NCBI RefSeq assembly: GCF_030643805.1
Contig: NZ_CP094656.1
Coordinates: 3,348,001 to 3,412,000 of the forward strand
Length of the DNA stretch: 64,000 bases
Direction of reading: 5' to 3'
Source: Alkalihalobacillus sp. AL-G
GTDB taxonomy: Bacteria > Bacillota > Bacilli > Bacillales > Fictibacillaceae
The translations under genes were made by a program, and so were the position numbers. Below are positions 1-64,000 of the stretch, in pieces. The stretch's first letter is position 1. Each line of letters opens with the position of its first letter. Under the pieces are notes generated by a model that did not search any database, was not told the DNA's origin, and saw nothing but the letters and a program-made list of their open reading frames with translations.

Positions 1-2125
<2,125 letters not shown>

Positions 2126-2144
2126 AATTCTCCTCCTTCAATAC

Positions 2145-2927
2145 CTACGCCTGTTCTACTGTTTCGTCTTCAATTCCAAGTTCTTCTTTAATCCAATCGT
2201 ATCCTTCTTCTTCTAGTCGTTGTGCAAGCTCAGGACCGCCTGATTTAACGATACGTCCTTGCATCATTACGTGTACTTTATCTGGCGTGATGTAGTTCAA
2301 TAGACGCTGATAGTGCGTAATGATTAGGCATCCGAAATCAGGGGTTCTCATATCATTTACACCTTTAGAAACCACCTTCAATGCGTCGATATCAAGACCA
2401 GAGTCAATTTCGTCGAGAATTGCGATTTTCGGTTCAAGCATCAATAGCTGTAAAATTTCATTTCGCTTTTTCTCTCCACCTGAAAAACCTTCGTTCAGGT
2501 AACGTTGTGAGAAAGACTCATCCATGTCAAGAAGTTCCATTTTCTGATCCATTTTACGGATGAACTTCATCAATGAAATTTCTTTACCTTCTTCACGACG
2601 AGCGTTAATGGAAGAACGTAAGAAATCGGAATTGGTGACACCGCTGACTTCACTAGGGTACTGCATTGCAAGAAACAGACCTGCTAGTGCACGTTCATCT
2701 ACTTCCATCTCAAGAAGATCCTCACCATCAAAAGTGACAGTACCTTCCGTAATTTCATATTTCGGATGACCCATTAATGCAGAAGCTAGAGTAGATTTCC
2801 CAGTTCCGTTCGGTCCCATTACTGCATGGATTTCCCCACCGTTGATTTCAAGGTCAAGACCTTTTATAATTTCCTTGCCTTCTATGGAAACGTGTAGGTT
2901 TTCAATCTTTAAATTTGGTGCTGACAT
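2145..2927 (-). CDS. sufC: Fe-S cluster assembly ATPase SufC
   Basis: ABC-type ATPase of the SufBCD scaffold, 260 aa. Walker A GPNGTGKST is near residue 38, followed by the signature FSGGEKKRNEIL and Walker B IAILDEIDSGLD. An upstream in-frame start would add 21 residues. The start at 2927 is preferred because GGAGG lies 8 nt before it and MSAPNLKIENLHV matches the family N-terminus. It is the first gene of the suf operon in this window. Confidence 0.96.
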   Translation of the reverse strand: MSAPNLKIENLHVSIEGKEIIKGLDLEINGGEIHAVMGPNGTGKSTLASALMGHPKYEITEGTVTFDGEDLLEMEVDERALAGLFLAMQYPSEVSGVTNSDFLRSSINARREEGKEISLMKFIRKMDQKMELLDMDESFSQRYLNEGFSGGEKKRNEILQLLMLEPKIAILDEIDSGLDIDALKVVSKGVNDMRTPDFGCLIITHYQRLLNYITPDKVHVMMQGRIVKSGGPELAQRLEEEGYDWIKEELGIEDETVEQA

Positions 2928-3034
2928 GACTTTAACCTCCATTTTCATCTTCAAAATTCTATTCCATTCTCCATTGTAACGAAAAAACATGAAAAAATGA
3001 AATAATCCAATTTTATTAATTTGTTATCATTCTA

Positions 3035-3063
3035 ATCTTATAACAAATTAAAATAATTCTCAA
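3035..3063 (-). promoter_or_regulatory. Possible sigma-A promoter of the suf operon
   Basis: On the minus strand TTGAGA (3058-3063), a 17-nt spacer and TAAGAT (3035-3040) precede sufC by about 110 nt, in a very AT-rich stretch. The -10 is only a 4/6 match, so this is tentative. Confidence 0.35.
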
Positions 3064-3173
3064 TAACTATTACGGTTTTTCAAGAAGGTTAATTATCTAA
3101 TTGAGAATGGGATACTCTTATTGATAGTAAAATCCTTGCTATATTCTGAATTTTCGAAAAAGATAACCAGAAA

Positions 3174-3204
3174 AGGGGATTGACCCAGTATAGAGCCAAT
3201 CCCC
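3174..3204 (-). terminator. Rho-independent terminator
   Basis: The arms GGGGATTG and CAATCCCC form an 8-bp stem with a 14-nt loop. On the minus strand the stem is followed by TTTTC. It lies about 25 nt after the stop of the 51-aa reading frame at 3231-3386, which supports that frame being transcribed. Confidence 0.6.
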
Positions 3205-3230
3205 ACTTTATTTTTTATTGATATTAAAGA

Positions 3231-3386
3231 TTATGACTTATTGACTTTACCCGTAAATTGATGGAGCATCTGTTGACTTTTTCTGTAGTCTTGGTCACGC
3301 TTCTGCTCAATTTTCAGACGTTTTTCAAGGCTACGTTCATACTCTGCATAGCCGATCCCATGTGATTGGTGCATGGCCTTCTCCAT
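3231..3386 (-). CDS. Small hydrophilic protein, 51 aa (unknown)
   Basis: A short minus-strand frame encoding a charged peptide (begins MEKAMHQSHGIGYAEYE, ends FTGKVNKS) rich in Lys, Glu, Gln and Tyr, with no membrane segment. It is followed by a terminator. The start is uncertain. The ATG at 3386 has no good ribosome binding site, whereas an AAAGGA lies in front of an ATT codon 36 nt upstream in the same open frame (the added residues would read IIHQIETNHTGE). I do not recognise the family. Amino-acid composition and the terminator suggest a real gene. Confidence 0.45.
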   Translation of the reverse strand: MEKAMHQSHGIGYAEYERSLEKRLKIEQKRDQDYRKSQQMLHQFTGKVNKS

Positions 3387-3637
3387 TTCACCAGTATGGT
3401 TAGTCTCGATTTGATGGATAATAAATCAATCCTTTCGGGTTTTTTCAATACACTATCTACCCTACCAATTTGTTGGTAAAACACCAAACGTGATATGAAG
3501 GGATTATTCACCCTCTGCTCCCCTTAGACAGTCTGGTGTTGTTTTAGAGTTCCTATTTATATAAATCCACCCCGTACATCCCGAATCCTAGCTTGTCCAT
3601 GCATTATGTCCATGTGTTGATAATAACCGACAAAATT

Positions 3638-4060
3638 TCAATGCTTTAATCCATTGAGGTCGGACATTGCTTCCTGTACCAACGTCACAGCTTGGCTCAT
3701 CGCTGCTCCACCACCAAATGCGGCACATACACCAACCGCTTCAAGTATTTCTTTTTCTGAACAGCCTTGATCAAGACATCCTTTTGTATGATAGATGATG
3801 CAATACTCATCCAGTGAACAGATGCTGATGCCGAGAGCAATAAGCTGTTTTTCTTTTTTCGATAACTTACCTTCTTTAAAACATGATTCTGTAAAGGCAT
3901 TAAATTTTCGGGCTAAATCTGGCATCTTTTCTGTAAATGTACCTAGTCCTTGCTTATAATCCCTCAATACTTCCTCTGTCAAAGTTTCTTGTTGTAGATC
4001 TTGTTGTTGAACTTGTTGTTTACTTTGTTGTTGACCGATTTGCTTCATTTTTTCGTTCAC
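3638..4060 (-). CDS. Carboxymuconolactone decarboxylase/AhpD-like protein (YurZ-like)
   Basis: A 140-aa protein of the CMD/AhpD fold. The conserved part is [20 protein letters not shown] followed by IIYHTKGC, matching the family's Cys-x3-His region, then a helical segment with GGGAAM. The first 27 residues are strikingly Gln-rich. Its position between suf and met genes matches yurZ of B. subtilis. The second Cys of a classical AhpD CxxC is absent at the usual place, so peroxidase-reductase activity is doubtful. Confidence 0.8.
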
Positions 4061-4235
4061 TCCTAATATCGTTCAGAATCATTTTTAGTATGGATTGTTC
4101 GTTTGAAAGTATCCTGATTATATAAAAAACGTCAAGGCGTTCACGGGGCAGGCAAACGGACTTAATGAAGACACTGAAAATCCTTTTAACAAAGGTACCT
4201 TCAAAAAACTGTACAGAACTTACAATTTTTTTTAA

Positions 4236-4322
4236 GAAAACTCGGCGATTGCCGAGCCTTAAGGCGAAAGCAGAGTCGTAGTTACCCTTATACTATAGAA
4301 AGTATTTAAACTTTCTTAACGT
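4236..4322 (+). repeat. Intergenic repeat family A, copy 1
   Basis: Begins GAAAACTCGGCGATTGCCGAG, a hairpin, and ends with CTTATACTATAGAAAGTATTT and TTTCTTAACGTG. The same start (GAAAACTYGGC), middle (CTTATACT) and end (TTCCTAACGTG-like) recur at 6976, 8295, 24538 and 31583. It lies between two minus-strand genes. Confidence 0.7.
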
Positions 4323-4324
4323 GT

Positions 4325-4360
4325 AAAAAAAGAGTACTGCGATTAGAATCACAGCACTCT
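4325..4360 (-). terminator. Terminator of the met operon
   Basis: A 14-bp stem with two G-T pairs (AGAGTGCTGTGATT / AATCGCAGTACTCT on the minus strand) and a 2-nt loop is followed by TTTTTTT. It lies 12 bp beyond the metQ stop. Confidence 0.9.
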
Positions 4361-4372
4361 TTCGAAAAAACA

Positions 4373-5188
4373 TTATTCACTTACAGGAACTACAGATCCG
4401 TTGTATTCTTCTTTAATAAAGGTTTGAATTTCCTCAGATCTGAGTACTTCTACTAATGTTTGAATTTGCTCATTGTCCTCGTCGCCTTTGTTTACCGCAA
4501 TGATATTCACGTATGGAGAGTCACTGCCTTCCAAAGCAATTGCATCCTTCTTCGGATCAAGCCCTGCATCGATTGCATAGTTCGTGTTAATGAGAACAGC
4601 GTCACCTTCTCCGTTTTTATAAACCTTGGGAAGTAATCCGGCTTCTACATCTGTACGGAACTCCAAATTTTTCGAGTTTTCAACGATATCATCAACAGTC
4701 GCTTCGGTTTTCTCAATTCCATCCTTAAGCTTGATGAGCCCTTCTTTCTCCAACAAACTGAGCATACGTCCATGATCCGCAACCGAGTTGCTCATAATGA
4801 TTTCAGCACCTTCAGGTAGTTTCCCAAGACTATCGTACTCTTGAGAATAGACTCCGATTGGTTCAATATGAATCCCACCAGCGTTTGCAAAGCTATAGTT
4901 TTCGTTCTTTTCCATTTGAGACTTCAAATATGGAATGTGCTGAAAATAGTTGGCGTCAATTTCACCGTTTGCTAAGGCCTTGTTCGGAAGCACGTAATCC
5001 TGGAATGTTTCAACCTCGAGTTTAATTCCTTTTTCTTCAAGGATAGGCTTTGCTTCTTCAAGAATTTCAGCATGTGGGACATTGGATGCACCGACAACCA
5101 ATGTATCTTCATCCACACCGCTGTTCCCGCATGCAGCTAATACGATAATTCCTAGACAAACCGATAATGTTAAGAATAATTTTTTCAT
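4373..5188 (-). CDS. metQ: Methionine-binding lipoprotein MetQ
   Basis: Substrate-binding lipoprotein of the methionine ABC transporter, 271 aa. The signal peptide ends in the lipobox LAAC (Cys20), so the mature protein is anchored outside the membrane. NLPA-family segments are visible: VGASNVPHAEILE, NANYFQHIPYL and the AVLINTNYAI region. It is the last gene of the metN-metI-metQ operon, separated from metI by a 37-bp repeat fragment. Confidence 0.95.
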   Translation of the reverse strand: MKKLFLTLSVCLGIIVLAACGNSGVDEDTLVVGASNVPHAEILEEAKPILEEKGIKLEVETFQDYVLPNKALANGEIDANYFQHIPYLKSQMEKNENYSFANAGGIHIEPIGVYSQEYDSLGKLPEGAEIIMSNSVADHGRMLSLLEKEGLIKLKDGIEKTEATVDDIVENSKNLEFRTDVEAGLLPKVYKNGEGDAVLINTNYAIDAGLDPKKDAIALEGSDSPYVNIIAVNKGDEDNEQIQTLVEVLRSEEIQTFIKEEYNGSVVPVSE

Positions 5189-5223
5189 AATATGATTCCC
5201 TCCGTTTTATCTAATAAAGTTTA

Positions 5224-5260
5224 GTGTTCAAAAAGTAGACGAATCAGAAACAAGAAGTTC
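5224..5260 (+). repeat. Fragment of MITE-like repeat family B
   Basis: GTGTTCAAAAAGTAGACGAA followed by TCAGAAACAAGAAGTTC matches the left end of the complete element at 13846-14266. It sits exactly between metQ and metI and runs up to the metI stop codon. Confidence 0.7.
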
Positions 5261-5928
5261 TATCTTTTATCTGTAATATGAGTAAAATAGTCGCCTATCC
5301 ACTGAAGGATAAAAACAATGATCAAAATAATGACAGTTGCTACAAAGGTTACGTCGTTCTGATAACGCTGGAAACCATCTAAGTAAGCGAGTGTTCCAAG
5401 CCCTCCTGCTCCAACAACCCCGGCCATCGCCGTATATGAGATCAGTGCAATCGCCGTAACCGTAATGCCTGATATTAATGCCGGCAACGATTCTGGAAGT
5501 AATACTTTTAAAATGATTTGTCTGTCAGTCGCCCCCATCGATTTTGCCGCTTCAATCACACCTTTATCGATTTCCCGGAGCGCAATCTCCACCATCCTTG
5601 CATAGAATGGAGCTGCCCCGATGATCAAGGCTGGTAACGCTGCATTCGCACCAAGCATCGTATTGACAAGCCACATCGTAAACGGTACAAGCAGGATGAT
5701 TAAAATAATGAATGGAATAGATCGGAAAATATTAACGATCGCAGCAACAACCGTATTAACTGGTTTGTTTTGCCACAGGTTCCCTGTTTCAGTTAAAAAC
5801 AATAATAGTCCTAACAGAATACCGAGAACGAACGTTGCACTAACCGAAATCACTGTCATGTAAAGGGTCTCGAGTGTCGCCTCCCACATATCCTGCCAAT
5901 CAACGTTAGGAAATAGATTGATTAACAT
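5260..5928 (-). CDS. metP: Methionine ABC transporter permease MetI (MetP)
   Basis: Integral membrane permease, 222 aa, with about five transmembrane segments. The BPD permease coupling loop is EAAKSMGATDRQIILKVLLP. AGGTGA 6 nt upstream supports the ATG at 5928, which overlaps the end of metN by 23 bp. Works with MetN and MetQ to import methionine. Confidence 0.95.
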   Translation of the reverse strand: MLINLFPNVDWQDMWEATLETLYMTVISVSATFVLGILLGLLLFLTETGNLWQNKPVNTVVAAIVNIFRSIPFIILIILLVPFTMWLVNTMLGANAALPALIIGAAPFYARMVEIALREIDKGVIEAAKSMGATDRQIILKVLLPESLPALISGITVTAIALISYTAMAGVVGAGGLGTLAYLDGFQRYQNDVTFVATVIILIIVFILQWIGDYFTHITDKR

Positions 5929-6946
5929 CTGAAATCACCTCAACTTCTACTTCCTGTTCAGTTATAAACTTGACCGCTCTCTGTACCTCACCAGGATCCC
6001 CTTCAAGCTGGATAAAAAGTGTTCCATATGCACCGTCACGTGTTTGCGAAATCTTCCCTTGCAGAATATTGACATTCACTTGATGAGACCGGATAAGTTC
6101 AGTTATTAGAGGTCGTTCCGTCGATCCACCGACAAACGTTAATTTCACAACTTGATTCGAATCAGAGCGTTGAATCAAATGCTGAATCGTTTCATCGGTT
6201 TCCTCTGGCTCTGTAACTTGCTTGACGAAGTCCTTTGTGATCGATTGCTTTGGTGTCTTAAATACTTCGAGTACCGGACCTTGCTCAACGATTCGTCCTC
6301 CCTCCATGACCGCTACCCGGTGACATATTTTCCGGATGACGTGCATTTCATGAGTGATCAGCGCGATCGTCAGTCCAAGCTTTTGATTAATATCAACCAG
6401 TAGGCTAAGGATTGAATCTGTTGTTTTCGGATCCAATGCGGATGTAGCTTCATCACACAACAGCACTTCTGGATTGTTGGCAAGAGCTCTCGCAATACCA
6501 ACGCGTTGCTTTTGCCCGCCGCTTAATTGGGCAGGATATGAATCTCCTCTACCATCAAGACCAACAAGCTTAATCAATTCGTTTACCCGTTGTTCTCGGG
6601 CTGTTTTCTCCACACCTGATATTTCAAGAGGGAATGCGATGTTCTCGCGTACCGTCCGTGACCATAGTAGGTTAAAATGCTGGAAAATCATCCCGATGTT
6701 TTGCCTTGCTACCCGAAGCTGTTTCCCGTTTAATCCTGTTAACCGGTTTCCATTGATGTCGACCGAGCCCTCAGTCGGTCGTTCGAGCATGTTTAACATC
6801 CTGATCAGTGTACTTTTACCAGCACCACTGTACCCGATAATCCCAAAGATCTCTCCTTGTTCGATTGTCAGATCAACATCGTTTACAGCATTGACAACCC
6901 CATCTTTCGTATGGAAAATCTTCTTGATGCTTTGTAGTGTTATCAT
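5906..6946 (-). CDS. metN: Methionine ABC transporter ATP-binding protein MetN
   Basis: 346-aa ATPase. Walker A GYSGAGKST, signature LSGGQKQRVGIARAL and Walker B VLLCDEATSALD are followed by the C-terminal NIL regulatory domain (about residues 265-340). The ATG at 6946 follows AAAGGG at about 9 nt. An in-frame TTG 48 nt upstream has no such site and lies in a repeat. First gene of the S-box controlled operon. Confidence 0.95.
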   Translation of the reverse strand: MITLQSIKKIFHTKDGVVNAVNDVDLTIEQGEIFGIIGYSGAGKSTLIRMLNMLERPTEGSVDINGNRLTGLNGKQLRVARQNIGMIFQHFNLLWSRTVRENIAFPLEISGVEKTAREQRVNELIKLVGLDGRGDSYPAQLSGGQKQRVGIARALANNPEVLLCDEATSALDPKTTDSILSLLVDINQKLGLTIALITHEMHVIRKICHRVAVMEGGRIVEQGPVLEVFKTPKQSITKDFVKQVTEPEETDETIQHLIQRSDSNQVVKLTFVGGSTERPLITELIRSHQVNVNILQGKISQTRDGAYGTLFIQLEGDPGEVQRAVKFITEQEVEVEVISDVNQSIS

Positions 6947-6975
6947 TTCTTTCAACCCTTTCCAGCCTGACTTCT

Positions 6976-7053
6976 GCAAAGAAAACTTTGGCAAAGCTTA
7001 GCCTTATTTGCACTTGTACTATAGATAGTATTTTTATCTTTTCTTAATGTGTA
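6976..7053 (+). repeat. Intergenic repeat family A, copy 2
   Basis: GAAAACTTTGGCAAAGCTTAGCC, then CACTTGTACTATAGATAGTA and TTTTCTTAATGTG. It is closely related to the copy at 4236 and lies between the S-box terminator and metN, so it is part of the metN leader transcript. Confidence 0.65.
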
Positions 7054-7059
7054 GTGCAT

Positions 7060-7098
7060 AAAAAAACCTTCCCGCTCTAAAAAATGAGCAGAAAGGTT
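7060..7098 (-). terminator. S-box expression-platform terminator
   Basis: On the minus strand AACCTTTCTGCTC and GAGCGGGAAGGTT form a stem followed by a run of eight T. It lies immediately downstream of the SAM aptamer and upstream of metN, as expected for transcription attenuation. Confidence 0.9.
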
Positions 7099-7110
7099 TA
7101 TATGTATAAA

Positions 7111-7231
7111 GCCCTTCATCTCATCTTCCAAAGCATCTGCTTTGCAGGAATTGGCACCTTTTCAAACCACAAAATCAGTTTGACGGTTGCCGGGCTTCAT
7201 AGGGCCAGTCCCTCCACCTCTCTAGATAAGA
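7111..7231 (-). promoter_or_regulatory. SAM-I (S-box) riboswitch
   Basis: The minus strand contains the diagnostic S-box blocks in order: CTTATCTAGAGAGGTGGAGG, GACTGGCCCTATGAAGCCC, GGCAACC, GGTGCCAATTCCTGC and GATGAGA. It is followed by the terminator at 7060-7098 and controls metN-metP-metQ by S-adenosylmethionine level. Confidence 0.96.
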
Positions 7232-7270
7232 TCTAGTTTATTCAATTATTGCTTTTTCAAGCATGTGAGC

Positions 7271-7300
7271 ATTGTAGCATGGGTAAAAATCTTGTGTCAA
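7271..7300 (-). promoter_or_regulatory. Sigma-A promoter of the met operon
   Basis: Perfect -35 TTGACA (7295-7300), an 18-nt spacer and -10 TACAAT (7271-7276) on the minus strand, 40 nt upstream of the S-box aptamer. Confidence 0.85.
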
Positions 7301-7385
7301 TAATTATTTCATGTGAGATGTTTTTTATGGGATGCTATGATACTGTTTAACCTATAATACTTCTAAAAGTAAAGGAGAATGCAGC

Positions 7386-7811
7386 GTGGAACAAACGCTT
7401 TCCTTTTGCCTGAAAAAGCATGCTTCGGAAGAACGTGTTTGTCTCGAAGATTTTAAAGGAAAACCTGTCCTCTTACAGTTTTGGGTTTCGTGGTGTCCCG
7501 ATTGCATGAGAGAGGTTCCGTTACTAGAGCAATTTTATCGTTCGATTTCCAATAATGAATTCGTGACCTTGACGATTAACGTGACTGGACGGGAAGGAAC
7601 AAAGGGACAAAGAGATGCATTCATCAGCAATCTTTCAATGACCGTACCGGTATTGCTTGATGAGGGTACAAGCGTATACGACCAATACGAATGCACCTCT
7701 GTACCAACAACGATTTTACTTAATACTAATCATGATATCGTTGGAAGATTTACAGATGATCATCGTTTTCAGGACGTATTATACGGCATTTCTCGATTGC
7801 TCACTAGCTAA
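7386..7811 (+). CDS. Thioredoxin-like (TlpA/ResA-type) thiol-disulfide protein
   Basis: 141-aa thioredoxin-fold protein. The redox motif is WCPDC near residue 36, and the cis-Pro motif SVPTT is near residue 105. There is no signal peptide or N-terminal membrane anchor, unlike ResA, so it is probably cytosolic. GTG start with AAAGGAG 8 nt upstream. Its 3' end overlaps the convergent yusD-like gene by 33 bp. The redox partner is not evident. Confidence 0.85.
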   Translation: MEQTLSFCLKKHASEERVCLEDFKGKPVLLQFWVSWCPDCMREVPLLEQFYRSISNNEFVTLTINVTGREGTKGQRDAFISNLSMTVPVLLDEGTSVYDQYECTSVPTTILLNTNHDIVGRFTDDHRFQDVLYGISRLLTS

Positions 7812-8132
7812 GTGAAAAATCGATTCCAGCTTTAACTGGATACGATAGGGAGCGGTCACGTTTATCCGTTTCTCTTTTACAAGTTGAGATAGTCTCGCAT
7901 CCCCGCACAAGAGCATTTGAATAGAAGCATAGCTCCCAGAGATTTGGATAACTTCCTCGTTCACATCCTCCGTGTGAACTACCTGACAGGAACGTTTACA
8001 TAAATGGACGGTCACGCTTTCATGATTATCATTAATCGAGACATAGTAATCCTTTAGCCGGAAAAAAGGCGATAAGTATGTACAACCATGATAATGAGCC
8101 GAAAACAGTTCAATCAACTGATGGATTCTCAT
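7779..8132 (-). CDS. YusD-like conserved protein
   Basis: 117-aa soluble protein starting MRIHQLIELFSAHYHGCTYL. GAGGGG 6 nt upstream supports the start at 8132. Its size, composition and the C-terminal LKLESIFHLA segment suggest an SCP2-like lipid-binding fold, but that is a guess. Assignment to yusD rests mainly on gene order next to the met operon. It converges on and overlaps the thioredoxin-like gene. Confidence 0.6.
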   Translation of the reverse strand: MRIHQLIELFSAHYHGCTYLSPFFRLKDYYVSINDNHESVTVHLCKRSCQVVHTEDVNEEVIQISGSYASIQMLLCGDARLSQLVKEKRINVTAPYRIQLKLESIFHLASEQSRNAV

Positions 8133-8294
8133 CCTGTCCCCTCGCTTTCTATCAATGCTACTCCTACTTTTCACTTTTCGAGGGGCAAGCAGATGAATCC
8201 TTTAATAATCCTTCGACAGTTTATCTACCAAATTCCGCAAACTACCTAACAAGCACAATTATCCGACAGCACTCATCAAAAACGGGTAAAAAAA

Positions 8295-8430
8295 ACGTAG
8301 CAAAGCCAAGATTAGGCGGGGCTGAGCCATAAGGGATGGCCTTAAGGCCGCTAACGTTGATACTTTAGAAGTAAACTTTCCCTAAAGTCGGCAATCCTTC
8401 ATGTTGAAAAGTTATATTTTTCTATCGTGA
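8295..8430 (+). repeat. Intergenic repeat family A, copy 3 (diverged)
   Basis: Contains CAAAGCCAAGATTAGGC, the palindromic GGCCTTAAGGCC, and the family's right-hand end GTTGAAAAGTTATATTTTTCT with ATCGTG. It is most similar to the copies at 24538 and 31583. Confidence 0.5.
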
Positions 8431-8434
8431 ACAC

Positions 8435-8471
8435 AAAAGAGGCTGACCATAATTCGTCAACCTCCTCTTTA
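8435..8471 (-). terminator. Terminator after rsgI
   Basis: AAAGAGG with TTGAC pairs with GTCAGCCTCTTT across an 8-nt loop, with a short 3-nt bulge. It lies 70 bp beyond the rsgI stop and ends in a weak T-run (TTTTGTG). Confidence 0.6.
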
Positions 8472-8539
8472 TTTGTCTGACTGGATGATAAGCAGAAACA
8501 AACACGTCAAAACGTCATGACATTTGCCATGACTTAGCT

Positions 8540-9781
8540 TTAGTGCGTATTAGACGGATGTTCATGCTTCCATCGATGCTGTTTATCGTCATCACGATTA
8601 CCATGAATAAAATCCAATTGCAAACGCTCGAGCTTTTTTAATTGACCTGGGGGTATGTGTTCACCATGCCCTTTGTGTAAATGAAACTCGAGCAAGGTTA
8701 GCAATTGATCTTTAACATTTCGATCATCTTTATCTACGGATTGATTCATCGACGTTTTCGGGTTTTCTTCCTTAGCATTTTCCGAGTTTTCTTTCTTAGC
8801 GTTTTCGTTCTTTTTTGGCAAGGTTTGAATACCTTTCTCGGTCACTCCCGCATCAGGCTTATCTTTTTCAACAATTTTCGTTTTAGGCTGTTCTGATGAA
8901 GTTGATGACTGATCTGAATCGTCAGGATTAACTAAATCATCCCCATCCCTATCATTGTGTGTACGACTTACCTGCTGGATTGGTACAGTAAGCTCCATTG
9001 TTGACTCCACTTTGTCAGAGTCATCGTTTAATTTTATCGCTGCTATGTTTTTTAACTCTGTATATGAAAGTTCACTTGCCTTTTCAAGAGTTAGAGTTCT
9101 TCCGTTCTTCAATGCATCTTGATAAACAAGATATTTCCCCATTGAAACACCGTGCTTATTTGCCTCGTCTCTTGTCGATGATGTTGTTGTAAATACAGCG
9201 ACACTCATATCGACCAATCTCGGATCTTCTCTAATTTCGTTAACGGATTCTTCCAATAACTGCTTCACTTCAGATTGTAGTGATTCATCATTTAGAGATG
9301 TGGTAATTAAAAGGTCATGATAAGTATCCAGGTAACCATTCTTATCTAACATCTCAAATAAGGATTGGGAAAAATACAATAAAGACGTATCTTGAAAACC
9401 GTCCGAACTACTTAACAGCTTTTCAGCATCTTCATTCAACGCACGGACTTTGACGATATTCATATCATCATCGACCGCGACTTCAATGCTAGGGTTGATA
9501 TCAAAGCTAACATAAGCTGCTGCTGACGCCTTGTTTTGTCCAAACGGAAAAGCACCTGCGACCAAAACAAAAATAATTAGGATTGATAAGGCAAGGGAAA
9601 AAGCTGGCAGGACCATTCTTTTCATGGGCATATAAGAATACTTCGGCTCCATTGGATAAATGTATTCCTGACCTATTGTAGGCTGTTTACCATTTTTTAA
9701 CCGGACTCGCACAAAGCTTCCATCCTTTGTGAGAATTATAGCTTTGTGCTTTGTAACATTCATGACTACTCCGCGCTTCAC
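8540..9781 (-). CDS. rsgI: Anti-sigma-I factor RsgI
   Basis: 413-aa membrane-anchored anti-sigma factor. The N-terminal RsgI domain (about residues 1-50, with GSFVRVRLKNG) faces the cytoplasm. One transmembrane segment (about 56-80) follows, then the conserved AAAYVSFDINPSIEVAVD extracellular segment. A Lys/Glu/Asn-rich low-complexity linker and a His-rich tail end the protein. GTG start with GGAGG 9 nt upstream, 27 bp after sigI. It should hold SigI inactive until an envelope or heat signal arrives. Confidence 0.93.
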   Translation of the reverse strand: MKRGVVMNVTKHKAIILTKDGSFVRVRLKNGKQPTIGQEYIYPMEPKYSYMPMKRMVLPAFSLALSILIIFVLVAGAFPFGQNKASAAAYVSFDINPSIEVAVDDDMNIVKVRALNEDAEKLLSSSDGFQDTSLLYFSQSLFEMLDKNGYLDTYHDLLITTSLNDESLQSEVKQLLEESVNEIREDPRLVDMSVAVFTTTSSTRDEANKHGVSMGKYLVYQDALKNGRTLTLEKASELSYTELKNIAAIKLNDDSDKVESTMELTVPIQQVSRTHNDRDGDDLVNPDDSDQSSTSSEQPKTKIVEKDKPDAGVTEKGIQTLPKKNENAKKENSENAKEENPKTSMNQSVDKDDRNVKDQLLTLLEFHLHKGHGEHIPPGQLKKLERLQLDFIHGNRDDDKQHRWKHEHPSNTH

Positions 9782-9808
9782 TCATTGTCTCCTCCTTTCC
9801 ATCCGATA

Positions 9809-10564
9809 TTAAGAGGGTTCAATGTAAGACTTCAGCGAAGTGTACCCTCCGATATAGATCAATGCAATCGCTATTATATACTTTCGATTACGCTCAATCG
9901 TTTTACGACTGCATGAGACCATATTTAATAAATCTTTTATCGGCAATTGCTTTTTTTCGGATAGATAGGATGCAAGCTCCTCATTCTCTGCAAGCAATTT
10001 TGCTATTTGTTTTGCGTTTTCACGGGCATCAATATGCTTGGGGCAATTTTTACTTAGAACCTTGAAGGTTATTCCATAATCCTTCAGCAGCTCTTGAAAT
10101 TCCTCAATCTCATACACTCGCGTTTCGATTTGCTTTTGCTGTTCAAAATGATCGATGGCAGCCTTCTGCTCTGCATAGCTGTCCTCTAAACGCCCTTCTT
10201 CATCCATCTCTTCCGGTTCGAGAAAAATATACCGGTTTTGACGGGCTTCTTTACGGATATAATCAATCACCCTGCGACGTATAACCATATCAGCGAAGGT
10301 TAAAAATCTACTCCCCTGTCCCTCTTGATACTGGTTGATCGCTTCGTTGAATGCAGTAAGACCAACGCTGTACTCATCTCGGGAGTGGTCAATATACTGA
10401 TTACACACTTTTGATGTCACTTTTTTGATAAAGGGCTGATAATCCTCCAACAATTCATTACGAAGGTAATCGTCACCCTTGGCTATTTTCTTAACTTTAT
10501 CTTCAATTGTTAATGGTTTGTTGTATTTTGGTTTTACAAGTAAGTTTAAATTCATTGATGTCAT
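9809..10564 (-). CDS. sigI: RNA polymerase sigma factor SigI
   Basis: 251-aa sigma-70-related factor of the SigI family. Region 2 is visible at YSVGLTAFNEAINQYQEGQG and FLTFADMVIRRRVIDYIRK. The C-terminal half has a region 4-like helix pair LLNMVSCSRKTIERNRKYI. GAGGTGG precedes the ATG. It forms an operon with rsgI. In B. subtilis SigI responds to heat and envelope stress. I see no clear SigI-type promoter upstream. Confidence 0.94.
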   Translation of the reverse strand: MTSMNLNLLVKPKYNKPLTIEDKVKKIAKGDDYLRNELLEDYQPFIKKVTSKVCNQYIDHSRDEYSVGLTAFNEAINQYQEGQGSRFLTFADMVIRRRVIDYIRKEARQNRYIFLEPEEMDEEGRLEDSYAEQKAAIDHFEQQKQIETRVYEIEEFQELLKDYGITFKVLSKNCPKHIDARENAKQIAKLLAENEELASYLSEKKQLPIKDLLNMVSCSRKTIERNRKYIIAIALIYIGGYTSLKSYIEPS

Positions 10565-10909
10565 TTTGTATCCACCTCGCTACGTTCAAGTATCAAACTT
10601 TTTGCTTGAGGAGTTCCTATTATGAAATTGGATTTTCTATTTTTAAAAATCCCATAACTCATTTATACCATTGTTTTGAGTGTTTGAAGGATACAATTTG
10701 ATAACAATGTTACAAGCCTTTTAACATTTGTAACGCTAGCTTATTATAACAGACTTGTTTAAATCTTCTGATAAGTATCTGATCCATCGATTTTGAATTC
10801 GTTGACCTGCTTTTTCATAGGATTAAAGGTAGTATCAGCTAAGCTTCACCTATTAAAGTTGGGCTTAAACAATTTTTCCAAAGGTGCAATTTTGACATAA
10901 ACAAGGAAA
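10565..10909. other. Intergenic region upstream of sigI
   Basis: AT-rich DNA between sigI and the yusE terminator. It must hold the sigI promoter, but I could not pick a convincing -35/-10 pair or a SigI-type promoter. No open frame with a ribosome binding site was found. Confidence 0.5.
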
Positions 10910-10964
10910 AATCATCCATCAATTTTTTCTGTTTTTCTTTAAAAACAATTTGATACGGATGATT
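10910..10964 (-). terminator. Terminator of the yusF-yusE operon
   Basis: AATCATCC pairs with GGATGATT and ATCAA with TTGAT around a 27-nt loop. On the minus strand a short TTTTTCC tail follows. It lies 50 bp after the yusE stop. Confidence 0.65.
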
Positions 10965-11014
10965 ATTTAATGATAGGAACCGCTGCAAGTCCCTTTTATG
11001 TTAGTAAAATACCC

Positions 11015-11371
11015 TTATTTAACTGTAAAGAAAACTTGCAATTTCTCAAAAATATAATCGACGGAACGAAACGAATACAGCTTTTCTCGGACTTTTCCGC
11101 CTGAGATGAACAGTAAACAGGGTACACTTTCAATTTCCCATTGCACCGCCATTTCTGGATGCAAATTCAGATTACATTCGAATAGTTCGATTGATTCGGC
11201 CCCTAACGCCTCATCAGTGATCTTCAACATTTGACTTGCAAGCTTACACGTTCCACAAAGAGGTGTGTAGAAAAAAACGACTGATTTTTTACTCGATGTT
11301 TGCAACTTGCTGATGTCTGTTTGACTGATTTCCTTTACCACAACAAAGATATCCCCTTTTAAACTTCTCAT
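11015..11371 (-). CDS. yusE: Thioredoxin-like protein YusE
   Basis: 118-aa thioredoxin-fold protein with redox motif CGTC (VFFYTPLCGTCKLA) and cis-Pro VPCLLF. The ATG shares a base with the TAA stop of the upstream sugar dehydrogenase (TAATG), suggesting translational coupling. A GTG 30 nt further in, preceded by AAGGGGA, is an alternative start. Gene order next to a Toprim gene matches yusE-yusF of B. subtilis. Confidence 0.85.
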   Translation of the reverse strand: MRSLKGDIFVVVKEISQTDISKLQTSSKKSVVFFYTPLCGTCKLASQMLKITDEALGAESIELFECNLNLHPEMAVQWEIESVPCLLFISGGKVREKLYSFRSVDYIFEKLQVFFTVK

Positions 11372-12441
11372 TAATCTAACTGAAATTGTATAAGACGGTC
11401 ATCCTCTTCCGTCGGAGTTCCCCTTCCATCACGGTTGCTTGTGACGGCATACAATACTCCATCACTTATGTTAATATCTCTCACCCGACCGAATCCACTT
11501 GCCCACATTCTATCGGTTTGTTGCGCAAGATCAAATACTCGGATTTGTTCACCCGCTAGACAGGCGACATACAATCTCGACCCGATTGCATCCATGCCAG
11601 AAGGAGCCCAGGTTTGATTTCCTGAGTGAAAAAGTGGAGTAATCATCCCCTCTCTTTCCTCGTCCCCTTGAATAATTGGCCAGCCATAATTCCCACCTGG
11701 AACGATGCGATTGATTTCATCATGAGCACTTGCCCCATGTTCGGAACTGTACATCTGACCATCATCTGTCCAAGCCATTCCCTGCGGATTCCGATGTCCG
11801 TATGAATAGATCGGGGATCCTTTAAAGGGATTATCATTCGGGATGCTGCCATCCAGGTTTACACGTAAGATTTTCCCTGCCAAACTGTTCAGGTTTTGTG
11901 CTAGAGCTTGTTCTCCAGCATCTCCAGTCGTAATATAAAGCTTTCCATCAGGTCCTATTTGCAAACGTCCCCCATTATGTATCGGACTTCCAGGAATGTT
12001 TTCAATGATAACATCTATTTCGCGCCATTCAGTTCCATTCTTTTGAACCTTCACGATCCGATTGAGGAGTTGGCCCTGCTCCGTGTAAGTATGGTAAATG
12101 TAAGCTTGCATAGGGCTTGTGTTTTCAATCAATAGAAAACCAAGAAATCCACCTTCTGTTCTTGAAACAATTTGTTTGCTTAGTTGAAGGGGTTCTCGCT
12201 GAATCGAGCCATCTTTTGCGTGTACAATATTTCCGGCTCGTTCCGAAAGATAAAACTCAGCTGGTCCTAAGACATTGATTTGCCATGGGACATTTAGGTT
12301 CGTTACAAGTACTTGTCCTGCTTGATTTTGTCTTGTATCACTATTCGCCGGTACTGTCGGTTGATCCTCTTTGCTAGGAGTCTCATTGGAAAAACATCCG
12401 GTAAGTATGAGTACAAAAACGAAGGGATAAATGTACTTCAT
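11371..12441 (-). CDS. PQQ-dependent sugar dehydrogenase-like lipoprotein
   Basis: Secreted lipoprotein of the soluble glucose/aldose dehydrogenase six-bladed beta-propeller family (YliI-like), 356 aa. Lipobox LTGC. Family motifs are GDAGEQALAQNLNSLAGKIL, HRNPQGMAWT, SSEHGASAHDEINRI and NYGWP. It probably oxidises aldoses with PQQ outside the cell, although Bacillaceae rarely make PQQ, so the cofactor and substrate are open. It sits between yusE and yusF, starts 1 nt after the yusF stop and overlaps the yusE start. Confidence 0.85.
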   Translation of the reverse strand: MKYIYPFVFVLILTGCFSNETPSKEDQPTVPANSDTRQNQAGQVLVTNLNVPWQINVLGPAEFYLSERAGNIVHAKDGSIQREPLQLSKQIVSRTEGGFLGFLLIENTSPMQAYIYHTYTEQGQLLNRIVKVQKNGTEWREIDVIIENIPGSPIHNGGRLQIGPDGKLYITTGDAGEQALAQNLNSLAGKILRVNLDGSIPNDNPFKGSPIYSYGHRNPQGMAWTDDGQMYSSEHGASAHDEINRIVPGGNYGWPIIQGDEEREGMITPLFHSGNQTWAPSGMDAIGSRLYVACLAGEQIRVFDLAQQTDRMWASGFGRVRDINISDGVLYAVTSNRDGRGTPTEEDDRLIQFQLD

Positions 12442-12442
12442 G

Positions 12443-12802
12443 TCATACACCACCATCTAATAAATAGGATTCATTAATTTGAAAATGGGCGTTCAAAAGA
12501 ATTTTTGCCAAATATAGAAATGGGGTTTCGGCAACTTCCTTGTATATCCGGTTTGTATAAAGATGTTGTGCATTTGGCAATTCTCGTTTAAAAACATCCC
12601 GTAGCTTTTTGCCTGCATCGTCTTCATCAACAAGAATATAAACGTCTTTATGCTCGATTGTGTCGATAAGGGCTTCCAGCTTTTCATAGCCGATTGTTCC
12701 ATGTGTACAAAGGATTTCCACCGGTTCCTTCAGTAATTTCATCACTTTTCTTCGGTCAGACTTCCCTTCCACAATCAGAACTTTCTCATTTGAGTCACAC
12801 AT
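12443..12802 (-). CDS. yusF: Toprim-domain protein YusF
   Basis: 119-aa single-domain Toprim protein (primase/RNase M5-like metal-binding fold). The motifs are KVLIVEGKSD, with the catalytic Glu, and VDEDDAGK, the DxD metal site. GGTGGGGA 5 nt upstream selects the second of two ATGs. First gene of a coupled yusF-sugar dehydrogenase-yusE unit. Its nucleic-acid substrate is unknown. Confidence 0.88.
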   Translation of the reverse strand: MCDSNEKVLIVEGKSDRRKVMKLLKEPVEILCTHGTIGYEKLEALIDTIEHKDVYILVDEDDAGKKLRDVFKRELPNAQHLYTNRIYKEVAETPFLYLAKILLNAHFQINESYLLDGGV

Positions 12803-12860
12803 TCGAATCCCCACCCACATTATGCACTTTTTAAAATTTGAAAAATTATCCTATTGTATG

Positions 12861-12964
12861 AAAAAGGATTGACCTGAGCAGCGAACAAGCTTCTCCAGCA
12901 TAATTAGTATGAACCTACTAAACCATACTGCATGGAGTGAACCTGACCCTGGTGAGTCAATCCT
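12861..12964 (-). terminator. Long-looped terminator between yusG and yusF
   Basis: The perfect 9-bp arms AGGATTGAC (12956-12964) and GTCAATCCT (12865-12873) on the minus strand are followed by TTTTT. The roughly 80-nt loop has further partial pairing. It ends the yusG transcript. Confidence 0.65.
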
Positions 12965-12983
12965 AAAAAATGTGTTGAACCTC

Positions 12984-13235
12984 CTAGCACCAACCGAATT
13001 CACAATCATCGACAAGCTGCTTATTCTGATTTGGCGAATTTGAATCCTGTCGGTACACCTTTTCTTGATCAAATTCAAACCCTTCGCTCATTTCATACAG
13101 GTTGCCTTGGTTTGTAAAGACGATCTTACCAATCTTATCCTTGTTCAAATACAGTGACATGCTTCCTTGGTCCATTTTTCCGTAGACCTTGCTTGTAACA
13201 TCCGTTCGGGAACGCTGTTGATCCACGTTACTCAC
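12984..13235 (-). CDS. yusG: YusG-like small protein
   Basis: 83-aa hydrophilic protein, MSNVDQQRSRTDVTSKVYGK onward, ending CEFGWC. Assigned by its place between yusF and gcvH. The function is unknown. It has a GTG start; AAGGG lies only 2 nt before this GTG and 10 nt before the next in-frame GTG, so the start could be three codons later. Confidence 0.65.
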   Translation of the reverse strand: MSNVDQQRSRTDVTSKVYGKMDQGSMSLYLNKDKIGKIVFTNQGNLYEMSEGFEFDQEKVYRQDSNSPNQNKQLVDDCEFGWC

Positions 13236-13302
13236 ACCCTTCTACTGAATAATTAATACTATTTTATCCAGCAATGAAGTTCATGAACCAATTTTTTTGC
13301 CC

Positions 13303-13416
13303 CCAAAAAAAAGCTTCAACGCCTTGGGTAGCCATCAAGATCACTCGAAGACCACCGGGAGGCTGTCGCCGCCGCATGTGGGCTGGAGTGTGATCCGAGG
13401 GGCTATGCGCTGAAGC
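13303..13416 (-). terminator. Long imperfect hairpin and terminator after gcvH
   Basis: A GC-rich 104-nt foldable block. GCTTCAGCGC and GCGTTGAAGC form the base with one mismatch, with inner pairings TAGCC/GGCTA and GATCAC/GTGATC. On the minus strand eight T follow. The outline (GCTTCAGCGCATAGCCCCTC) matches the 'TAGCTC' type of Bacillaceae intergenic repeat also seen here at 18060, 33421 and 35608, so it may serve as both repeat and terminator. Confidence 0.65.
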
Positions 13417-13428
13417 CGGATATAACGT

Positions 13429-13812
13429 CTACTCGTCACTTACCATTTTTTCATAATCTTCTGCTGTCATGAGCTTGTCCAATTCACCTTCATCAGACAA
13501 TTCAATTACGACCATCCATGCCTTGTCGTATGGTGATTCATTCACAAATTCAGGATTATCTTCAAGGTCCTCGTTGATTTCAACAACCTTACCGCTTAAC
13601 GGTGCATAAAGCTCGGATACTGTTTTTACAGATTCAACACTACCAAATGGTTCATCTAATTCAATTTCGTCCCCAACTTCAGGAAGCTCAACGAAAACGA
13701 TATCACCTAGCTCGTCCTGTGCAAAATCAGTAATTCCGATGTACGCTTTGTTTCCATTAACTTTAACCCATTCATGTTCTTCTGAATAACGCAATTCCTT
13801 TGGATAGTTCAT
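13429..13812 (-). CDS. gcvH: Glycine cleavage system H protein
   Basis: 127-aa lipoyl carrier. The lipoylation site is in [11 protein letters not shown] (Lys63). In B. subtilis GcvH also carries lipoate/octanoate for transfer to other complexes. GGAGG 8 nt before the ATG at 13812 fixes the start, five codons inside the longest frame. Single gene with the long hairpin terminator downstream. Confidence 0.96.
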
Positions 13813-13900
13813 ATTAATTCCCTCCATGATTTCAACTATTTTAATGTGAGTTCAAAAAGTAGGCGAATCAGAATTTCTTAAAAGAAGTTCGATTAAAGAC

Positions 13901-13915
13901 GTTACGTCCTGTAAC
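13901..13915 (+). repeat. Hairpin GTTAC-GTCCT-GTAAC
   Basis: Perfect 5-bp stem with loop GTCCT in module 1 of the element, enclosed by TTCGAT (13886-13893) and ATCGAA (13918-13924). Confidence 0.7.
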
Positions 13916-13928
13916 AACATCGAACTGA

Positions 13929-13943
13929 CTAACATCCTGTTAG
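13929..13943 (+). repeat. Hairpin CTAAC-ATCCT-GTTAG
   Basis: Perfect 5-bp stem with loop ATCCT. It is the second hairpin of module 1. Confidence 0.7.
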
Positions 13944-14076
13944 CCCAAGGCACGACAGTTTTGAGGACCGGAACGACGATAGATACCTGCATATAAGCTA
14001 CGAGTTGTACCGCAGGAAGCTTACCCCCAGGGATTTACTAGTTGACGCAGGTACATATGGAACTTCGACTAATTAC

Positions 14077-14091
14077 TTCACGTCCTGTGAA
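14077..14091 (+). repeat. Hairpin TTCAC-GTCCT-GTGAA
   Basis: Perfect 5-bp stem with loop GTCCT in module 2, enclosed by CTTCGAC and GTCGAAG. The stem sequence differs from module 1 while the loop is kept, a compensatory pattern. Confidence 0.7.
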
Positions 14092-14104
14092 AACGTCGAA
14101 GTCA

Positions 14105-14118
14105 GCACGTCCATGTGC
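14105..14118 (+). repeat. Hairpin GCAC-GTCCAT-GTGC
   Basis: 4-bp stem with loop GTCCAT. It is the second hairpin of module 2. Confidence 0.6.
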
Positions 14119-14322
14119 AAGTCCGGAAAAACCGAGTAACACAGAAATTCGCCGTTTATCAACGAGCGGTACTTGCATCCACACTACGAGTTGTGCCGCA
14201 GGAAGCTTTCCCAAGGATAAACTTGTAGACACAGGTACATGAGCCCTTGGATACTTTTTGAACACCCTATTAGTACCTCTACTCGTTATAGTATTACAAA
14301 ACACTACACTCCTGCAATCCGT

Positions 14323-14679
14323 CTACTTCCAATTTTGTTCAAACGTTTCGTCTTTAAAACCTACTGTCACCTTTTTATCGTCAGTTACAATCGGTCGTTT
14401 GATCAACATTCCGTCGGATACAAGCAATTCCAGCAGTTCTTCTTCTGTTGCTGTTTTCACTTTGTCTTTCACGCCAAGCTCACGATATTTTTTACCGCTC
14501 GTATTGAAAAACTTTTTTAATTCCAAGCCGCTTTTTTGATAAAGGGAAGAAAGTTCATCTTTTGATGGTGTTTCTTCAACGATATGTACGGTCTTGTAGG
14601 ATACACCATTTGCATCCAACCATTTCTTAGCTTTCTTGCATGTAGAACAGCTCGGATACTCATAAACCGATAATGACAA
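14323..14679 (-). CDS. yusI: ArsC/Spx-family protein YusI
   Basis: 118-aa member of the arsenate reductase/Spx thioredoxin-like family with N-terminal YEYPSCSTCKKAKKW (CxxC). Start taken as TTG at 14679 because AAGGAG lies 9 nt upstream and the resulting length equals that of YusI. Upstream ATGs lack a site. Unlike Spx regulators, no RNA polymerase-binding signature is recognisable, so a redox role is more likely. Confidence 0.85.
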   Translation of the reverse strand: MSLSVYEYPSCSTCKKAKKWLDANGVSYKTVHIVEETPSKDELSSLYQKSGLELKKFFNTSGKKYRELGVKDKVKTATEEELLELLVSDGMLIKRPIVTDDKKVTVGFKDETFEQNWK

Positions 14680-14785
14680 AACCCGACACTCCTTACTCAA
14701 CATATTCTGTAAATTCTGAAGAGCTTCCATACTATTTTAACACAATCGAGCCGGTGGCAAACCGCTAGTTTTAATGAGCTATTCG

Positions 14786-14845
14786 TGTATAAGCTGACCA
14801 AGTTCGTTTCGCAGTTTATTCTTGAGTTTCGCAGTAATTTTTCTT
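14786..14845. repeat. Short 20-bp-period repeat
   Basis: GTTTCGCAGTTTATTCTTGA (from 14806) and GTTTCGCAGTAATTTTTCTT (from 14826) are spaced exactly 20 bp. The reverse complement of the same core, also at 20-bp spacing, is found at 27611. Confidence 0.5.
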
Positions 14846-15008
14846 ATTCACCTGGCTTAAAAGCTTTTCCACTGTCATTTTAAGAATGTTGAAACGAGAT
14901 TGCCTCGTTTCTCCCTTTCCACCTGCTAAAGTTTGTTGTTGATAATGATAAACAAGAATGAATGTACTACAATGAAATTAAATAGATAAAAATTGGTGAG
15001 TGTGAAAA

Positions 15009-15200
15009 GCAAGTGATATTCTTGAAGCCATTCAAAAAATAAATCCAGCAGAAAAACATCATTTGCGAGAGTATTTAAATGATGCTCTCAGTGGATCGGC
15101 CTCGCCAGGCGCTGTTCTGCAAAAAATCTCTGAGCATAAGAATGAGGAAGGTTATCGTTGTCCTAACAAAAGAGCAATTAAACAATGTATTAGGACATAA
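15009..15200 (+). pseudogene. Remnant of an IS1595-type transposase (N-terminus)
   Basis: A plus-strand frame without a start codon reads SDILEAIQKINPAEKHHLRE and continues with PGAVLQKISEHKNEEGYRCPN. This resembles the N-terminal zinc-binding region of IS1595-family transposases, where CPxC follows. After CPN the sequence diverges and stops at 15200. The rest of the transposase and terminal repeats are missing, so this is a dead fragment. Confidence 0.5.
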
Positions 15201-15343
15201 TCTTTCAAAAGAAAATGTATTATGTACCGATTCTTGCCGTCCCTTTAAAGTTTCACGATATAAATATTATTTCTTATTCAACGTGAGCAGGATATTTCAA
15301 TAAACAAATTTATCTGTTCACTAAAATATGAGAGGGAGTTTTT

Positions 15344-16045
15344 ATGAAGTTTTATGTTGGGGTTATTATAGTTACATTCTTGTTGATAACAGGATGTACA
15401 CAAAATGATATACAGACTATCGAAGGAAAGATAAATGACGTTAACAAAAAGGAACAATCATTCGTTGTTTATGTAGGAGATACATTAACAAATAAACAGC
15501 GAGAAACAATGGATTTTGAGGAAAACGAAAAAATCATCGAAGCGTTTCTAGTAGAAACAACCAAAGATACAGTGATAAAGGGTGAACTGGATTCCTTTAA
15601 TGATTTGAAAATGGAACAAAAAGTATCCATTGAAATTAAAGGGAATTATGAAAAGGAATTGGTTACGACTGGCGCTCTTTTTGAAGATCATGAAAAACTA
15701 CCGTCCTATCAGACAGAAAAGATAACCGTTATTCCTTATTCAAAACAGGATATTGTTTCCGAAATGACAGTGGATAAAGATAAGTATGGACTTTATATTT
15801 ACAATCCGAAACCTAATGAAAATGGAGGATACAGTCCTCCAGACACCCATGAAAATGTCCCTTTTCAAAGGGTAGTAATGAAACATTCGAACAGTGAAGT
15901 TAAAAACACGAAAGAATTATTAGGGTTATTTGAAGATTCCCCTACGTATATCGTTACAGATGATAAAGGGATTCTGTTTAAAGCAAACAATGAAAAAGAA
16001 CTCGATGCTTTTATAGAAACATTAGCCAAACAAGAAACGGACTAA
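15344..16045 (+). CDS. Putative lipoprotein, 233 aa (unknown)
   Basis: Signal peptide with lipobox LITGC (Cys18), then a hydrophilic, Lys/Glu-rich mature part beginning TQNDIQTIEGKINDVNKKEQ. GAGGGAG precedes the ATG. No family recognised. It is transcribed alone and ends in a strong terminator. Surface-exposed by inference. Confidence 0.8.
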   Translation: MKFYVGVIIVTFLLITGCTQNDIQTIEGKINDVNKKEQSFVVYVGDTLTNKQRETMDFEENEKIIEAFLVETTKDTVIKGELDSFNDLKMEQKVSIEIKGNYEKELVTTGALFEDHEKLPSYQTEKITVIPYSKQDIVSEMTVDKDKYGLYIYNPKPNENGGYSPPDTHENVPFQRVVMKHSNSEVKNTKELLGLFEDSPTYIVTDDKGILFKANNEKELDAFIETLAKQETD

Positions 16046-16091
16046 AGTAGAAGGCAAACGGGGCGTAAGTGAAATTCAAATAAAAACAATC

Positions 16092-16124
16092 AATGGACTT
16101 CCAGTTACATGGAAGTCCATTTTC
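16092..16124 (+). terminator. Terminator after the lipoprotein gene
   Basis: AATGGACTTCC and GGAAGTCCATT form a perfect 11-bp stem around an 8-nt loop, followed by TTTC. Confidence 0.85.
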
Positions 16125-16171
16125 ACAATAAAAATCAACATTAAACTATGACAGAGCCTAATATAAAATTG

Positions 16172-16205
16172 AACAAGACTGATCCGAGATTGGACCAGTC
16201 CTGTT
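16172..16205 (-). terminator. Terminator of the fad operon
   Basis: AACAGGACTGGTCC and GGATCAGTCTTGTT pair around AATCTC on the minus strand, with a T-rich tail (CAATTTTAT), 30 bp after fadE. Confidence 0.8.
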
Positions 16206-16236
16206 TGAGAGAGAGTTTTTTCAGAAAAGAAGCGGT

Positions 16237-18021
16237 TTAAATGACGTATTTTTCGTCTTCCAACAGCTTCGAGGCTATTTCGCGCTTTTTCTTGATGACA
16301 TTCATCGGAGTATAGCGGGTCAGCTTCTTAAGTGCGGACAGCATCATACGCAGTTGGTCACCTTCTTCAATTGCAACGATTGATTCTTTGGCATGTAACT
16401 CGATGCGTTGGAATGCTTCCTGACAATAGACTTCTGTCAATAAAATCTTTTGTGCCGCTTTTTCAGCACCTTGCTTTTGAATCGCTTTTTCAGTTCGCAG
16501 AACGACCGATTCCATTGCATACGCTTCACTGACGATATCTGCCACATTTGAAAGGATTTCTTGTTCGTGTTCAAGCTTCGGACCGTACTTTTGTGCGCCA
16601 AGTCCAGCAATCATCAAAAAGATCTTCTTAGCATTCTTCACAAATTGCTTTTCTTGAGCGAGCGGCTCATTGTCCACTTCTTCAGGCATGAGCATCATCA
16701 ATTCATTTTGAAGCTCCGTAGCTTTTTGAAGCAATGGAAGCTCACCTTTCATAGCCTTTCGCATCAAGGTTCCTGGAACGAGAAGACGGTTGATTTCATT
16801 CGTTCCTTCAAAAATCCGGTTTATACGAGAATCACGGTACATGTTTTCAACCTCGTATTCGGACATAAAGCCGTATCCACCGTGAATCTGAACCGCTTCA
16901 TCGACGATATAATCGAGTGTTTCAGAAGCGAAAACCTTATTAAGTGAGCATTCCACTGCATACTCTGCGATTCCTTTTGCCAGCAACGAACCATCTTTTT
17001 GGTCTTCTGCCGATAAGTCACCAAGTCGATCCTCATACATCCCAACTGTGCGGTAAACAGAGCTTTCAGATGCATAGGTCTTCGCTGCCATCGTGGCGAG
17101 CTTTTCTTGAATGAGTGTGAACTTTGCAATTGGTTGTTTGAATTGCTGACGCTCATTCGAATATTTGATCGCGACTTCCAGCGCACGTTTGGCTGCCCCT
17201 ACACAACCAACCGCAAGCTTGTATCGACCGATATTCAATATGTTAAAAGCAATTACATGGCCTCGACCAGCTTCACCTAGCAGATTTTCTTTCGGCACCT
17301 GGACATCTTCTAAAATCAATGTCCGAGTCGATGACCCCTTGATGCCCATTTTCTTTTCTTCAGGTCCAGTTGAAACGCCTGCAAAATCTCGTTCGACGAT
17401 GAATGTTGAAAAATGCTCGCCGTCGATTTTTGCATAAACGATAAACACGTCCGCAAATGCAGAGTTGGTGATCCATTGCTTTTCACCGTTTAAAACGTAA
17501 TGCGTACCAGCTTCGTTCAGCTTTGCGACTGTTTTTGCTCCGAGTGCATCAGAGCCTGATCCCGGCTCCGTTAGTGCGTATGCTGCAATTCGCTTCCCGA
17601 CAGCGAGATCTGGTAAATAACGTTGCTTTTGATCTTCATTTCCGAATAAAACGATCGGCAGCGAGCCAATCCCGACATGCGCCCCGTAACTGAGTGAGAA
17701 AGAACGGGCACGGGCGAATTTTTCTGTGATGAGTGAAGAGCTGATTTTATCAAGTGCAAGTCCGCCATATTCTTCAGGAACATCTGCGCCGAGCAGCCCA
17801 AGCCCTCCCGCTTTCGTCAACAAATCTCTAGAAAGATCGAACTGATGCTGCTCGATTTTTTCTAATTTCGGAACAACCTCTTTCACGACAAAATCCTCTG
17901 TCGTTTTTCCCATCAACAACTGTTCCTCTGAAAAATCCTCTGGTGTGAAAATGTGTTGCGCATCAACATCTTCAATCAGAAAGCTTCCGCCTTTTGCGGC
18001 TTTTTCCACACTGTTTGACAT
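16237..18021 (-). CDS. fadE: Acyl-CoA dehydrogenase FadE
   Basis: 594-aa FAD-dependent acyl-CoA dehydrogenase with the long C-terminal extension typical of Bacillus FadE/YusJ. Signatures are AYALTEPGSGSDALGAKT and QIHGGYGFMSEYEVENMYRD (C-terminal acyl-CoA dehydrogenase region, with the IFEGTNEINR segment). First oxidation step of beta-oxidation. Third gene of the fadN-fadA-fadE transcript, separated from fadA by a 190-bp repeat. Confidence 0.95.
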   Translation of the reverse strand: MSNSVEKAAKGGSFLIEDVDAQHIFTPEDFSEEQLLMGKTTEDFVVKEVVPKLEKIEQHQFDLSRDLLTKAGGLGLLGADVPEEYGGLALDKISSSLITEKFARARSFSLSYGAHVGIGSLPIVLFGNEDQKQRYLPDLAVGKRIAAYALTEPGSGSDALGAKTVAKLNEAGTHYVLNGEKQWITNSAFADVFIVYAKIDGEHFSTFIVERDFAGVSTGPEEKKMGIKGSSTRTLILEDVQVPKENLLGEAGRGHVIAFNILNIGRYKLAVGCVGAAKRALEVAIKYSNERQQFKQPIAKFTLIQEKLATMAAKTYASESSVYRTVGMYEDRLGDLSAEDQKDGSLLAKGIAEYAVECSLNKVFASETLDYIVDEAVQIHGGYGFMSEYEVENMYRDSRINRIFEGTNEINRLLVPGTLMRKAMKGELPLLQKATELQNELMMLMPEEVDNEPLAQEKQFVKNAKKIFLMIAGLGAQKYGPKLEHEQEILSNVADIVSEAYAMESVVLRTEKAIQKQGAEKAAQKILLTEVYCQEAFQRIELHAKESIVAIEEGDQLRMMLSALKKLTRYTPMNVIKKKREIASKLLEDEKYVI

Positions 18022-18059
18022 GCAAGTAACCTCCTTTTATCAATTAGATAATGAATAGT

Positions 18060-18250
18060 CGCAGTGTCTAGCTCCGGCACCTAGGTGTTCTGGTCGCTTC
18101 GATTCCTGAACAAAACACGAAAAAGCGTGCTGTGCTCTTGAATATCCAACGCTTGCACCACAGGCATAAGTGCAACTATGGTAACCGCCTTCGCAACTGC
18201 TTGCCGTTTACCAAGTTTTCTTTATCGCATCTTAGCAAGGCGCTTTCGCT
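18060..18250. repeat. 'TAGCTC'-type intergenic repeat between fadA and fadE
   Basis: Starts GTGTCTAGCTCCGGCACCTA, continues TGGTCGCTTCGATTCCTG, and ends AAGGCGCTTTCGCTTTT. The block TCGCTTCGATTCC recurs (reverse complement) at 33421-33530. It lies inside the operon, so it is transcribed and may fold or end some transcripts before fadE. Confidence 0.65.
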
Positions 18251-18257
18251 TTTCAAA

Positions 18258-19436
18258 TCAGTGAATCAATTCAAATACACCTGCGGCACCCATACCGCCT
18301 CCGATACACATTGTTACCACTCCGAATTGTTCATTTCGGCGCTTCATTTCGTGCATCAAGGTCAAGGTCAGCTTTGCGCCGGTACACCCTAACGGATGCC
18401 CTAATGCAATTGCACCTCCATTGACATTGACCTTCTCCTCATCAAGTCCCAATTGACGGATGACTTGAAGAGATTGGGAAGCGAACGCCTCATTAAGCTC
18501 GAACAATCCGATATCGGAAAGCTCAAGGCCGGCAAGCTTCAATGCTTTCGGAATCGCTTCAACTGGTCCGACGCCCATGATCTCTGGTGCGACACCAGCA
18601 ACAGCGAAAGAATGGAACTTCAACAATGGTTTAAGTCCTTCAGCTACGGCTTTTTCCCGGTTCATGACAAGTACAGTTGCGGCTCCGTCACTCATTTGCG
18701 ACGAGTTTCCTGCTGTAACCGTACCTTTTGGGGAAAAGGCTGGCCTTAGTTTGCCAAGGACTTCGGCAGTGGTATCTGCACGAACACCTTCGTCCTTTGA
18801 AAGGGTGACTATTTTTTCTTGTAGCTTATTGTTGTCATCCACCCAACGAAGCGGAACATCGACAGGAACAATCTCAGATTCGAATTTCCCTTCAGCAATC
18901 GCCTTCGCCGCTTTTTGGTGACTGCGAACAGCAAACGCATCCTGATCGGCTCTTGAGATTCCGAATCGGTTGGCGACTTCTTCGGCTGTATAGCCCATTC
19001 CCATATAATATTCCGGTCTTGAATCTAGTAAACTAGGATTCGGCTTAACGACATGACCTGGCATTGGGATCAAGCTCATCGTCTCCGCCCCTCCCGCGAG
19101 AATCGAATCGGCATGCCCTAGCATGATTTTTTCCGCACCATAGGCGATGCTTTGAATTCCGGATGAACAATATCGATTGATCGTAATCGCCGGAACGTTA
19201 TCCGGAAGTCCAGCAAGACCACCAATTATCCGAGCCATGTTCATGCCCTGCTCAGCTTCAGGAATCGAACATCCGATAATTAAATCGTCAATCGGACCAT
19301 CGTAACCATCTGCACGTTTTAACGTTTCTTTTACCGTAAGAGCACCAAGGTCATCAGGACGTACGTTGGCGAGTGTTCCTTTCTTTGCTTTTCCGACAGG
19401 TGTTCTCGCACCTGCTACAATCACTGCTTCTTGCAT
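18258..19436 (-). CDS. fadA: Acetyl-CoA acyltransferase FadA (thiolase)
   Basis: 392-aa type I thiolase that cleaves 3-ketoacyl-CoA. Catalytic Cys90 is in NRYCSSGIQS, with the His motif ALGHPLGCTG and the C-terminal CIGGGMGAA. Starts 15 bp after fadN, so the two are co-translated. Soluble cytoplasmic enzyme. Confidence 0.96.
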   Translation of the reverse strand: MQEAVIVAGARTPVGKAKKGTLANVRPDDLGALTVKETLKRADGYDGPIDDLIIGCSIPEAEQGMNMARIIGGLAGLPDNVPAITINRYCSSGIQSIAYGAEKIMLGHADSILAGGAETMSLIPMPGHVVKPNPSLLDSRPEYYMGMGYTAEEVANRFGISRADQDAFAVRSHQKAAKAIAEGKFESEIVPVDVPLRWVDDNNKLQEKIVTLSKDEGVRADTTAEVLGKLRPAFSPKGTVTAGNSSQMSDGAATVLVMNREKAVAEGLKPLLKFHSFAVAGVAPEIMGVGPVEAIPKALKLAGLELSDIGLFELNEAFASQSLQVIRQLGLDEEKVNVNGGAIALGHPLGCTGAKLTLTLMHEMKRRNEQFGVVTMCIGGGMGAAGVFELIH

Positions 19437-19450
19437 ATCTTCTTCCCTCC

Positions 19451-21847
19451 TTAGTTGCGAAGTGGTTTTCCTTTTACAAGCATATGCTGCATCCGTTGTT
19501 GACTGAGCGGTTCACCAGCCAGGCTGAGGAACGCTTCCCGCTCGAGATCCAACAAGTATTGTTCATCGACAAACGTGCCTTCAGGGACTTTTCCACCCGC
19601 TATGACATAGGAAAGCTTTTTCGCAATTTTCAAATCATGATCCGAGATAGCATTTCCGAATTTTAACGTCTGAGCACCGAGTACGAGTGTCGCATAACCC
19701 GGCTCTCCTGCTACAGGAATCTTTTTTTGTTGCGGCGGACGGTACCCCCGGTTGTACATGGACAGGATTTGTTGCTTAGCATCATAGATGAGATGGTCTG
19801 CATTGACGCTGATTCCATCCTGTGGACGTAAAAAGCCGTTTTCCTTTGCTTCGTGGGCCGAAGTCGAGACCTTTGCCATCGCGATCGTCTCAAATGTCTG
19901 TATTGCCATTTTTTGAAGATCTGCTTTGGCGTTTTTCGGTGTCTGCTCGAGCAGCCTTGTGTAAAGCTCCTTGTTTCCACCACCGCCAGGAATCAGTCCC
20001 ACTCCGACCTCGACAAGTCCCATATACGTTTCAAAAGAGGCTTGTAATCCTGCTGCAGGTAACGATACCTCGGTTCCCCCGCCAAGTGTCATGTTGAATG
20101 GTGCAACGATGACTGGCTTGGCACTATAACGGATTTTCGCCATCGTCTGCTGGAACTGACGAACCATGAAATCAAGCTCGAAGAAATTGTCATCCTGCGC
20201 TTCCATCATGATCAGCATCAGGTTCGCTCCAACACAGAAGTTTTTGCCTTGATTACCGATGACGAGCCCTTTGTAGTTGGTTTCCACTTCGTCAATTGCA
20301 TATTGGATCATTTGGATGATATCAGGTCCAATCGCGTTGTTTGGGGAATGGAATTCAAGTAAGGCCACGTCATCCCCGATGTTGATCAAACTCGCTCCAG
20401 TATTCTCTTTAATAACTCGTTCTTCACCTTTAAGTCGATGCAGGTGAACGACCTTTTCATTTTCCTGTGCTGAAACGTAATCGCCATGATGATAGTATTG
20501 CAGCGTTGTTCCTGCTTGCTTATAAAATTGGTTTTGACCGGAATCCAGCATTTCAGTTATCCATTGCGGTATCGTTTCGCCCTCTGCCTTCATTCGCTCA
20601 ACTGATTTTTCAAGTCCGATCGCATCCCATGTTTCAAATGGACCTGTTTCCCATCCGAATCCCCATCTCATTGCATCATCAATCGCTTTGATATCATCTG
20701 CGATCTCATAAGTTTTTTCTGCACAAAAGAGGAGAACAGGTTTTAAAATCGACCAGATCAGTTGTCCAGCTCGATCATCGGCATACGCAAGCGCTTTCAA
20801 TTTTTCTTGGACGCTTTTCGCTTGCTTGCTTAGTTCTGTTGATGCTGTTTTCAGTTTTTTCCGCGGTTCATATTCTAAGGTTTCAGGATTCAATTCAAGG
20901 ATTTCGCTTTTACCATTTTTTTTCTGCTTCAGAAAAAATCCTTGGCCTGATTTACTTCCGATCCATCCTTTTTCTTGCATGTTCAACATGAAATCTGGTA
21001 CTTCGAATACTTCTTTCTCAGGGCTTTCAACTTGTTCGTGGACATTGTTGGCAACATGGATGAATGTGTCGAGCCCAACGACATCAAGGGTTCGGAACGT
21101 CGCACTTTTCGGCCGGCCAATTACAGGTCCTGTTACAGAATCAACTTCACCGACTGAGTATCCGTTTTTCACCATTTCTTGAACGGTAACAAGGAGACCG
21201 TACGTACCGATGCGGTTTGCGATAAAGTTCGGTGTATCCTTCGCTTCAACGACACCTTTTCCAAGTACACACTCAGCAAACTCACTCATAAACTGTAAAA
21301 CTTGCGGCTTTGTTTCGGAAGTCGGGATGACCTCCAGCAACTTTAAATAACGCGGCGGATTGAAAAAGTGCGTACCAAGGAAATGTGCTTTGAAATCCTC
21401 ACTACGACCTTCTGCCATCGCATTAATCGATATTCCTGAGGTGTTCGAGGTTACGATTGTTCCTTCTTTCCGATACTGATCGACCTGCTCAAACACAATC
21501 TTTTTTACATGTAAGTTTTCAACGACGACCTCAATGATCCAGTCCACTTCACCAAGCTTGTGAAGATCGTCCTCCAGGTTTCCAACTTCAATCATTTCTA
21601 GATGCGTTTTCGAACTAAGTGGCGCGGGCTTCTGCTTTAAGAGTTTTTGTTTTGCAGAAGCAGCCAGGCGATTTCGAACCGTTGGATCCTTCAATGTAAG
21701 CCCTTTATCTTTTTCAGTTTCCGAGAGTTCTTTTGGAACGATATCAAGCAATATACTAGGAATACCAACGTTCGCTAAATGAGCAGCAATTCCTGATCCC
21801 ATAACACCTGAACCAATGACTGCCGCCTTTCGAATCTTGTAGGTCAT
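19451..21847 (-). CDS. fadN: 3-hydroxyacyl-CoA dehydrogenase/enoyl-CoA hydratase FadN
   Basis: 798-aa bifunctional beta-oxidation enzyme. The N-terminal NAD-binding dehydrogenase has GSGVMGSGIAAHLA, and THFFNPPRYLKLLEVIP is the HAD signature. The C-terminal crotonase domain (about 480-680) has VGANLMLIM and GGGTEVSLPAAGLQ. The start at 21847 follows GGAGGT; the longer frame would read through the FadR operator. First gene of the operon. Confidence 0.95.
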   Translation of the reverse strand: MTYKIRKAAVIGSGVMGSGIAAHLANVGIPSILLDIVPKELSETEKDKGLTLKDPTVRNRLAASAKQKLLKQKPAPLSSKTHLEMIEVGNLEDDLHKLGEVDWIIEVVVENLHVKKIVFEQVDQYRKEGTIVTSNTSGISINAMAEGRSEDFKAHFLGTHFFNPPRYLKLLEVIPTSETKPQVLQFMSEFAECVLGKGVVEAKDTPNFIANRIGTYGLLVTVQEMVKNGYSVGEVDSVTGPVIGRPKSATFRTLDVVGLDTFIHVANNVHEQVESPEKEVFEVPDFMLNMQEKGWIGSKSGQGFFLKQKKNGKSEILELNPETLEYEPRKKLKTASTELSKQAKSVQEKLKALAYADDRAGQLIWSILKPVLLFCAEKTYEIADDIKAIDDAMRWGFGWETGPFETWDAIGLEKSVERMKAEGETIPQWITEMLDSGQNQFYKQAGTTLQYYHHGDYVSAQENEKVVHLHRLKGEERVIKENTGASLINIGDDVALLEFHSPNNAIGPDIIQMIQYAIDEVETNYKGLVIGNQGKNFCVGANLMLIMMEAQDDNFFELDFMVRQFQQTMAKIRYSAKPVIVAPFNMTLGGGTEVSLPAAGLQASFETYMGLVEVGVGLIPGGGGNKELYTRLLEQTPKNAKADLQKMAIQTFETIAMAKVSTSAHEAKENGFLRPQDGISVNADHLIYDAKQQILSMYNRGYRPPQQKKIPVAGEPGYATLVLGAQTLKFGNAISDHDLKIAKKLSYVIAGGKVPEGTFVDEQYLLDLEREAFLSLAGEPLSQQRMQHMLVKGKPLRN

Positions 21848-21864
21848 AATGTACCTCCTTCGTC

Positions 21865-21882
21865 TGAATGAATACTCATTCA
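21865..21882. promoter_or_regulatory. FadR operator
   Basis: The perfect inverted repeat TGAATGA-ATAC-TCATTCA matches the Bacillus FadR box (TGAATGA-N4-TCATTCA). It lies 18 bp before the fadN start and downstream of the promoter, so long-chain acyl-CoA would relieve repression. Confidence 0.92.
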
Positions 21883-21915
21883 TTTTTAGAGCAAAAAATT
21901 AACCCTTCTAATTCT

Positions 21916-21944
21916 ACTATAAAAAAAAGATTCACTTTTCGCAA
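21916..21944 (-). promoter_or_regulatory. Sigma-A promoter of fadN-fadA-fadE
   Basis: TTGCGA (21939-21944), a 17-nt spacer including eight T, and TATAGT (21916-21921) on the minus strand, about 35 bp upstream of the FadR box. Confidence 0.65.
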
Positions 21945-21999
21945 TAGAAATTTCAGAAAATTAATTTGATTTCGTCTTTTTAGTATATGAAATGCCCGA

Positions 22000-22488
22000 T
22001 CACTCTGCTTTTGCTAGAATTTCTTCAATTTGTTTTCTGTGCCGTTGTTCATGATAGCCGATAAAATCGATCCATTGAGCCAATTGCATCTCACCGAAAA
22101 TCGGATGCGGAAAGGATCGTTTATCAAGGATTGATTGGTCTTCGATGTTTTCTAAAACAGCTTTAAATTTAATTCTGGACTGATGAAGTGCTCCCTTCGC
22201 TTCTGCTATTGTTTCGTATCTCCCTGCTGGCACCACATAATCCGGTGCTTCAACTACAGGCCTTGGTCTAGCCGAAAGATGAACTGGATGCTGAGGAGTT
22301 TCATGGTCTTCTTGCTGATTCAATGCTTTTACGAAATTCTTTGTAATCACTTTTTCAATCAATATCAGATGTTCGAGCACCTCAACAATAGACCAGGAAT
22401 CTTCGGATATCCTTCGGTGAGCTTTACCTTCTGGGATTTGATCAATGGCTGAAAGCAGTTGACCCCTTCCCTCTTCAAATATAGTCAT
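22000..22488 (-). CDS. DinB-like four-helix protein
   Basis: 162-aa protein of the DinB/YfiT-like superfamily. His residues at positions of the metal triad are in SIVEVLEHLILIE and IDFIGYHEQRHRKQ. It may use divalent metal and bacillithiol, as some relatives do. GGAGG 6 nt before the ATG at 22488 defines the start. Single gene; substrate unknown. Confidence 0.75.
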   Translation of the reverse strand: MTIFEEGRGQLLSAIDQIPEGKAHRRISEDSWSIVEVLEHLILIEKVITKNFVKALNQQEDHETPQHPVHLSARPRPVVEAPDYVVPAGRYETIAEAKGALHQSRIKFKAVLENIEDQSILDKRSFPHPIFGEMQLAQWIDFIGYHEQRHRKQIEEILAKAE

Positions 22489-22616
22489 ATTCACCCTCCC
22501 CTCTTTTTAACATACTTTCGACACCACCTATGTATGATTCCTTTTTTTGTAACGGGGATGGTTATTTTATATGCAAGGAAGTGTTGATTATTTGAAGATC
22601 GGTATAGATTTCAAGT

Positions 22617-22737
22617 TCGACTTGTATTTTTCGAATTGGACACGTATTTTCCGAGTTAGACATGTATTTCTCGAGTTAGACATGTATTTCTCAAGTTAGA
22701 CATGTATTTTCCGAGCTAGCCATGTATTTCAGCTCGC
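22617..22737. repeat. 20-bp-period tandem array, about 6 units
   Basis: Units of the form CATGTATTTCTCGAGTTAGA start at 22621, 22641, 22661, 22681, 22701 and 22721, an exact 20-bp period. The middle units differ by 1-4 bases and the outer ones decay. Intergenic, between the DinB-like gene and fadM. Confidence 0.9.
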
Positions 22738-22842
22738 TTTTATTATTTTTATTGAAATGGAACCTATATTACTGATGTTAAAACCTTGTATTCTAGACTT
22801 TGGAGCCATATTAGTATAAATTCGTGGTTTGAAGAAGAAAAC

Positions 22843-22874
22843 AGCACAAAGCGAACCGCAGTCTGCTTTGTGCT
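22843..22874 (-). terminator. Terminator of fadM
   Basis: Perfect 10-bp stem AGCACAAAGC/GCTTTGTGCT with a 12-nt loop, then GTTTTCTTCTTC on the minus strand. Confidence 0.8.
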
Positions 22875-22940
22875 TGCTCCAATTGATCAGATATCCTACC
22901 TATATTCTACTGACCTTCAATAGAGTCGCTTAAATTCTAT

Positions 22941-23858
22941 TTACTTACCAAATACACCTTTTAGCACAAACGCAACGTTTGCGGGACGCTCAGCGAGTCG
23001 ACGCATAAAGTAGCCATACCAATCGTTTCCGTATGGGACGTAAACTCTCATCTTGTATCCTTCATCACGAAGCTCGCGCTGACGTTCTACACGAATCCCG
23101 TATAGCATTTGAAATTCAAATTGATTCTTTGGAATGTTATGCTCCTTCACAACCTCTTTCGTAAACGCAATCATGTTGTCGTCGTGGGTTGCAACAGCCG
23201 TATAGTTCCCATTCAATAAATGCATTTTAATGATCTTCTTGAAGTTTTCATCAACGTCACTCTTTTCAGGAAAGGCAACGGATGGAGACTCCTTATAAGC
23301 TCCTTTTACAAGGCGAAGGTTCGGATTATATGAATCCAGGTCCTGTATGTCCTCAACGGTTCGATACAAATAGGCTTGAAGCACCGTCCCGATGTTATCA
23401 TACTCTGACTTCAATTCTTTGAAAATATCAATCGTTGCCTGGCAGCGCGTCTCATCTTCCATATCAATCGTGATGAACACATTATGTTCTCTCGCAGCAT
23501 CCATGATCCGCTTCATATTAGATAGAACGGTCTCACGACTAATATCCAACCCCATTGATGTAAGCTTCAAGGAAAGCTGTGAGTTCAAATTGCTCTCGGC
23601 AATCCCTTTTACAGCATCAATACAGTGATCAGTCATTTCTCTGGCTTCTTGTTCGTTATCGACGAATTCGCCCAGATGATCGATTGTGACAGCTAACTCC
23701 TCATCGTTCAGCTTTTTAATGACCTCAATTGAGCTCTGTAACGAAGCACCCGCTACGAAACGTCCTGCACCGAAACGAAGGCCATATTTTTTAGCCATCT
23801 TTGTTGCTGCCCTGTTTTTCCCCATAAAAAGAAAGAAGTTTCTTAAGATATTCTCCAT
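22941..23858 (-). CDS. fadM: Proline dehydrogenase FadM (PutB-like)
   Basis: 305-aa FAD-dependent proline dehydrogenase with a TIM-barrel fold. Conserved parts are LSLKLTSMGLDIS, VFITIDMEDETRCQAT, LRLVKGAYKE, VATHDDNMI, FQMLYGIRVERQRELRDEG and VPYGNDWYGYFMRRLAERP. GGGGGA 5 nt upstream selects the ATG at 23858. It corresponds in position to yusM. Oxidises proline to P5C; no P5C dehydrogenase lies beside it. Confidence 0.93.
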   Translation of the reverse strand: MENILRNFFLFMGKNRAATKMAKKYGLRFGAGRFVAGASLQSSIEVIKKLNDEELAVTIDHLGEFVDNEQEAREMTDHCIDAVKGIAESNLNSQLSLKLTSMGLDISRETVLSNMKRIMDAAREHNVFITIDMEDETRCQATIDIFKELKSEYDNIGTVLQAYLYRTVEDIQDLDSYNPNLRLVKGAYKESPSVAFPEKSDVDENFKKIIKMHLLNGNYTAVATHDDNMIAFTKEVVKEHNIPKNQFEFQMLYGIRVERQRELRDEGYKMRVYVPYGNDWYGYFMRRLAERPANVAFVLKGVFGK

Positions 23859-24080
23859 CTTTATCCCCCTATACTGAAACCGCATACAAAAGGTTATTCT
23901 AATCTATGTGAACGTTATCTTTGAAGGCTTATCGTTCAAGGATATTCTATCATCTTTTCGACAAACTTTTTACTTTTTTCAAAAATTAATTTTTTCCAAC
24001 AAATGAACTGTTGAAGTTGTAATCGTTTCGGTTAATGTGTAAAATTACACCAAAGCCACCTGAAGGGATCGATTAGCTAT

Positions 24081-24539
24081 ATGACCATTGAACAAATAAC
24101 CGAAATCATCTCAAATAAATTGAAGCTGATTCGAATTGAAAAAGGCTATACACAGGACCGGATGGCCATCGTTCTCGGCTTATCCAAAAAAACACTTGTT
24201 CAAATCGAAAAGCATCGAAACCATGCAAATTGGACAACGATTGTAGCGATCTGTGCACTTTTTCGTGATAGTGAAATTCTTCGTACTGCAGTTGGTGGAG
24301 ATCCCGTTGAACTGGTTGAGATTTTAGCGCACGAAGGAATTGAACGCCCGAAAGATCGTACATTGGGTGGGAAGGTTTGGTGGAAGGATCTTAAAGTCGT
24401 CAATAATTACCGTTTACAGCAAAATATGATCAGTAAACACTTCCGTATCCTTGATCAAGAAAACCATCGTTGGTACAGCTCCTTTGATGAAGACGAAGCC
24501 CACGACCGTTTAGCTGAGTTCTCAACATCGGAATCATAA
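24081..24539 (+). CDS. XRE-type helix-turn-helix regulator
   Basis: 152 aa. An N-terminal Cro/C1 HTH (about 10-60) reads LKLIRIEKGYTQDRMAIVLG and SKKTLVQIEKHRNH. The remainder contains TLGGKVWWKDL and a basic/aromatic tail with no recognised ligand domain. Divergent from fadM across a 220-bp gap. The regulated genes are unknown; autoregulation or control of fadM is possible. Confidence 0.8.
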   Translation: MTIEQITEIISNKLKLIRIEKGYTQDRMAIVLGLSKKTLVQIEKHRNHANWTTIVAICALFRDSEILRTAVGGDPVELVEILAHEGIERPKDRTLGGKVWWKDLKVVNNYRLQQNMISKHFRILDQENHRWYSSFDEDEAHDRLAEFSTSES

Positions 24540-24660
24540 AGAAAACTTGGTCCCTAAAGGGATGACCTAAAGACCCTTGTACTTATAATTGGGACTTAAG
24601 ATTTTCCAATTCGTCGATTTTTACTCCTTATTGAAAAGTTATTCTTTCCTAACGTATAAA
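24538..24660 (+). repeat. Intergenic repeat family A, copy 4
   Basis: Begins AAAGAAAACTTGGTCCCTAA at the stop of the HTH gene and ends with TTGAAAAGTTATTCTTTCCT and AACGTAT. The right end is nearly identical to the copy at 31583. Confidence 0.75.
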
Positions 24661-24662
24661 GA

Positions 24663-24698
24663 GACCTAAGTGGAGAAAAAGCAATCTCCTCTCAGGTC
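24663..24698 (-). terminator. Terminator after the yusU-like gene
   Basis: GACCTGAGAGGAGA and TCTCCACTTAGGTC form a 14-bp stem with two mismatches, followed by CTCTTTAT on the minus strand. Confidence 0.6.
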
Positions 24699-24723
24699 CG
24701 TTACAACGCGATTTCAGCCCGCT

Positions 24724-24972
24724 CTACTGTTGGTCCTTGCGGTGTTGTTCATTGCGTTCCTTGATCTCGGAAATGAGTTCCTTCATCCCCTCTTTCGCAT
24801 CTGGGTATTCATCGTTCCAATGCTTCACGAGTGGGGCCATCGATTTTGACATATATGTATAAAGCGCCCACATCTGTACCTTTTCCTTCAAGTCTTCATC
24901 AGCCTCACCGAGTAATAATTCTGTATATTTAGTTAGAAGACCGTCAAATTGGTCTCGCAATTTCTGATCCAT
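24724..24972 (-). CDS. DUF2573 protein, YusU-like
   Basis: 82-aa acidic helical protein beginning MDQKLRDQFDGLLTKYTELL, with MWALYTYMSKSMAPLVKHWN. It resembles YusU (DUF2573), a short conserved Bacillaceae protein of unknown function. GAGGTG 6 nt before the ATG at 24972 fixes the start. Its place among yus homologues supports the call. Confidence 0.65.
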   Translation of the reverse strand: MDQKLRDQFDGLLTKYTELLLGEADEDLKEKVQMWALYTYMSKSMAPLVKHWNDEYPDAKEGMKELISEIKERNEQHRKDQQ

Positions 24973-25035
24973 TCTAATCACCTCTTTTTCTGTGATTTTA
25001 ACATACTGAGTTAGATCTGAGCATCATGCTTTAGT

Positions 25036-25160
25036 ACGCCGAAGTTTTAGAGTTAGCGCCGGACATATGGGGATAAGCGCCGAACTTTGAAGTGTAAGCG
25101 CCGAAGTATTGCCCCTGAGCGCCGAACTTTGCTCCGTAACCGCCGAACCGAACTAGAAAG
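25036..25160. repeat. 21-bp-period tandem array, about 5-6 units
   Basis: Units beginning GCGCCGAACTTTGAAGTGTAA start at 25056, 25077, 25098, 25119 and 25140, an exact 21-bp period, with the GCGCCG core strictly kept and the rest variable. Intergenic between two minus-strand genes. An apparent frame through it (25087-25329) is an artefact. Confidence 0.9.
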
Positions 25161-25216
25161 TGAGTCATTCGAGCCTATTTTGACCATAATTCCTCTTTTT
25201 ACGCTCTCTCGTCTAA

Positions 25217-25867
25217 TCATGATTCAAACCAATTATTTTTCATTGCTAATATGGCTGCCTGGGTCCGGTCATGAAGCCCGAGCTTACTTAAGATATTACT
25301 CACGTGCGTTTTTACCGTTTTTTCCGTAATAAAGAGTTCAGATGAAATTTCCTTGTTGTTTTTTCCGAGTGTGATCTGGCGTAGAACTTCCTTTTCCCGT
25401 GGGGTCAACTCATTGAAATCCCGCTCAGCTTCGGTCTGTTTCGAGCCGGTAGAAACATGATTCAAAAGCTGTGTCGTAGCTGCAGGGTGCAGATGTCTTT
25501 CACCCGCATGTACCGCTTTGATCGTCTGTACAAGTTCATCAGGTTCGATATCCTTCAGTTGATAGCCATCCGCCCCAGCCTGCAAAGCCGGCACGACATG
25601 GTCCTGATCGGAAAAGCTTGTGAGCACGATAATCTTGACTGCAGAGTCAATCCCCTTGATCCGCTTCGTGGCTTCAATCCCATCCATAATCGGCATCGTC
25701 AGATCCATTAATATGACATTCGGCTTTAGTGTACATACCTTTTCCAATGCTTCTTCACCATTACTAGCTTCCCCAACCAACTCGATTTCCGTTTGTGTAC
25801 TTAGGAAAAATCGTAACCCCTTCCGCACCATCAGATGGTCATCAACCAGTAACACTTTAATCCCCAT
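25217..25867 (-). CDS. NarL-family response regulator (YhcZ-like)
   Basis: 216 aa. The receiver domain has phospho-acceptor Asp55 in VILMDLTMPIMDG, acidic pair DD at 9-10 and Lys near 105. The C-terminal LuxR-type HTH includes LTPREKEVLRQITLGKNNKE and ITEKTVKTHVSNILSKLGL. It lies 50 bp after the histidine kinase gene and is its likely partner. Targets unknown. Confidence 0.93.
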   Translation of the reverse strand: MGIKVLLVDDHLMVRKGLRFFLSTQTEIELVGEASNGEEALEKVCTLKPNVILMDLTMPIMDGIEATKRIKGIDSAVKIIVLTSFSDQDHVVPALQAGADGYQLKDIEPDELVQTIKAVHAGERHLHPAATTQLLNHVSTGSKQTEAERDFNELTPREKEVLRQITLGKNNKEISSELFITEKTVKTHVSNILSKLGLHDRTQAAILAMKNNWFES

Positions 25868-25917
25868 TTCAGTCCCCTACTTTCCTTTAGAATGTTGTTA
25901 TACACATCCGATTATTA

Positions 25918-27507
25918 TTAAACGTCCTTTTTTATTGGAAAAATGACGGTAATGACCGTTCCAGCGTCTGGTTCACTTTCGATCGTCAAGGAACCTCCCA
26001 TGATCTCGGCTCGTTCCTTCATGCTTGATAAACCAAATGACCATGTAGGAGTACCATTCGAAACAACTGTAAAACCGCAGCCTTCATCCTGAATTGAAAA
26101 CACGACTCGTTCAGCGGACCGTCTTAAATGGAGAGAGGCACGACCCGTTCTTGCGTGTTTATGGACATTGTTCAGTGCCTCTTGACCAATACGCCACATC
26201 GTTTCCTCAACTAGCCGAGGTATGTTTCCAACGCCTTCTATGTGATCGATGACTTTCAAGCCAAGGGATTCTCCGTATTTTTTCAATGCAACGATAACTC
26301 CATCCTCTAGCCCAGCAGGGCGTAATTGCCAAATCATCGACCTCATTTCAGCTACAACCTCTTTCGAGAGGGATTGCATTTCATCCAGCGATTCGATCAA
26401 TGTCCCATCGTCGGAAAATCCCTTTACATATTCCTTCAACCCTCTCGCGGTCAAGCCAAGTGAAAACAATTTTTGATTTACGGAATCATGGAGGTCGCGG
26501 GCCAACCGGTTTCTCTCCTCAATCAGCGCTAACTCTCTGCCTCTTTCGTAAAGTCGAGCATTTTCAAGCACGAGCGACAAGTGGTCACCAAGTGCTTTTA
26601 ACACATCTGGATGAATGCTTTTCGAATGGGAAGCTGTATCATTTCCGACCAAGCATCCAATCCATTCGTCACCGATCTCGAGCGGTATCACAAATGCATG
26701 ATCCAATGATAAGTTAAACTGTTCAACATCTTTCCAGAAGGATGGGCATTTCAGTATGTCGTTTGGAGAGCTGTTTTCCTCGATCCTGTAACGTTTGTGC
26801 ACGTTTTTAGAAGCTCCGCCATGATAAATCGATCTTAACGCAAGGACATTCTCTTCTTTTATTAAAAAGCTTAGAGATTCAAGCTGAAAAACACGGCCGA
26901 TCATATCCACTGCATATTGGGGGAGAAGGTGGATATCGTTCATCTTCCAAATCGCACGGCTGATTTCATCCAGCTTCGAATATTGCTCGGCACGTTCCTG
27001 TTGTGCCTCATAGAGCCGTGTTCGTTTGATTGCAGTCCCGATCTGAAAAGCAACCGACTGCAACAAATCCAACTCCTCTTCTGTAAATTCATTTTTCTCA
27101 GGTGCTGCGATGTTCAGGACACCGAATTTTTCCCCACCAGCAATTAACGGTACCGTTGCATGGTGCGTAATCGCTTTCGTATCGCCCCAGTCATGTTCGA
27201 TTGCATCCTCAATCCGCTTACAGTTGATGATGTTCACTGCTTTTTGAAGGCGTCCGTCCCAAATTTTCTCAAGGCACCAGCAGCTCCCTTGACACATTGG
27301 CTCCTTATCGCCCCAAGACAATGCTGGAGGAAGGTTGACATCCGCCACAAAGGAATAGATCGGCTCATCGTCAATTAAGAAAATCCAGCCTGTAGACAGC
27401 CCAGTGACCTCCAGAAGCTTCTCAAGGACTGATTGAAGAACTTCTCTCAAATCATTTGATTGATTCAATGTTTCCGCAATGACTTTTAACGTATTAACCC
27501 TCGACAA
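25918..27507 (-). CDS. GAF-domain sensor histidine kinase (YhcY-like)
   Basis: 529-aa cytosolic kinase. Two GAF sensor domains (about 10-165 and 190-330) precede HisKA_3 with phospho-His in ERNRLARDLHDSVNQKLFSL and a HATPase with EALNNVHKHA and SIQDEGCGF. Several Cys in the first GAF domain (MCQGSCWCLEK) could bind a cofactor or sense redox, by inference. TTG start at 27507 with GGAGG 8 nt upstream. No membrane segment. Confidence 0.9.
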   Translation of the reverse strand: MSRVNTLKVIAETLNQSNDLREVLQSVLEKLLEVTGLSTGWIFLIDDEPIYSFVADVNLPPALSWGDKEPMCQGSCWCLEKIWDGRLQKAVNIINCKRIEDAIEHDWGDTKAITHHATVPLIAGGEKFGVLNIAAPEKNEFTEEELDLLQSVAFQIGTAIKRTRLYEAQQERAEQYSKLDEISRAIWKMNDIHLLPQYAVDMIGRVFQLESLSFLIKEENVLALRSIYHGGASKNVHKRYRIEENSSPNDILKCPSFWKDVEQFNLSLDHAFVIPLEIGDEWIGCLVGNDTASHSKSIHPDVLKALGDHLSLVLENARLYERGRELALIEERNRLARDLHDSVNQKLFSLGLTARGLKEYVKGFSDDGTLIESLDEMQSLSKEVVAEMRSMIWQLRPAGLEDGVIVALKKYGESLGLKVIDHIEGVGNIPRLVEETMWRIGQEALNNVHKHARTGRASLHLRRSAERVVFSIQDEGCGFTVVSNGTPTWSFGLSSMKERAEIMGGSLTIESEPDAGTVITVIFPIKKDV

Positions 27508-27610
27508 TATCCATTCCTCCCGTTTCAAAATGATCCGAATCAAAAATACCGCCCTCTATGGCTCTCTAATTTTAGATTACCATAAAAAGACGGTTAGATT
27601 GGAATGAGAT

Positions 27611-27640
27611 ACTGCGAAAATCTGAAATTTACTGCGAAAC
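27611..27640. repeat. Pair of 20-bp-spaced repeats
   Basis: ACTGCGAAAATCTGAAATTT (27611) and ACTGCGAAACC (27631) are spaced exactly 20 bp. The core is the reverse complement of the pair at 14806-14845. Confidence 0.5.
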
Positions 27641-27655
27641 CAAAAAAGGTGTTGA

Positions 27656-28738
27656 TCAGCTTACGCCAGACATCATTGCCATGTATGCAAGACCGGATGA
27701 AGCGAGTCCGAACAAGACACCCGTCCACACAGGCCAGCGCTTTATAATTGAGAATGTCGTGAAAATCAGCATCGATACTGCCCCAACAGCCCACAAAAGA
27801 ACATCAGAAGCAAACGCAAAGGAAATCACCGTTTGCTCATCAATCGTTCCAGTAAACCATTTTAAAAACAGTGGAGAAGGTGCATTTTGCAGAAGAGTTG
27901 TCCACACCTCGTGAGGGGGTGTTTGCATTGATAAAAATCCCGTAACCCCAAAAACGACAAGGATGATGATCGACTCCCCTTGAAGCGACCTTTTCACGTT
28001 TACTGTTCCGCTTTTCTGCAATGACTTTTTTAAAAAGAAGCCATGCAATGCCGCATAGACTAGTACTGGTATTAACAAGAGATGCTTGATCAAAAGCGCT
28101 TGTCCATAATTAAGCACCCAAGAATCGATGTACTGAGGTGCAACGATTTCCGTCAGGAGCAGCCCACCGCCCGAAAGCACGAGAACAGCACCTATCGAAA
28201 ACGGAGTATACCATTTTAAAAATGGAATCCATTCCGTTCGTTTGTTGGACCACCACGCTACATAAAAAAGGATGCCGATCCACGCTGAAACTGCGACGAC
28301 GTGAAAAAAATGGGCGAAAAATCCAAGAATTGGATACAGTGACGCAGCATGACTTGCAAACGAATAAGAACTAATTAATACGACCGTTAAAAACGACCCA
28401 AGTCTCGCGTAAAATGTGTTGTCATGTAGTTCGTTATTTTTAATTAAAAGGAACAGCACGAAGGCAATTAAAATACTCCCAAGCCAAGCCTTCCCAATAT
28501 CAAATGTAAATAAAACCGAAGTGAACGTTTCCCAATACCCGATACTTTGTGAAAGATATTGGATGATTTGCAAAAGGAACATGAACATTAGGATCGGGAC
28601 TAACACTATCGACCATAACAACAGTTCTTTCGGTACAATTACATTTGGTTTCTTTGATTTTGACACAGATTCAAGCAATAACCCGCCAAGTAATAGGGAG
28701 AATACGACATAAATAACTCCCTTGAAAAAGATGATCAT
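27656..28738 (-). CDS. copD: CopD-family copper transport membrane protein
   Basis: 360-aa protein with about 8-9 membrane helices of the CopD family. SSYSFASHAASLYPILGFFAHFFHVVAVSAWIG is the typical His-rich helix pair (metal-binding His). Its ATG overlaps the copC stop (ATGA). In B. subtilis the two domains are fused in YcnJ, a copper importer; here they are separate genes. Confidence 0.88.
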   Translation of the reverse strand: MIIFFKGVIYVVFSLLLGGLLLESVSKSKKPNVIVPKELLLWSIVLVPILMFMFLLQIIQYLSQSIGYWETFTSVLFTFDIGKAWLGSILIAFVLFLLIKNNELHDNTFYARLGSFLTVVLISSYSFASHAASLYPILGFFAHFFHVVAVSAWIGILFYVAWWSNKRTEWIPFLKWYTPFSIGAVLVLSGGGLLLTEIVAPQYIDSWVLNYGQALLIKHLLLIPVLVYAALHGFFLKKSLQKSGTVNVKRSLQGESIIILVVFGVTGFLSMQTPPHEVWTTLLQNAPSPLFLKWFTGTIDEQTVISFAFASDVLLWAVGAVSMLIFTTFSIIKRWPVWTGVLFGLASSGLAYMAMMSGVS

Positions 28739-29325
28739 TCAGAGCCCTTCTTCTGAAGCATCCACCAGACAAGGCCAATTCCAGCAACGATAAGAACAGC
28801 TGCAATCGCAATTACTGTATTCGAAAGTTCGTTTTCATTAGTGGTTTGTTCGTTTGGATTTTCTTGTGCAGTATCATTGTTTGCATCATCATCCGTCTGT
28901 TGATCCGTAGATGGCTTATCTGCTTCTTCCTTAGGTTCTGCTGCTTCATCCTCTTTTTCAGGAGAATCCACCTTAACAGTAAATGAAAACTCTCCGTCTA
29001 CCACGTGACTATCCTCACCAACAATTTCATAGTGCACCGTATACGTTCCCGATAGCAATGACTTAGAAAGTTGTCCAAGCATGAGGTTGTCCTGAAGGCT
29101 TACAGAACTGACTTCCACCTGTTCTCCAGTGTCTGATGTGATTGTAAGTGTACTGCCTTCTTTTATTGATGTATTGAATTTCAGTGTGACAACATCAACT
29201 GAATATTCGACTGTTTCTCCATCTGCTGGAGTTGATCCCTCAAGTGATGAATGGGCGGACGACACAACAGGATTGACTATAAGCGTTGATATAATGGTTG
29301 CAATAATTATTAGATATTTAAACAT
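28735..29325 (-). CDS. copC: CopC-domain copper-binding protein, membrane-anchored
   Basis: 196 aa. The signal peptide (1-24) ends before HSSLEGSTPADGE; mature His1 and the His in VGEDSHVVDGEFSF fit the Cu(II) site of CopC. An acidic, Thr/Gln-rich linker leads to a C-terminal membrane helix (about 170-190), so CopC is tethered outside the cell. It is coupled to copD. Confidence 0.9.
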   Translation of the reverse strand: MFKYLIIIATIISTLIVNPVVSSAHSSLEGSTPADGETVEYSVDVVTLKFNTSIKEGSTLTITSDTGEQVEVSSVSLQDNLMLGQLSKSLLSGTYTVHYEIVGEDSHVVDGEFSFTVKVDSPEKEDEAAEPKEEADKPSTDQQTDDDANNDTAQENPNEQTTNENELSNTVIAIAAVLIVAGIGLVWWMLQKKGSE

Positions 29326-29422
29326 AGAAGTTCGTTTCCTTTCGATTAAGCTTTCGAATCCATATTACCACCTGTGCTCTCGGGATTCTACCTCGTTCAC
29401 ATAACGTTCCTTTTTAGGAGCA

Positions 29423-29440
29423 TCTACTTACATAAGTAGA
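29423..29440. promoter_or_regulatory. Perfect palindrome upstream of copC (possible operator)
   Basis: TCTACTTA-CA-TAAGTAGA is an 18-bp inverted repeat about 100 bp before the copC start. It could bind the regulator of copCD. No regulator gene adjoins it. Confidence 0.45.
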
Positions 29441-29831
29441 AATTTATCATTCTTTCTTTTTAAGTATCATCCACTCGACAATCATGAAAATAAGGAAGTA
29501 GTCCACCCCATATATTTACATTGAATGCTTCCTCCACCATTTTACCTCTTCCTTCTGGAAGGGAAAATCCATTTAACATATAGTAGGCTAGCAGCAATAC
29601 TGGTACTAGTACACGTCCGCTGACAGTGCTTCTAAATGAAATCTTAAAATTATCTTAAAAATAAAGGGGATTTAAATTATACTTTTTTTAGATTTTGTTT
29701 AGTGTTTATTTAGAAATGCCCACTATCATAAATTAGGAAAGACATTCTCGCTAGGATATTTGGCCTGTTATGCTTATTCACTTTTCAAGTCAAATAACCA
29801 AAACCTGCATTAATGAAGGGAGTAAATAAAC
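29441..29831. other. Intergenic region between copC and the frameshifted membrane gene
   Basis: About 390 bp without a credible gene. AT-rich, with TCTTAAAATTATCTTAAAAA near 29640. I see no clear promoter or repeat family member. Confidence 0.5.
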
Positions 29832-30229
29832 GTGGAAGTAAAGAATATGAAAAACAAATTGTCTCCTGTAACCAAGCTTCATGCTACTGGACTTCTCATG
29901 GCTTCATTGGGAATCCTAATCCTGTATCTTGTAGGCCTCCCGGGTTTTCCTAGGATCCCACCAGGTCCTATCATCCTCGGTATGGCCGGCATCCTGGTTA
30001 TCGCTATTGCTCCTCAGTGGAAGTGGATCCTCATTATAAGCGTGATCGCTGCATTGTTCGTCTCAGTTGGAGGTATCATTGAAGGATCTAGTTGGGGGCG
30101 CCTGGCCAAGGCAGATGACTTCGGTCCGTTTATCGGTACCGCGTTCAGTGGTTCGGACTAGCGGCAGCGGTAATCTTTGGTGCGGTCGCACTTATACAGA
30201 TTTTTATACGAACAAATGATCAGACCTGA
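29832..30229 (+). pseudogene. Small membrane protein gene with a one-base frameshift
   Basis: The first 103 codons (GTG start, AGGGAG 9 nt upstream) encode three membrane helices around LGILILYLVGLPGFPRIPPG. The frame then ends at 30161. A one-base shift at about 30142 restores VQWFGLAAAVIFGAVALIQI, a clear fourth helix ending FIRTNDQT at 30229. A missing G in GCG(G)TTCAG explains this. It is either a real mutation or a sequencing error. Family not recognised. Confidence 0.7.
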
Positions 30230-30326
30230 TATTATAGATTTTACGGTTTATACGGCTGTAGGAGGCATCTTCCCCTAAAACGACAAGTCTTTACACAAAA
30301 CTCGTCAAAGACAAACAATAAAGCAG

Positions 30327-30371
30327 AAGGAGTCAGGCTCCCACCATTTGAATGGAAGGGTCTGACTCCTT
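30327..30371. terminator. Bidirectional terminator
   Basis: Perfect 10-bp stem AAGGAGTCAG/CTGACTCCTT with TTTTC on the plus strand and a T/C-rich tail on the minus strand. It lies between the frameshifted gene and the convergent acetyltransferase. Confidence 0.75.
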
Positions 30372-30382
30372 TTCATCTTTTA

Positions 30383-30919
30383 TCAATCCTGTTTGATTTT
30401 CGCATACATACTCAGGTCATGATAATTCCCGCCACTGTACGCGTAATCTTTTAGTAACCCCTCATTCTTGAACCCAAGTCTTTCAACCAACCGGATCGAG
30501 CTTTTATTTTGCGGTGAAATGAGTGCGCCGATGCGATGCATGCCAAGCTCAGAATACCCATAATCTAAAATCGCCCGAGCTGCCTCTTGCATATAACCCA
30601 TCCCCCAATAATCTGGTGAAAGCTCATAGCCGATTTCTGACCTGAAATAACGATGATGCCAGTTATGATAGCCACATGTCCCAAGAAACGCATTGTCTTC
30701 CTCTCTGACAATCGCCCACCTATATACCGTGCCATGTTCAAAGCCGACACGATATTTTTGAATCAAGTCCCCTACTTCCTCTTTTGACTTGATCGGATCC
30801 ATTCCGTAATAAGTAAGTACGTCAGGATTTGAAAAAATCATGAATATCGCCTCAAGGTCATCTTGTGTTATTTCTCTTAAAACGAGCCGCTCAGTATAAA
30901 GCTTAGGAAATTCTTTCAT
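30383..30919 (-). CDS. GNAT N-acetyltransferase, RimJ/RimL type
   Basis: 178 aa. Visible segments are LYTERLVLREITQDDLEAIF, GTCGYHNWHHRYFRSEIGYEL, YWGMGYMQEAARAILDYGY and ALISPQNKSSIRLVERLGF, typical of the RimJ family that acetylates protein N-termini or small amines. Single gene with its own terminator. Substrate not predictable. Confidence 0.88.
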   Translation of the reverse strand: MKEFPKLYTERLVLREITQDDLEAIFMIFSNPDVLTYYGMDPIKSKEEVGDLIQKYRVGFEHGTVYRWAIVREEDNAFLGTCGYHNWHHRYFRSEIGYELSPDYWGMGYMQEAARAILDYGYSELGMHRIGALISPQNKSSIRLVERLGFKNEGLLKDYAYSGGNYHDLSMYAKIKQD

Positions 30920-30951
30920 ATAAAATTACCCCCTATTTCTCTCTCATATGC

Positions 30952-30999
30952 GTGTTCAAAAGGTAGATGAAGCACATCCCCTTGAAGTTGAAGACTAGT
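30952..30999 (+). repeat. Fragment of MITE-like repeat family B
   Basis: GTGTTCAAAAGGTAGATGAA, then a short stretch ending GAAGTTGAAGAC, resembles the left end of the element at 13846. The body is absent. Confidence 0.5.
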
Positions 31000-31209
31000 A
31001 GAAATTCCTTAAGATAAAACTATATTTCACATTGAGGTAGAATATTCCTTTATTCAATCGGGATTATTTCGAATATACATAAAATAAAGCGGTGTAACGT
31101 TACTGTTTTCCCATGCTTTTTTACCAAAAAAGAAAGGTTTTTTATAGGTTATAAAGAAATAACATTATCACATGCCAGTTGTACAATTGCATAGGGGGTA
31201 GAGTAGAAA

Positions 31210-31578
31210 TTGTTTCATAAACAACGTAGAAAAATTATTAAAAAACCTACGCGGGAAACAGAATATAAGCTCGGCCTTTTCGGAAGTATTTTCGGGTTTC
31301 TCATGTCCTGTTATTACTTTGTATTCATAGGTTCCTACCACGATATGACAAATGCAATCCTTTCAAGCCTTTCAGGAGTGATTGCTTCAATCGTTGCTTA
31401 CCTTTGTCTGAAACTAGTCGATTATGAAACGCGAAAATTCGCGATTATTATTGCAATCTGTTCCATCTGGGGCTTATTAAGTGTTCGATTCTTTTACTTC
31501 ATCCCCGCCTTACTTTTGTTATCGGCAAGCTTTCTATGTTTTTGGAGGAAAAACAGAGAGATCCGTATAATTAAATAG
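31210..31578 (+). CDS. Small membrane protein, DUF4064-like
   Basis: 122 aa with a basic N-terminus (KQRRKIIKKPTRETEYKLG) and four hydrophobic helices. The start is a TTG with AGGGGG about 10 nt upstream. The RETEYKLGLFGSIFG opening resembles DUF4064 proteins. No function known. Followed directly by a family A repeat. Confidence 0.65.
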   Translation: MFHKQRRKIIKKPTRETEYKLGLFGSIFGFLMSCYYFVFIGSYHDMTNAILSSLSGVIASIVAYLCLKLVDYETRKFAIIIAICSIWGLLSVRFFYFIPALLLLSASFLCFWRKNREIRIIK

Positions 31579-31582
31579 TACG

Positions 31583-31708
31583 ATAAAGAAAACTTGGCTA
31601 GCGCCAATAGTGTAGGCGATCACCCTAGTTGCACTTATACTTGGGACGTAAACTTTTCTCCAACGTCGGTAATTCTTCTTGCTGAAAAGTTATACTTTCC
31701 AAACGTGC
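31583..31708 (+). repeat. Intergenic repeat family A, copy 5
   Basis: AAAGAAAACTTGGCTAGCGC with GCCAA, then CACTTATACTTGGGACGTAA, and the end GCTGAAAAGTTATACTTTCC and AAACGTGC. The best-preserved long form in the window. It starts 5 bp after a stop codon. Confidence 0.75.
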
Positions 31709-31709
31709 A

Positions 31710-31742
31710 AAAAATAGCAGCAACCGCTAAAAGGCTGCTGCT
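31710..31742 (-). terminator. Terminator of the MFS gene
   Basis: AGCAGCAGCC and GGTTGCTGCT pair around a 7-nt loop, then ATTTTTTG on the minus strand. Confidence 0.8.
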
Positions 31743-31764
31743 GCTTAATTATTATTCAGAAATT

Positions 31765-33360
31765 TTAAACGGGTGATCGGTTTTCATCTTTGATATTGAT
31801 CGACTCTTTCGTTTCATCATCATCCTCATTGCTCGTCTTAAGGTGAACCTCTTTTAAAAACAAGACGAGGGTCAATGCAATAAGCATCGTACATGCCCCG
31901 AACAGGAAGGCACCGCTTAACGCATTACTTAAGGCTTCCTTCATAACCGACATCAATTGGTTAAAAATAGCGATTTGCTCCTCAGGCATTTGTTGTTTGA
32001 GCGCTTCAATTCTCTCTGGGTCCATGAGTAATTTAGGGTCTTTCAACTCCTGCAGTTTTCCAGAAGGAGACGACACACCGATTGCGTTCATTTTCTCGGA
32101 CATGATCAAATTCATGATTGCCCCCATTATAGAAACCCCGATCGTTCCACCAAGCTGTCGAAACAACTGAACAGAGGAAGTAGCAACACCGAGGTGCTTG
32201 TAAGCGACAGCATTCTGTACGGTAATCGTAAAAATCGGAAAGCTGACCCCAAGCCCGAGGCCGATTATAATTAATCGATAAATAACATCCATATTTGTAC
32301 TATCGACTTGCAATGTCGTCAACGAAAAGATTCCGGTCCCCATTATGAGTAAGCCAAGGATCGCCATCTTCTTGTACTTCCCCGTTTTTGTAATCAATTG
32401 ACCGACAATCGTGCTTGATACGACCATACTCAGCATCATCGACATCATAATAAAACCGGTTGTTGTCGCGGACGTCCCGATTACCCCTTGGATAAAGAAT
32501 GGCATATACATGATCGCACCGAACATCGCCATACCGATCAACAAGCCTATCGCATTCGAGATTGTAAATACATTGTTTCGGAATAGATCAAGAGGCAGTA
32601 CTGGGTTTGAAACACGGTTTTCCGCATATAAGAACACAATGAGTGAAACGAGCGATAAACCAAATAGACCAATGATTTGAACAGACAACCATTCAAATTC
32701 GTTTCCTGCCCATGAAAATGCGAGCAATAACGGGATAATCGTCGTCGATAAAAAGAGTGAACCAAGGAAATCAATTGAGCCATGCTCCTTTTTCGGCACA
32801 CTAGGGAATAAGCGCAAGATCAATATAAATGCTACAAAACCTACCGGTAAAAAGATCCAGAAAATCCATTTCCATGCGAAGTGGTCCACAATATAACCAC
32901 CCATCGTCGGACCGAATACACTAGCAAGACCGAAGACAGCACTCATCAATCCTTGCCATCTCCCCCGTTCACGAGGTGAAAACAAGTCACCAATCGAAGC
33001 GAATGCAGTGGAAAAAATCATTCCGCCTGCTAGTCCCTGGATTCCACGATAAATAATGAGTGTAAAGATTGATTCAGCTGTTCCGCATAGGAAGCTTGCT
33101 ACTATGAATATTCCGAGACCAAGCAAGATAAATGGCTTTCGCCCATACATATCGGATAGTTTTCCAACAAGAATCGCGGTCACACTTGAGGCAAGCATAT
33201 ATATAGTAAAAATCCAGCTAAAATACGCCATTCCACCTAAATCTGCAACAATTTTAGGCATAGCTGTTCCTATAATGGTTTGATTAAGAGCCGCGAACAA
33301 CATGGAAGCAAGAACGGCCACCATAATTGTAATTTTCCGGCGAAGTGCTAAATGTTCCAT
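31765..33360 (-). CDS. yusP: EmrB/QacA-type drug efflux MFS transporter (YusP-like)
   Basis: 531-aa, 14-helix proton-drug antiporter. Motif A is KLSDMYGRKPFILLG and motif C is GPTMGGYIVDHFAWKWIFWI. SD AGGAG 8 nt before the ATG at 33360. A marR gene lies just upstream on the same strand, as in yusO-yusP of B. subtilis, and probably represses it. Confidence 0.92.
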   Translation of the reverse strand: MEHLALRRKITIMVAVLASMLFAALNQTIIGTAMPKIVADLGGMAYFSWIFTIYMLASSVTAILVGKLSDMYGRKPFILLGLGIFIVASFLCGTAESIFTLIIYRGIQGLAGGMIFSTAFASIGDLFSPRERGRWQGLMSAVFGLASVFGPTMGGYIVDHFAWKWIFWIFLPVGFVAFILILRLFPSVPKKEHGSIDFLGSLFLSTTIIPLLLAFSWAGNEFEWLSVQIIGLFGLSLVSLIVFLYAENRVSNPVLPLDLFRNNVFTISNAIGLLIGMAMFGAIMYMPFFIQGVIGTSATTTGFIMMSMMLSMVVSSTIVGQLITKTGKYKKMAILGLLIMGTGIFSLTTLQVDSTNMDVIYRLIIIGLGLGVSFPIFTITVQNAVAYKHLGVATSSVQLFRQLGGTIGVSIMGAIMNLIMSEKMNAIGVSSPSGKLQELKDPKLLMDPERIEALKQQMPEEQIAIFNQLMSVMKEALSNALSGAFLFGACTMLIALTLVLFLKEVHLKTSNEDDDETKESINIKDENRSPV

Positions 33361-33420
33361 CAAAAATTCTCCTATTCTTCATGTGATGAATAGTTTACTT
33401 AATGAACTATTGAAAAACAG

Positions 33421-33530
33421 ATGCGCCCTGCCTAGGTGCGTCTAGCGCTGGAGATTCTGACACATAACACTTTTTTGTGTTTGTGGAGGAATCGAAGCGA
33501 CCTTGAGCATCTGGACACTTTAGACATTAC
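33421..33530. repeat. 'TAGCTC'-type intergenic repeat between yusO and yusP
   Basis: Contains CCTAGGTGCGTCTAGCGCTG, a hairpin ACACATAACACTTTTTTGTGT, GGAATCGAAGCGACC and CTGGACACTTTAGACAT. The GGAATCGAAGCGACC block is the reverse complement of the copy at 18060. Confidence 0.6.
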
Positions 33531-33592
33531 ATCAATGTCATATTTTATATAAAAAAATTGGCATAATCGTGAGACGATGCCAAAAATCACAT

Positions 33593-34009
33593 TTAAGTAA
33601 TCTTAGAGAACAATTGAAGCAGATTCTCCATTTCTTCATCTGATAGCTGTTGAAACTTCTCTTCCATATACTCATGCTTTCGGACCTCGAGTAACTCAAC
33701 GATTTTCTGTCCCTTTTCAGTAATGCAAAGATATATGACTCGACGATCATCCTCTGCCCGTCTCCGTGTTACGAGCTCACGCTGTACAAGACGATCTGTT
33801 ACAGCAGTAATATGGCTTGTTGACACATTGAATTCTTGAGAAAGCATCGAAGTCATGACTTGATTTTTTTCCATGATAAACTTTAAGTAGGTAAATTCCG
33901 TTGATGTGATTTCTTCCTGAAACAAGTCATTGAGTTCACGACGGAACATACGGAATACCGTACGAAAGCTTTTTTCTAGATCAAGTATTAACTGCTGACG
34001 ATTGATCAT
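33593..34009 (-). CDS. yusO: MarR-family regulator (YusO-like)
   Basis: 138-aa winged-helix regulator, MINRQQLILDLEKSFRTVFR onward. The wing motif DRLVQRELVTRRRAEDDRRVIYLCIT is diagnostic. The start at 34009 is preferred because GGTGGA overlaps its upstream region; a longer form from 34024 is possible. Likely local repressor of the MFS pump. Confidence 0.88.
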   Translation of the reverse strand: MINRQQLILDLEKSFRTVFRMFRRELNDLFQEEITSTEFTYLKFIMEKNQVMTSMLSQEFNVSTSHITAVTDRLVQRELVTRRRAEDDRRVIYLCITEKGQKIVELLEVRKHEYMEEKFQQLSDEEMENLLQLFSKIT

Positions 34010-34161
34010 AATCCACCCACACATTTCAGAATCGTTCTATGTTTACCCCTCCTATCATACCAAAGTTGTATAGGATTCGAAACCTATTCCTTTACGGTCA
34101 CCACTATAAAACATTTCCACAATTTGCTATAATGGTATTGTTTAAAAGGGAGAGGAATCCT

Positions 34162-34827
34162 ATGGGGTCACAAACGATTAATGTAGAATCTATTCATGTA
34201 GGGAAACCAAAAACGATCCGGGAAGGAAATAATCCTGTAAAGTCAGCAATCTTCAAACAAAAGGTTGTATCTGAAAAAGTCTATTTGTCCAAACTCAATT
34301 TTGATGGGGATGAACAAGCGGATAAAATCAACCACGGCGGTCTTGATAAAGCGATTTGCGTCTACTCCATCGACCATCATCCATATTGGAAAACGATACT
34401 GAATAAACAGCTTGGTGCAGGTGCATTTGGAGAAAACATGTCCGTTCAAGGAGTGACTGAAGAAGACATTTATATCGGTGACCAGTTTCGGCTCGGTGAA
34501 GCAATCGTTGAGGTTTCACAACCTAGAAGACCCTGCTTTAAGCTTGGGATCAAATGGGGTGAACCAAAGCTTGCCCAGTATGTACAAGAAACTGGATATT
34601 CTGGATTCTACTTTCGTGTACTTCAAGAGGGATCGGTTACATCTGGCGACCAATTAGAAAAAATAGCTGAACATCAAGGGAAAGTATCAATCGCCTACAT
34701 GAATCAAATCGTGTACCATGATCCAGAGAATGTAGAAGCAACGGAACAGCTTGTTCAAATAGACAAACTTGCAGATAGCTGGCGCAGCGGACTTATTAAA
34801 CGCCTAGATCAATTGAAAAATGCTTGA
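34162..34827 (+). CDS. MOSC-domain protein, YiiM/YflK-like
   Basis: 221 aa. The MOSC core HGGLDKAICVY and the conserved Cys in SQPRRPCFKLGIKWG, which can ligand molybdenum cofactor, are followed by a 3-alpha C-terminal domain. AGAGG 6 nt before the ATG at 34162 fixes the start. Relatives detoxify N-hydroxylated base analogues. Single gene. Confidence 0.88.
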   Translation: MGSQTINVESIHVGKPKTIREGNNPVKSAIFKQKVVSEKVYLSKLNFDGDEQADKINHGGLDKAICVYSIDHHPYWKTILNKQLGAGAFGENMSVQGVTEEDIYIGDQFRLGEAIVEVSQPRRPCFKLGIKWGEPKLAQYVQETGYSGFYFRVLQEGSVTSGDQLEKIAEHQGKVSIAYMNQIVYHDPENVEATEQLVQIDKLADSWRSGLIKRLDQLKNA

Positions 34828-35157
34828 AGACGGTACGATTCGTACTCTTTGATGACCTCGAGGTGGACGCTTTGCAATAAAATGGAAGCGCTTACCGAAA
34901 AGTCGTTGACCATGACCCTTGTTTTACTATGTTTACGTGAGCTTTTTTCATTACTTTGATTCGTTACTTCGGGCTACCCATGTGTAATTCGACCTAAATC
35001 CTCCCTGTTTGGTTATGAAATTCGCACGATTTATATTATACTAATATTGATTGTGTAAAAGGTACACCGTCTTACAGGACGTAAAATGAATCAACGTGGT
35101 CACTCCAATTTCTGTTGTGATTTCGCTGATAGTTTTGTTTTGAAGGGAAGAGTTTAG
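34828..35157. other. Intergenic region before the CBS-domain gene
   Basis: 330 bp without a gene. It holds a TATATTATACTAATATTG stretch that may contain the promoter, and one lone hairpin of the family B loop type at 35072. Nothing else recognisable. Confidence 0.5.
35072..35084 (-). repeat. Lone TTAC-GTCCT-GTAA hairpin
   Basis: On the minus strand TTACGTCCTGTAA has the same stem-loop as the first hairpin in the 13846 element, here without the rest of the element, 73 bp before a CBS-domain gene. Confidence 0.45.
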
Positions 35158-35589
35158 ATGAATATCAGCTTTTACTTACTGCCTAAAAGTGAAGTAAAGT
35201 TCTTAAATCCAGAATCCACTATTCGTCAAGCCCTCGAAAAAATGTCGTTTCATAAATACACGTCCGTACCCCTTGTTGATGATGAAGGAAAATATGCTGG
35301 CACCTTAACTGAGGGTGATTTGCTATGGAAATTGAAAGAGGATCTTGAAAAGGAAGAAGAGTATGATGAAGTACAAAAAGTCCGCTTAACGGATGTTCCA
35401 AGACGGGTTAAAAACATTCCAATATCGATTAATGCTGATATGGAAGACTTGATAACACTTGCAACCGACCAAAACTTCATTCCGATTACAGATGATAATG
35501 GGCATTTTATCGGAATCATCCGCCGCAGAGATATCATAAAATACTGTGCAAGCGTCATTTGGGAAAAAAACGAAGCAGAAAAAGCTTGA
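35158..35589 (+). CDS. CBS-domain pair protein
   Basis: 143 aa consisting of two CBS motifs (about 15-60 and 85-135), with YTSVPLVDDEGKYAGTLTEGDL and FIPITDDNGHFIGIIRRRDI. Such stand-alone pairs bind adenine nucleotides, including cyclic di-AMP in some Bacillus cases. The ligand is unknown here. AAGGGAAGAG precedes the start. Confidence 0.82.
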   Translation: MNISFYLLPKSEVKFLNPESTIRQALEKMSFHKYTSVPLVDDEGKYAGTLTEGDLLWKLKEDLEKEEEYDEVQKVRLTDVPRRVKNIPISINADMEDLITLATDQNFIPITDDNGHFIGIIRRRDIIKYCASVIWEKNEAEKA

Positions 35590-35607
35590 CACCGATACAG
35601 TATGAAA

Positions 35608-35670
35608 AGCTCTAGCACCTAGACGTTAGAGCTAGACAATGAAAAACGAAAGCATCTTGTACAGACATGA
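35608..35670. repeat. Short 'TAGCTC'-type repeat fragment
   Basis: AGCTCTAGCACCTAGACGTTAGAGCT is a 7-bp hairpin (arms 35608-35614 and 35627-35633). The AGCTCTAGCACCTAGACG half is related to the repeats at 13313 and 18060. Confidence 0.45.
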
Positions 35671-35683
35671 AAAAGAAAAGAAA

Positions 35684-35724
35684 GACCTGATGGAGGCGTT
35701 CTAGCCAACTCCATTCAGGTCTCT
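35684..35724. terminator. Bidirectional terminator
   Basis: GACCTGA-TGGAG and CTCCATTCAGGTC form a 12-bp stem, with TCTTTCTTTTC on the minus strand and TCTCTTTG on the plus strand. Serves the convergent CBS and BNR-repeat genes. Confidence 0.75.
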
Positions 35725-35777
35725 CTTTGATTAGAACAGTTTTATCTTTTCACCCCGACATCACAGCTTAATTTCCA

Positions 35778-36776
35778 TTAAACTCCGCCCTCTTTCGTCA
35801 GCTGGGTCCACGTTTCTCCTCCATCGGTTGTCTGGAAAACATTATTTTTCGCGGTAATGAAGGTGATTTCATCCTTTTTCTGTGGATTCTGAGCAAGGAA
35901 TGAAATCGTTTCCTCTTTTCCTATTTCCGGTAACTTCCACTCTTTCAAGTCACTTTTATCCGATAAGGATTGTTCGTATAACTTACCTTGAGCTGTAGCA
36001 TAAAATAAAGACTTCTCGCTGAAGTGTGCGGCCATTACAATAGCACTCTTCGTAAATCGCTCAAAATTGTCGCCGTTATCGGTCGAAACATAGACACCAT
36101 CATTGGACGTCAGCCCGATCATACTTTTATCAGAAGGATGTGCAAAAAGAAACGCTACGTTTTGTGGGAGCCCCTTCAATTCACTCTTCTTCCAATCCGC
36201 ACCATCATTCATGCTGTAATACATACCAACGTCAAGCTGATCGTTCGGGTGTTCATTAAACAGATAGATCGCCCTACTCTTGTATCCAACGGTCATATAG
36301 TGAAAGTCAGATTGACCGGTAAATCCGAGCTTCTCTAAACGTTCTCCCCCATTTGTTGATTTCACAAGACCAATCGGATTAGGCAAGTCCGACCCTTCAC
36401 CTGGATGTCCACTAGAATAGAATCCATTTTCAGTGGCGGAAAATCCCATAAAATCATGCTGGTTATCCTTAGGGCGGTACCATTGTTCATCCTTAACAGC
36501 AACCAATCCGCCATGGGAAGCGATGAATACCGTATTATCACTGCCTGCATAACCGAGTCCGTGTATGTGATCTACCTGAAACTCGTCCACCATTTTATAA
36601 TAGTCAGATTGATCCACCGCAAAATTTGTTTCTGACTCAGTATGTTCAACTGATTCCTCTGTATTGTTTTCCTTTTTATCAGAAGCTTCCTCATTGGTAG
36701 CTTGGTCTTGATTACCACACCCAGTTACAACCAATAACACTGCTAGCAGAAGCGCTGCCGTCCATTTCATTTTCAT
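35778..36776 (-). CDS. BNR-repeat lipoprotein (F510_1955-type glycosylhydrolase-like)
   Basis: 332-aa lipoprotein with lipobox VTGC and an acidic linker. It then has a beta-propeller with Asp-box repeats (VYVSTDNGDNFER, FQTTDGGETWTQL). The opening FQVDHIHGLGYAGSDNTVFI resembles proteins annotated as F510_1955-family glycosylhydrolases. Catalysis is unproven and it may be a binding or photosystem-assembly-like propeller. Start at 36776 after GGTGGTG. Confidence 0.75.
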   Translation of the reverse strand: MKMKWTAALLLAVLLVVTGCGNQDQATNEEASDKKENNTEESVEHTESETNFAVDQSDYYKMVDEFQVDHIHGLGYAGSDNTVFIASHGGLVAVKDEQWYRPKDNQHDFMGFSATENGFYSSGHPGEGSDLPNPIGLVKSTNGGERLEKLGFTGQSDFHYMTVGYKSRAIYLFNEHPNDQLDVGMYYSMNDGADWKKSELKGLPQNVAFLFAHPSDKSMIGLTSNDGVYVSTDNGDNFERFTKSAIVMAAHFSEKSLFYATAQGKLYEQSLSDKSDLKEWKLPEIGKEETISFLAQNPQKKDEITFITAKNNVFQTTDGGETWTQLTKEGGV

Positions 36777-37148
36777 TTCATCGTCACCACCCAATATTCA
36801 TTCCGAAAATCATATTATTACCATAGCATAATCCAAGCCCTAAGGCCTTTTCCATTTTTGTCTAACTTTCAACAGTTGATTTTTTCGGAAAAAACCTTGG
36901 GTTTCTAATGCAATTGATTTTGGCCTTTTTACTGTTGAAATCGGTTTCTATTCTAAAAACTTTTAGTGCTTTTTCTAACAAATTTATAAATTGACATTAC
37001 TTCTAGTTTCTCCCTTCATCATATACAACTAGTTTAATAGGCCTAATAAAAGCCAATCAAGTTTCTCTCGAAAATCTTATAAAGTAAACCTGTTTAAAAC
37101 AAAACAAACGTGTCAACAATTCTATTAACGTATGAAAGGGGGTAAAGA
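36777..37148. other. Intergenic region upstream of the germination operon
   Basis: About 370 bp of AT-rich DNA between divergent genes. TTGACA occurs near 36992 without a matching -10. A SigG promoter is expected for the germination operon, but the best candidate (AATTCTA near 37119) lacks a good -35. No gene seen. Confidence 0.5.
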
Positions 37149-38699
37149 ATGGTTTTTAAAAGAAGAAAATCGCAATCAGCAAAATCAAAAAAGGAAGATT
37201 TTTCTATTCGAGTATTTACAAGTCTTGAAAAGAATATTGAAAATATTCAAAAACTATTAGATTCTCCTAATGATTTAACAATAAGGAGATTTGCTTTAGG
37301 GAATACTATGAATTCATGTTCAGTTATTTTTATAGATGGATTAGTGAACAAAAAATTAATTCACGATAAAATTATCCAAAATATTCAATTAGAAATTGGA
37401 CAACAACCGGATGATTCAACTGAATCAAAAGCGGATCTGTTTGAGGTTATATCTAAGAAAGTCGTCTCTGTTAGTGATGTTAAAAAAGCTACTACTCTAG
37501 ATGATGTATCACTAGCTATCCTTTCCGGAGATACAGTTTTTTTCCTTGATGGTCTAGCTCAAGCATTAATCATCGGAAGCAAAAGCTGGGAAAGCCGCAG
37601 TATAGAAGAACCGATTACAGAAGCATTAATACGCGGTCCCAGAGATGGGTTTACAGAAAACTTACGTACCAACACCGTTCTTATTCGTCGGAAAATTCGA
37701 GATCCCAATTTGCGTTTTAAAGAGTATAAAATTGGTAGACGTTCAAAGAAAAGTCTTATTGTCGCTTATATTGATGGGATTGTAAACCAAGATATTGTAA
37801 AAGAAGTCAAACGTAGACTTGATACGATTGACATGGATGACGCCCCAGAATCAGGCTATGTAGAACAATGGATTGAAGATAGTTTCTTGTCACCTTTTCC
37901 ACAGATTCAAAATACAGAAAGACCTGACAAAGTAACATCAGCCCTATTGCAAGGGAAAGTCGCGATTGTTTTAGATGGAACGCCCTTTGTACTGATTGCT
38001 CCCATTACATTTGGAAATACTTTGCAGTCACCTGAAGATTATTATGAACGATGGATGGTTGGTACTGTTATTAGACTTTTAAGGTATTTGGCGGCTTTTA
38101 TAGCGGTATTTTTGCCTTCACTATACATTGCACTCGTGTCATACCACCCAGGGATGATTCCATCGAAATTAGCCTTTTCGATTGCTGCTACAAGAGAAGG
38201 AGTCCCATTCCCTGCCTTTATAGAAGCACTTTTGATGGCAATTACGATGGAGTTATTGAGAGAGGCGGGAATTCGTTTGCCAAAGCCTATCGGGCAAACG
38301 ATTGGGATTGTGGGAGGTCTTGTTATCGGAGAGGCGGCGGTTTCAGCGGGGATTGTGAGTCCAATTATGGTCATTGTCGTGGCAGTCACGGCAATTGCCT
38401 CCTTTTCTATCCCTTCGTACAGTGTTGCTATTTCCTTTAGAATCATCCGTTTCGGGTTTATGTTTGCTGCGGCTATTTTCGGACTTTATGGAATCATTCT
38501 CTGCTATATTATGTTAAATATTCATATTGCTAACTTGAAAAGTATTGGTGTACCTTATTCTACATTATTTGCTCCTAGTTTCAATGGGGACTGGAAGGAT
38601 CTCATTTTGCGTGCCCCGATTACAATGTTACCGAAGCGGCCGAGGTATATGCAGACCGAAGATGAGAGACGCATTGAGAAAGGAGGATCATCAACATGA
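37149..38699 (+). CDS. gerKA: Spore germination receptor A subunit (GerA family)
   Basis: 516 aa. A large N-terminal soluble domain (about 1-300) includes RFALGNTMNSCSVIFIDGLV and LRTNTVLIRRKIRDPNLRFK. At least four membrane helices follow (about 305-470), including PSLYIALVSYHPGMIP. Component of an inner-spore-membrane germinant receptor. AAAGGGGG precedes the ATG. The K-type name is only indicative; the germinant is unknown. Confidence 0.92.
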   Translation: MVFKRRKSQSAKSKKEDFSIRVFTSLEKNIENIQKLLDSPNDLTIRRFALGNTMNSCSVIFIDGLVNKKLIHDKIIQNIQLEIGQQPDDSTESKADLFEVISKKVVSVSDVKKATTLDDVSLAILSGDTVFFLDGLAQALIIGSKSWESRSIEEPITEALIRGPRDGFTENLRTNTVLIRRKIRDPNLRFKEYKIGRRSKKSLIVAYIDGIVNQDIVKEVKRRLDTIDMDDAPESGYVEQWIEDSFLSPFPQIQNTERPDKVTSALLQGKVAIVLDGTPFVLIAPITFGNTLQSPEDYYERWMVGTVIRLLRYLAAFIAVFLPSLYIALVSYHPGMIPSKLAFSIAATREGVPFPAFIEALLMAITMELLREAGIRLPKPIGQTIGIVGGLVIGEAAVSAGIVSPIMVIVVAVTAIASFSIPSYSVAISFRIIRFGFMFAAAIFGLYGIILCYIMLNIHIANLKSIGVPYSTLFAPSFNGDWKDLILRAPITMLPKRPRYMQTEDERRIEKGGSST

Positions 38700-39802
38700 A
38701 GTCGTTTGAATACGGGGATGAAGAAATTGGTGTAAAAGAAATATTATTTTCTGTTCCTGGTATGGTCATTGGAGTTGGGATTTTATCACTGCCACGTTTA
38801 CTTTCTACGGCCACCAATTTCTTAGATGGGTGGATATCGATTATCATCGGAGGAATTGTAGCCATTTTTTTTACATGGATTGTGGCAAAACTAGCATCAC
38901 GCTTTCCCAGACAGACGTTTTTCACTTATGCATCTTCAATCATATCAACCCCAGTTGCTTTTGCTTTGACTTTGATGATGTCCATCGATCTTTTGTTATT
39001 TACGGCCTATGAAATTAGGTCTATCGCGGTAATATCGAAACATTACTTGTTTGACCGTACCCCTGTTGAGGTTATTTCTTTTACTTTTCTCCTTGTCGTG
39101 GTCTATGCGGTTTCTAATTCAAGAGTAGCTATACTGCGTCTGAATGTAATGTTCTTACCTATAATCTTTTTTGTTGCACTCTTGGTATGTGTAATGAACA
39201 TTAAACTGTTTGAAATCAGCAATTTACTTCCCGTCTTTCAATCAGAATGGACCGGATACTTACAAGGAGGAAAAGAAAGCTTCTTTTCTTTTGCGGGTTT
39301 TGAAATTCTTTTGTTTTATATTGCCTTAATGAATCAGCCGAAAAGAGCGCCGAAATTTGCAGCACTGGGAATGTCAATTCCTCTCTTCTTATATTTGGTT
39401 TTACATCTCACGACGATAGGTGTCTTTTCCTATCAAGTAACAGCTAGTTTAACATACCCGACAATAGAATTAGCAAAAGAAGTGGTCATACCCGGTGGAT
39501 TTTTTGAACGCTTTGAATCAATTTTTTTTACGATCTGGATCATGGCCATTTTCATAACCACAACAATGGCATTCGATGTAACATTAATAGCATTAAGCTC
39601 TCTCTTCAAGAAAATCAAAAAGAGAACATGGATCATAATGATTACACCGGTAATTTACCTTGCTGCTATGCTTCCTCAAAGCTATGCCGAGTTAGGAAAG
39701 TTTGGTTCGTTTATTAGTTATACGGGACTAACAATGTCAGTTGTAGTACCAACATGTTTGCTAATCATGGCTAAGCTTAGAGGGGTGAAAAGCGATGGAT
39801 AA
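38696..39802 (+). CDS. gerKB: Spore germination receptor B subunit (GerB family)
   Basis: 368-aa, about ten-helix protein of the APC superfamily (spore_permease). GIGILSLPRLL-like opening VIGVGILSLPRLLSTATNF. It is thought to hold the germinant-binding pocket. The start overlaps the A-subunit stop (ATGA) with AAAGGAGG upstream. Confidence 0.92.
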   Translation: MKSFEYGDEEIGVKEILFSVPGMVIGVGILSLPRLLSTATNFLDGWISIIIGGIVAIFFTWIVAKLASRFPRQTFFTYASSIISTPVAFALTLMMSIDLLLFTAYEIRSIAVISKHYLFDRTPVEVISFTFLLVVVYAVSNSRVAILRLNVMFLPIIFFVALLVCVMNIKLFEISNLLPVFQSEWTGYLQGGKESFFSFAGFEILLFYIALMNQPKRAPKFAALGMSIPLFLYLVLHLTTIGVFSYQVTASLTYPTIELAKEVVIPGGFFERFESIFFTIWIMAIFITTTMAFDVTLIALSSLFKKIKKRTWIIMITPVIYLAAMLPQSYAELGKFGSFISYTGLTMSVVVPTCLLIMAKLRGVKSDG

Positions 39803-40979
39803 ACGAAAGCTCTATGTGATTCTGTTTTGGTTTTTACCCATCCTACTTACTGGATGTTGGGACCGGGTTGAAATTGAAGAACGTGGCTTTGTAATCGGAA
39901 CGGCTATTGATATTTCAGGTGAAACTATTGAACAGGTTGGGAAACATGAATTAATGATGACCAATCAATTCGTCGTACCCGGTGGATTGGGTAGTTCATC
40001 CCAAAGAGGTGGTGGTGAACAAAAAGCATTTTTCAATCTTTCAACCACAAAGGAGAGTATGTTTGAAAATAGCCAAAAAATGGCATCCCTTACAAGTCGT
40101 TCACCCTATTATGAACACTTAAAGATGATTATTATTTCGAATGAGGTTGCTCAAGTTCCCGGTGCATTTGAAAATGTACTTGATTTTTTTCTTCGGGATC
40201 ATGAGATGCGAAGGAGTACGAAAGTAATGATATCAGAGGGGAAAGCGAAAAATATAATAGGAATTGAACCCCAGAATGAAAAACTTCCCGTTATGTACCT
40301 TGATTCAATTGCGGAAAATGCCTATAAAAATGCTGAAATGTTACAAGCAGTAAGAATTGGAGATATCCATGAACATTTAATAGAGCAAAGCAGTTATGTC
40401 ATTCCAAAAATAACATTAACCAATGCAGGGGCAAAAATCAAAGGAGGGGCGGTTTTCCATAGACATAATAACCGAATGATCGATACCATTAATGAAGAAG
40501 AAACAAAAGGATTAAATTTTATTACTGGAAAAACACAAGGTGGAAGTATAAAAACAAACCTAGAAGGTCAATTAGTAGTATTTGAAATTAGTGGTGCGAA
40601 GAGTCGTATAGAGGCTAAGATTAAGAACAAAGAAGATATCAGTTTCTCTATTTTGATTCAAATGGAAGGAAAAATAGTTGAATCCTTTTCAAATCTAGAT
40701 TTTACAGACACAGAGATTCTAAACAAGATAGAGAAAAAACTTGCTAAAGAGGTTGAACGATTAGCGAATTTGGCGATCAATAAAGCGCAGGAAGAATTAA
40801 AAACGGATTTTTTAAGGTTAGCACCTTTATTTAGACAACAACACTATGGCAAATGGCGACAAATCAAAGATGATTGGGATCATGGGAAGAACTATTTTGC
40901 ACAAAGTCAGATAAATGTCGAAGGACGAGTAATCATTCGTACATCAGGATCCATTCTTTCCACTGAAACAGGAGGGTGA
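39795..40979 (+). CDS. gerKC: Spore germination receptor C lipoprotein (GerC family)
   Basis: 394-aa lipoprotein with lipobox LTGC followed by WDRVEIEERGFVIGTAID, the hallmark of GerAC/GerKC. Overlaps the B subunit by 8 bp. Its stop lies inside the ribosome binding site of a small downstream gene. Confidence 0.93.
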   Translation: MDKRKLYVILFWFLPILLTGCWDRVEIEERGFVIGTAIDISGETIEQVGKHELMMTNQFVVPGGLGSSSQRGGGEQKAFFNLSTTKESMFENSQKMASLTSRSPYYEHLKMIIISNEVAQVPGAFENVLDFFLRDHEMRRSTKVMISEGKAKNIIGIEPQNEKLPVMYLDSIAENAYKNAEMLQAVRIGDIHEHLIEQSSYVIPKITLTNAGAKIKGGAVFHRHNNRMIDTINEEETKGLNFITGKTQGGSIKTNLEGQLVVFEISGAKSRIEAKIKNKEDISFSILIQMEGKIVESFSNLDFTDTEILNKIEKKLAKEVERLANLAINKAQEELKTDFLRLAPLFRQQHYGKWRQIKDDWDHGKNYFAQSQINVEGRVIIRTSGSILSTETGG

Positions 40980-40987
40980 ATGAGACA

Positions 40988-41137
40988 ATGTTGGAAAACA
41001 TTTTAGACAGGTTCCCACCGTATTTAATCATCTTTAGTACTATTCTTTCATTTTTAATTCCCTGGACTTTCTATAAAATCTCAGACAAATTACATGATTA
41101 TGGTGACCCCCCATGGAAGAAAAACAGTAGAAAGTAA
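40988..41137 (+). CDS. Small membrane protein, putative D subunit of the germinant receptor
   Basis: 49 aa, too short for most gene callers: MLENILDRFPPYLIIFSTIL, then a helix through FLIPWTFYKI and a basic tail ending KKNSRK. One membrane helix (about 12-30). GGAGG at 40971 overlaps the gerKC stop, so it is co-translated. Small fourth genes with one or two helices accompany several GerA-type operons and modulate receptor function; this fits by position and topology. Confidence 0.7.
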   Translation: MLENILDRFPPYLIIFSTILSFLIPWTFYKISDKLHDYGDPPWKKNSRK

Positions 41138-41215
41138 GTAAAGCCTTGCCACTCGTTTTTCCGTGTTCGAAAGGGTATCATATGTGTAGTGAGTTAAGCT
41201 TCGGGGGGAAGACGG

Positions 41216-42718
41216 ATGAAACCAACACGACAGTTTTTATTATGTATCACAATGATTCTTTGCTTTGGGATTGTTTTCTTTTCAGAACAGCCCACTTTTA
41301 TAAAAGGAACAGCAGCGACCCTTTATGGTGCCATCGCCCTTTCGATTTGTTATGTGCTGATGCTCGAAAACCGATCACCTTATAAAACGTTACTTTGGAT
41401 ATATGCCATCCTATTTTTCCCTATTATCGGATATATCTTCTTCATTTACTCGGGTCAATTGCAGGTAAAGGGGCACTTGTTTAAACAAAAACGTCTACAC
41501 GATTATGAACAGGCGCAAATAATGCACCATGAGAACCGCTCTTCTGAAAAATGGACCCATTTGCATGAATCAGAACGAGAATTTTCAAAATTGATCACAG
41601 CGTTAAGCAATCAGACAATCAGTTTCTCCTCTCAGACAGAGATTCTTAAGAATGGAGATGAAAAATTCCCGCGTCTACTACAAGAGCTCCAAGCAGCAAC
41701 TGATTTCATCCATATCGAATATTACATCTTCCGTTCCGATCGAATCGGAAAAGAGATCATTGCCGTTCTTTGTAAAAAAGCAAAGGAAGGGGTTGAGGTC
41801 CGATTTTCCTATGATGGGATTGGCAGTCTCACTATGTCGGATGGTGATATCAGTCACTTAAAAGAATCCGGCGTAGAAGTATATAGCTTTTTACCGATCC
41901 GTAAAGGGTTTTTCAATCAAAAATTCAATTTTCGAAATCACAGAAAAGTTGTTGTGATTGACGGGAGAATCGGATTTGTCGGTGGATTGAATGTCGGTGA
42001 TGAATATTTAGGACGAAACCCGGATTTTGGTTTTTGGCGCGATACGCATATGCTCGTAAAAGGAGAAGCCTTACGTGACCTTCATCGGGTCTTCCTTTTG
42101 GATTGGAATTATGTAAGTGGGGATTCATTATTAACAGAGCGGTATTTATCTGTACAGCCTGCGGAAGATGAAGGCGGAGTCCAGATTGTGCCGAGCGGTC
42201 CCGATACATCCCAGGGTGTTATGAGCTATTTGTATTACAGCATGATCACCTCCGCAAAAAAGTCAGTTTGGATCGTAACTCCCTACTTTATACCGAGTAA
42301 GGAGATTCGGACTGCACTGTTGATTGCTGCTGTTAAAGGTATTGACGTCCGGGTCATGGTTCCAGAAAAGAATGATGGTTTTCTTACACAATATGCAACC
42401 CGCTCCTACTTTAGTGAGCTTTTGCAATACGGCGTGAAGGTTTATACGTACCAAAAAGGATTTCACCATCAAAAGACGATTATCGTTGATGAATCTTATG
42501 CAACATTAGGGACGGCAAATGTCGATTTACGAAGCTTCCATCTTAATTTTGAAGTGAATGTATTCATGTTCCGGACACCTACCGTCCAAACACTCGTTTC
42601 TCACTACCTCGGAGATATTAAGAATGCCATCGAGATTGATAAAGAAGCCCACTTCAAACGTGGAATGGCGGTACGGACAAAGGAATCCTTTTCCCGATTG
42701 TTTTCACCTGTCCTTTAG
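41216..42718 (+). CDS. cls: Cardiolipin synthase
   Basis: 500-aa phospholipase D-family enzyme. Two N-terminal membrane helices (about 8-60) precede two HKD motifs: HRKVVVIDGRIGFVGGLNVG and HHQKTIIVDESYATLGTANVD. It joins two phosphatidylglycerols into cardiolipin. It follows the germination operon by 79 bp with GGGGGA before the ATG. Some Bacillus Cls paralogues are sporulation-linked, which this placement suggests. Confidence 0.93.
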   Translation: MKPTRQFLLCITMILCFGIVFFSEQPTFIKGTAATLYGAIALSICYVLMLENRSPYKTLLWIYAILFFPIIGYIFFIYSGQLQVKGHLFKQKRLHDYEQAQIMHHENRSSEKWTHLHESEREFSKLITALSNQTISFSSQTEILKNGDEKFPRLLQELQAATDFIHIEYYIFRSDRIGKEIIAVLCKKAKEGVEVRFSYDGIGSLTMSDGDISHLKESGVEVYSFLPIRKGFFNQKFNFRNHRKVVVIDGRIGFVGGLNVGDEYLGRNPDFGFWRDTHMLVKGEALRDLHRVFLLDWNYVSGDSLLTERYLSVQPAEDEGGVQIVPSGPDTSQGVMSYLYYSMITSAKKSVWIVTPYFIPSKEIRTALLIAAVKGIDVRVMVPEKNDGFLTQYATRSYFSELLQYGVKVYTYQKGFHHQKTIIVDESYATLGTANVDLRSFHLNFEVNVFMFRTPTVQTLVSHYLGDIKNAIEIDKEAHFKRGMAVRTKESFSRLFSPVL

Positions 42719-43009
42719 ACTGTTTGAAGTATTTTCGTGGTTCGATTGCGCGATATGAACTGGGTGATCCATATCCCCTTTTTCAGGTGTCGGCAATGGT
42801 GATGGTGTCGGATAAGGTTTTTTGGCATTAGGAATCTCTTTCGGATGTGGGAACGGTGGCTTTGCATTCGGAAGTGGTGAAACGACAAGCGGTTTGTCTT
42901 CACCTTTAACATACGATTCAGGCTTATTTTGCCCTTTTTTTTCAGGTAAAGTGTCTGGATGTCCGCTAAAGCTCAGCAATAATATAGTTAAGAACGACAA
43001 GAGTTTCAT
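42704..43009 (-). CDS. Putative secreted Pro/Lys-rich protein
   Basis: 101 aa. A signal-like N-terminus MKLLSFLTILLLSFSGHPDT is followed by a Pro-rich tail with PLPNAKPPFPHPKEIPNAKK and PTPSPLPTPEKG. GTGGGGTG before the ATG at 43009 supports it. The 3' end overlaps cls by 15 bp (convergent). No family recognised; a wall or spore-coat linker protein is possible. Confidence 0.5.
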   Translation of the reverse strand: MKLLSFLTILLLSFSGHPDTLPEKKGQNKPESYVKGEDKPLVVSPLPNAKPPFPHPKEIPNAKKPYPTPSPLPTPEKGDMDHPVHIAQSNHENTSNSLKDR

Positions 43010-43135
43010 TAAGAACACCCCACTCTCATCATACCATTTTTTGGGTGCTGGGAGTGGGTTTTTTCTCTTTTTCATTTTTCAAAGCAAACCGTACATACTA
43101 ATGTAAAACGACTATATTTCAAAGGATGTGTTCGT

Positions 43136-43417
43136 ATGGTAGGTTGGATTTTTCCAATCGGTTTCTGGTTTATTGGCCTCCTTATTGCTGCAAGTCCTGG
43201 TATTCTGTTCCGTACCTTAGAAAGTGAAAAGGAAAAACTGAGAAAGGAGGCAGATGAGACGAAGGACCGTGACCACAGCGCTTCAATTTTGTTCATTGTT
43301 GAAGAGAAGATTTTAAGTATGATTAATTGGTGGTCGTTCACATTGGGGACTTCGATCGTTGCTGCCTTCTTCATTACGTTCGGGTTTGTTGCGTTAAGCT
43401 TCGTCCTCACCTGGTAG
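43136..43417 (+). CDS. Small two-helix membrane protein (unknown)
   Basis: 93 aa. Helices at about 4-24 and 70-91 flank a charged loop TLESEKEKLRKEADETKDRD. AAAGGATG precedes the ATG. Convergent with, and overlapping by 24 bp, the next gene. Not recognised. Confidence 0.65.
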   Translation: MVGWIFPIGFWFIGLLIAASPGILFRTLESEKEKLRKEADETKDRDHSASILFIVEEKILSMINWWSFTLGTSIVAAFFITFGFVALSFVLTW

Positions 43418-44269
43418 GCTTTTGAGCAGCTTGTCTATATTCACGTACCACCGCCCTGTTAGGCTGTATCGTTGCACGGTCAAATTCAGCTTTTTCTTCA
43501 TCAGCCCTTGGTCTGTTTTGTACATGACCTTTACCGGGTATTGGGTCATTAGTATATTTGTGGGTGCATCTTCCGATATCGGCTTAGCAGGATGAATGAA
43601 AAACACTTGCTTCAGCTTTTCATCGCTGAGCCTTTTTTCTATTGTTTTTCGAACAATCGAATGATCCTCCTGGTTGACCGCATTCATAAAGACATCTGCA
43701 AGTTGTTCACTGTTAGCTTTTTCAATATAATGATCAAGCTTTCCTGCTGCTTTTAAAATCATCAACTGATGGGTCGGGTCTTCCTTCCTCGATGTATGTG
43801 TTGTACTCCCCGGCAAATGAATGCAGAAATGCCCAGGAAAGTTATTGACCAGTGCTCCTGCCCCGTGTGGCATTCCGTGCATGGAGGCAGCAATAACATG
43901 GCCATCCTTCATAATATAAATCGCCCTTCTCTTCCAGCTCCATTTTCCATTATAGATGGCCTTCATAATTGCCGTATCAGTCTTTGTGAGCGGTTGAACA
44001 TCAGCATGCTTAGAACCCGCTCTTCTCTGCACCTTGAAAAATAACCCTGTTTCTATGTCAATCACCTCAAATTCAGAACCCTTCGGAATGATTGATTTTG
44101 TTTCCTCCCAGGTTTTCAATTCAATGTGATCAGGGATATGTGTTCCATCATCAAAGATCGACGGAAGGTTTTCTACCTCAATTCCTTCTTCTGCAAATAC
44201 AATGTGATTCGAACCCACTAAAATCAATGCACTTATTAACGTAACCCAAATAACTTGCCGCATTTTCAT
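43394..44269 (-). CDS. Secreted protein with YkuD-like His/Cys motif
   Basis: 291 aa with a signal peptide (cleavage near VFAEEG). The central block ASMHGMPHGAGALVNNFPGH followed by FCIHLPGSTTH recalls L,D-transpeptidase-like proteins, where a His and Cys are catalytic. A peptidoglycan role is inferred. The remainder (about 200-291) is unassigned. CGGAGA precedes the ATG. Confidence 0.55.
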   Translation of the reverse strand: MKMRQVIWVTLISALILVGSNHIVFAEEGIEVENLPSIFDDGTHIPDHIELKTWEETKSIIPKGSEFEVIDIETGLFFKVQRRAGSKHADVQPLTKTDTAIMKAIYNGKWSWKRRAIYIMKDGHVIAASMHGMPHGAGALVNNFPGHFCIHLPGSTTHTSRKEDPTHQLMILKAAGKLDHYIEKANSEQLADVFMNAVNQEDHSIVRKTIEKRLSDEKLKQVFFIHPAKPISEDAPTNILMTQYPVKVMYKTDQGLMKKKLNLTVQRYSLTGRWYVNIDKLLKSLPGEDEA

Positions 44270-44542
44270 ATTTTATCTCCGTTAGTCTTTTTCATTATTG
44301 TTTTGTCAAAATAAATGCGACTATAACAGGTAAATATTGTCCACGCGATTCCAATAATTAGAGCCGTTGATTAAACTTGAAGTGGAGATGCTATAACAGA
44401 AGCTTTTTTAAGCTTAGTACCTGGTGCTGACCGGGACCTTTTAATACCAGCAGTTGAGATAACCGTCTTAATCGTTCATTTGAGCGAATGCAAAAGCATC
44501 ATGCTGATTAAATCCTGAATAGCATTAAAGGAGGTTTTCTTC

Positions 44543-44713
44543 ATGAAGGAAAAACAGCCAAAAAAACGCAAAACAGTTGAAATCGAACAGCCAGCAATTC
44601 CAGAGGTGGACCACCGAACACTCCACCCTGGGGTTAAGGAAGAACAGGAGCAAGGATTGATGAAGGACATGTACGACGATAACGACTTAGGTGAAAAACA
44701 AATTCAAGGATAA
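44543..44713 (+). CDS. Small hydrophilic protein, 56 aa (unknown)
   Basis: MKEKQPKKRKTVEIEQPAIP onward, basic head and acidic tail (MKDMYDDNDLGEKQ), no hydrophobic segment. AGGAGG 7 nt upstream and a strong terminator 20 bp downstream make it a credible single gene. Composition resembles small spore or stress proteins, but no family is recognised. Confidence 0.7.
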   Translation: MKEKQPKKRKTVEIEQPAIPEVDHRTLHPGVKEEQEQGLMKDMYDDNDLGEKQIQG

Positions 44714-44731
44714 ACTCGAGAAAACAAAAAA

Positions 44732-44772
44732 GGACTGAATTCCGGTCTAGACACCGAATTCAGCCCTTTTTT
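44732..44772. terminator. Strong bidirectional terminator
   Basis: A stem of about 13 bp with a one-base bulge (GGACTGAATTC-C-GGT with ACCGAATTCAGCCC), followed by seven T on the plus strand and T-rich on the minus strand. Lies between the 56-aa gene and the convergent oppB. Confidence 0.85.
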
Positions 44773-45690
44773 TCAATCTAAACGAATACGCGGATCAATC
44801 AGTCCATACAGAATGTCAACGATAAAAATAGTAAAGATAAATAATACCGAATAGAAAATAGTTGTCCCCATTATAACCGGATAATCGTTCGTCATGATTG
44901 ACCGGATAAACTGCTCCCCAAGTCCTGGTACAGAAAAGATTCGCTCGATGACAAGGGTACCTGTCATGATCCCAATTGTCATAGGGCCGAGTATGGTAAT
45001 AATTGGAATTAAGGCATTACGAATTCCATGAAGAACAACAACCTTGAACTGGCTCAAACCTTTTGCCTTTGCTGTCATCATATACTCCTGCCCAAATACC
45101 TCAAGGAGTTCTGTACGCATAAATCGTGCCGCTATCGCCATCGGGAAAATCGCAAGCGAAATTGTCGGCATGATCGTATATTCGAACCCTTCCCAAAATG
45201 CAACAGGTAACCATTGAAGCTTCACACCTACGTAATATTGTAAAAGTGCCGCAAATACGAAACTAGGGATCGAGATGCCGATGACTGAAATGAGTGTAGA
45301 AGAGTAATCCCAAATTGTATTATGCTTAATCGCAGAAAACGCCCCTAAAATGATGCCTAAGAGGCTTCCGACAATCATAGATTGCAATCCTAAATACGCT
45401 GATGGGCCAATCCTATCCATGATCATACCTGTCACAGAGCGCCCATCAAATTGAAATGAAAGGCCGAGATCACCTTTAGCTAAATTCATCAAATAATTTA
45501 CGTATTGAATCGGTACAGGATCATCTAAATTATATTTTTCTAAAATTTTCGCCTCCTGCTCCGCTGTCAATTTTGCATCAAGGCTTAAAGGTGAACCAGG
45601 CATCAGTTTCATGAGGAAAAACGTTGCCGACGCAATGACAAACATCGTTATAAGCATATAAATAACTCGCTTTAAAAAATAAGATTTCAT
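44773..45690 (-). CDS. Oligopeptide ABC transporter permease OppB-like (orphan)
   Basis: 305-aa permease with six helices. OppB motifs are LGLSFQFDGRSV, RFMRTELLEVFGQEYMMTAK with AKGLS (coupling loop), and the C-terminal YGLIDPRIRLD. It ends in a terminator and has no OppA, OppC, OppD or OppF neighbours, so it is an orphan here, perhaps a remnant of a larger operon. Confidence 0.85.
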   Translation of the reverse strand: MKSYFLKRVIYMLITMFVIASATFFLMKLMPGSPLSLDAKLTAEQEAKILEKYNLDDPVPIQYVNYLMNLAKGDLGLSFQFDGRSVTGMIMDRIGPSAYLGLQSMIVGSLLGIILGAFSAIKHNTIWDYSSTLISVIGISIPSFVFAALLQYYVGVKLQWLPVAFWEGFEYTIMPTISLAIFPMAIAARFMRTELLEVFGQEYMMTAKAKGLSQFKVVVLHGIRNALIPIITILGPMTIGIMTGTLVIERIFSVPGLGEQFIRSIMTNDYPVIMGTTIFYSVLFIFTIFIVDILYGLIDPRIRLD

Positions 45691-45814
45691 AAAAACCCCC
45701 TACCAAAGTCTGACTTTTGTGATTATTTAAAGTATACTAGAAGATAGAATGGAAAAAAGTGATAATTTTTTGGAAGATTGTTCCCCTTTTATAGGGGTAT
45801 AGGGGGCTTTTAAA

Positions 45815-46162
45815 ATGAGGTATTGTCACTACTATTTACAGCTATGTGACCTTTTCTCGCCGGAAGAGCTTGTTGAGGTGCGCCTAAGTCGACTTGCTGA
45901 TGAGTGGAGAATCACGACACGGTATGCAAAGAAAATTGTGCAGGAGCTTAATCGGTCGGGTTGGATCATGTGGAAACCGGGGGTAGGACGTGGTAACGTC
46001 TCGAAGCTTCGACTTCTCCACACGAAAGAGCACGCTGCATTGGGTCTTGCAAAGGAACATGTTCGAAAAAAGAAAATTAAAGAAGCATTCGTCTTGATTC
46101 ACACACATGCTCCAGAGGTTAAAGATAACTTTGTGGACTGGTTGACCGATCCCTCACTTTAG
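45815..46162 (+). pseudogene. Truncated SgrR-like regulator (DNA-binding domain only)
   Basis: 115 aa. YLQLCDLFSPEELVEVRLSR and GWIMWKPGVGRGNVSKLRLL match the winged-helix N-terminal domain of SgrR-like regulators. Full-length members have about 570-600 residues with a solute-binding C-terminal half. Here the frame stops at 46162, where a fragment of an unrelated gene begins on the other strand, so the gene was probably cut by a deletion. The short product could still bind DNA. Confidence 0.65.
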
Positions 46163-46480
46163 GCTATGAGCTGGGGGGTTATTTTTTGTTCTCTCCATGA
46201 CTGGAACCAAATGCAGAATTCATCCGAGCCATTTTTGCAAGAAGGGTATCGGATAGATATATCGAATTTGGTCTTGTGCTTCACAACACTTTTCTTAAAC
46301 TCGGCTTGCCATGATAGCTTCCTGTGCCGCTTTGCCCCACACCCCCGAAAGGAAGATAAGGTGTGGCGACATGCAGCAACGTATCATTGATACACTCACC
46401 ACCGTAGGTCTTCATAATATACTCTTGATTTCGTTTGTGGAAAGTATATGAGTGCAAGCGATTTAGGAAACCGACGTATA
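46160..46480 (-). pseudogene. Remnant of an aldehyde dehydrogenase (C-terminus)
   Basis: On the minus strand [40 protein letters not shown] and, after a one-base frameshift, [20 protein letters not shown] form the C-terminal end of a class 3 aldehyde dehydrogenase. No N-terminal part is present. The catalytic domain is gone, so this is a relic. Confidence 0.8.
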
Positions 46481-46493
46481 TTTTGGAAGCTTG

Positions 46494-47261
46494 TTATCTA
46501 AGATCCTCTCTAATAATATTAACGGACCCGACTCCCATATCAAGATCGATCTCAAGCTTCACATCCGATTCATTATAGGCATTATTTAAATAGGAGTTAC
46601 CTTGAATCGTCAGTCCCTGTATATTCAGTCCGCCAACTCCCAAATCCGCCGTTATGCGTACCCCGACATCTTCAGGGATAAAGATGGTAGTATCCCCAAC
46701 GCCACCGTCAATGCTAACGTTAAAGCTTCTTTCCCAATCCCCGCTTAAATCGAGAACGGTTTCGCCAACTCCTGAATCAATATCAAGTCTGGTGAGATTG
46801 AGCCCGCTTAGATCCAATTTACTATCCCCGACACCTGTGGAAACCTCCAAATCTAACGGCACCTTGTCATTTAAAGCGATTTCCCATTCGTCCGTCTGTT
46901 CACCGAACCGTATCCAATCAAAGTCCAACCAAGAATCCTTATCTTCATTGGATACATCAAGTTCTCCTTTTCCACCATTAACTTCATATGCTATGTCAGG
47001 CTTTCCAGCATTTTCGTTATAATGAAATTTACCTCTCATTAAATCTTCTGCACCACCGTTGACTGTTAAATCAGCAATCCCCATTTCAATTTCGGCTTCA
47101 ACAGAGCTTGCTTCATTAAGCTCAACTACTTCTATATACTCTCCATTATTTTTATCATTAGAGGGTTGAAATCCCGTTACAACGATTCCTCCAACACCAA
47201 TTAAAAATATTGCGAATGCTGCCAATGCGATTTTACCAAGTTTGGTGTGCTCTAAATTCAC
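46494..47261 (-). CDS. DUF4097/LiaF-like toastrack membrane protein
   Basis: 255 aa. One N-terminal membrane helix (about 10-30), then repeated beta elements (DLEVSTGVGDSKLDLSG, LDIDSGVGETVLDLSG, SIDGGVGDTTIFIPEDVG) of the toastrack fold seen in LiaF and related proteins. Last gene of a padR-DUF1700-DUF4097 operon; overlaps the previous gene by 4 bp. Likely an envelope-stress or cell-surface sensing module. Confidence 0.85.
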   Translation of the reverse strand: MNLEHTKLGKIALAAFAIFLIGVGGIVVTGFQPSNDKNNGEYIEVVELNEASSVEAEIEMGIADLTVNGGAEDLMRGKFHYNENAGKPDIAYEVNGGKGELDVSNEDKDSWLDFDWIRFGEQTDEWEIALNDKVPLDLEVSTGVGDSKLDLSGLNLTRLDIDSGVGETVLDLSGDWERSFNVSIDGGVGDTTIFIPEDVGVRITADLGVGGLNIQGLTIQGNSYLNNAYNESDVKLEIDLDMGVGSVNIIREDLR

Positions 47262-47815
47262 GCTTTGTACCCCCTTACAATTTTAACATTGAACTGTAAA
47301 TATTTGACGACCCCGATATAAACAAACTTTGTAAGATAGATCATTCCGACTGAAAGAAGAACGCCAAGTCCACCCGTCGCCATGATCAAAAACAGTGATT
47401 CCATAAATTGATCGTTCTCTGCCAACAATGCCTTGATCAAAATGAAAATTGGCGTAACGATCAAAGCTAACGTTGTTGCATACAACCCGATCATAATTCC
47501 AACTAGGCCAAAAAACGGTCCCAAAACAAATACAAGATTGAAGAATCCGAGACTCAAGGTCGCAATGACCGCCTTCGATATATTGCTTACCGATTGATTT
47601 TCTTTTGCCTGGTTTATACGGAAATCCGCTTTAAGTTCTTTTGCGATTGTTCTCGGATTTCCTAGTGATTCAGAAACCTCATGTTGACTCTTTCCTTCCT
47701 CTTTCCCGATCTCAAAATGCTCGTTATAGTCGAATAGGATCTCTTTTCGTTCCGATTCTGGTAGTTCATGTAACAAGCGCTCCAGTTCATTCAAGAATTC
47801 ACTTCTTGTCATCAT
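47258..47815 (-). CDS. DUF1700 membrane protein
   Basis: 185 aa, MMTRSEFLNELERLLHELPE onward, with the N-terminal HAAS-type helix bundle (YNEHFEIGKEEGKSQHEVSE) and three to four membrane helices. Typical partner of PadR regulators. GGAGG 6 nt upstream of 47815. It overlaps padR. Confidence 0.87.
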   Translation of the reverse strand: MMTRSEFLNELERLLHELPESERKEILFDYNEHFEIGKEEGKSQHEVSESLGNPRTIAKELKADFRINQAKENQSVSNISKAVIATLSLGFFNLVFVLGPFFGLVGIMIGLYATTLALIVTPIFILIKALLAENDQFMESLFLIMATGGLGVLLSVGMIYLTKFVYIGVVKYLQFNVKIVRGYKA

Positions 47816-48128
47816 CCAGCCCCTCCTTAATAATCCTCTCAACACCATCCGAAAATGTCCTCCACTCATTTATCAAGTTAAGCATTTCCCGCTTACCTGT
47901 ATCGGTCAATCGGTAATACTTGCGTGGGGGACCTTCCTGCGATTCCTTTAGATAGGTAGTAAAATAATCATCCTTCGTAAGACGTCGCAGTAACGGATAA
48001 ACAGTTCCTTCCGAAATCGCAAATTTCTCTGAAATGCTATTCGCGAGCTCATATCCATAGCGATCCTTCTTTGCTGCTAGAACCATGACACACAACGTCA
48101 ATACGCCCTTCTTGAATTGTGGGTTCAT
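47799..48128 (-). CDS. PadR-family regulator
   Basis: 109-aa winged-helix repressor. YGYELANSISEKFAISEGTVYPLLRRL and YYRLTDTGKREML are diagnostic. First gene of the operon, presumably autoregulatory. The repeated AGTACTGTTT/AAACAGTACC sequences near 48155-48230 may be operators. Confidence 0.9.
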   Translation of the reverse strand: MNPQFKKGVLTLCVMVLAAKKDRYGYELANSISEKFAISEGTVYPLLRRLTKDDYFTTYLKESQEGPPRKYYRLTDTGKREMLNLINEWRTFSDGVERIIKEGLDDDKK

Positions 48129-48331
48129 CCTATATCATCACCTGCTTTTTTATAGTACTGTTTAATGTATAATACTGACTTTTCAATAATATACCATCTA
48201 CCTACTATACAATGCAAGGTACTGTTTGAAAAATAATAAAAATGCCTAGGTCGGCGAACTGAAGTCAAGAAGTTGCATTTATGTGCACGAGGGGTATTCT
48301 AGAGAGAGAAAATTATTGGAGGAGGACGACG

Positions 48332-48787
48332 ATGCATCCACTATTAAAAAAGATGAACTATAAAAATCAATCATCCGTCTACGTCATTAAAGCACCTAAG
48401 GAATTTGAAACACAAATGAAAGAAATAGCTGATGAGACAACACTTCTAAAAGACCTCAATACAGATGAGAAAATAGGTTTCGTAATCGTTTTTTGCTATG
48501 AAAAAGCTGATGTAGAACCACATGCACAAAAAATAATGCCTAGATTAGAAGAAGAGGCATTGGTCTGGTTTGCCTACCCGAAAAAATCATCGAAACGATA
48601 TAAATCTGATATTTCAAGAGATACAGGCTGGGAGCCGCTTGGACATACTGGTTTTGAACCTGTTCGCCAGGTAGCTATTGATGAAGATTGGTCAGCATTA
48701 AGATTCAAAAACGTTGACGATATCAAAACACTTACGCGTAATAAGAAGATGACACTGAGCGAAAAAGGTAAAGCACGTAAAAGTTAA
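48332..48787 (+). CDS. Conserved hypothetical protein, 151 aa
   Basis: Soluble protein MHPLLKKMNYKNQSSVYVIK onward. The conserved-looking core is ALVWFAYPKKSSKRYKSDIS and PVRQVAIDEDWSALRFK, reminiscent of DUF3052-type proteins. GGAGGAGG upstream of the ATG at 48332 overrules a longer frame. Function unknown. Confidence 0.7.
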   Translation: MHPLLKKMNYKNQSSVYVIKAPKEFETQMKEIADETTLLKDLNTDEKIGFVIVFCYEKADVEPHAQKIMPRLEEEALVWFAYPKKSSKRYKSDISRDTGWEPLGHTGFEPVRQVAIDEDWSALRFKNVDDIKTLTRNKKMTLSEKGKARKS

Positions 48788-49080
48788 TGAAATGCAGAAA
48801 ACTGAGTACACCACTGCACTCAGGTTTCTATCTTTCCGAATAATCCAATTGTTTGCGCCTTTACATTTTTATCAGTTTGCCCCAATAAAAGGGCATTTGA
48901 TTAGGAGGTGGGCTTTCTCTATTCCACTGCCCCATTCGTAAGTGATGAAGTCTCACTATTTCGATACATTTCACTTGACTGGATTCCTTCCCTAGACCTA
49001 GAAATCTCTTTTGTCAGTTCATCTACACTCGATCTAATGTTCCCTTAACTTTGATCGACTGCAAATCCTTATACACTAAA
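48788..49080. other. Intergenic region after the 151-aa protein gene
   Basis: A weak terminator-like hairpin (ACTGAGT...ACTCAGGT, 48801-48826) follows the gene. The rest is unremarkable AT-rich DNA with no gene. Confidence 0.5.
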
Positions 49081-49117
49081 AAAGGGAGGGTGACTCAAAG
49101 CGTGTCACCCTCCCTTT
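49081..49117 (-). terminator. Terminator of the CBO0543 pair
   Basis: Perfect 14-bp stem AAAGGGAGGGTGAC/GTCACCCTCCCTTT with a 9-nt loop, T-rich on the minus strand, immediately after the downstream gene. Confidence 0.85.
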
Positions 49118-49121
49118 CTAT

Positions 49122-49679
49122 TCACTTTATATTTGCCTGGGCTTTGGCCAGAACTGAATCGACGAACCATTTTATGAACACTGCCAATATGAAGTAACCC
49201 GAGAACGAATAGATGTGTTTCCATTTAAGCAACTGGTAAATATCGATCTTTACAAAAAACGGTTCCACGATAAATGCACCGAATAACGATGTGATCAATG
49301 AAGCGAGAAGAAATCGCCTCCACGTAGGAAAATACTGATAAACAAGCATATACCCGATAGGCAAAACTGAAAAATCCATTGGTAAAAGCTGTGGTATCAT
49401 CGGGATTAACTCAACCTGGTATATCCATCCGCCTAAAACAATACCAAGCGTATCTAAAAAGCTGGCCATGGCGCTGATCGTCATCCCGACTGCGAAAATT
49501 TTGAATAACCGTCGCCGGTCGACCAGAAACCACCAAACAATCCATGGAACAATTAATAGGGTAAGCAGCAGCCACCAGTTTGGAGAAAAGAGACCGTGTT
49601 CTCTCCAAAGCTCCAAACTTTCAATTATTACCCCTTGCTGTGCATCGACTATATCTTGAATGTGGTCTTGATGTTTCAT
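49122..49679 (-). CDS. CBO0543-family membrane protein
   Basis: 185 aa, about five membrane helices, with the family-like PMDFSVLPIGYMLVYQYFPTW segment. Start overlaps the stop of the related upstream gene (ATGA). Function of the family is unknown; members are common in spore formers. Confidence 0.7.
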   Translation of the reverse strand: MKHQDHIQDIVDAQQGVIIESLELWREHGLFSPNWWLLLTLLIVPWIVWWFLVDRRRLFKIFAVGMTISAMASFLDTLGIVLGGWIYQVELIPMIPQLLPMDFSVLPIGYMLVYQYFPTWRRFLLASLITSLFGAFIVEPFFVKIDIYQLLKWKHIYSFSGYFILAVFIKWFVDSVLAKAQANIK

Positions 49680-50203
49680 ACCGTTAATAACCGCCTCTCT
49701 GCACTACGGTCTACCGGGACGTCAAAGATGCTTAACAAAACAACGATAATGATGATAGAGATGATATAAGCTATGACCGGATGTTTATAGTGAAGACGAA
49801 TCATTGGAAACATGAAAGATAGGAATCCAAGCGACCAACCGATTGACCATCCGTGTTGATACTCGATACGCCCAAATAAAGAACCGATAAATTCAGATCC
49901 TATATAAATGAAAATCCATTTTATGTTGTGAATTATTATCTTTAATCTCGTCTCTGGATAATTCGATAAGAAGAGGATGACAGTTGCGGGAAAAATAATG
50001 AACGTATACATAATCTCTATAAGCGCATAAGAAATTCCAAATTCGGGGTTGACTTTCCAAAGTAAATACCTGGAACATAAAAACATATATAGAAGGTTCA
50101 TGAGCGGCATATATAGCATTGTCGCATGATAATCTTTCCAATTTCGCCAATCAGCCCATTTCCAAGCAGCCAGTAACGCCCAAATGGTATAAGCAATATG
50201 CAT
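49676..50203 (-). CDS. CBO0543-like membrane protein
   Basis: 175 aa with five to six helices. YMPLMNLLYMFLCSRYLLWK and ALIEIMYTFIIFPATVILFL recall CBO0543 proteins. Of three in-frame ATGs the one at 50203 has GAGGG 8 nt upstream. It forms a two-gene operon with its paralogue. Confidence 0.65.
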   Translation of the reverse strand: MHIAYTIWALLAAWKWADWRNWKDYHATMLYMPLMNLLYMFLCSRYLLWKVNPEFGISYALIEIMYTFIIFPATVILFLSNYPETRLKIIIHNIKWIFIYIGSEFIGSLFGRIEYQHGWSIGWSLGFLSFMFPMIRLHYKHPVIAYIISIIIIVVLLSIFDVPVDRSAERRLLTV

Positions 50204-50271
50204 TTTCATTTCCCTCATAGTTATATTAATTTATATTTCACATCTTCTCCTTATAGTGTTATACAATTGTC

Positions 50272-50299
50272 TTGAACTATGCATTTTTCCTTGTATACT
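50272..50299 (+). promoter_or_regulatory. Sigma-A-like promoter of the murG paralogue
   Basis: TTGAAC (50272-50277), 16-nt spacer, TATACT (50294-50299), 70 bp before the gene. The palindrome AAGCAATTGCTT follows at 50302-50313 and could be an operator. Confidence 0.6.
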
Positions 50300-50370
50300 A
50301 GAAAGCAATTGCTTATATATAAGAATGTATACATTTTTATTTAGTTACGGAATGTCTTGAGGAGGCAGCT

Positions 50371-51438
50371 ATGAAAAAAATATTGTTGACTGGCGGCGGT
50401 ACGACAGGCCATGTCGCTGTGAACCTTGCCTTGATTCCAGTTCTTAAAGAAAATGGCTGGAAAATAGATTATATTGGCTCACATGATGGAATTGAACGTG
50501 AACTGATCGAAAAAATTCCCGATGTTACATATCACCCAATCTCTACTGGAAAGCTTAGACGCTATTTTGACGTTAAAAATTTCAAAGACCCATTTAAAGT
50601 AATGAAAGGCGTGGCGCAGTCCTTTAGGATTTTGCGTAAGGTTAAACCGAGCATCATTTTTTCGAAGGGTGGTTTCGTTTCAGTACCTGTCATCCTTTCT
50701 GCTTGGATGAACCGGATTCCTGTCATTTCTCACGAATCTGATGTCAGCCCAGGACTCGCAAACAAAATATCGATGCCCTTTGCTTCAAAAGTGTGCGTTA
50801 CGTTTCCAGAAACTCTTGAACATCTTCCAAAAGAAAAAGGAATCATGCTTGGCGCAATCATCCGTAATGAATTGAAAAAAGGCTCCAAACAAGCGGGACT
50901 TCAGTTTTGTCGGTTTAACGGAACAAAGCCGGTCATTCTTATCATGGGTGGCAGTCAAGGATCAAAACGTGTGAATGAAGTGGTACGGAACCTTTTACCC
51001 ACACTCACGAAAAAATATCAGGTTGTCCACCTTTGTGGTAAAGGAAAAGTGGATGATTCCTTCTCAATGAGCGGTTACCGACAATATGAGTACGTAAATG
51101 AGGAGCTTCCAGACGTTCTTGCAATGACAGACCTTGTCATTTCCAGGGCAGGCTCCAACTCGATTTATGAATTTTTAAGTTTACAAATCCCGATGATTCT
51201 CATACCACTGTCACGCCAATCTAGCAGGGGCGATCAGATCCTGAATGCGAACTCGTTTGAGAAACAAGGGTTTGCACAGGTTATACAAGAAGAAGACCTT
51301 GCTGAGAAGGTTCTTGAAAAGAGCATTGAAGTTAGTTTTGCAAAACGTGCCGAATACAAAACGAATATGGCCCGGAACGACATCGGGGATCCGCTTGCCA
51401 AACTTTACGAGATGATTGAAAAGTATAGTAAACAATGA
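50371..51438 (+). CDS. murG: MurG-like UDP-GlcNAc transferase (undecaprenyl-PP-MurNAc)
   Basis: 355-aa GT28 glycosyltransferase. [19 protein letters not shown] (lipid I-binding glycine loop), [35 protein letters not shown] and [20 protein letters not shown] are MurG signatures. Makes lipid II from lipid I at the membrane. It stands outside a dcw cluster, so it is probably a second MurG, as in the B. cereus group. GGAGG precedes the ATG. Confidence 0.9.
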
Positions 51439-51473
51439 AAGTAAGCATTTTATTAAGAAAGGAGTGCATGCCA

Positions 51474-51590
51474 ATGTCCACACTCAAGAAAATCGCGAAG
51501 GCTTTCATTGTCAAAAAAGGATATAGTTTTGCGAAAAAACATATCATACCCAGGGCGAAACAGGAACTTGAAAAACGACGTAAGAAATAA
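51474..51590 (+). CDS. Small basic protein, 38 aa (unknown)
   Basis: MSTLKKIAKAFIVKKGYSFA onward, ending EKRRKK; net charge strongly positive, possibly one amphipathic helix. AAAGGAG 9 nt upstream, 35 bp after murG, so probably in the same transcript. Not recognised. Confidence 0.6.
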   Translation: MSTLKKIAKAFIVKKGYSFAKKHIIPRAKQELEKRRKK

Positions 51591-51668
51591 ATGAAACCTC
51601 CTTTCTACTACTTCGTATAGAATAGGAGTTCCATTTGATTGTGAAAAAAATATGGAGGGATAAATTTT

Positions 51669-52115
51669 ATGAACAAGTGGATTCTAGCGATTACACTAGT
51701 TTCAGTTGCTGTTTTGAGTGGCTGTTCTTTGTTACAGGGGGTAAATGATTCACTCGAGTATGTGAATGAAGCGACTGATTATGTCAATAAAGCAACTACC
51801 TTTGCAGAAGAAGTTCCAGCCCTGGCCGAACAAGCCGTTTCTGATCAGGATGCACGTGTCCAATTGGAAGAACGACTGACACAAATGAAAGCGGACATTC
51901 AGAATTTTAATGAACTGAACCCTCCAGGTGTTGCAGAAGATGTCCACCAAACGATTGTCGGTTACAACACTACATTGGAACAAGGGATTGACAGCTATTT
52001 GAAAAGTATTGAAAATGGCGAGGTCAACCCTCAGCTTCTTGAAGAATACGGAATCCTCCAAACGGTCAACGAGCTTTCAAAAACGCTTGACTTGCTCCAA
52101 CAGATTGGTTCATAA
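51669..52115 (+). CDS. DUF6376-type lipoprotein
   Basis: 148-aa lipoprotein with lipobox LSGC (Cys19), followed by SLLQGVNDSLEYVNEATDYV, the typical DUF6376 opening, and an all-helical body. Function unknown. Followed by a strong terminator; it may share a transcript with murG. Confidence 0.78.
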   Translation: MNKWILAITLVSVAVLSGCSLLQGVNDSLEYVNEATDYVNKATTFAEEVPALAEQAVSDQDARVQLEERLTQMKADIQNFNELNPPGVAEDVHQTIVGYNTTLEQGIDSYLKSIENGEVNPQLLEEYGILQTVNELSKTLDLLQQIGS

Positions 52116-52127
52116 GTGTAACGTAAG

Positions 52128-52157
52128 AAAAGAGCCTGAAAACGCTAGGCTCTTTTG
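52128..52157 (+). terminator. Terminator after the lipoprotein gene
   Basis: Perfect 10-bp stem AAAAGAGCCT/AGGCTCTTTT, loop GAAAACGCT, then GCTTTTC. Confidence 0.88.
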
Positions 52158-52185
52158 CTTTTCTTATAGTTCTGTTGAAAATTTC

Positions 52186-52797
52186 CTACTTTGTTTGTTT
52201 TCGTCTTTTTATATACCAGCCAAGGCCGAACACAAATAGGACGACCAGAATGGTATAGATTACGTTCGAATATAAATCCATATAGTGAGTGATTTTCGTC
52301 CACGACTCACCAAGTGCTGCCCCTACTCCGATCAGGAGGACATTCCAAATCAGCGTTCCTAATGTTGTAAAGATCAAAAAGGTGACAAAGCCCATGTTTG
52401 TCATTCCCGCTGGAATGGATATGAGACTTCGGATGAGTGGAACCATCCGTCCAAAAAAGACAGTCCAAATCCCATAACGATCAAACCAGTGATCCGCTCG
52501 ATGAATATCTTCTTTTTTGATCCGGAGGATGCGACCCCAACGATCAATGATTTTTTCAAGATTTTCGACATCGATTAATAGTCCGATGCCATAAAGGACA
52601 ATGGCTCCAAACACAGATCCACCTGTCGCGGCCAACAATACACCGAAGAAGCCTAAGTGTGTCTTAGTCGTCATAAATCCGCTGAATGGCAATACAATTT
52701 CGGATGGGATCGGAGGAAATAAATTTTCTACTGCCATAATGAAAAATATGCCAAAATAACCGTATTGCTCGATTATATCTGTATACCAACTCTCCAT
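52186..52797 (-). CDS. DedA-family membrane protein
   Basis: 203 aa with about five helices. DedA signatures are ENLFPPIPSEIVLPFSGFM and FFGRMVPLIRSLISIPAGMT. Relatives flip undecaprenyl phosphate or phospholipids. GGAG 6 nt before the ATG at 52797. Its position near murG hints at a link to envelope lipid carriers (inference). Confidence 0.92.
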   Translation of the reverse strand: MESWYTDIIEQYGYFGIFFIMAVENLFPPIPSEIVLPFSGFMTTKTHLGFFGVLLAATGGSVFGAIVLYGIGLLIDVENLEKIIDRWGRILRIKKEDIHRADHWFDRYGIWTVFFGRMVPLIRSLISIPAGMTNMGFVTFLIFTTLGTLIWNVLLIGVGAALGESWTKITHYMDLYSNVIYTILVVLFVFGLGWYIKRRKQTK

Positions 52798-52854
52798 AAT
52801 GCTCTCCTCTACCATAAAAATAAAATGCTCCTACCCATTGTAACAAATTTAATA

Positions 52855-52913
52855 GGGTCAGGCACCGAAAAATACTGCAGATTCACCGCAGCATTTTGAA
52901 CGGCTCCTGACCC
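52855..52913 (-). terminator. Terminator of the amylase gene
   Basis: GGGTCAGG and CCTGACCC arms (8 bp) with a second CACCG/CGG pairing inside; a common Bacillus terminator form, 6 bp after the amylase stop. The T-run is weak (CCTATTAAATTT). Confidence 0.6.
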
Positions 52914-52919
52914 AAACCA

Positions 52920-55900
52920 TTAATTTTTCACTAGTGTGAAGGTGAGGCCTTTTGTGTTTTTGGAGATGGCTCCACTATCATTGTTAAAGATGGTCGATTT
53001 ATTTTCTTCGCTCGGTTCGATATGGATATTGAAGTGATTTTCACCGCCAACTAGATTGACTTCATGGCTCCAGGACATGTCATCATTAATCTGGACCTGT
53101 TCACCATTGATCGTCAGAATCCCTTCCTTTATCGCATTCCCTGATAGCTTGACAGTATCCGCGGTAACGGACTGACCATTCGTATGAGATGTAACGACAA
53201 CAGGCAGATCAACCCATCGTAGAATCGTGTCTTCGATAACCATTTTGTTGTTCCCTTGATTTTCAACAATGACCTTGAGATCTGTACCAGGTGCACCATA
53301 GCCATAATAACTGATATCATCATCTGTCGCATCATATGGTGTATGATCGGCTAGACCTTCTTTATCCCATGAACCATCTCGCGCATATTTGTATGTGAGA
53401 ACTTCACCAACCTGCATCTCAACTGTATATTCCCAATCGGTTGTCACTGCACCATTCCTGCTCATTTCCCATGCACCTGTATTCCACCCGTTCATGCTGT
53501 TCGGCATTGTGATTTTAGCATCAAGTTTTGTATATTCTGGAGCATGAACCTTAAAGGTGACTTCTATCATGACAATGTCTGGAGTTACAGTAACTGGGTT
53601 CGATTCAACCGCATTTCCAAATTGATCAAACACTTTTACTGAATACGTATACGTTGTTCCATTTTCTACACGTAAATCCGGATACCTCGTTGCCTCTGGA
53701 TCCCAAATTTTCTCGATCACAACCCGATCCCGGACGATTGCGATCATATACGGATCAACAGGGTTTTCAAAACTCCATTCCAGATTCACCTGTCCGGACT
53801 CCTGGACTGGCTGTACTAACGTAACAGTGTCAGCAGGCGGAGTTTCATCCTCAGCCTTTACGATTGAAGCCGCGTTGGTTTTAGAGTATACCCAGCTACG
53901 ACCAAGGTCTGTGGAAAAAGCATACCGATACTGATAGATTCCCGTTTCTAAAGGTGAAAATCGGGCTGAGAATACGTTCGATTGATCCCCTTGCCGTACG
54001 TAGTCCGCCGCAACCATGTTCCAATCCTCTGCACCTTCCGCTTTATACTGGAGCATCGATTTCAGCCCCTCGGCTAAACCATCATTTGTATACTCCCCAA
54101 TCGAAATAGCGGCTTCTACAGTTTTAGGCTTAGAAAGATCAAGTACAGAGGGTTCAAATTCAGTCATGCTTTCAATCGTATACGATCCTTCTGATAAAGG
54201 GATATGAGGAATTACAGCTTCAGCAGCTGTTTTTACAGATTCATTTCCCAACTCATCGACCGACGTTACCGCGAAATAATAGTTCCTCCCATTATCCAGG
54301 CCATCGATTGTGAGCGATGTATCGCTTGTTGTCTCAACTTTTTGATACAATGCCCCTTCAATTGTTGACACATACACATTGTAAGCTGCTGTATCTCCTG
54401 ACCATGACAGCCTAACCTCTCCAACGCCTTCTTCAACATTTACAGCTTCAACCGCTGATGGCACGTTGATTTCCACTTGATCTGTAACGAGCATTCGACC
54501 GCTCATCGCTGGAATTATAAGTGTCGCGATGCCATCTTTGATTTTAATCTTGTAGCTTTTATCCAATTGATCTGTAAAAGACACACCATTCAGAACAAAC
54601 TCGGATACATCAATCTGCACGGTCTTGTCTTCTGTTCCGCGGTTGATCGCTACAAGCCCGTATTGATGATCAGTGCTTCTGCCATACACAAGCATGTCGT
54701 CTTCTGCAAGCAGGTTCACCAAATCACCGTGTGCAAAGAGATCCTGATGTTGTTCACGAACCTTTCCGAGCGTTTGATAATGGCCGATAAGCTTGTCGTT
54801 TTCCGAGCCCCACGGATATGTTCGGCGATCATCCGGATCCTTTGAGCCTGTTACACCCGCCTCATCCCCATAGTAGACCGTCGGGGCACCTGGGTATCCA
54901 AATTGAAAAGTCGCCGCAAGCTTCAAACGGTTAATACCAAGCTCATGATCATAATTTTGGTCAAATTCAGCTCGTTCAGCACTGTCTGTCCCGTTTCCGA
55001 GAATGAATACTGCACGGGCTGTATCGTGAGATCCCATCAAGTTCATTAAATTATAAAATGCTTCCTTTGGATAATCCTCCTGGATCGCAGTCAATTGATC
55101 CGCAGCACCTTCCGAATCTCCATTTTTCAAGTAATCGATGACCGCTCCCCGGAACCGATAGTTCATGACAGAATCATAAAGATCCCCAAGGAAGTATTTT
55201 GATGCATCGTCCCAGATTTCGCCTAGGATCAGCGGGTCATCCATTGTTTTCGTTTTTGTGTTTTTAATTTCATCTCGAAATTCTCTCCAAAACTGTGGAT
55301 CGACTTCATTCGCGACATCCAAGCGCCAGCCGGAGCCTCCGCGTTTCAGCCATGACTTTGCAACTGAATCTTTATCATACATGATGTAATTTGCAAATTG
55401 TTCATTGTTCAATTCCGAATCATAAGGGGCAACCTCACCCGGAATCGAAGCGATTTCAGGCAAGCTGTCGAATCCCCACCACGCTTGGTATGAATAGCGT
55501 TCAGTTTCTGTACCGACATCCACCTTTTTATTTTCGATGTTAAACCAGTTGTGGAACCCATAATCGCTAAACACTTGGCCCTCTGCAATGAATTCTTTTT
55601 CCGCTTGTGCTTTAGCCGTTTCTTCTGATAGCCCTTCCTTATTGATCAGATCATAAATACGTGCCCAGTACTCATAAGCACCAACTGTTTCATACTTGCC
55701 ATACCGGTCAAAATAAATCGAGTCATCACCGACATGATTGAAAACACCGTCTAAGATGAGATGCATTTCTCGCTTTTTCAGTTCGTGTGTGAACTTCTTG
55801 AATTCCTTCGGTGAGCCGAACATCGGATCGATCGACGTATAATCCGTTGCGTCATATTTATGGTTAGAGGATGCATGAGCAACCGGGTTTAAATAGATCG

Positions 55901-57269
55901 TATTTACCCCGAGTGACTGAATGTAATCGAGTTTTTCATGCACACCCTTGATATCTCCTCCGAAAAAGTCATTACTCCAAATCCCATCACCGTTGTAATT
56001 CCCTGAGTTTTGAAGGCGAGGATTGTCTGGGAGCTGCTCCCATTCCTGATGCTCGATCGGCTCATCGCCGCGAGCATGGTTTTTAGCATCGTCATTATCG
56101 GGATTCCCATTGTAAAAACGGTCCGGGAAAATTTGATAGACAACTGCTTCCTTCATCCAATCCGGTGTCTTATAGTCAGGATCGAATACCGTCAACTGGA
56201 AGAGATCAAGCACTTTATCCCCTGCATGCCCTGTTTTTCCTTGAGCAGTATCCTCCCCGTATTCTTTCACTGCTTTTCCATCGTAAGCAATGAACTTATA
56301 ACCGTAAACACCTTTGTCTTCTGGGGTGAAAGCCGCTTTCCAGTACTCGACTTCTCCTTTTCCTTCAATCTCTGTCCACCCAGCCTGATTCATTTTAATA
56401 AGCTCAGAGTTTCCAGTCGTATAGTTTTTGAGAAGCACTTTGGCACTTGTCAAATCCCCTTTCGCTGCCTCTAAGCGAATCGTCACCTCTTCGCCAGCTT
56501 TAACCGCGCCAAATGGCTTTCGATACAGTTCCTTCCATGTGTTATGGTGAAGTTTATCTGTTTTTATCAATCCATCCGGACCAGTCGCTTCGTAATTCGT
56601 ACTGACCCGTTTTGTCTCGTGGTTATAGTAAAAAGTGACTTGCTGGGTGCTCGTGACATTCAGCGCAACATTACTCGCAGGGTACTCCACACCCCATGCA
56701 TTCCCGAGGACGATTTTAAATTCATAGTCGCCTTTTGGAATGTTGGTCGTATATTCATAGACATTGTCATAGTTTTCATCAGTTAAAATCGCCGTTGACG
56801 TTCCAGGCGACCATTCATCACCACCACCGATCGCTGGTTGAAGCGATCCTACGATACGCGGAAGTTTGTCTTCTGTCATCGTTGTAACAATATGTGATTG
56901 GTCATTATAAACGAACAGAACTTCCTTTTCCTCATTCAGGGTAAATGTGATGTTCGAGCCGCCTCTTTCGCCGTTCGCTCCGTAATTTTCATTCCAGCTA
57001 CCGTTGATTGCAATTTTATATTCGTATGTACCTGCCGGAAGAATCTTCTTTAAATAATACATGCCGTTTTCTGCGGCGGTCATTTCGAATTCATCAGATG
57101 CGGGATTCCAATAAGTAGGGTCCCCATCTGAACCAAAGCTTCCAACGACTCGCACAACTCTCTCTTCTGCCTTTACATAGGTGTAATCCGGCAGAAACCC
57201 AGCAAACATCTGAAACACCAACAGTAGTGTCAACAACCAGACAATCTTACTTGACCGTAATACCTTCAC
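52920..57269 (-). CDS. Secreted multidomain GH13 alpha-amylase/pullulanase
   Basis: 1449-aa extracellular starch-degrading enzyme. Domains in order: signal peptide (1-34), two starch-binding X25-like modules (about 38-130, 136-226), a neopullulanase-type CBM34 (240-365) and a GH13 barrel (370-820). These are followed by an all-beta C domain (to about 930), fibronectin type III-like modules (936-1020, 1145-1230), a CBM20-like module (1233-1350) and a final Ig-like domain. Catalytic residues are Asp651 (GWRLDVANEVD), Glu684 (ILGEIWDD) and Asp749 (GSHDTAR), with region I DGVFNH at 507-512. GTG start with AAAGGGG upstream. No LPXTG anchor. Confidence 0.93.
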   Translation of the reverse strand: MKVLRSSKIVWLLTLLLVFQMFAGFLPDYTYVKAEERVVRVVGSFGSDGDPTYWNPASDEFEMTAAENGMYYLKKILPAGTYEYKIAINGSWNENYGANGERGGSNITFTLNEEKEVLFVYNDQSHIVTTMTEDKLPRIVGSLQPAIGGGDEWSPGTSTAILTDENYDNVYEYTTNIPKGDYEFKIVLGNAWGVEYPASNVALNVTSTQQVTFYYNHETKRVSTNYEATGPDGLIKTDKLHHNTWKELYRKPFGAVKAGEEVTIRLEAAKGDLTSAKVLLKNYTTGNSELIKMNQAGWTEIEGKGEVEYWKAAFTPEDKGVYGYKFIAYDGKAVKEYGEDTAQGKTGHAGDKVLDLFQLTVFDPDYKTPDWMKEAVVYQIFPDRFYNGNPDNDDAKNHARGDEPIEHQEWEQLPDNPRLQNSGNYNGDGIWSNDFFGGDIKGVHEKLDYIQSLGVNTIYLNPVAHASSNHKYDATDYTSIDPMFGSPKEFKKFTHELKKREMHLILDGVFNHVGDDSIYFDRYGKYETVGAYEYWARIYDLINKEGLSEETAKAQAEKEFIAEGQVFSDYGFHNWFNIENKKVDVGTETERYSYQAWWGFDSLPEIASIPGEVAPYDSELNNEQFANYIMYDKDSVAKSWLKRGGSGWRLDVANEVDPQFWREFRDEIKNTKTKTMDDPLILGEIWDDASKYFLGDLYDSVMNYRFRGAVIDYLKNGDSEGAADQLTAIQEDYPKEAFYNLMNLMGSHDTARAVFILGNGTDSAERAEFDQNYDHELGINRLKLAATFQFGYPGAPTVYYGDEAGVTGSKDPDDRRTYPWGSENDKLIGHYQTLGKVREQHQDLFAHGDLVNLLAEDDMLVYGRSTDHQYGLVAINRGTEDKTVQIDVSEFVLNGVSFTDQLDKSYKIKIKDGIATLIIPAMSGRMLVTDQVEINVPSAVEAVNVEEGVGEVRLSWSGDTAAYNVYVSTIEGALYQKVETTSDTSLTIDGLDNGRNYYFAVTSVDELGNESVKTAAEAVIPHIPLSEGSYTIESMTEFEPSVLDLSKPKTVEAAISIGEYTNDGLAEGLKSMLQYKAEGAEDWNMVAADYVRQGDQSNVFSARFSPLETGIYQYRYAFSTDLGRSWVYSKTNAASIVKAEDETPPADTVTLVQPVQESGQVNLEWSFENPVDPYMIAIVRDRVVIEKIWDPEATRYPDLRVENGTTYTYSVKVFDQFGNAVESNPVTVTPDIVMIEVTFKVHAPEYTKLDAKITMPNSMNGWNTGAWEMSRNGAVTTDWEYTVEMQVGEVLTYKYARDGSWDKEGLADHTPYDATDDDISYYGYGAPGTDLKVIVENQGNNKMVIEDTILRWVDLPVVVTSHTNGQSVTADTVKLSGNAIKEGILTINGEQVQINDDMSWSHEVNLVGGENHFNIHIEPSEENKSTIFNNDSGAISKNTKGLTFTLVKN

Positions 57270-57332
57270 AATATCGCCCCTTTCAATTTTAAATAGTTCG
57301 TAGTTATGTCGTAATCACTTCTACGAAACAAT

Positions 57333-57348
57333 TGCGAAAACGTTTGCA
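57333..57348. promoter_or_regulatory. cre-like site 1 (CcpA)
   Basis: TGCGAAAACGTTTGCA is a near-palindrome matching the catabolite-responsive element pattern TGnAAnCGnTnnCA apart from one position. It lies in the amylase leader. Confidence 0.65.
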
Positions 57349-57389
57349 CAAACTTCATAAAGAAAGGTCGCATAACGTATTTGGTGGTA

Positions 57390-57403
57390 TGCAACCGTTT
57401 TCA
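57390..57403. promoter_or_regulatory. cre site 2 (CcpA)
   Basis: TGCAACCGTTTTCA fits the cre consensus fully. It lies directly downstream of the amylase -10 (TATAAT on the minus strand, 57407-57412), so CcpA binding would block initiation when glucose is present. Confidence 0.75.
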
Positions 57404-57406
57404 TTG

Positions 57407-57412
57407 ATTATA
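57407..57412 (-). promoter_or_regulatory. -10 element of the amylase promoter
   Basis: TATAAT on the minus strand; the -35 at 17-bp spacing (ATGAAT) is poor, as often seen in activated or weak promoters. Confidence 0.5.
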
Positions 57413-57527
57413 CTAAATTTTCAGAACTCATTCATGGGACTTTATTCACATATAGATGACCTTTTTAGCAGCAAGGCACTCTTTTACTGACGTTTTCGCA
57501 GCACGCACCTACATATAAACTGCTGCA

Positions 57528-57587
57528 GCAGGTTTTCTTGATGAGGTTCCCGGGCCTCATAGGACGCGTTTGATTACCTCAACCTGC
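57528..57587. ncRNA. Candidate structured RNA element (unidentified)
   Basis: A perfect 7-bp outer stem GCAGGTT/AACCTGC encloses ATGAGG-TTCCCGGG-CCTCAT (perfect 6-bp stem, 8-nt loop) and a TAGGACGCGTTTGATTACC single-stranded part. It is more GC-rich than its surroundings and not inside a gene. Orientation unknown; it resembles no riboswitch I can name. Confidence 0.35.
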
Positions 57588-57625
57588 AAAAAGGGACAGA
57601 ATCTCTTGTAGAGTTCCGTCCCTTT
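57585..57625 (-). terminator. Terminator of the Cys-rich peptide operon
   Basis: AAAGGGAC with GGAACTC pairs with GAGATTCTGTCCCTTT on the minus strand, followed by TTTTT, 40 bp after the stop of the peptide gene. Confidence 0.8.
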
Positions 57626-57665
57626 CCCCTAAAAATGTTTGCTCAACAGCCAATTCTGTAACATT

Positions 57666-57851
57666 TTATTGGCAACAAGAATTTTTTGCATTCTCAATTT
57701 GACTACAACAAGCCTCTTGACCCTTACTTGAGTCCTCACAGCACTCTTCTTTCTTCTCCCCATTATTTTCTATTTCCTTAATTTCCACTCCACAACAATC
57801 AGCGGCATCACCTTGATCATTTCCAGCAATTCTTTTAATAAAATTCATCAT
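57666..57851 (-). CDS. Small protein with four Cys-Cys pairs (ars locus)
   Basis: 61 aa: MMNFIKRIAGNDQGDAADCC and then CC pairs in EECCEDS, EACCSQ and SCCQ, eight of its residues being Cys. AGGAGGAG precedes the start. An ArsR-type box lies just upstream. Vicinal Cys pairs bind As(III) or soft metals well, so a metallothionein-like arsenite buffer or chaperone is a reasonable inference. No known family recognised. Confidence 0.7.
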   Translation of the reverse strand: MMNFIKRIAGNDQGDAADCCGVEIKEIENNGEKKEECCEDSSKGQEACCSQIENAKNSCCQ

Positions 57852-57871
57852 TTAAATCAACTCCTCCTAAA

Positions 57872-57887
57872 ATCAATTTTTTTTGAT
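57872..57887. promoter_or_regulatory. ArsR-type box A
   Basis: ATCAA-TTTTTT-TTGAT, 20 bp upstream of the Cys-pair peptide gene. Confidence 0.75.
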
Positions 57888-57903
57888 TAAATGGCTGTAA
57901 AAA

Positions 57904-58095
57904 TTAGCACGTGCACTCGTAATTACTTTTAGAACCAGTTTCCAATAGTGGCTTTTTGGATGTCAATCTTCTGAATAGTTGCTTGATCTTAAACCAAACC
58001 ATCAATTTTTGCTGCTCCTCAACCCTCGGTAACGATTTGACAAATTGTTCTTTTCTGTATTCAACTTCTGCTTCAACGGAATACAAATTAAACAT
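57904..58095 (-). CDS. Small ars-locus protein, 63 aa (unknown)
   Basis: MFNLYSVEAEVEYRKEQFVK onward with a basic middle (KIKQLFRRLTSKKP) and a C-terminal CTC. GGGAGG precedes the ATG. It is the first gene of the minus-strand unit that also contains the Cys-pair peptide, under two ArsR boxes. Not recognised; the CxC end could bind arsenite. Confidence 0.65.
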   Translation of the reverse strand: MFNLYSVEAEVEYRKEQFVKSLPRVEEQQKLMVWFKIKQLFRRLTSKKPLLETGSKSNYECTC

Positions 58096-58113
58096 TTTAC
58101 TTCCTCCCTTTAA

Positions 58114-58129
58114 ATCAATTTATTTTGAT
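58114..58129. promoter_or_regulatory. ArsR-type box B
   Basis: ATCAA-TTTATT-TTGAT, directly downstream of the minus-strand promoter (58137-58165). Confidence 0.8.
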
Positions 58130-58136
58130 TAATTCA

Positions 58137-58165
58137 AGTATATTCCGATCTATTGGTTTTTGCAA
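58137..58165 (-). promoter_or_regulatory. Promoter of the minus-strand ars unit
   Basis: TTGCAA (58160-58165), 17-nt spacer, TATACT (58137-58142) on the minus strand, bracketed by ArsR boxes B and C. Confidence 0.75.
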
Positions 58166-58172
58166 CAGTTTT

Positions 58173-58188
58173 ATCAATTTTTTTTGAT
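58173..58188. promoter_or_regulatory. ArsR-type box C
   Basis: ATCAA-TTTTTT-TTGAT, between the two divergent promoters. Confidence 0.8.
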
Positions 58189-58195
58189 TTAATAA

Positions 58196-58224
58196 TTGCA
58201 TCTTATGAAAACACTGTATATACT
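58196..58224 (+). promoter_or_regulatory. Promoter of arsR (first copy)
   Basis: TTGCAT (58196-58201), 17-nt spacer, TATACT (58219-58224), followed 8 bp later by box D. Confidence 0.75.
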
Positions 58225-58231
58225 ATTATTA

Positions 58232-58247
58232 ATCAAATTTTTTTGAT
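58232..58247. promoter_or_regulatory. ArsR-type box D
   Basis: ATCAA-ATTTTT-TTGAT, just downstream of the arsR promoter and 17 bp before its start codon. Confidence 0.8.
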
Positions 58248-58264
58248 AAGAGGTGATTAAAAAA

Positions 58265-58588
58265 ATGAAGGAAATCGAACTGACCGATGAAACCCTCCCA
58301 CGGACGTTTGAAAAGTATGAAGCTAAATTTAAAGCCATAGCTGATAAAAAGCGCCTTCAAATCATGTACTTACTTACGCAAAAAGGTGAAATCTGTGTTT
58401 GTGACCTTGTAGATATGATTGAGATGCCACAATCCAAATTGTCTTATCACTTAAAAATCCTTCTTGATGCAGAGATCATCACAAAAGAAACCCGTGGAAC
58501 CTGGAGCTACTACAAATTAAATCAAGATGAGGTCAACCACTTACTATCAGAGGAACTTTGTTGTGTATTTAAACCTTCTTGTTGTTGA
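58265..58588 (+). CDS. arsR: ArsR-family repressor (first copy)
   Basis: 107-aa winged-helix metalloregulator. Recognition of As(III) is suggested by EICVCDLVDM (Cys44, Cys46) and by C-terminal Cys in ELCCVFKPSCC. SQLSYHLKIL-type recognition helix PQSKLSYHLKILLD. GAGGTG supports the ATG at 58265. It probably binds boxes A-E and controls both divergent units. Confidence 0.9.
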   Translation: MKEIELTDETLPRTFEKYEAKFKAIADKKRLQIMYLLTQKGEICVCDLVDMIEMPQSKLSYHLKILLDAEIITKETRGTWSYYKLNQDEVNHLLSEELCCVFKPSCC

Positions 58589-58612
58589 GAAGGTTTTCTC
58601 TTTACCTAATTA

Positions 58613-58628
58613 ATCAACTTTTTTTGAT
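58613..58628. promoter_or_regulatory. ArsR-type box E
   Basis: ATCAA-CTTTTT-TTGAT, between arsR and the permease gene, implying separate control of the permease. Confidence 0.8.
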
Positions 58629-58658
58629 GTATAAACTAAAGTGAAAAGGATGATACAA

Positions 58659-59525
58659 ATGTTGCTAGAAACATTTAAAAGCTTTTTATGGATTGCTTTA
58701 GAATTGACGATTCTGTTTGTCGTAATTTCATTCATAATCAGTCTGATCCAAGGCTATATCCCTTACGAAAAAATCGAGAAGAAGCTTGTCGGCACGAATA
58801 AGTTACTCGCTGCTTTCATTGCGTTATCTTTTGCATTCATCACTCCATTCTGTTCTTGCTCGACGATTCCTATTGTCGTCAACATGCTGAAGAAAAAGCT
58901 TCCGTTTGATATCGTTATGATCTTTTTGTTTGCATCACCTGTATTAGATCCAACCATCCTAACAATTATGGGTGTCATCCTCGGATGGAAAGTAACCCTC
59001 ATCTATACAGTCCTAACAGCGTTTTTTTCAACTTTAATTGGATTTGCGTTGGGTGCACTTGGTTTTGAAAGATCTATAAAAAATGTCGTCATGTCTGGTT
59101 ATGATCAAACACATAAAAAATTCAACCTCAAGCTCGCTTTTAAGGAAACGCGCGATTTAATGAAAAGTGTATATCCTTATCTGATCATTGGGGCTGCAGT
59201 AGGGGCTTTGATTCATGGCACTGTTCCAACTGAATGGATTTCAACCGTTTTCGGTAGTGAATCCTGGTGGCTTGTTCCAATTGCCGCAATCATAGGGATC
59301 CCACTTTATACCCGGCTATCAAGTATGATCCCGATTTCGCAGGTTCTGATTGCAAAAGGAGTGGCGCTCGGACCGGTTATGGCTATGATGATTTCATCGG
59401 CTGGTGCAAGTCTTCCTGAGGTTATCTTGCTGAAAACCATCTTTAAAACAGAGCTTGTCATCACTTTTGTTCTTTCGGTCACCATCATGTCAACTATCTC
59501 AGGCTTTATTTTTTATCTTTTATAA
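58659..59525 (+). CDS. arsP: ArsP-like permease
   Basis: 288 aa, about eight helices in two symmetric halves. The motif TPFCSCSTIPIVVNM (Cys65, Cys67) and ASPVLDPTILTIMG define the ArsP/DUF318 permease family, which exports trivalent organoarsenicals. The neighbouring ArsI-like lyase fits an organoarsenic role. Start at 58659 chosen by AAAAGGATG spacing; GTG at 58641 is possible. Confidence 0.82.
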   Translation: MLLETFKSFLWIALELTILFVVISFIISLIQGYIPYEKIEKKLVGTNKLLAAFIALSFAFITPFCSCSTIPIVVNMLKKKLPFDIVMIFLFASPVLDPTILTIMGVILGWKVTLIYTVLTAFFSTLIGFALGALGFERSIKNVVMSGYDQTHKKFNLKLAFKETRDLMKSVYPYLIIGAAVGALIHGTVPTEWISTVFGSESWWLVPIAAIIGIPLYTRLSSMIPISQVLIAKGVALGPVMAMMISSAGASLPEVILLKTIFKTELVITFVLSVTIMSTISGFIFYLL

Positions 59526-59531
59526 AACAAG

Positions 59532-59634
59532 AAGCCGTCATAACAACGATTTGAGCGATTTTCTTCAGTAGACGATCGCTATAAAGCCGTCATAACGACG
59601 ATTTGGGTGATTTACTTTAGTAAACGGTCGCTAT
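59532..59634. repeat. Two tandem 52-bp repeats
   Basis: AAGCCGTCATAACAACGATT... from 59532 and AAGCCGTCATAACGACGATT... from 59584, period 52, about 83% identical, each ending in (C/G)GATCGCTAT or CGGTCGCTAT. Lies between arsP and its terminator. Confidence 0.85.
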
Positions 59635-59636
59635 GT

Positions 59637-59671
59637 AAAGGGACGGAAACACTTAGTGCTCCGTCCCTTTC
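59637..59671. terminator. Terminator shared by arsP and the hesB-like gene
   Basis: Perfect 11-bp stem AAAGGGACGGA/TCCGTCCCTTT with a 12-nt loop, usable from both sides (TTTCTG on plus; CTTTACAT on minus). Confidence 0.8.
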
Positions 59672-59676
59672 TGATT

Positions 59677-59958
59677 TCAACAACATTCATTTTGACCGAG
59701 GAAAACGAGTCCCGGTCCCTGTTCAGTATTCTGAAAATCAATTGTTGTATCCTTCGTGAAATCAACAACACGTTCATCTATTGAAACATTGATTCCATTG
59801 ATTTTTTCTAAAGTGTCATTTTCTTGAGGCTCATCCAGAGCCAATCCCAATTTGGGACCACCTCAGCCCATGCCTGCAAAGTATAATCGAATTCCGTTTG
59901 CGCCATTTTGCTCAATGATTTGTTCGATGGTTTCTTTCGCTTTGTCTGTAATTTCCAC
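59677..59958 (-). CDS. HesB-like Fe-S/scaffold-type selenoprotein (in-frame TGA = Sec32)
   Basis: 93 codons: MEITDKAKETIEQIIEQNGA, GIRLYFAGMG, then TGA at 59863-59865, then GGPKLGLALDEPQENDTLEK and onward to QGPGLVFLGQNECC. The TGA replaces the conserved Cys of the HesB family G-x-G-C-G-G-P motif. The whole downstream frame is intact with family-like sequence, so readthrough as selenocysteine is the simplest reading; HesB-like selenoproteins are known. GTG start with AAGGGAG 6 nt upstream. C-terminal Cys-Cys. Sits between arsP and arsI. A nonsense mutation is the alternative. Confidence 0.75.
59824..59850 (-). promoter_or_regulatory. Candidate bacterial SECIS hairpin
   Basis: 25 nt after the TGA the minus-strand RNA has GGCUC-UGGAU-GAGCC, a perfect 5-bp stem. 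The 5-nt loop has G at its second and third positions, and a UU bulge with further GA/UC and UU/AA pairs lies below it. Loop distance and the early loop G fit the bacterial SECIS rule (16-37 nt). Confidence 0.6.
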
Positions 59959-60068
59959 CCAATTCTCCCTTTCCTATCATCCGTCAAAATATTTTATGTC
60001 TTCTTTATCATATTAGTAATTGCTCGATAAATGTTCAACCGATTTGACAGTTTCCCACTAAATTAACG

Positions 60069-60536
60069 TTATTTTTTTAATGAAGTCAGATCGATCTTGA
60101 CCGGTTGTGGTTCTGGTGGTGCACAGCAGAGAGACAAGTCACGTGCATCCCCTGCCGATTCAAATTCAGAATCGTCCTTCGTGTAAAAGATTTCCCATGC
60201 ATTTCCGTCCGGATCATACACCCAGACCTTATCCTGGACCGCATAGCAACAAGTTGTGTCCATCTCGTCTACAAGTAAAAGGCCAGACTTTCGAAGGCGC
60301 TCCCCCATTTCAAGGACTTCCTCAGTATTATTTACTTGGAACCCTAAATGATTCAAGATACCTTCCTTGTTGAATGGACGCACGTTTAAAGAAAAGTGCA
60401 ATGCAGGTTCTTCCAATTCAAACTTCGCATAATTGTCTTTTACCTTTGTCGGTTCCTGCCCAAAAAAGCTCTTATAAAAGTTCAAGGATTGATCTAAATC
60501 ACTACAATTGACAGCGACATGCATTCGATTGATCAT
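60069..60536 (-). CDS. arsI: ArsI-type C-As lyase (VOC/glyoxalase family)
   Basis: 155-aa vicinal-oxygen-chelate dioxygenase. Metal ligands expected for ArsI are present: His6 (RMHVAVN), His63 (LNHLGF) and Glu115 (NAWEIFYT). Substrate cysteines Cys96-Cys97 (DTTCCYAV) and a C-terminal CC (LSLCCAPPEP) are also seen. Demethylates trivalent organoarsenicals with Fe(II) and O2. Minus-strand unit arsR-arsB-arsC-arsI-hesB. Confidence 0.88.
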   Translation of the reverse strand: MINRMHVAVNCSDLDQSLNFYKSFFGQEPTKVKDNYAKFELEEPALHFSLNVRPFNKEGILNHLGFQVNNTEEVLEMGERLRKSGLLLVDEMDTTCCYAVQDKVWVYDPDGNAWEIFYTKDDSEFESAGDARDLSLCCAPPEPQPVKIDLTSLKK

Positions 60537-60562
60537 TTACTCCCACCCTTTCTATAGGTTGT

Positions 60563-60982
60563 TTATTTCCCTTCGACAGTAAACTTTTTTATTCGATCGC
60601 TAATTTCATCACGTACACGTTGGAAAAATGCCCATTTCTCTTCTTCAGTTCCTTCCGCCTTCGCTGGATCATCAAATCCCCAATGATCGCGTTTTACATG
60701 TGGCGGTGTCATCGGACATTTGTCGTTTGCATCTCCACACAATGTAACAACATAATCGGCTTTATTCAACAATTCCAGATCGATGATATCTGAGGTTTGT
60801 TCGTTAATATCAATATCAACCTCTTTCATCGCTTTAACGGCATTCGGGTTCAGTCCGTGTGCCTCAAGACCGGCTGAGTGAACATCGAACTTGTCTCCGA
60901 GATACTTTTTCCCGAATCCTTCTGCCATTTGACTTCTGCATGAATTGCCTGTACATAGAAAATAAATGATCGGTTTTGCCAT
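60563..60982 (-). CDS. arsC: Arsenate reductase ArsC (thioredoxin-coupled)
   Basis: 139 aa, low-molecular-weight-phosphatase type. P-loop CTGNSCR with Cys10 and Cys15, and resolving Cys82 and Cys89 ([11 protein letters not shown]), numbered as in the pI258 enzyme. Reduces arsenate to arsenite for ArsB. Starts after the 20-bp array. Confidence 0.95.
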
Positions 60983-61020
60983 TGTTTATGCCCCTTTTCT
61001 TGATTGAACATGATCGTAGT

Positions 61021-61130
61021 CGAACAACTTTCGTTTTTCTCGTCTAATCTCGGATTTTCTCGTCTAACTCTGGATTTTCTCGTGTAACTTTAAAATTTAG
61101 CGTGTAACTTCCAATTTTGGCGTTTAACAC
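61021..61130. repeat. 20-bp-period tandem array between arsB and arsC
   Basis: Units such as CGTCTAACTCTGGATTTTCT start at 61021, 61041, 61061, 61081, 61101 and 61121, an exact 20-bp period. The reverse complement has GAGTTAGACG, sharing GAGTTAGAC with the array at 22617. Confidence 0.9.
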
Positions 61131-61159
61131 GTATGAGATGCACTCATACCCAAAGCGTG

Positions 61160-62479
61160 TTATGAAATCAAACGTAACCATAGATACAAGCCTGTCAAAG
61201 TAATGAAAAGTGTTGGGATCGTAAGGATGATCCCCACTTTAAAATAGTAGCCCCACGAAATTTTCACACCTTTCAAAGATAAAACGTGAAGCCATAACAG
61301 TGTGGCAAGGGAGCCAATCGGCGTGATTTTCGGGCCGAGGTCAGAACCGATCACATTCGCATAAATCAGCGCTTCCCTGATTGTACCGCTCGTATCCGTC
61401 CCTTGAATGGCTAAAGCATCAATCATCACAGTCGGCATGTTGTTCATGATCGAGGACAAAATCGCCGCGATGAATCCCATCGAAATCGTTGCAACAAAAA
61501 GACCTTGTTCAGCTGCTGCTTCAATCACTTTAGCAAGTAAATCAGTCAGACCTTCATTTCGCAGTCCGTAAACGACAACATACATCCCAATCGAGAAAAA
61601 GACGATCGCCCATGGAGCACCTTTAATGACCTTACGTGTCGCAACGGCAGAACTCCTTCGTGCCATTACTAAAAAAAAGATGGCAACAATACCTGCGACA
61701 AATGAAACTGGGATTCCGAAAAATTCGCTCGCAAAGTACCCGGTAAGAAGCACAGCGAGAACAAGCCAGGAAAGCCGAAACATGCGATGATCTCTGATCG
61801 CTTCAGCTGGCTTTTTCAACTGTGACATATCATAGCGTAAAGGAATGTCCTTTTTAAAATACAGATAAAGAACAAGAATACTTGCCGCTAATGAGAAAAA
61901 GTTCGGAACAATCATCCGAAACGCATATTCGATGAATCCGATCTCAAATACATCCGCCGAAACAATATTGACCAAGTTACTGACGACCAGCGGAAGAGAA
62001 GTAGTATCTGCGATAAACCCACTAGCCATTATGAACGGCAAAATCATCCGTTCCTTGAAATCCAACGCTCGAACCATCGCGAGAACGATCGGTGTCAGGA
62101 TTAATGCAGCACCATCATTTGCAAAAAAAGCCGCAACGACCGCTCCAAGGATTGTCACATAGACGAACATTTTCAACCCGTTACCTTTTGCCACTCGGGC
62201 CATATGTAGTGCGGCCCATTCGAAAAAGCCAATCTCATCTAAAATCAGCGAAATGATGATGATCGCAATAAAGGCAAGCGTCGCATTCCAGACGATGCCT
62301 GTAACGATGGCGACATCACCAAAGTCAACAACACCGACAAGCAATGCAAGAATTGCCCCGCCGCAGGCTGACCAGCCAATACCGAGGCCTTTTGGCTGCC
62401 AAATGACCAGTATAAGTGTCACTACAAAAATAAATAAAGCCAATAGAACTGATGTCAAACCAATACCTCCACTAATCAC
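61160..62479 (-). CDS. arsB: Arsenite efflux pump ArsB
   Basis: 439-aa, 12-helix arsenite/proton antiporter of the ArsB type (not ACR3): [40 protein letters not shown], and [15 protein letters not shown]. The start overlaps arsR by 8 bp. Exports As(OH)3 made by ArsC. Confidence 0.94.
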
Positions 62480-62816
62480 AACAGATTCGCAAGCCTGCGT
62501 TTTCTAATTGTTTTATTTTTTCATCATAGTCCGGAACATATCCTAAAATGTCCTGAACAATCGGAAATGTTTCGTGTTCAGGGTTCAATGAATAAAAAAT
62601 CCACTGACCTTTACGCCTTTCTTTTACAATTCCAGTATCTCTAAGCTTTCTCAAGTGCTGACTTATGGACGGTTGACTCATCGCTAAAATTTCGACGAGT
62701 TCACATACACAGCATTCCTGATTTTTCAGTAATGCAATAATCGTTAGCCGCGTTTTATCGCCAAGCAACTTAAGCGTTTGAGCAGCCTTATCTATTTCAA
62801 TTGTCGCTTTTTCCAA
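62472..62816 (-). CDS. arsR: ArsR-family repressor (second copy)
   Basis: 114 aa with [25 protein letters not shown] (As-binding Cys35, 36, 38) and a C-terminal CCD. First gene of the arsB-arsC-arsI unit. Its promoter region lacks the ATCAA-N6-TTGAT box, so it is likely specific for another operator. Confidence 0.93.
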
Positions 62817-62840
62817 TGTCGTTCACCTCCACCTTCATCA

Positions 62841-62865
62841 TTATATAATTATGTGCTTATATAAG
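62841..62865. promoter_or_regulatory. Candidate operator of the second arsR
   Basis: TTATATAA and CTTATATAAG separated by 7 nt, both self-complementary, 25 bp before the arsR start. Could be both -10 region and ArsR site. Confidence 0.45.
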
Positions 62866-62925
62866 TAAACCCAAAAGATTTATGGTAAAGTAAATGAAAT
62901 ATCAACATTTTCGAGGTGCTGAATC

Positions 62926-63315
62926 ATGTTGTTCCTTCTTGTCATTTTAGGTGGTTTTTTTGGTGCGATTTGCCGCTATATGGTTGGAGAATGGGTTTCA
63001 ACCGGAGATGGATTTCCAATCGGAACGTTAGCTGTCAACCTGATCGGGTGCTTTCTTCTTGGCTGGCTCTTAACCTATGTCCGTCGGTGGAATCGTATGA
63101 AGACAGAAGTGATACAATTGATCGGGACTGGTTTTATCGGTAGTTTTACAACGTTCTCAACCTTTTCAGTCGAAACGTTGAACCTGCTTCAGGACGAAAA
63201 ATTTATAATTGCGCTATTGTATATAGTAGCTAGCGTCTTTGTCGGATTACTCTTTACCTGCTTAGGATATAAATTAGCTAAGCTTGGCAATCAGGGAGAA
63301 GGTGAAACCGCATGA
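62926..63315 (+). CDS. crcB: Fluoride channel FluC/CrcB subunit 1
   Basis: 129-aa, four-helix Fluc protein: GGFFGAICRYMVGEW, GTLAVNLIGCFLLG and GTGFIGSFTTFSTFSVET (fluoride path Phe/Thr). Overlaps the second subunit by 4 bp. Two different subunits suggest a heterodimeric channel. GAGGTG before the ATG. Confidence 0.94.
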   Translation: MLFLLVILGGFFGAICRYMVGEWVSTGDGFPIGTLAVNLIGCFLLGWLLTYVRRWNRMKTEVIQLIGTGFIGSFTTFSTFSVETLNLLQDEKFIIALLYIVASVFVGLLFTCLGYKLAKLGNQGEGETA

Positions 63316-63680
63316 TGATATCCATGATCGGTTTAGGTGGGGCAATGGGGGCTGCTGCACGGTATTCAATCGGATTAGTAATGAAAAAATTCACTATAGG
63401 TTCCTTTCCTTACGGAACGTGGATTGTGAATATCGTAGGATCATTGTTGCTTGGCGCATTTGCTAACGTATATGGATCTGGTGAACTTAAAACATCCACC
63501 TGGTCCTTTATCGGAATCGGGTTTTGCGGTGCGTTTACGACCTTCTCAACCTTCAGTTACGAAACGCTTCAGCTTTTACAGGAGAAAAAGTATCGGACAA
63601 CGATCATTTATGTTCTGAGCTCGTTAGTGATTGGATTGCTTGCTGCGGCGGTTGGGTGGTTTCTGTCGTCCAACTTCTAA
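63312..63680 (+). CDS. crcB: Fluoride channel FluC/CrcB subunit 2
   Basis: 122 aa with GGAMGAAARYSIGLVMKK, GTWIVNIVGSLLLG and GIGFCGAFTTFSTFSYET. Partner of subunit 1. No fluoride riboswitch is visible in front of the pair. Confidence 0.94.
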   Translation: MMISMIGLGGAMGAAARYSIGLVMKKFTIGSFPYGTWIVNIVGSLLLGAFANVYGSGELKTSTWSFIGIGFCGAFTTFSTFSYETLQLLQEKKYRTTIIYVLSSLVIGLLAAAVGWFLSSNF

Positions 63681-63753
63681 TTCATCATCTGCAGCTTGAG
63701 AAATACCATATTTGGCCCCACGCCGATATTTTCTAGGCGCTGATCTAATGAAA

Positions 63754-63788
63754 AATCAGCCGCCAAAACTTGCTTTGACCGGCTGATT
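63754..63788. terminator. Bidirectional terminator
   Basis: AATCAGCCG pairs with CGGCTGATT (arms 63754-63762 and 63780-63788) between convergent crcB and the GH18 gene. T-rich TTTTTCATTAG on the minus strand. Confidence 0.7.
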
Positions 63789-63812
63789 CGGATTCATTTA
63801 TGAGAAAACCAC

Positions 63813-64000
63813 TCATTTAATCTCAAATTGATCATCCAGAAGGGTCCAATTCGCAGGAAACTCCTCGCCAAGAACCCAATAGGCGATGCCACGCAGTTTA
63901 TACTCCTTAGCAAGATTGAATTTGGCCTGCATGCTCTGCTCATTTTCAAACCAAACCTCATGCTTTTTCCCTTTGTCATCGGTATATTTAAAATGTGGAG
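63813..64000 (-). CDS. GH18 family glycosylase, C-terminus only
   Basis: The last 61 codons of a gene running off the right edge. HFKYTDDKGKKHEVWFENEQ, RGIAYWVLGEEFPANWTLLD match the end of GH18 spore-cortex/peptidoglycan glycosylases such as YaaH, YdhD and relatives. The final Glu-Ile-Lys is followed by TGA. Exact member unknown without the N-terminus. Confidence 0.8.
   Translation of the reverse strand, partial: PHFKYTDDKGKKHEVWFENEQSMQAKFNLAKEYKLRGIAYWVLGEEFPANWTLLDDQFEIK

Follow-up and report, generated by a model that had tools for sequence, protein, structure and literature searches.

Carriers of the IscA type have a C-terminal CGC ligand motif, and ArsD is an arsenic metallochaperone with a Cys triad. 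In bacteria, the SECIS element is a hairpin located at 16-37 nt, which has a loop of 3-14 nt with a G as its first or second base. The HesB-like selenoproteins form an established family (PMC13188914, PMC9312934, PMC1088965, PMC1794560, PMC5029168), whose TIGR01911-type members have the motif UxGP (PMC13188914), and a 2026 review counts them among the selenoproteins with functions largely uncharacterised (PMC13188914). The available parts of these five papers make no mention of an ars setting for HesB-like selenoproteins. HesB-like genes are also described in arsenic resistance operons: orf7 of the ars1 operon of Bacillus sp. CDB3, arsRYCDATorf7orf8, is HesB-like (PMC4562236, PMC5481582), and Exiguobacterium SW-20 has a HesB-like gene in its ars operon (PMC8779447). 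The texts of these three papers contain no word beginning with "selen". In the Sec-assisted organometallic (SAO) system, SaoC is a Cys-Cys-COOH (seleno)protein in which Sec is a proposed metal ligand (PMC13188914).

The window, which is the whole stretch of 64,000 nucleotides of Alkalihalobacillus sp. AL-G analysed here (contig NZ_CP094656.1, positions 3,348,001 to 3,412,000), contains a candidate HesB-like selenoprotein gene, hesB, at positions 59677-59958 of the minus strand. The gene is a GTG-initiated frame of 93 residues, with its start codon at 59958-59956 and its stop codon TGA at 59679-59677, and it has a single in-frame UGA at codon 32 (59865-59863). A frame of 93 codons with one TGA had been reported in a preliminary description of this DNA, which gave no strand, and is borne out on the minus strand. 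The good ribosome-binding site of that description is also found, as a GGGAG read from the sequence at 59965-59969, 6 nt before the GTG. With U at residue 32, the protein reads VEITDKAKETIEQIIEQNGANGIRLYFAGMGUGGPKLGLALDEPQ...GLVFLGQNECC, which contains the UxGP motif as UGGP at residues 32-35 and ends in Cys-Cys-COOH. Though seemingly broken by a stop codon, the frame most likely encodes a selenium-containing protein, as judged from the sequence. The final UGA was also considered as a second Sec codon and was rejected, as 67 of 75 rows have TAA or TAG there and the loop of the hairpin that follows is UAA, three bases with no G among them. Just past the stop codon, at 59637-59670 with no strand assigned, the sequence forms a hairpin of very high stability (-22 kcal/mol, a value reached by 0 of 200 shuffles), which is a possible terminator. 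The good terminator that had been proposed for the gene is only partly right, because this hairpin has no long U tract and is absent from the terminator scan output.

The Sec machinery, which the preliminary description proposed to search for and whose absence would have refuted its reading, is present in the genome, a single contig of 4,155,898 bases, where selA, selB, selC and selD are all inside one 20-kb stretch (L016). The tRNA-Sec scores over the Rfam cut-off and has the anticodon tca in ARAGORN, SelA and SelD score over their cut-offs, and SelB is found as well. SelD (L016:15909-16961) has an in-frame UGA of its own at GGUGCK and is therefore probably a selenoprotein itself; this sequence fits the UxxK motif given for the SelD family (PMC13188914). 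Between selB and selD (L016:12354-15868; G000:C1:2042353-2045867), there are genes for a glycosyltransferase and a PhnD-type ABC transporter. The glycosyltransferase, whose best profile is NF038229, below cut-off, has a weak likeness to the selenosugar synthase SenB, and the binding protein of the transporter matches TIGR04553, "putative selenate ABC transporter", with 174 bits against a cut-off of 250. By these matches, the stretch may be a selenium uptake system.

Alignment position 32 is U in 58 of the 74 rows, window included, and Cys in the other 16, so that codon 32 corresponds, as had been claimed from the window, to the conserved Cys, a metal-site residue of the IscA/HesB fold, and the sequence of the family continues on both sides of the UGA. 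All seven other genomes of the same genus that were searched have the UGA. Among 149 genomes, including that of strain AL-G, 52 have a strong UGA-bearing match (E <= 1e-12), of which 51 have selB, and 19 have only strong matches that lack the UGA (Cys), of which 2 have selB; this tally is uncorrected for kinship, and for unfetched genes it rests on the stop count. The UGA-bearing exception is a genome of the same genus (G006), which is without selB, selA, selD, an over-cut-off tRNA-Sec and the isomerase gene that is adjacent to selB in strain AL-G. As the entire Sec block is missing together with the isomerase, the pattern fits either a gap in the assembly or deletion of the block.

The SECIS-type hairpin GGCUC-UGGAU-GAGCC is located on the minus strand at 59828-59842 and spans 21-35 nt downstream of the UGA. 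Its loop, UGGAU, begins 25 nt past the UGA and has G at loop positions 2-3, which agrees with the bacterial SECIS rule. This hairpin was already noticed in the preliminary description, and its position holds; in relatives it is under selection. Folded alone, the 37 nt that follow the UGA form the SECIS-type hairpin and a second hairpin with -16.2 kcal/mol (reached by 0 of 200 shuffles), and a 51-nt piece including the UGA folds into another structure with -18.7 kcal/mol (reached by 6 of 200 shuffles). Each set of identical downstream windows was entered once, which gives 56 distinct UGA sequences, window included, and the loop of the best hairpin by the bacterial SECIS rule is at 25 nt in 50 of them, at 26 nt in 5 and elsewhere in one (L094). 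The hairpin equals or exceeds in strength at least 95% of 150 synonymous recodings for 51 of the 56 UGA sequences versus 1 of 16 Cys relatives (Mann-Whitney p 1.7e-8, uncorrected for kinship), and the window hairpin alone is marginal in this comparison (p 0.047, 150 draws). Stem pairs 1-5 are standard in 54-56 of the 56 UGA sequences versus 2-11 of the 16 Cys sequences, and there are paired changes of the stem, for example from U-A to G-C (pair 2) and from C-G to U-A (pair 3), once each. An Rfam scan of 58000-61000 with E up to 5 did not recover a SECIS; its four matches, to snoRNA/sRNA families, are sub-threshold.

Fold and ligand residues of the protein—With C in place of U, the protein matches Pfam PF01521 (Fe-S_biosyn/HesB superfamily) with 31.6 bits, over the gathering score of 26.3. 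Its best NCBI profiles by E-value are TIGR01911 (7.8e-17) and NF038090, and both scores are under the curated cut-offs, with 61.7 versus 66.35 bits for TIGR01911 (HesB_rel_seleno) and 59.4 versus 85 bits for NF038090 (IscA_HesB_Se). These cut-offs are strict, because all ten relatives tested, three of them from outside Bacillales, miss them too. The AlphaFold2 model, built with 42 aligned sequences, has a mean pLDDT of 91.9, which falls to 53 in the last block, at the C-terminal end, where confidence is low. Nine PDB entries match the model at E <= 0.001 and the top four are IscA, the best one being E. coli IscA 1r94 (TM 0.80, prob 1.00, E 2.5e-7, 27% identity). Residue 32 is aligned by sequence with position 35 of IscA, Cys35, which is a ligand of IscA. 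The protein has in common with the IscA/SufA/ErpA carriers the fold, PF01521 and the first ligand position, and it differs from them by the Sec in place of Cys35, by the 27% identity in the fold alignment and by the missing C-terminal C-G-C motif, as its end is NECC. Members of the HesB-like selenoprotein family (TIGR01911) have the same Sec-for-Cys site, while the protein described here is set apart from that family by scores under the curated cut-offs, a short Cys-Cys-COOH tail and the ars setting. The exact Cys-Cys-COOH terminus is found in 61 of 74 proteins. SaoC, which likewise ends in Cys-Cys-COOH, and its SAO system belong to different families and have a different gene set, by the description given in the review (PMC13188914). 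A vicinal Cys follows position 32 in 10 of the 12 ars-linked Cys proteins, a position where most Sec proteins have Gly, and the three Cys plasmid forms that were opened share this vicinal Cys-Cys. The loss of the selenol with a vicinal dithiol in its place would be compatible with a soft ligand of three-fold coordination, for which As(III) is an example.

In the window, arsR, arsB, arsC, arsI and hesB follow each other on the minus strand. The arsR gene (62472-62816; NF033788) is the first of the presumed operon and overlaps arsB (61160-62479; TIGR00935), which encodes an arsenite efflux permease; they are followed by arsC (60563-60982; TIGR02691), a thioredoxin-type arsenate reductase, and by the upstream neighbour of hesB, arsI (60069-60536; NF041414), an ArsI/CadI-type metalloenzyme, all four being over the profile cut-offs. 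An arsP-type permease gene (58641-59525; PF03773, over the gathering score) and a second arsR (58253-58588; NF033788, over cut-off) are on the plus strand, convergent with this row. The profile search therefore recovers the ArsP, ArsI, ArsC and ArsB named from the window before, and adds the two ArsR. A promoter-like match precedes arsR at 62869-62840 on the minus strand, from a scan in which the number of matches is no higher than in shuffles. The ArsR that precedes arsP has the same Cys-Cys-COOH ending as the HesB-like protein.

The preferred explanation, which we hold with good confidence from the sequence, is that hesB, the last gene of the arsR-arsB-arsC-arsI-hesB row, is functional and encodes a selenoprotein, with UGA-32 decoded as Sec and a predicted Sec/Cys/Cys metal-site protein as the product. 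The five genes presumably form one operon, and ArsR would make the expression of hesB follow arsenic. SelB and tRNA-Sec would decode UGA-32 by means of the hairpin 21-35 nt downstream. The IscA/HesB fold would then carry three soft ligands, Sec32 at the place of IscA Cys35 and the Cys92-Cys93-COOH pair that replaces CGC, and this Sec/Cys/Cys site may take arsenic or an Fe-S cluster.

Relatives of hesB are recurrently found among ars genes. A locus is taken as ars-linked when its fetched stretch has at least two of ArsB/C/I/P/A/D, which is the case for 30 of 73 loci (18 Sec and 12 Cys), a value that is no unbiased rate because the loci were picked by similarity to the window protein. The 73 loci consist of 60 fetched from the 84 other matches (E <= 1e-12) and of 15 further loci, minus L061, in which the tblastn match is absent, and L047, which has the same contig as L062. 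Around weaker IscA-type paralogues in 20 of the same genomes, none of the 20 loci is ars-linked (Fisher p 2.3e-4); these controls have 26-35% identity and are assumed to be ordinary A-type carriers from similarity alone, six of their 20 genomes own an ars-linked hesB, and two of the stretches (L132, L135) are short. The ArsA, ArsD, phosphatase, DedA and dipeptidase labels are protein clusters named by eye, and the first three agree with the names in plasmid records.

The arsR-arsB-arsC-arsI-hesB row is present in six of the seven other genomes of the genus (L063-L068) and is eroded in L062 (L062:7370-8060), where arsB, arsC and arsI are decayed remnants and hesB with its UGA is intact, so hesB may work without its neighbours. 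Two genomes of the genus have a second, different hesB copy behind arsB-arsC-arsD-arsA (L069, L070). In other Bacillales, hesB commonly comes after arsR-arsB-arsC-arsD-arsA, in some loci directed by the same row and preceded by a dual-specificity phosphatase gene. In each of the 22 loci with ArsA, its gene is upstream of hesB in the same orientation, and ArsD is a same-strand neighbour of hesB in 19 loci. As ArsI is found in only two of the 22 loci carrying ArsA and ArsD (L069, L113), it is not the common partner. ArsA was rejected as a partner in the genome of strain AL-G, whose sole strong ArsA-family match is a frame of 313 residues located elsewhere, which differs from the type of ~589 residues beside hesB in other genera. 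ArsD, the neighbour in the arsB-C-D-A-hesB rows, is small and has several soft ligands, which makes it a comparison for how the HesB-like protein may work only; the two are from different protein families. Like hesB, the CDB3 orf7 is a HesB-like gene in a long Bacillus ars operon, a likeness drawn by description only; the functional paper on CDB3 ars1 is reportedly Zheng 2013. Plasmids also carry the gene, with hesB matches in 20 records, and the four copies opened are all among ars genes, three in Cys form and one in UGA form, the latter in the ars operon of a Cytobacillus pseudoceanisediminis plasmid (L151:6001-6279).

Other settings are also conserved. Another genus of the family contributes 13 loci, which all have Sec and are away from ars genes, and in eight further loci (L051, L085, L088, L094, L098, L101, L107 and L114), all Sec, the UGA form is behind a dipeptidase-like gene without ars genes. 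Counted over the alignment, the DedA type makes 13 of 74 rows and the dipeptidase type 8 of 74. No ars linkage was detected in 17 loci from other Bacillota with Bacillales ars queries, which could miss diverged genes, and the HesB query itself failed on two of these 17. Because many Sec relatives sit away from ars genes, the basic chemistry of the family is not arsenic-specific; the 13 and 8 non-ars loci being all Sec, selenium is the more widespread trait of the branch, and arsenic is a setting that recurs within Bacillales. In the tree (74 rows, 93 columns, many weak forks), the window protein is in a supported clade (97/97) of eight ars-linked Sec proteins of the same genus. The fewest changes on this one tree are 6 for the ars label and 5 for Sec/Cys, which suggests that ars linkage and Sec/Cys state were each gained or lost repeatedly.

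A dead gene, in which the UGA would be due to simple nonsense mutation or to faulty sequencing, is very improbable. Such a reading has in its favour the formally interrupted frame and the marginal score of the window hairpin by itself, but UGA stands at one alignment column where the remaining rows have Cys, the frame behind it is conserved, and its presence correlates with selB. Conservation of the UGA and selection on the hairpin among relatives show that the arrangement is more than chance. It is also unlikely that the ars linkage is incidental, with hesB hitch-hiking in mobile metal islands and having a general thiol/redox job. The plasmid copies and the DedA and dipeptidase neighbourhoods would be expected from hitch-hiking, yet the ars association appears in several separate branches (at least 6 label changes, with many forks weak) and arsA, wherever present, is upstream on the same strand.

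The preliminary description had proposed a selenolate at the metal site that may help to handle arsenic or Fe-S damage, which fits the predicted site, and its arsenic idea is supported by the ars linkage of HesB-like genes. For arsenic-induced cells, we put at about even chances that the triad binds As(III) or an organoarsenical substrate of ArsI, which it would buffer or pass on to the efflux pump. A broader form is proposed only tentatively: the ars-linked Bacillales HesB proteins would be a branch of the IscA fold that binds arsenic, in which Sec32 (or Cys-Cys in Sec-less lineages) together with the Cys-Cys at the C-terminus makes up a trigonal As(III)/MAs(III) site with a direct As-Se bond, feeding ArsA/ArsB or ArsI, the Se and S versions being interchangeable between Sec-decoding and Sec-less lineages. 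An appreciable minority of the probability goes to the protein carrying iron or an Fe-S cluster and mending arsenic damage. In that case it would be, with a like degree of doubt, an A-type carrier co-induced with the ars genes, which repairs arsenic-damaged Fe-S enzymes or gives Fe(II) to ArsI, arsenic not being its ligand. The IscA fold with Sec at IscA position 35, the 17 other-Bacillota relatives near which ars genes were not found, and the neighbourhood in this genus of ArsI, an Fe(II) enzyme (PMC12607644), argue for a carrier; against it are the terminal CC on a shorter tail in place of the IscA CGC, the scarcity of ArsI in the ArsA/ArsD loci and the IscA-type paralogues, none of whose 20 loci is near ars genes. 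The small probability left by arsenic binding and iron or Fe-S carriage falls to a redox role.

Among the matches listed from the open-licence PMC literature, as far as their texts were available, there is no paper on a HesB-like selenoprotein in an ars operon. Each part is published, and their combination, a HesB-like selenoprotein that recurs in the ars gene rows of Bacillales, seems to be new. This placement gives a testable role to a largely uncharacterised selenoprotein family, links selenium use with arsenic defence in Bacillus relatives, and bears on the unnamed accessory gene of Bacillus ars operons. The coexistence of both forms is a natural Sec-versus-Cys experiment within one resistance system.

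The Cytobacillus UGA copy has no listed gene under it in a gene table that is incomplete, and the matches in three further Cytobacillus plasmid records are likewise without a listed gene. It is plausible that standard annotation misses hesB in the genome of strain AL-G, because the two NCBI models score below cut-off and this Cytobacillus copy has no listed gene. An annotation gap is indicated by the curated models, which are below cut-off on this branch, and by the product name "adhesin", given in 9 of the 20 plasmid records, including the ars-operon Cys copies L149 and L150. On the plasmid Cys HesB-like genes, this name is probably a misannotation.
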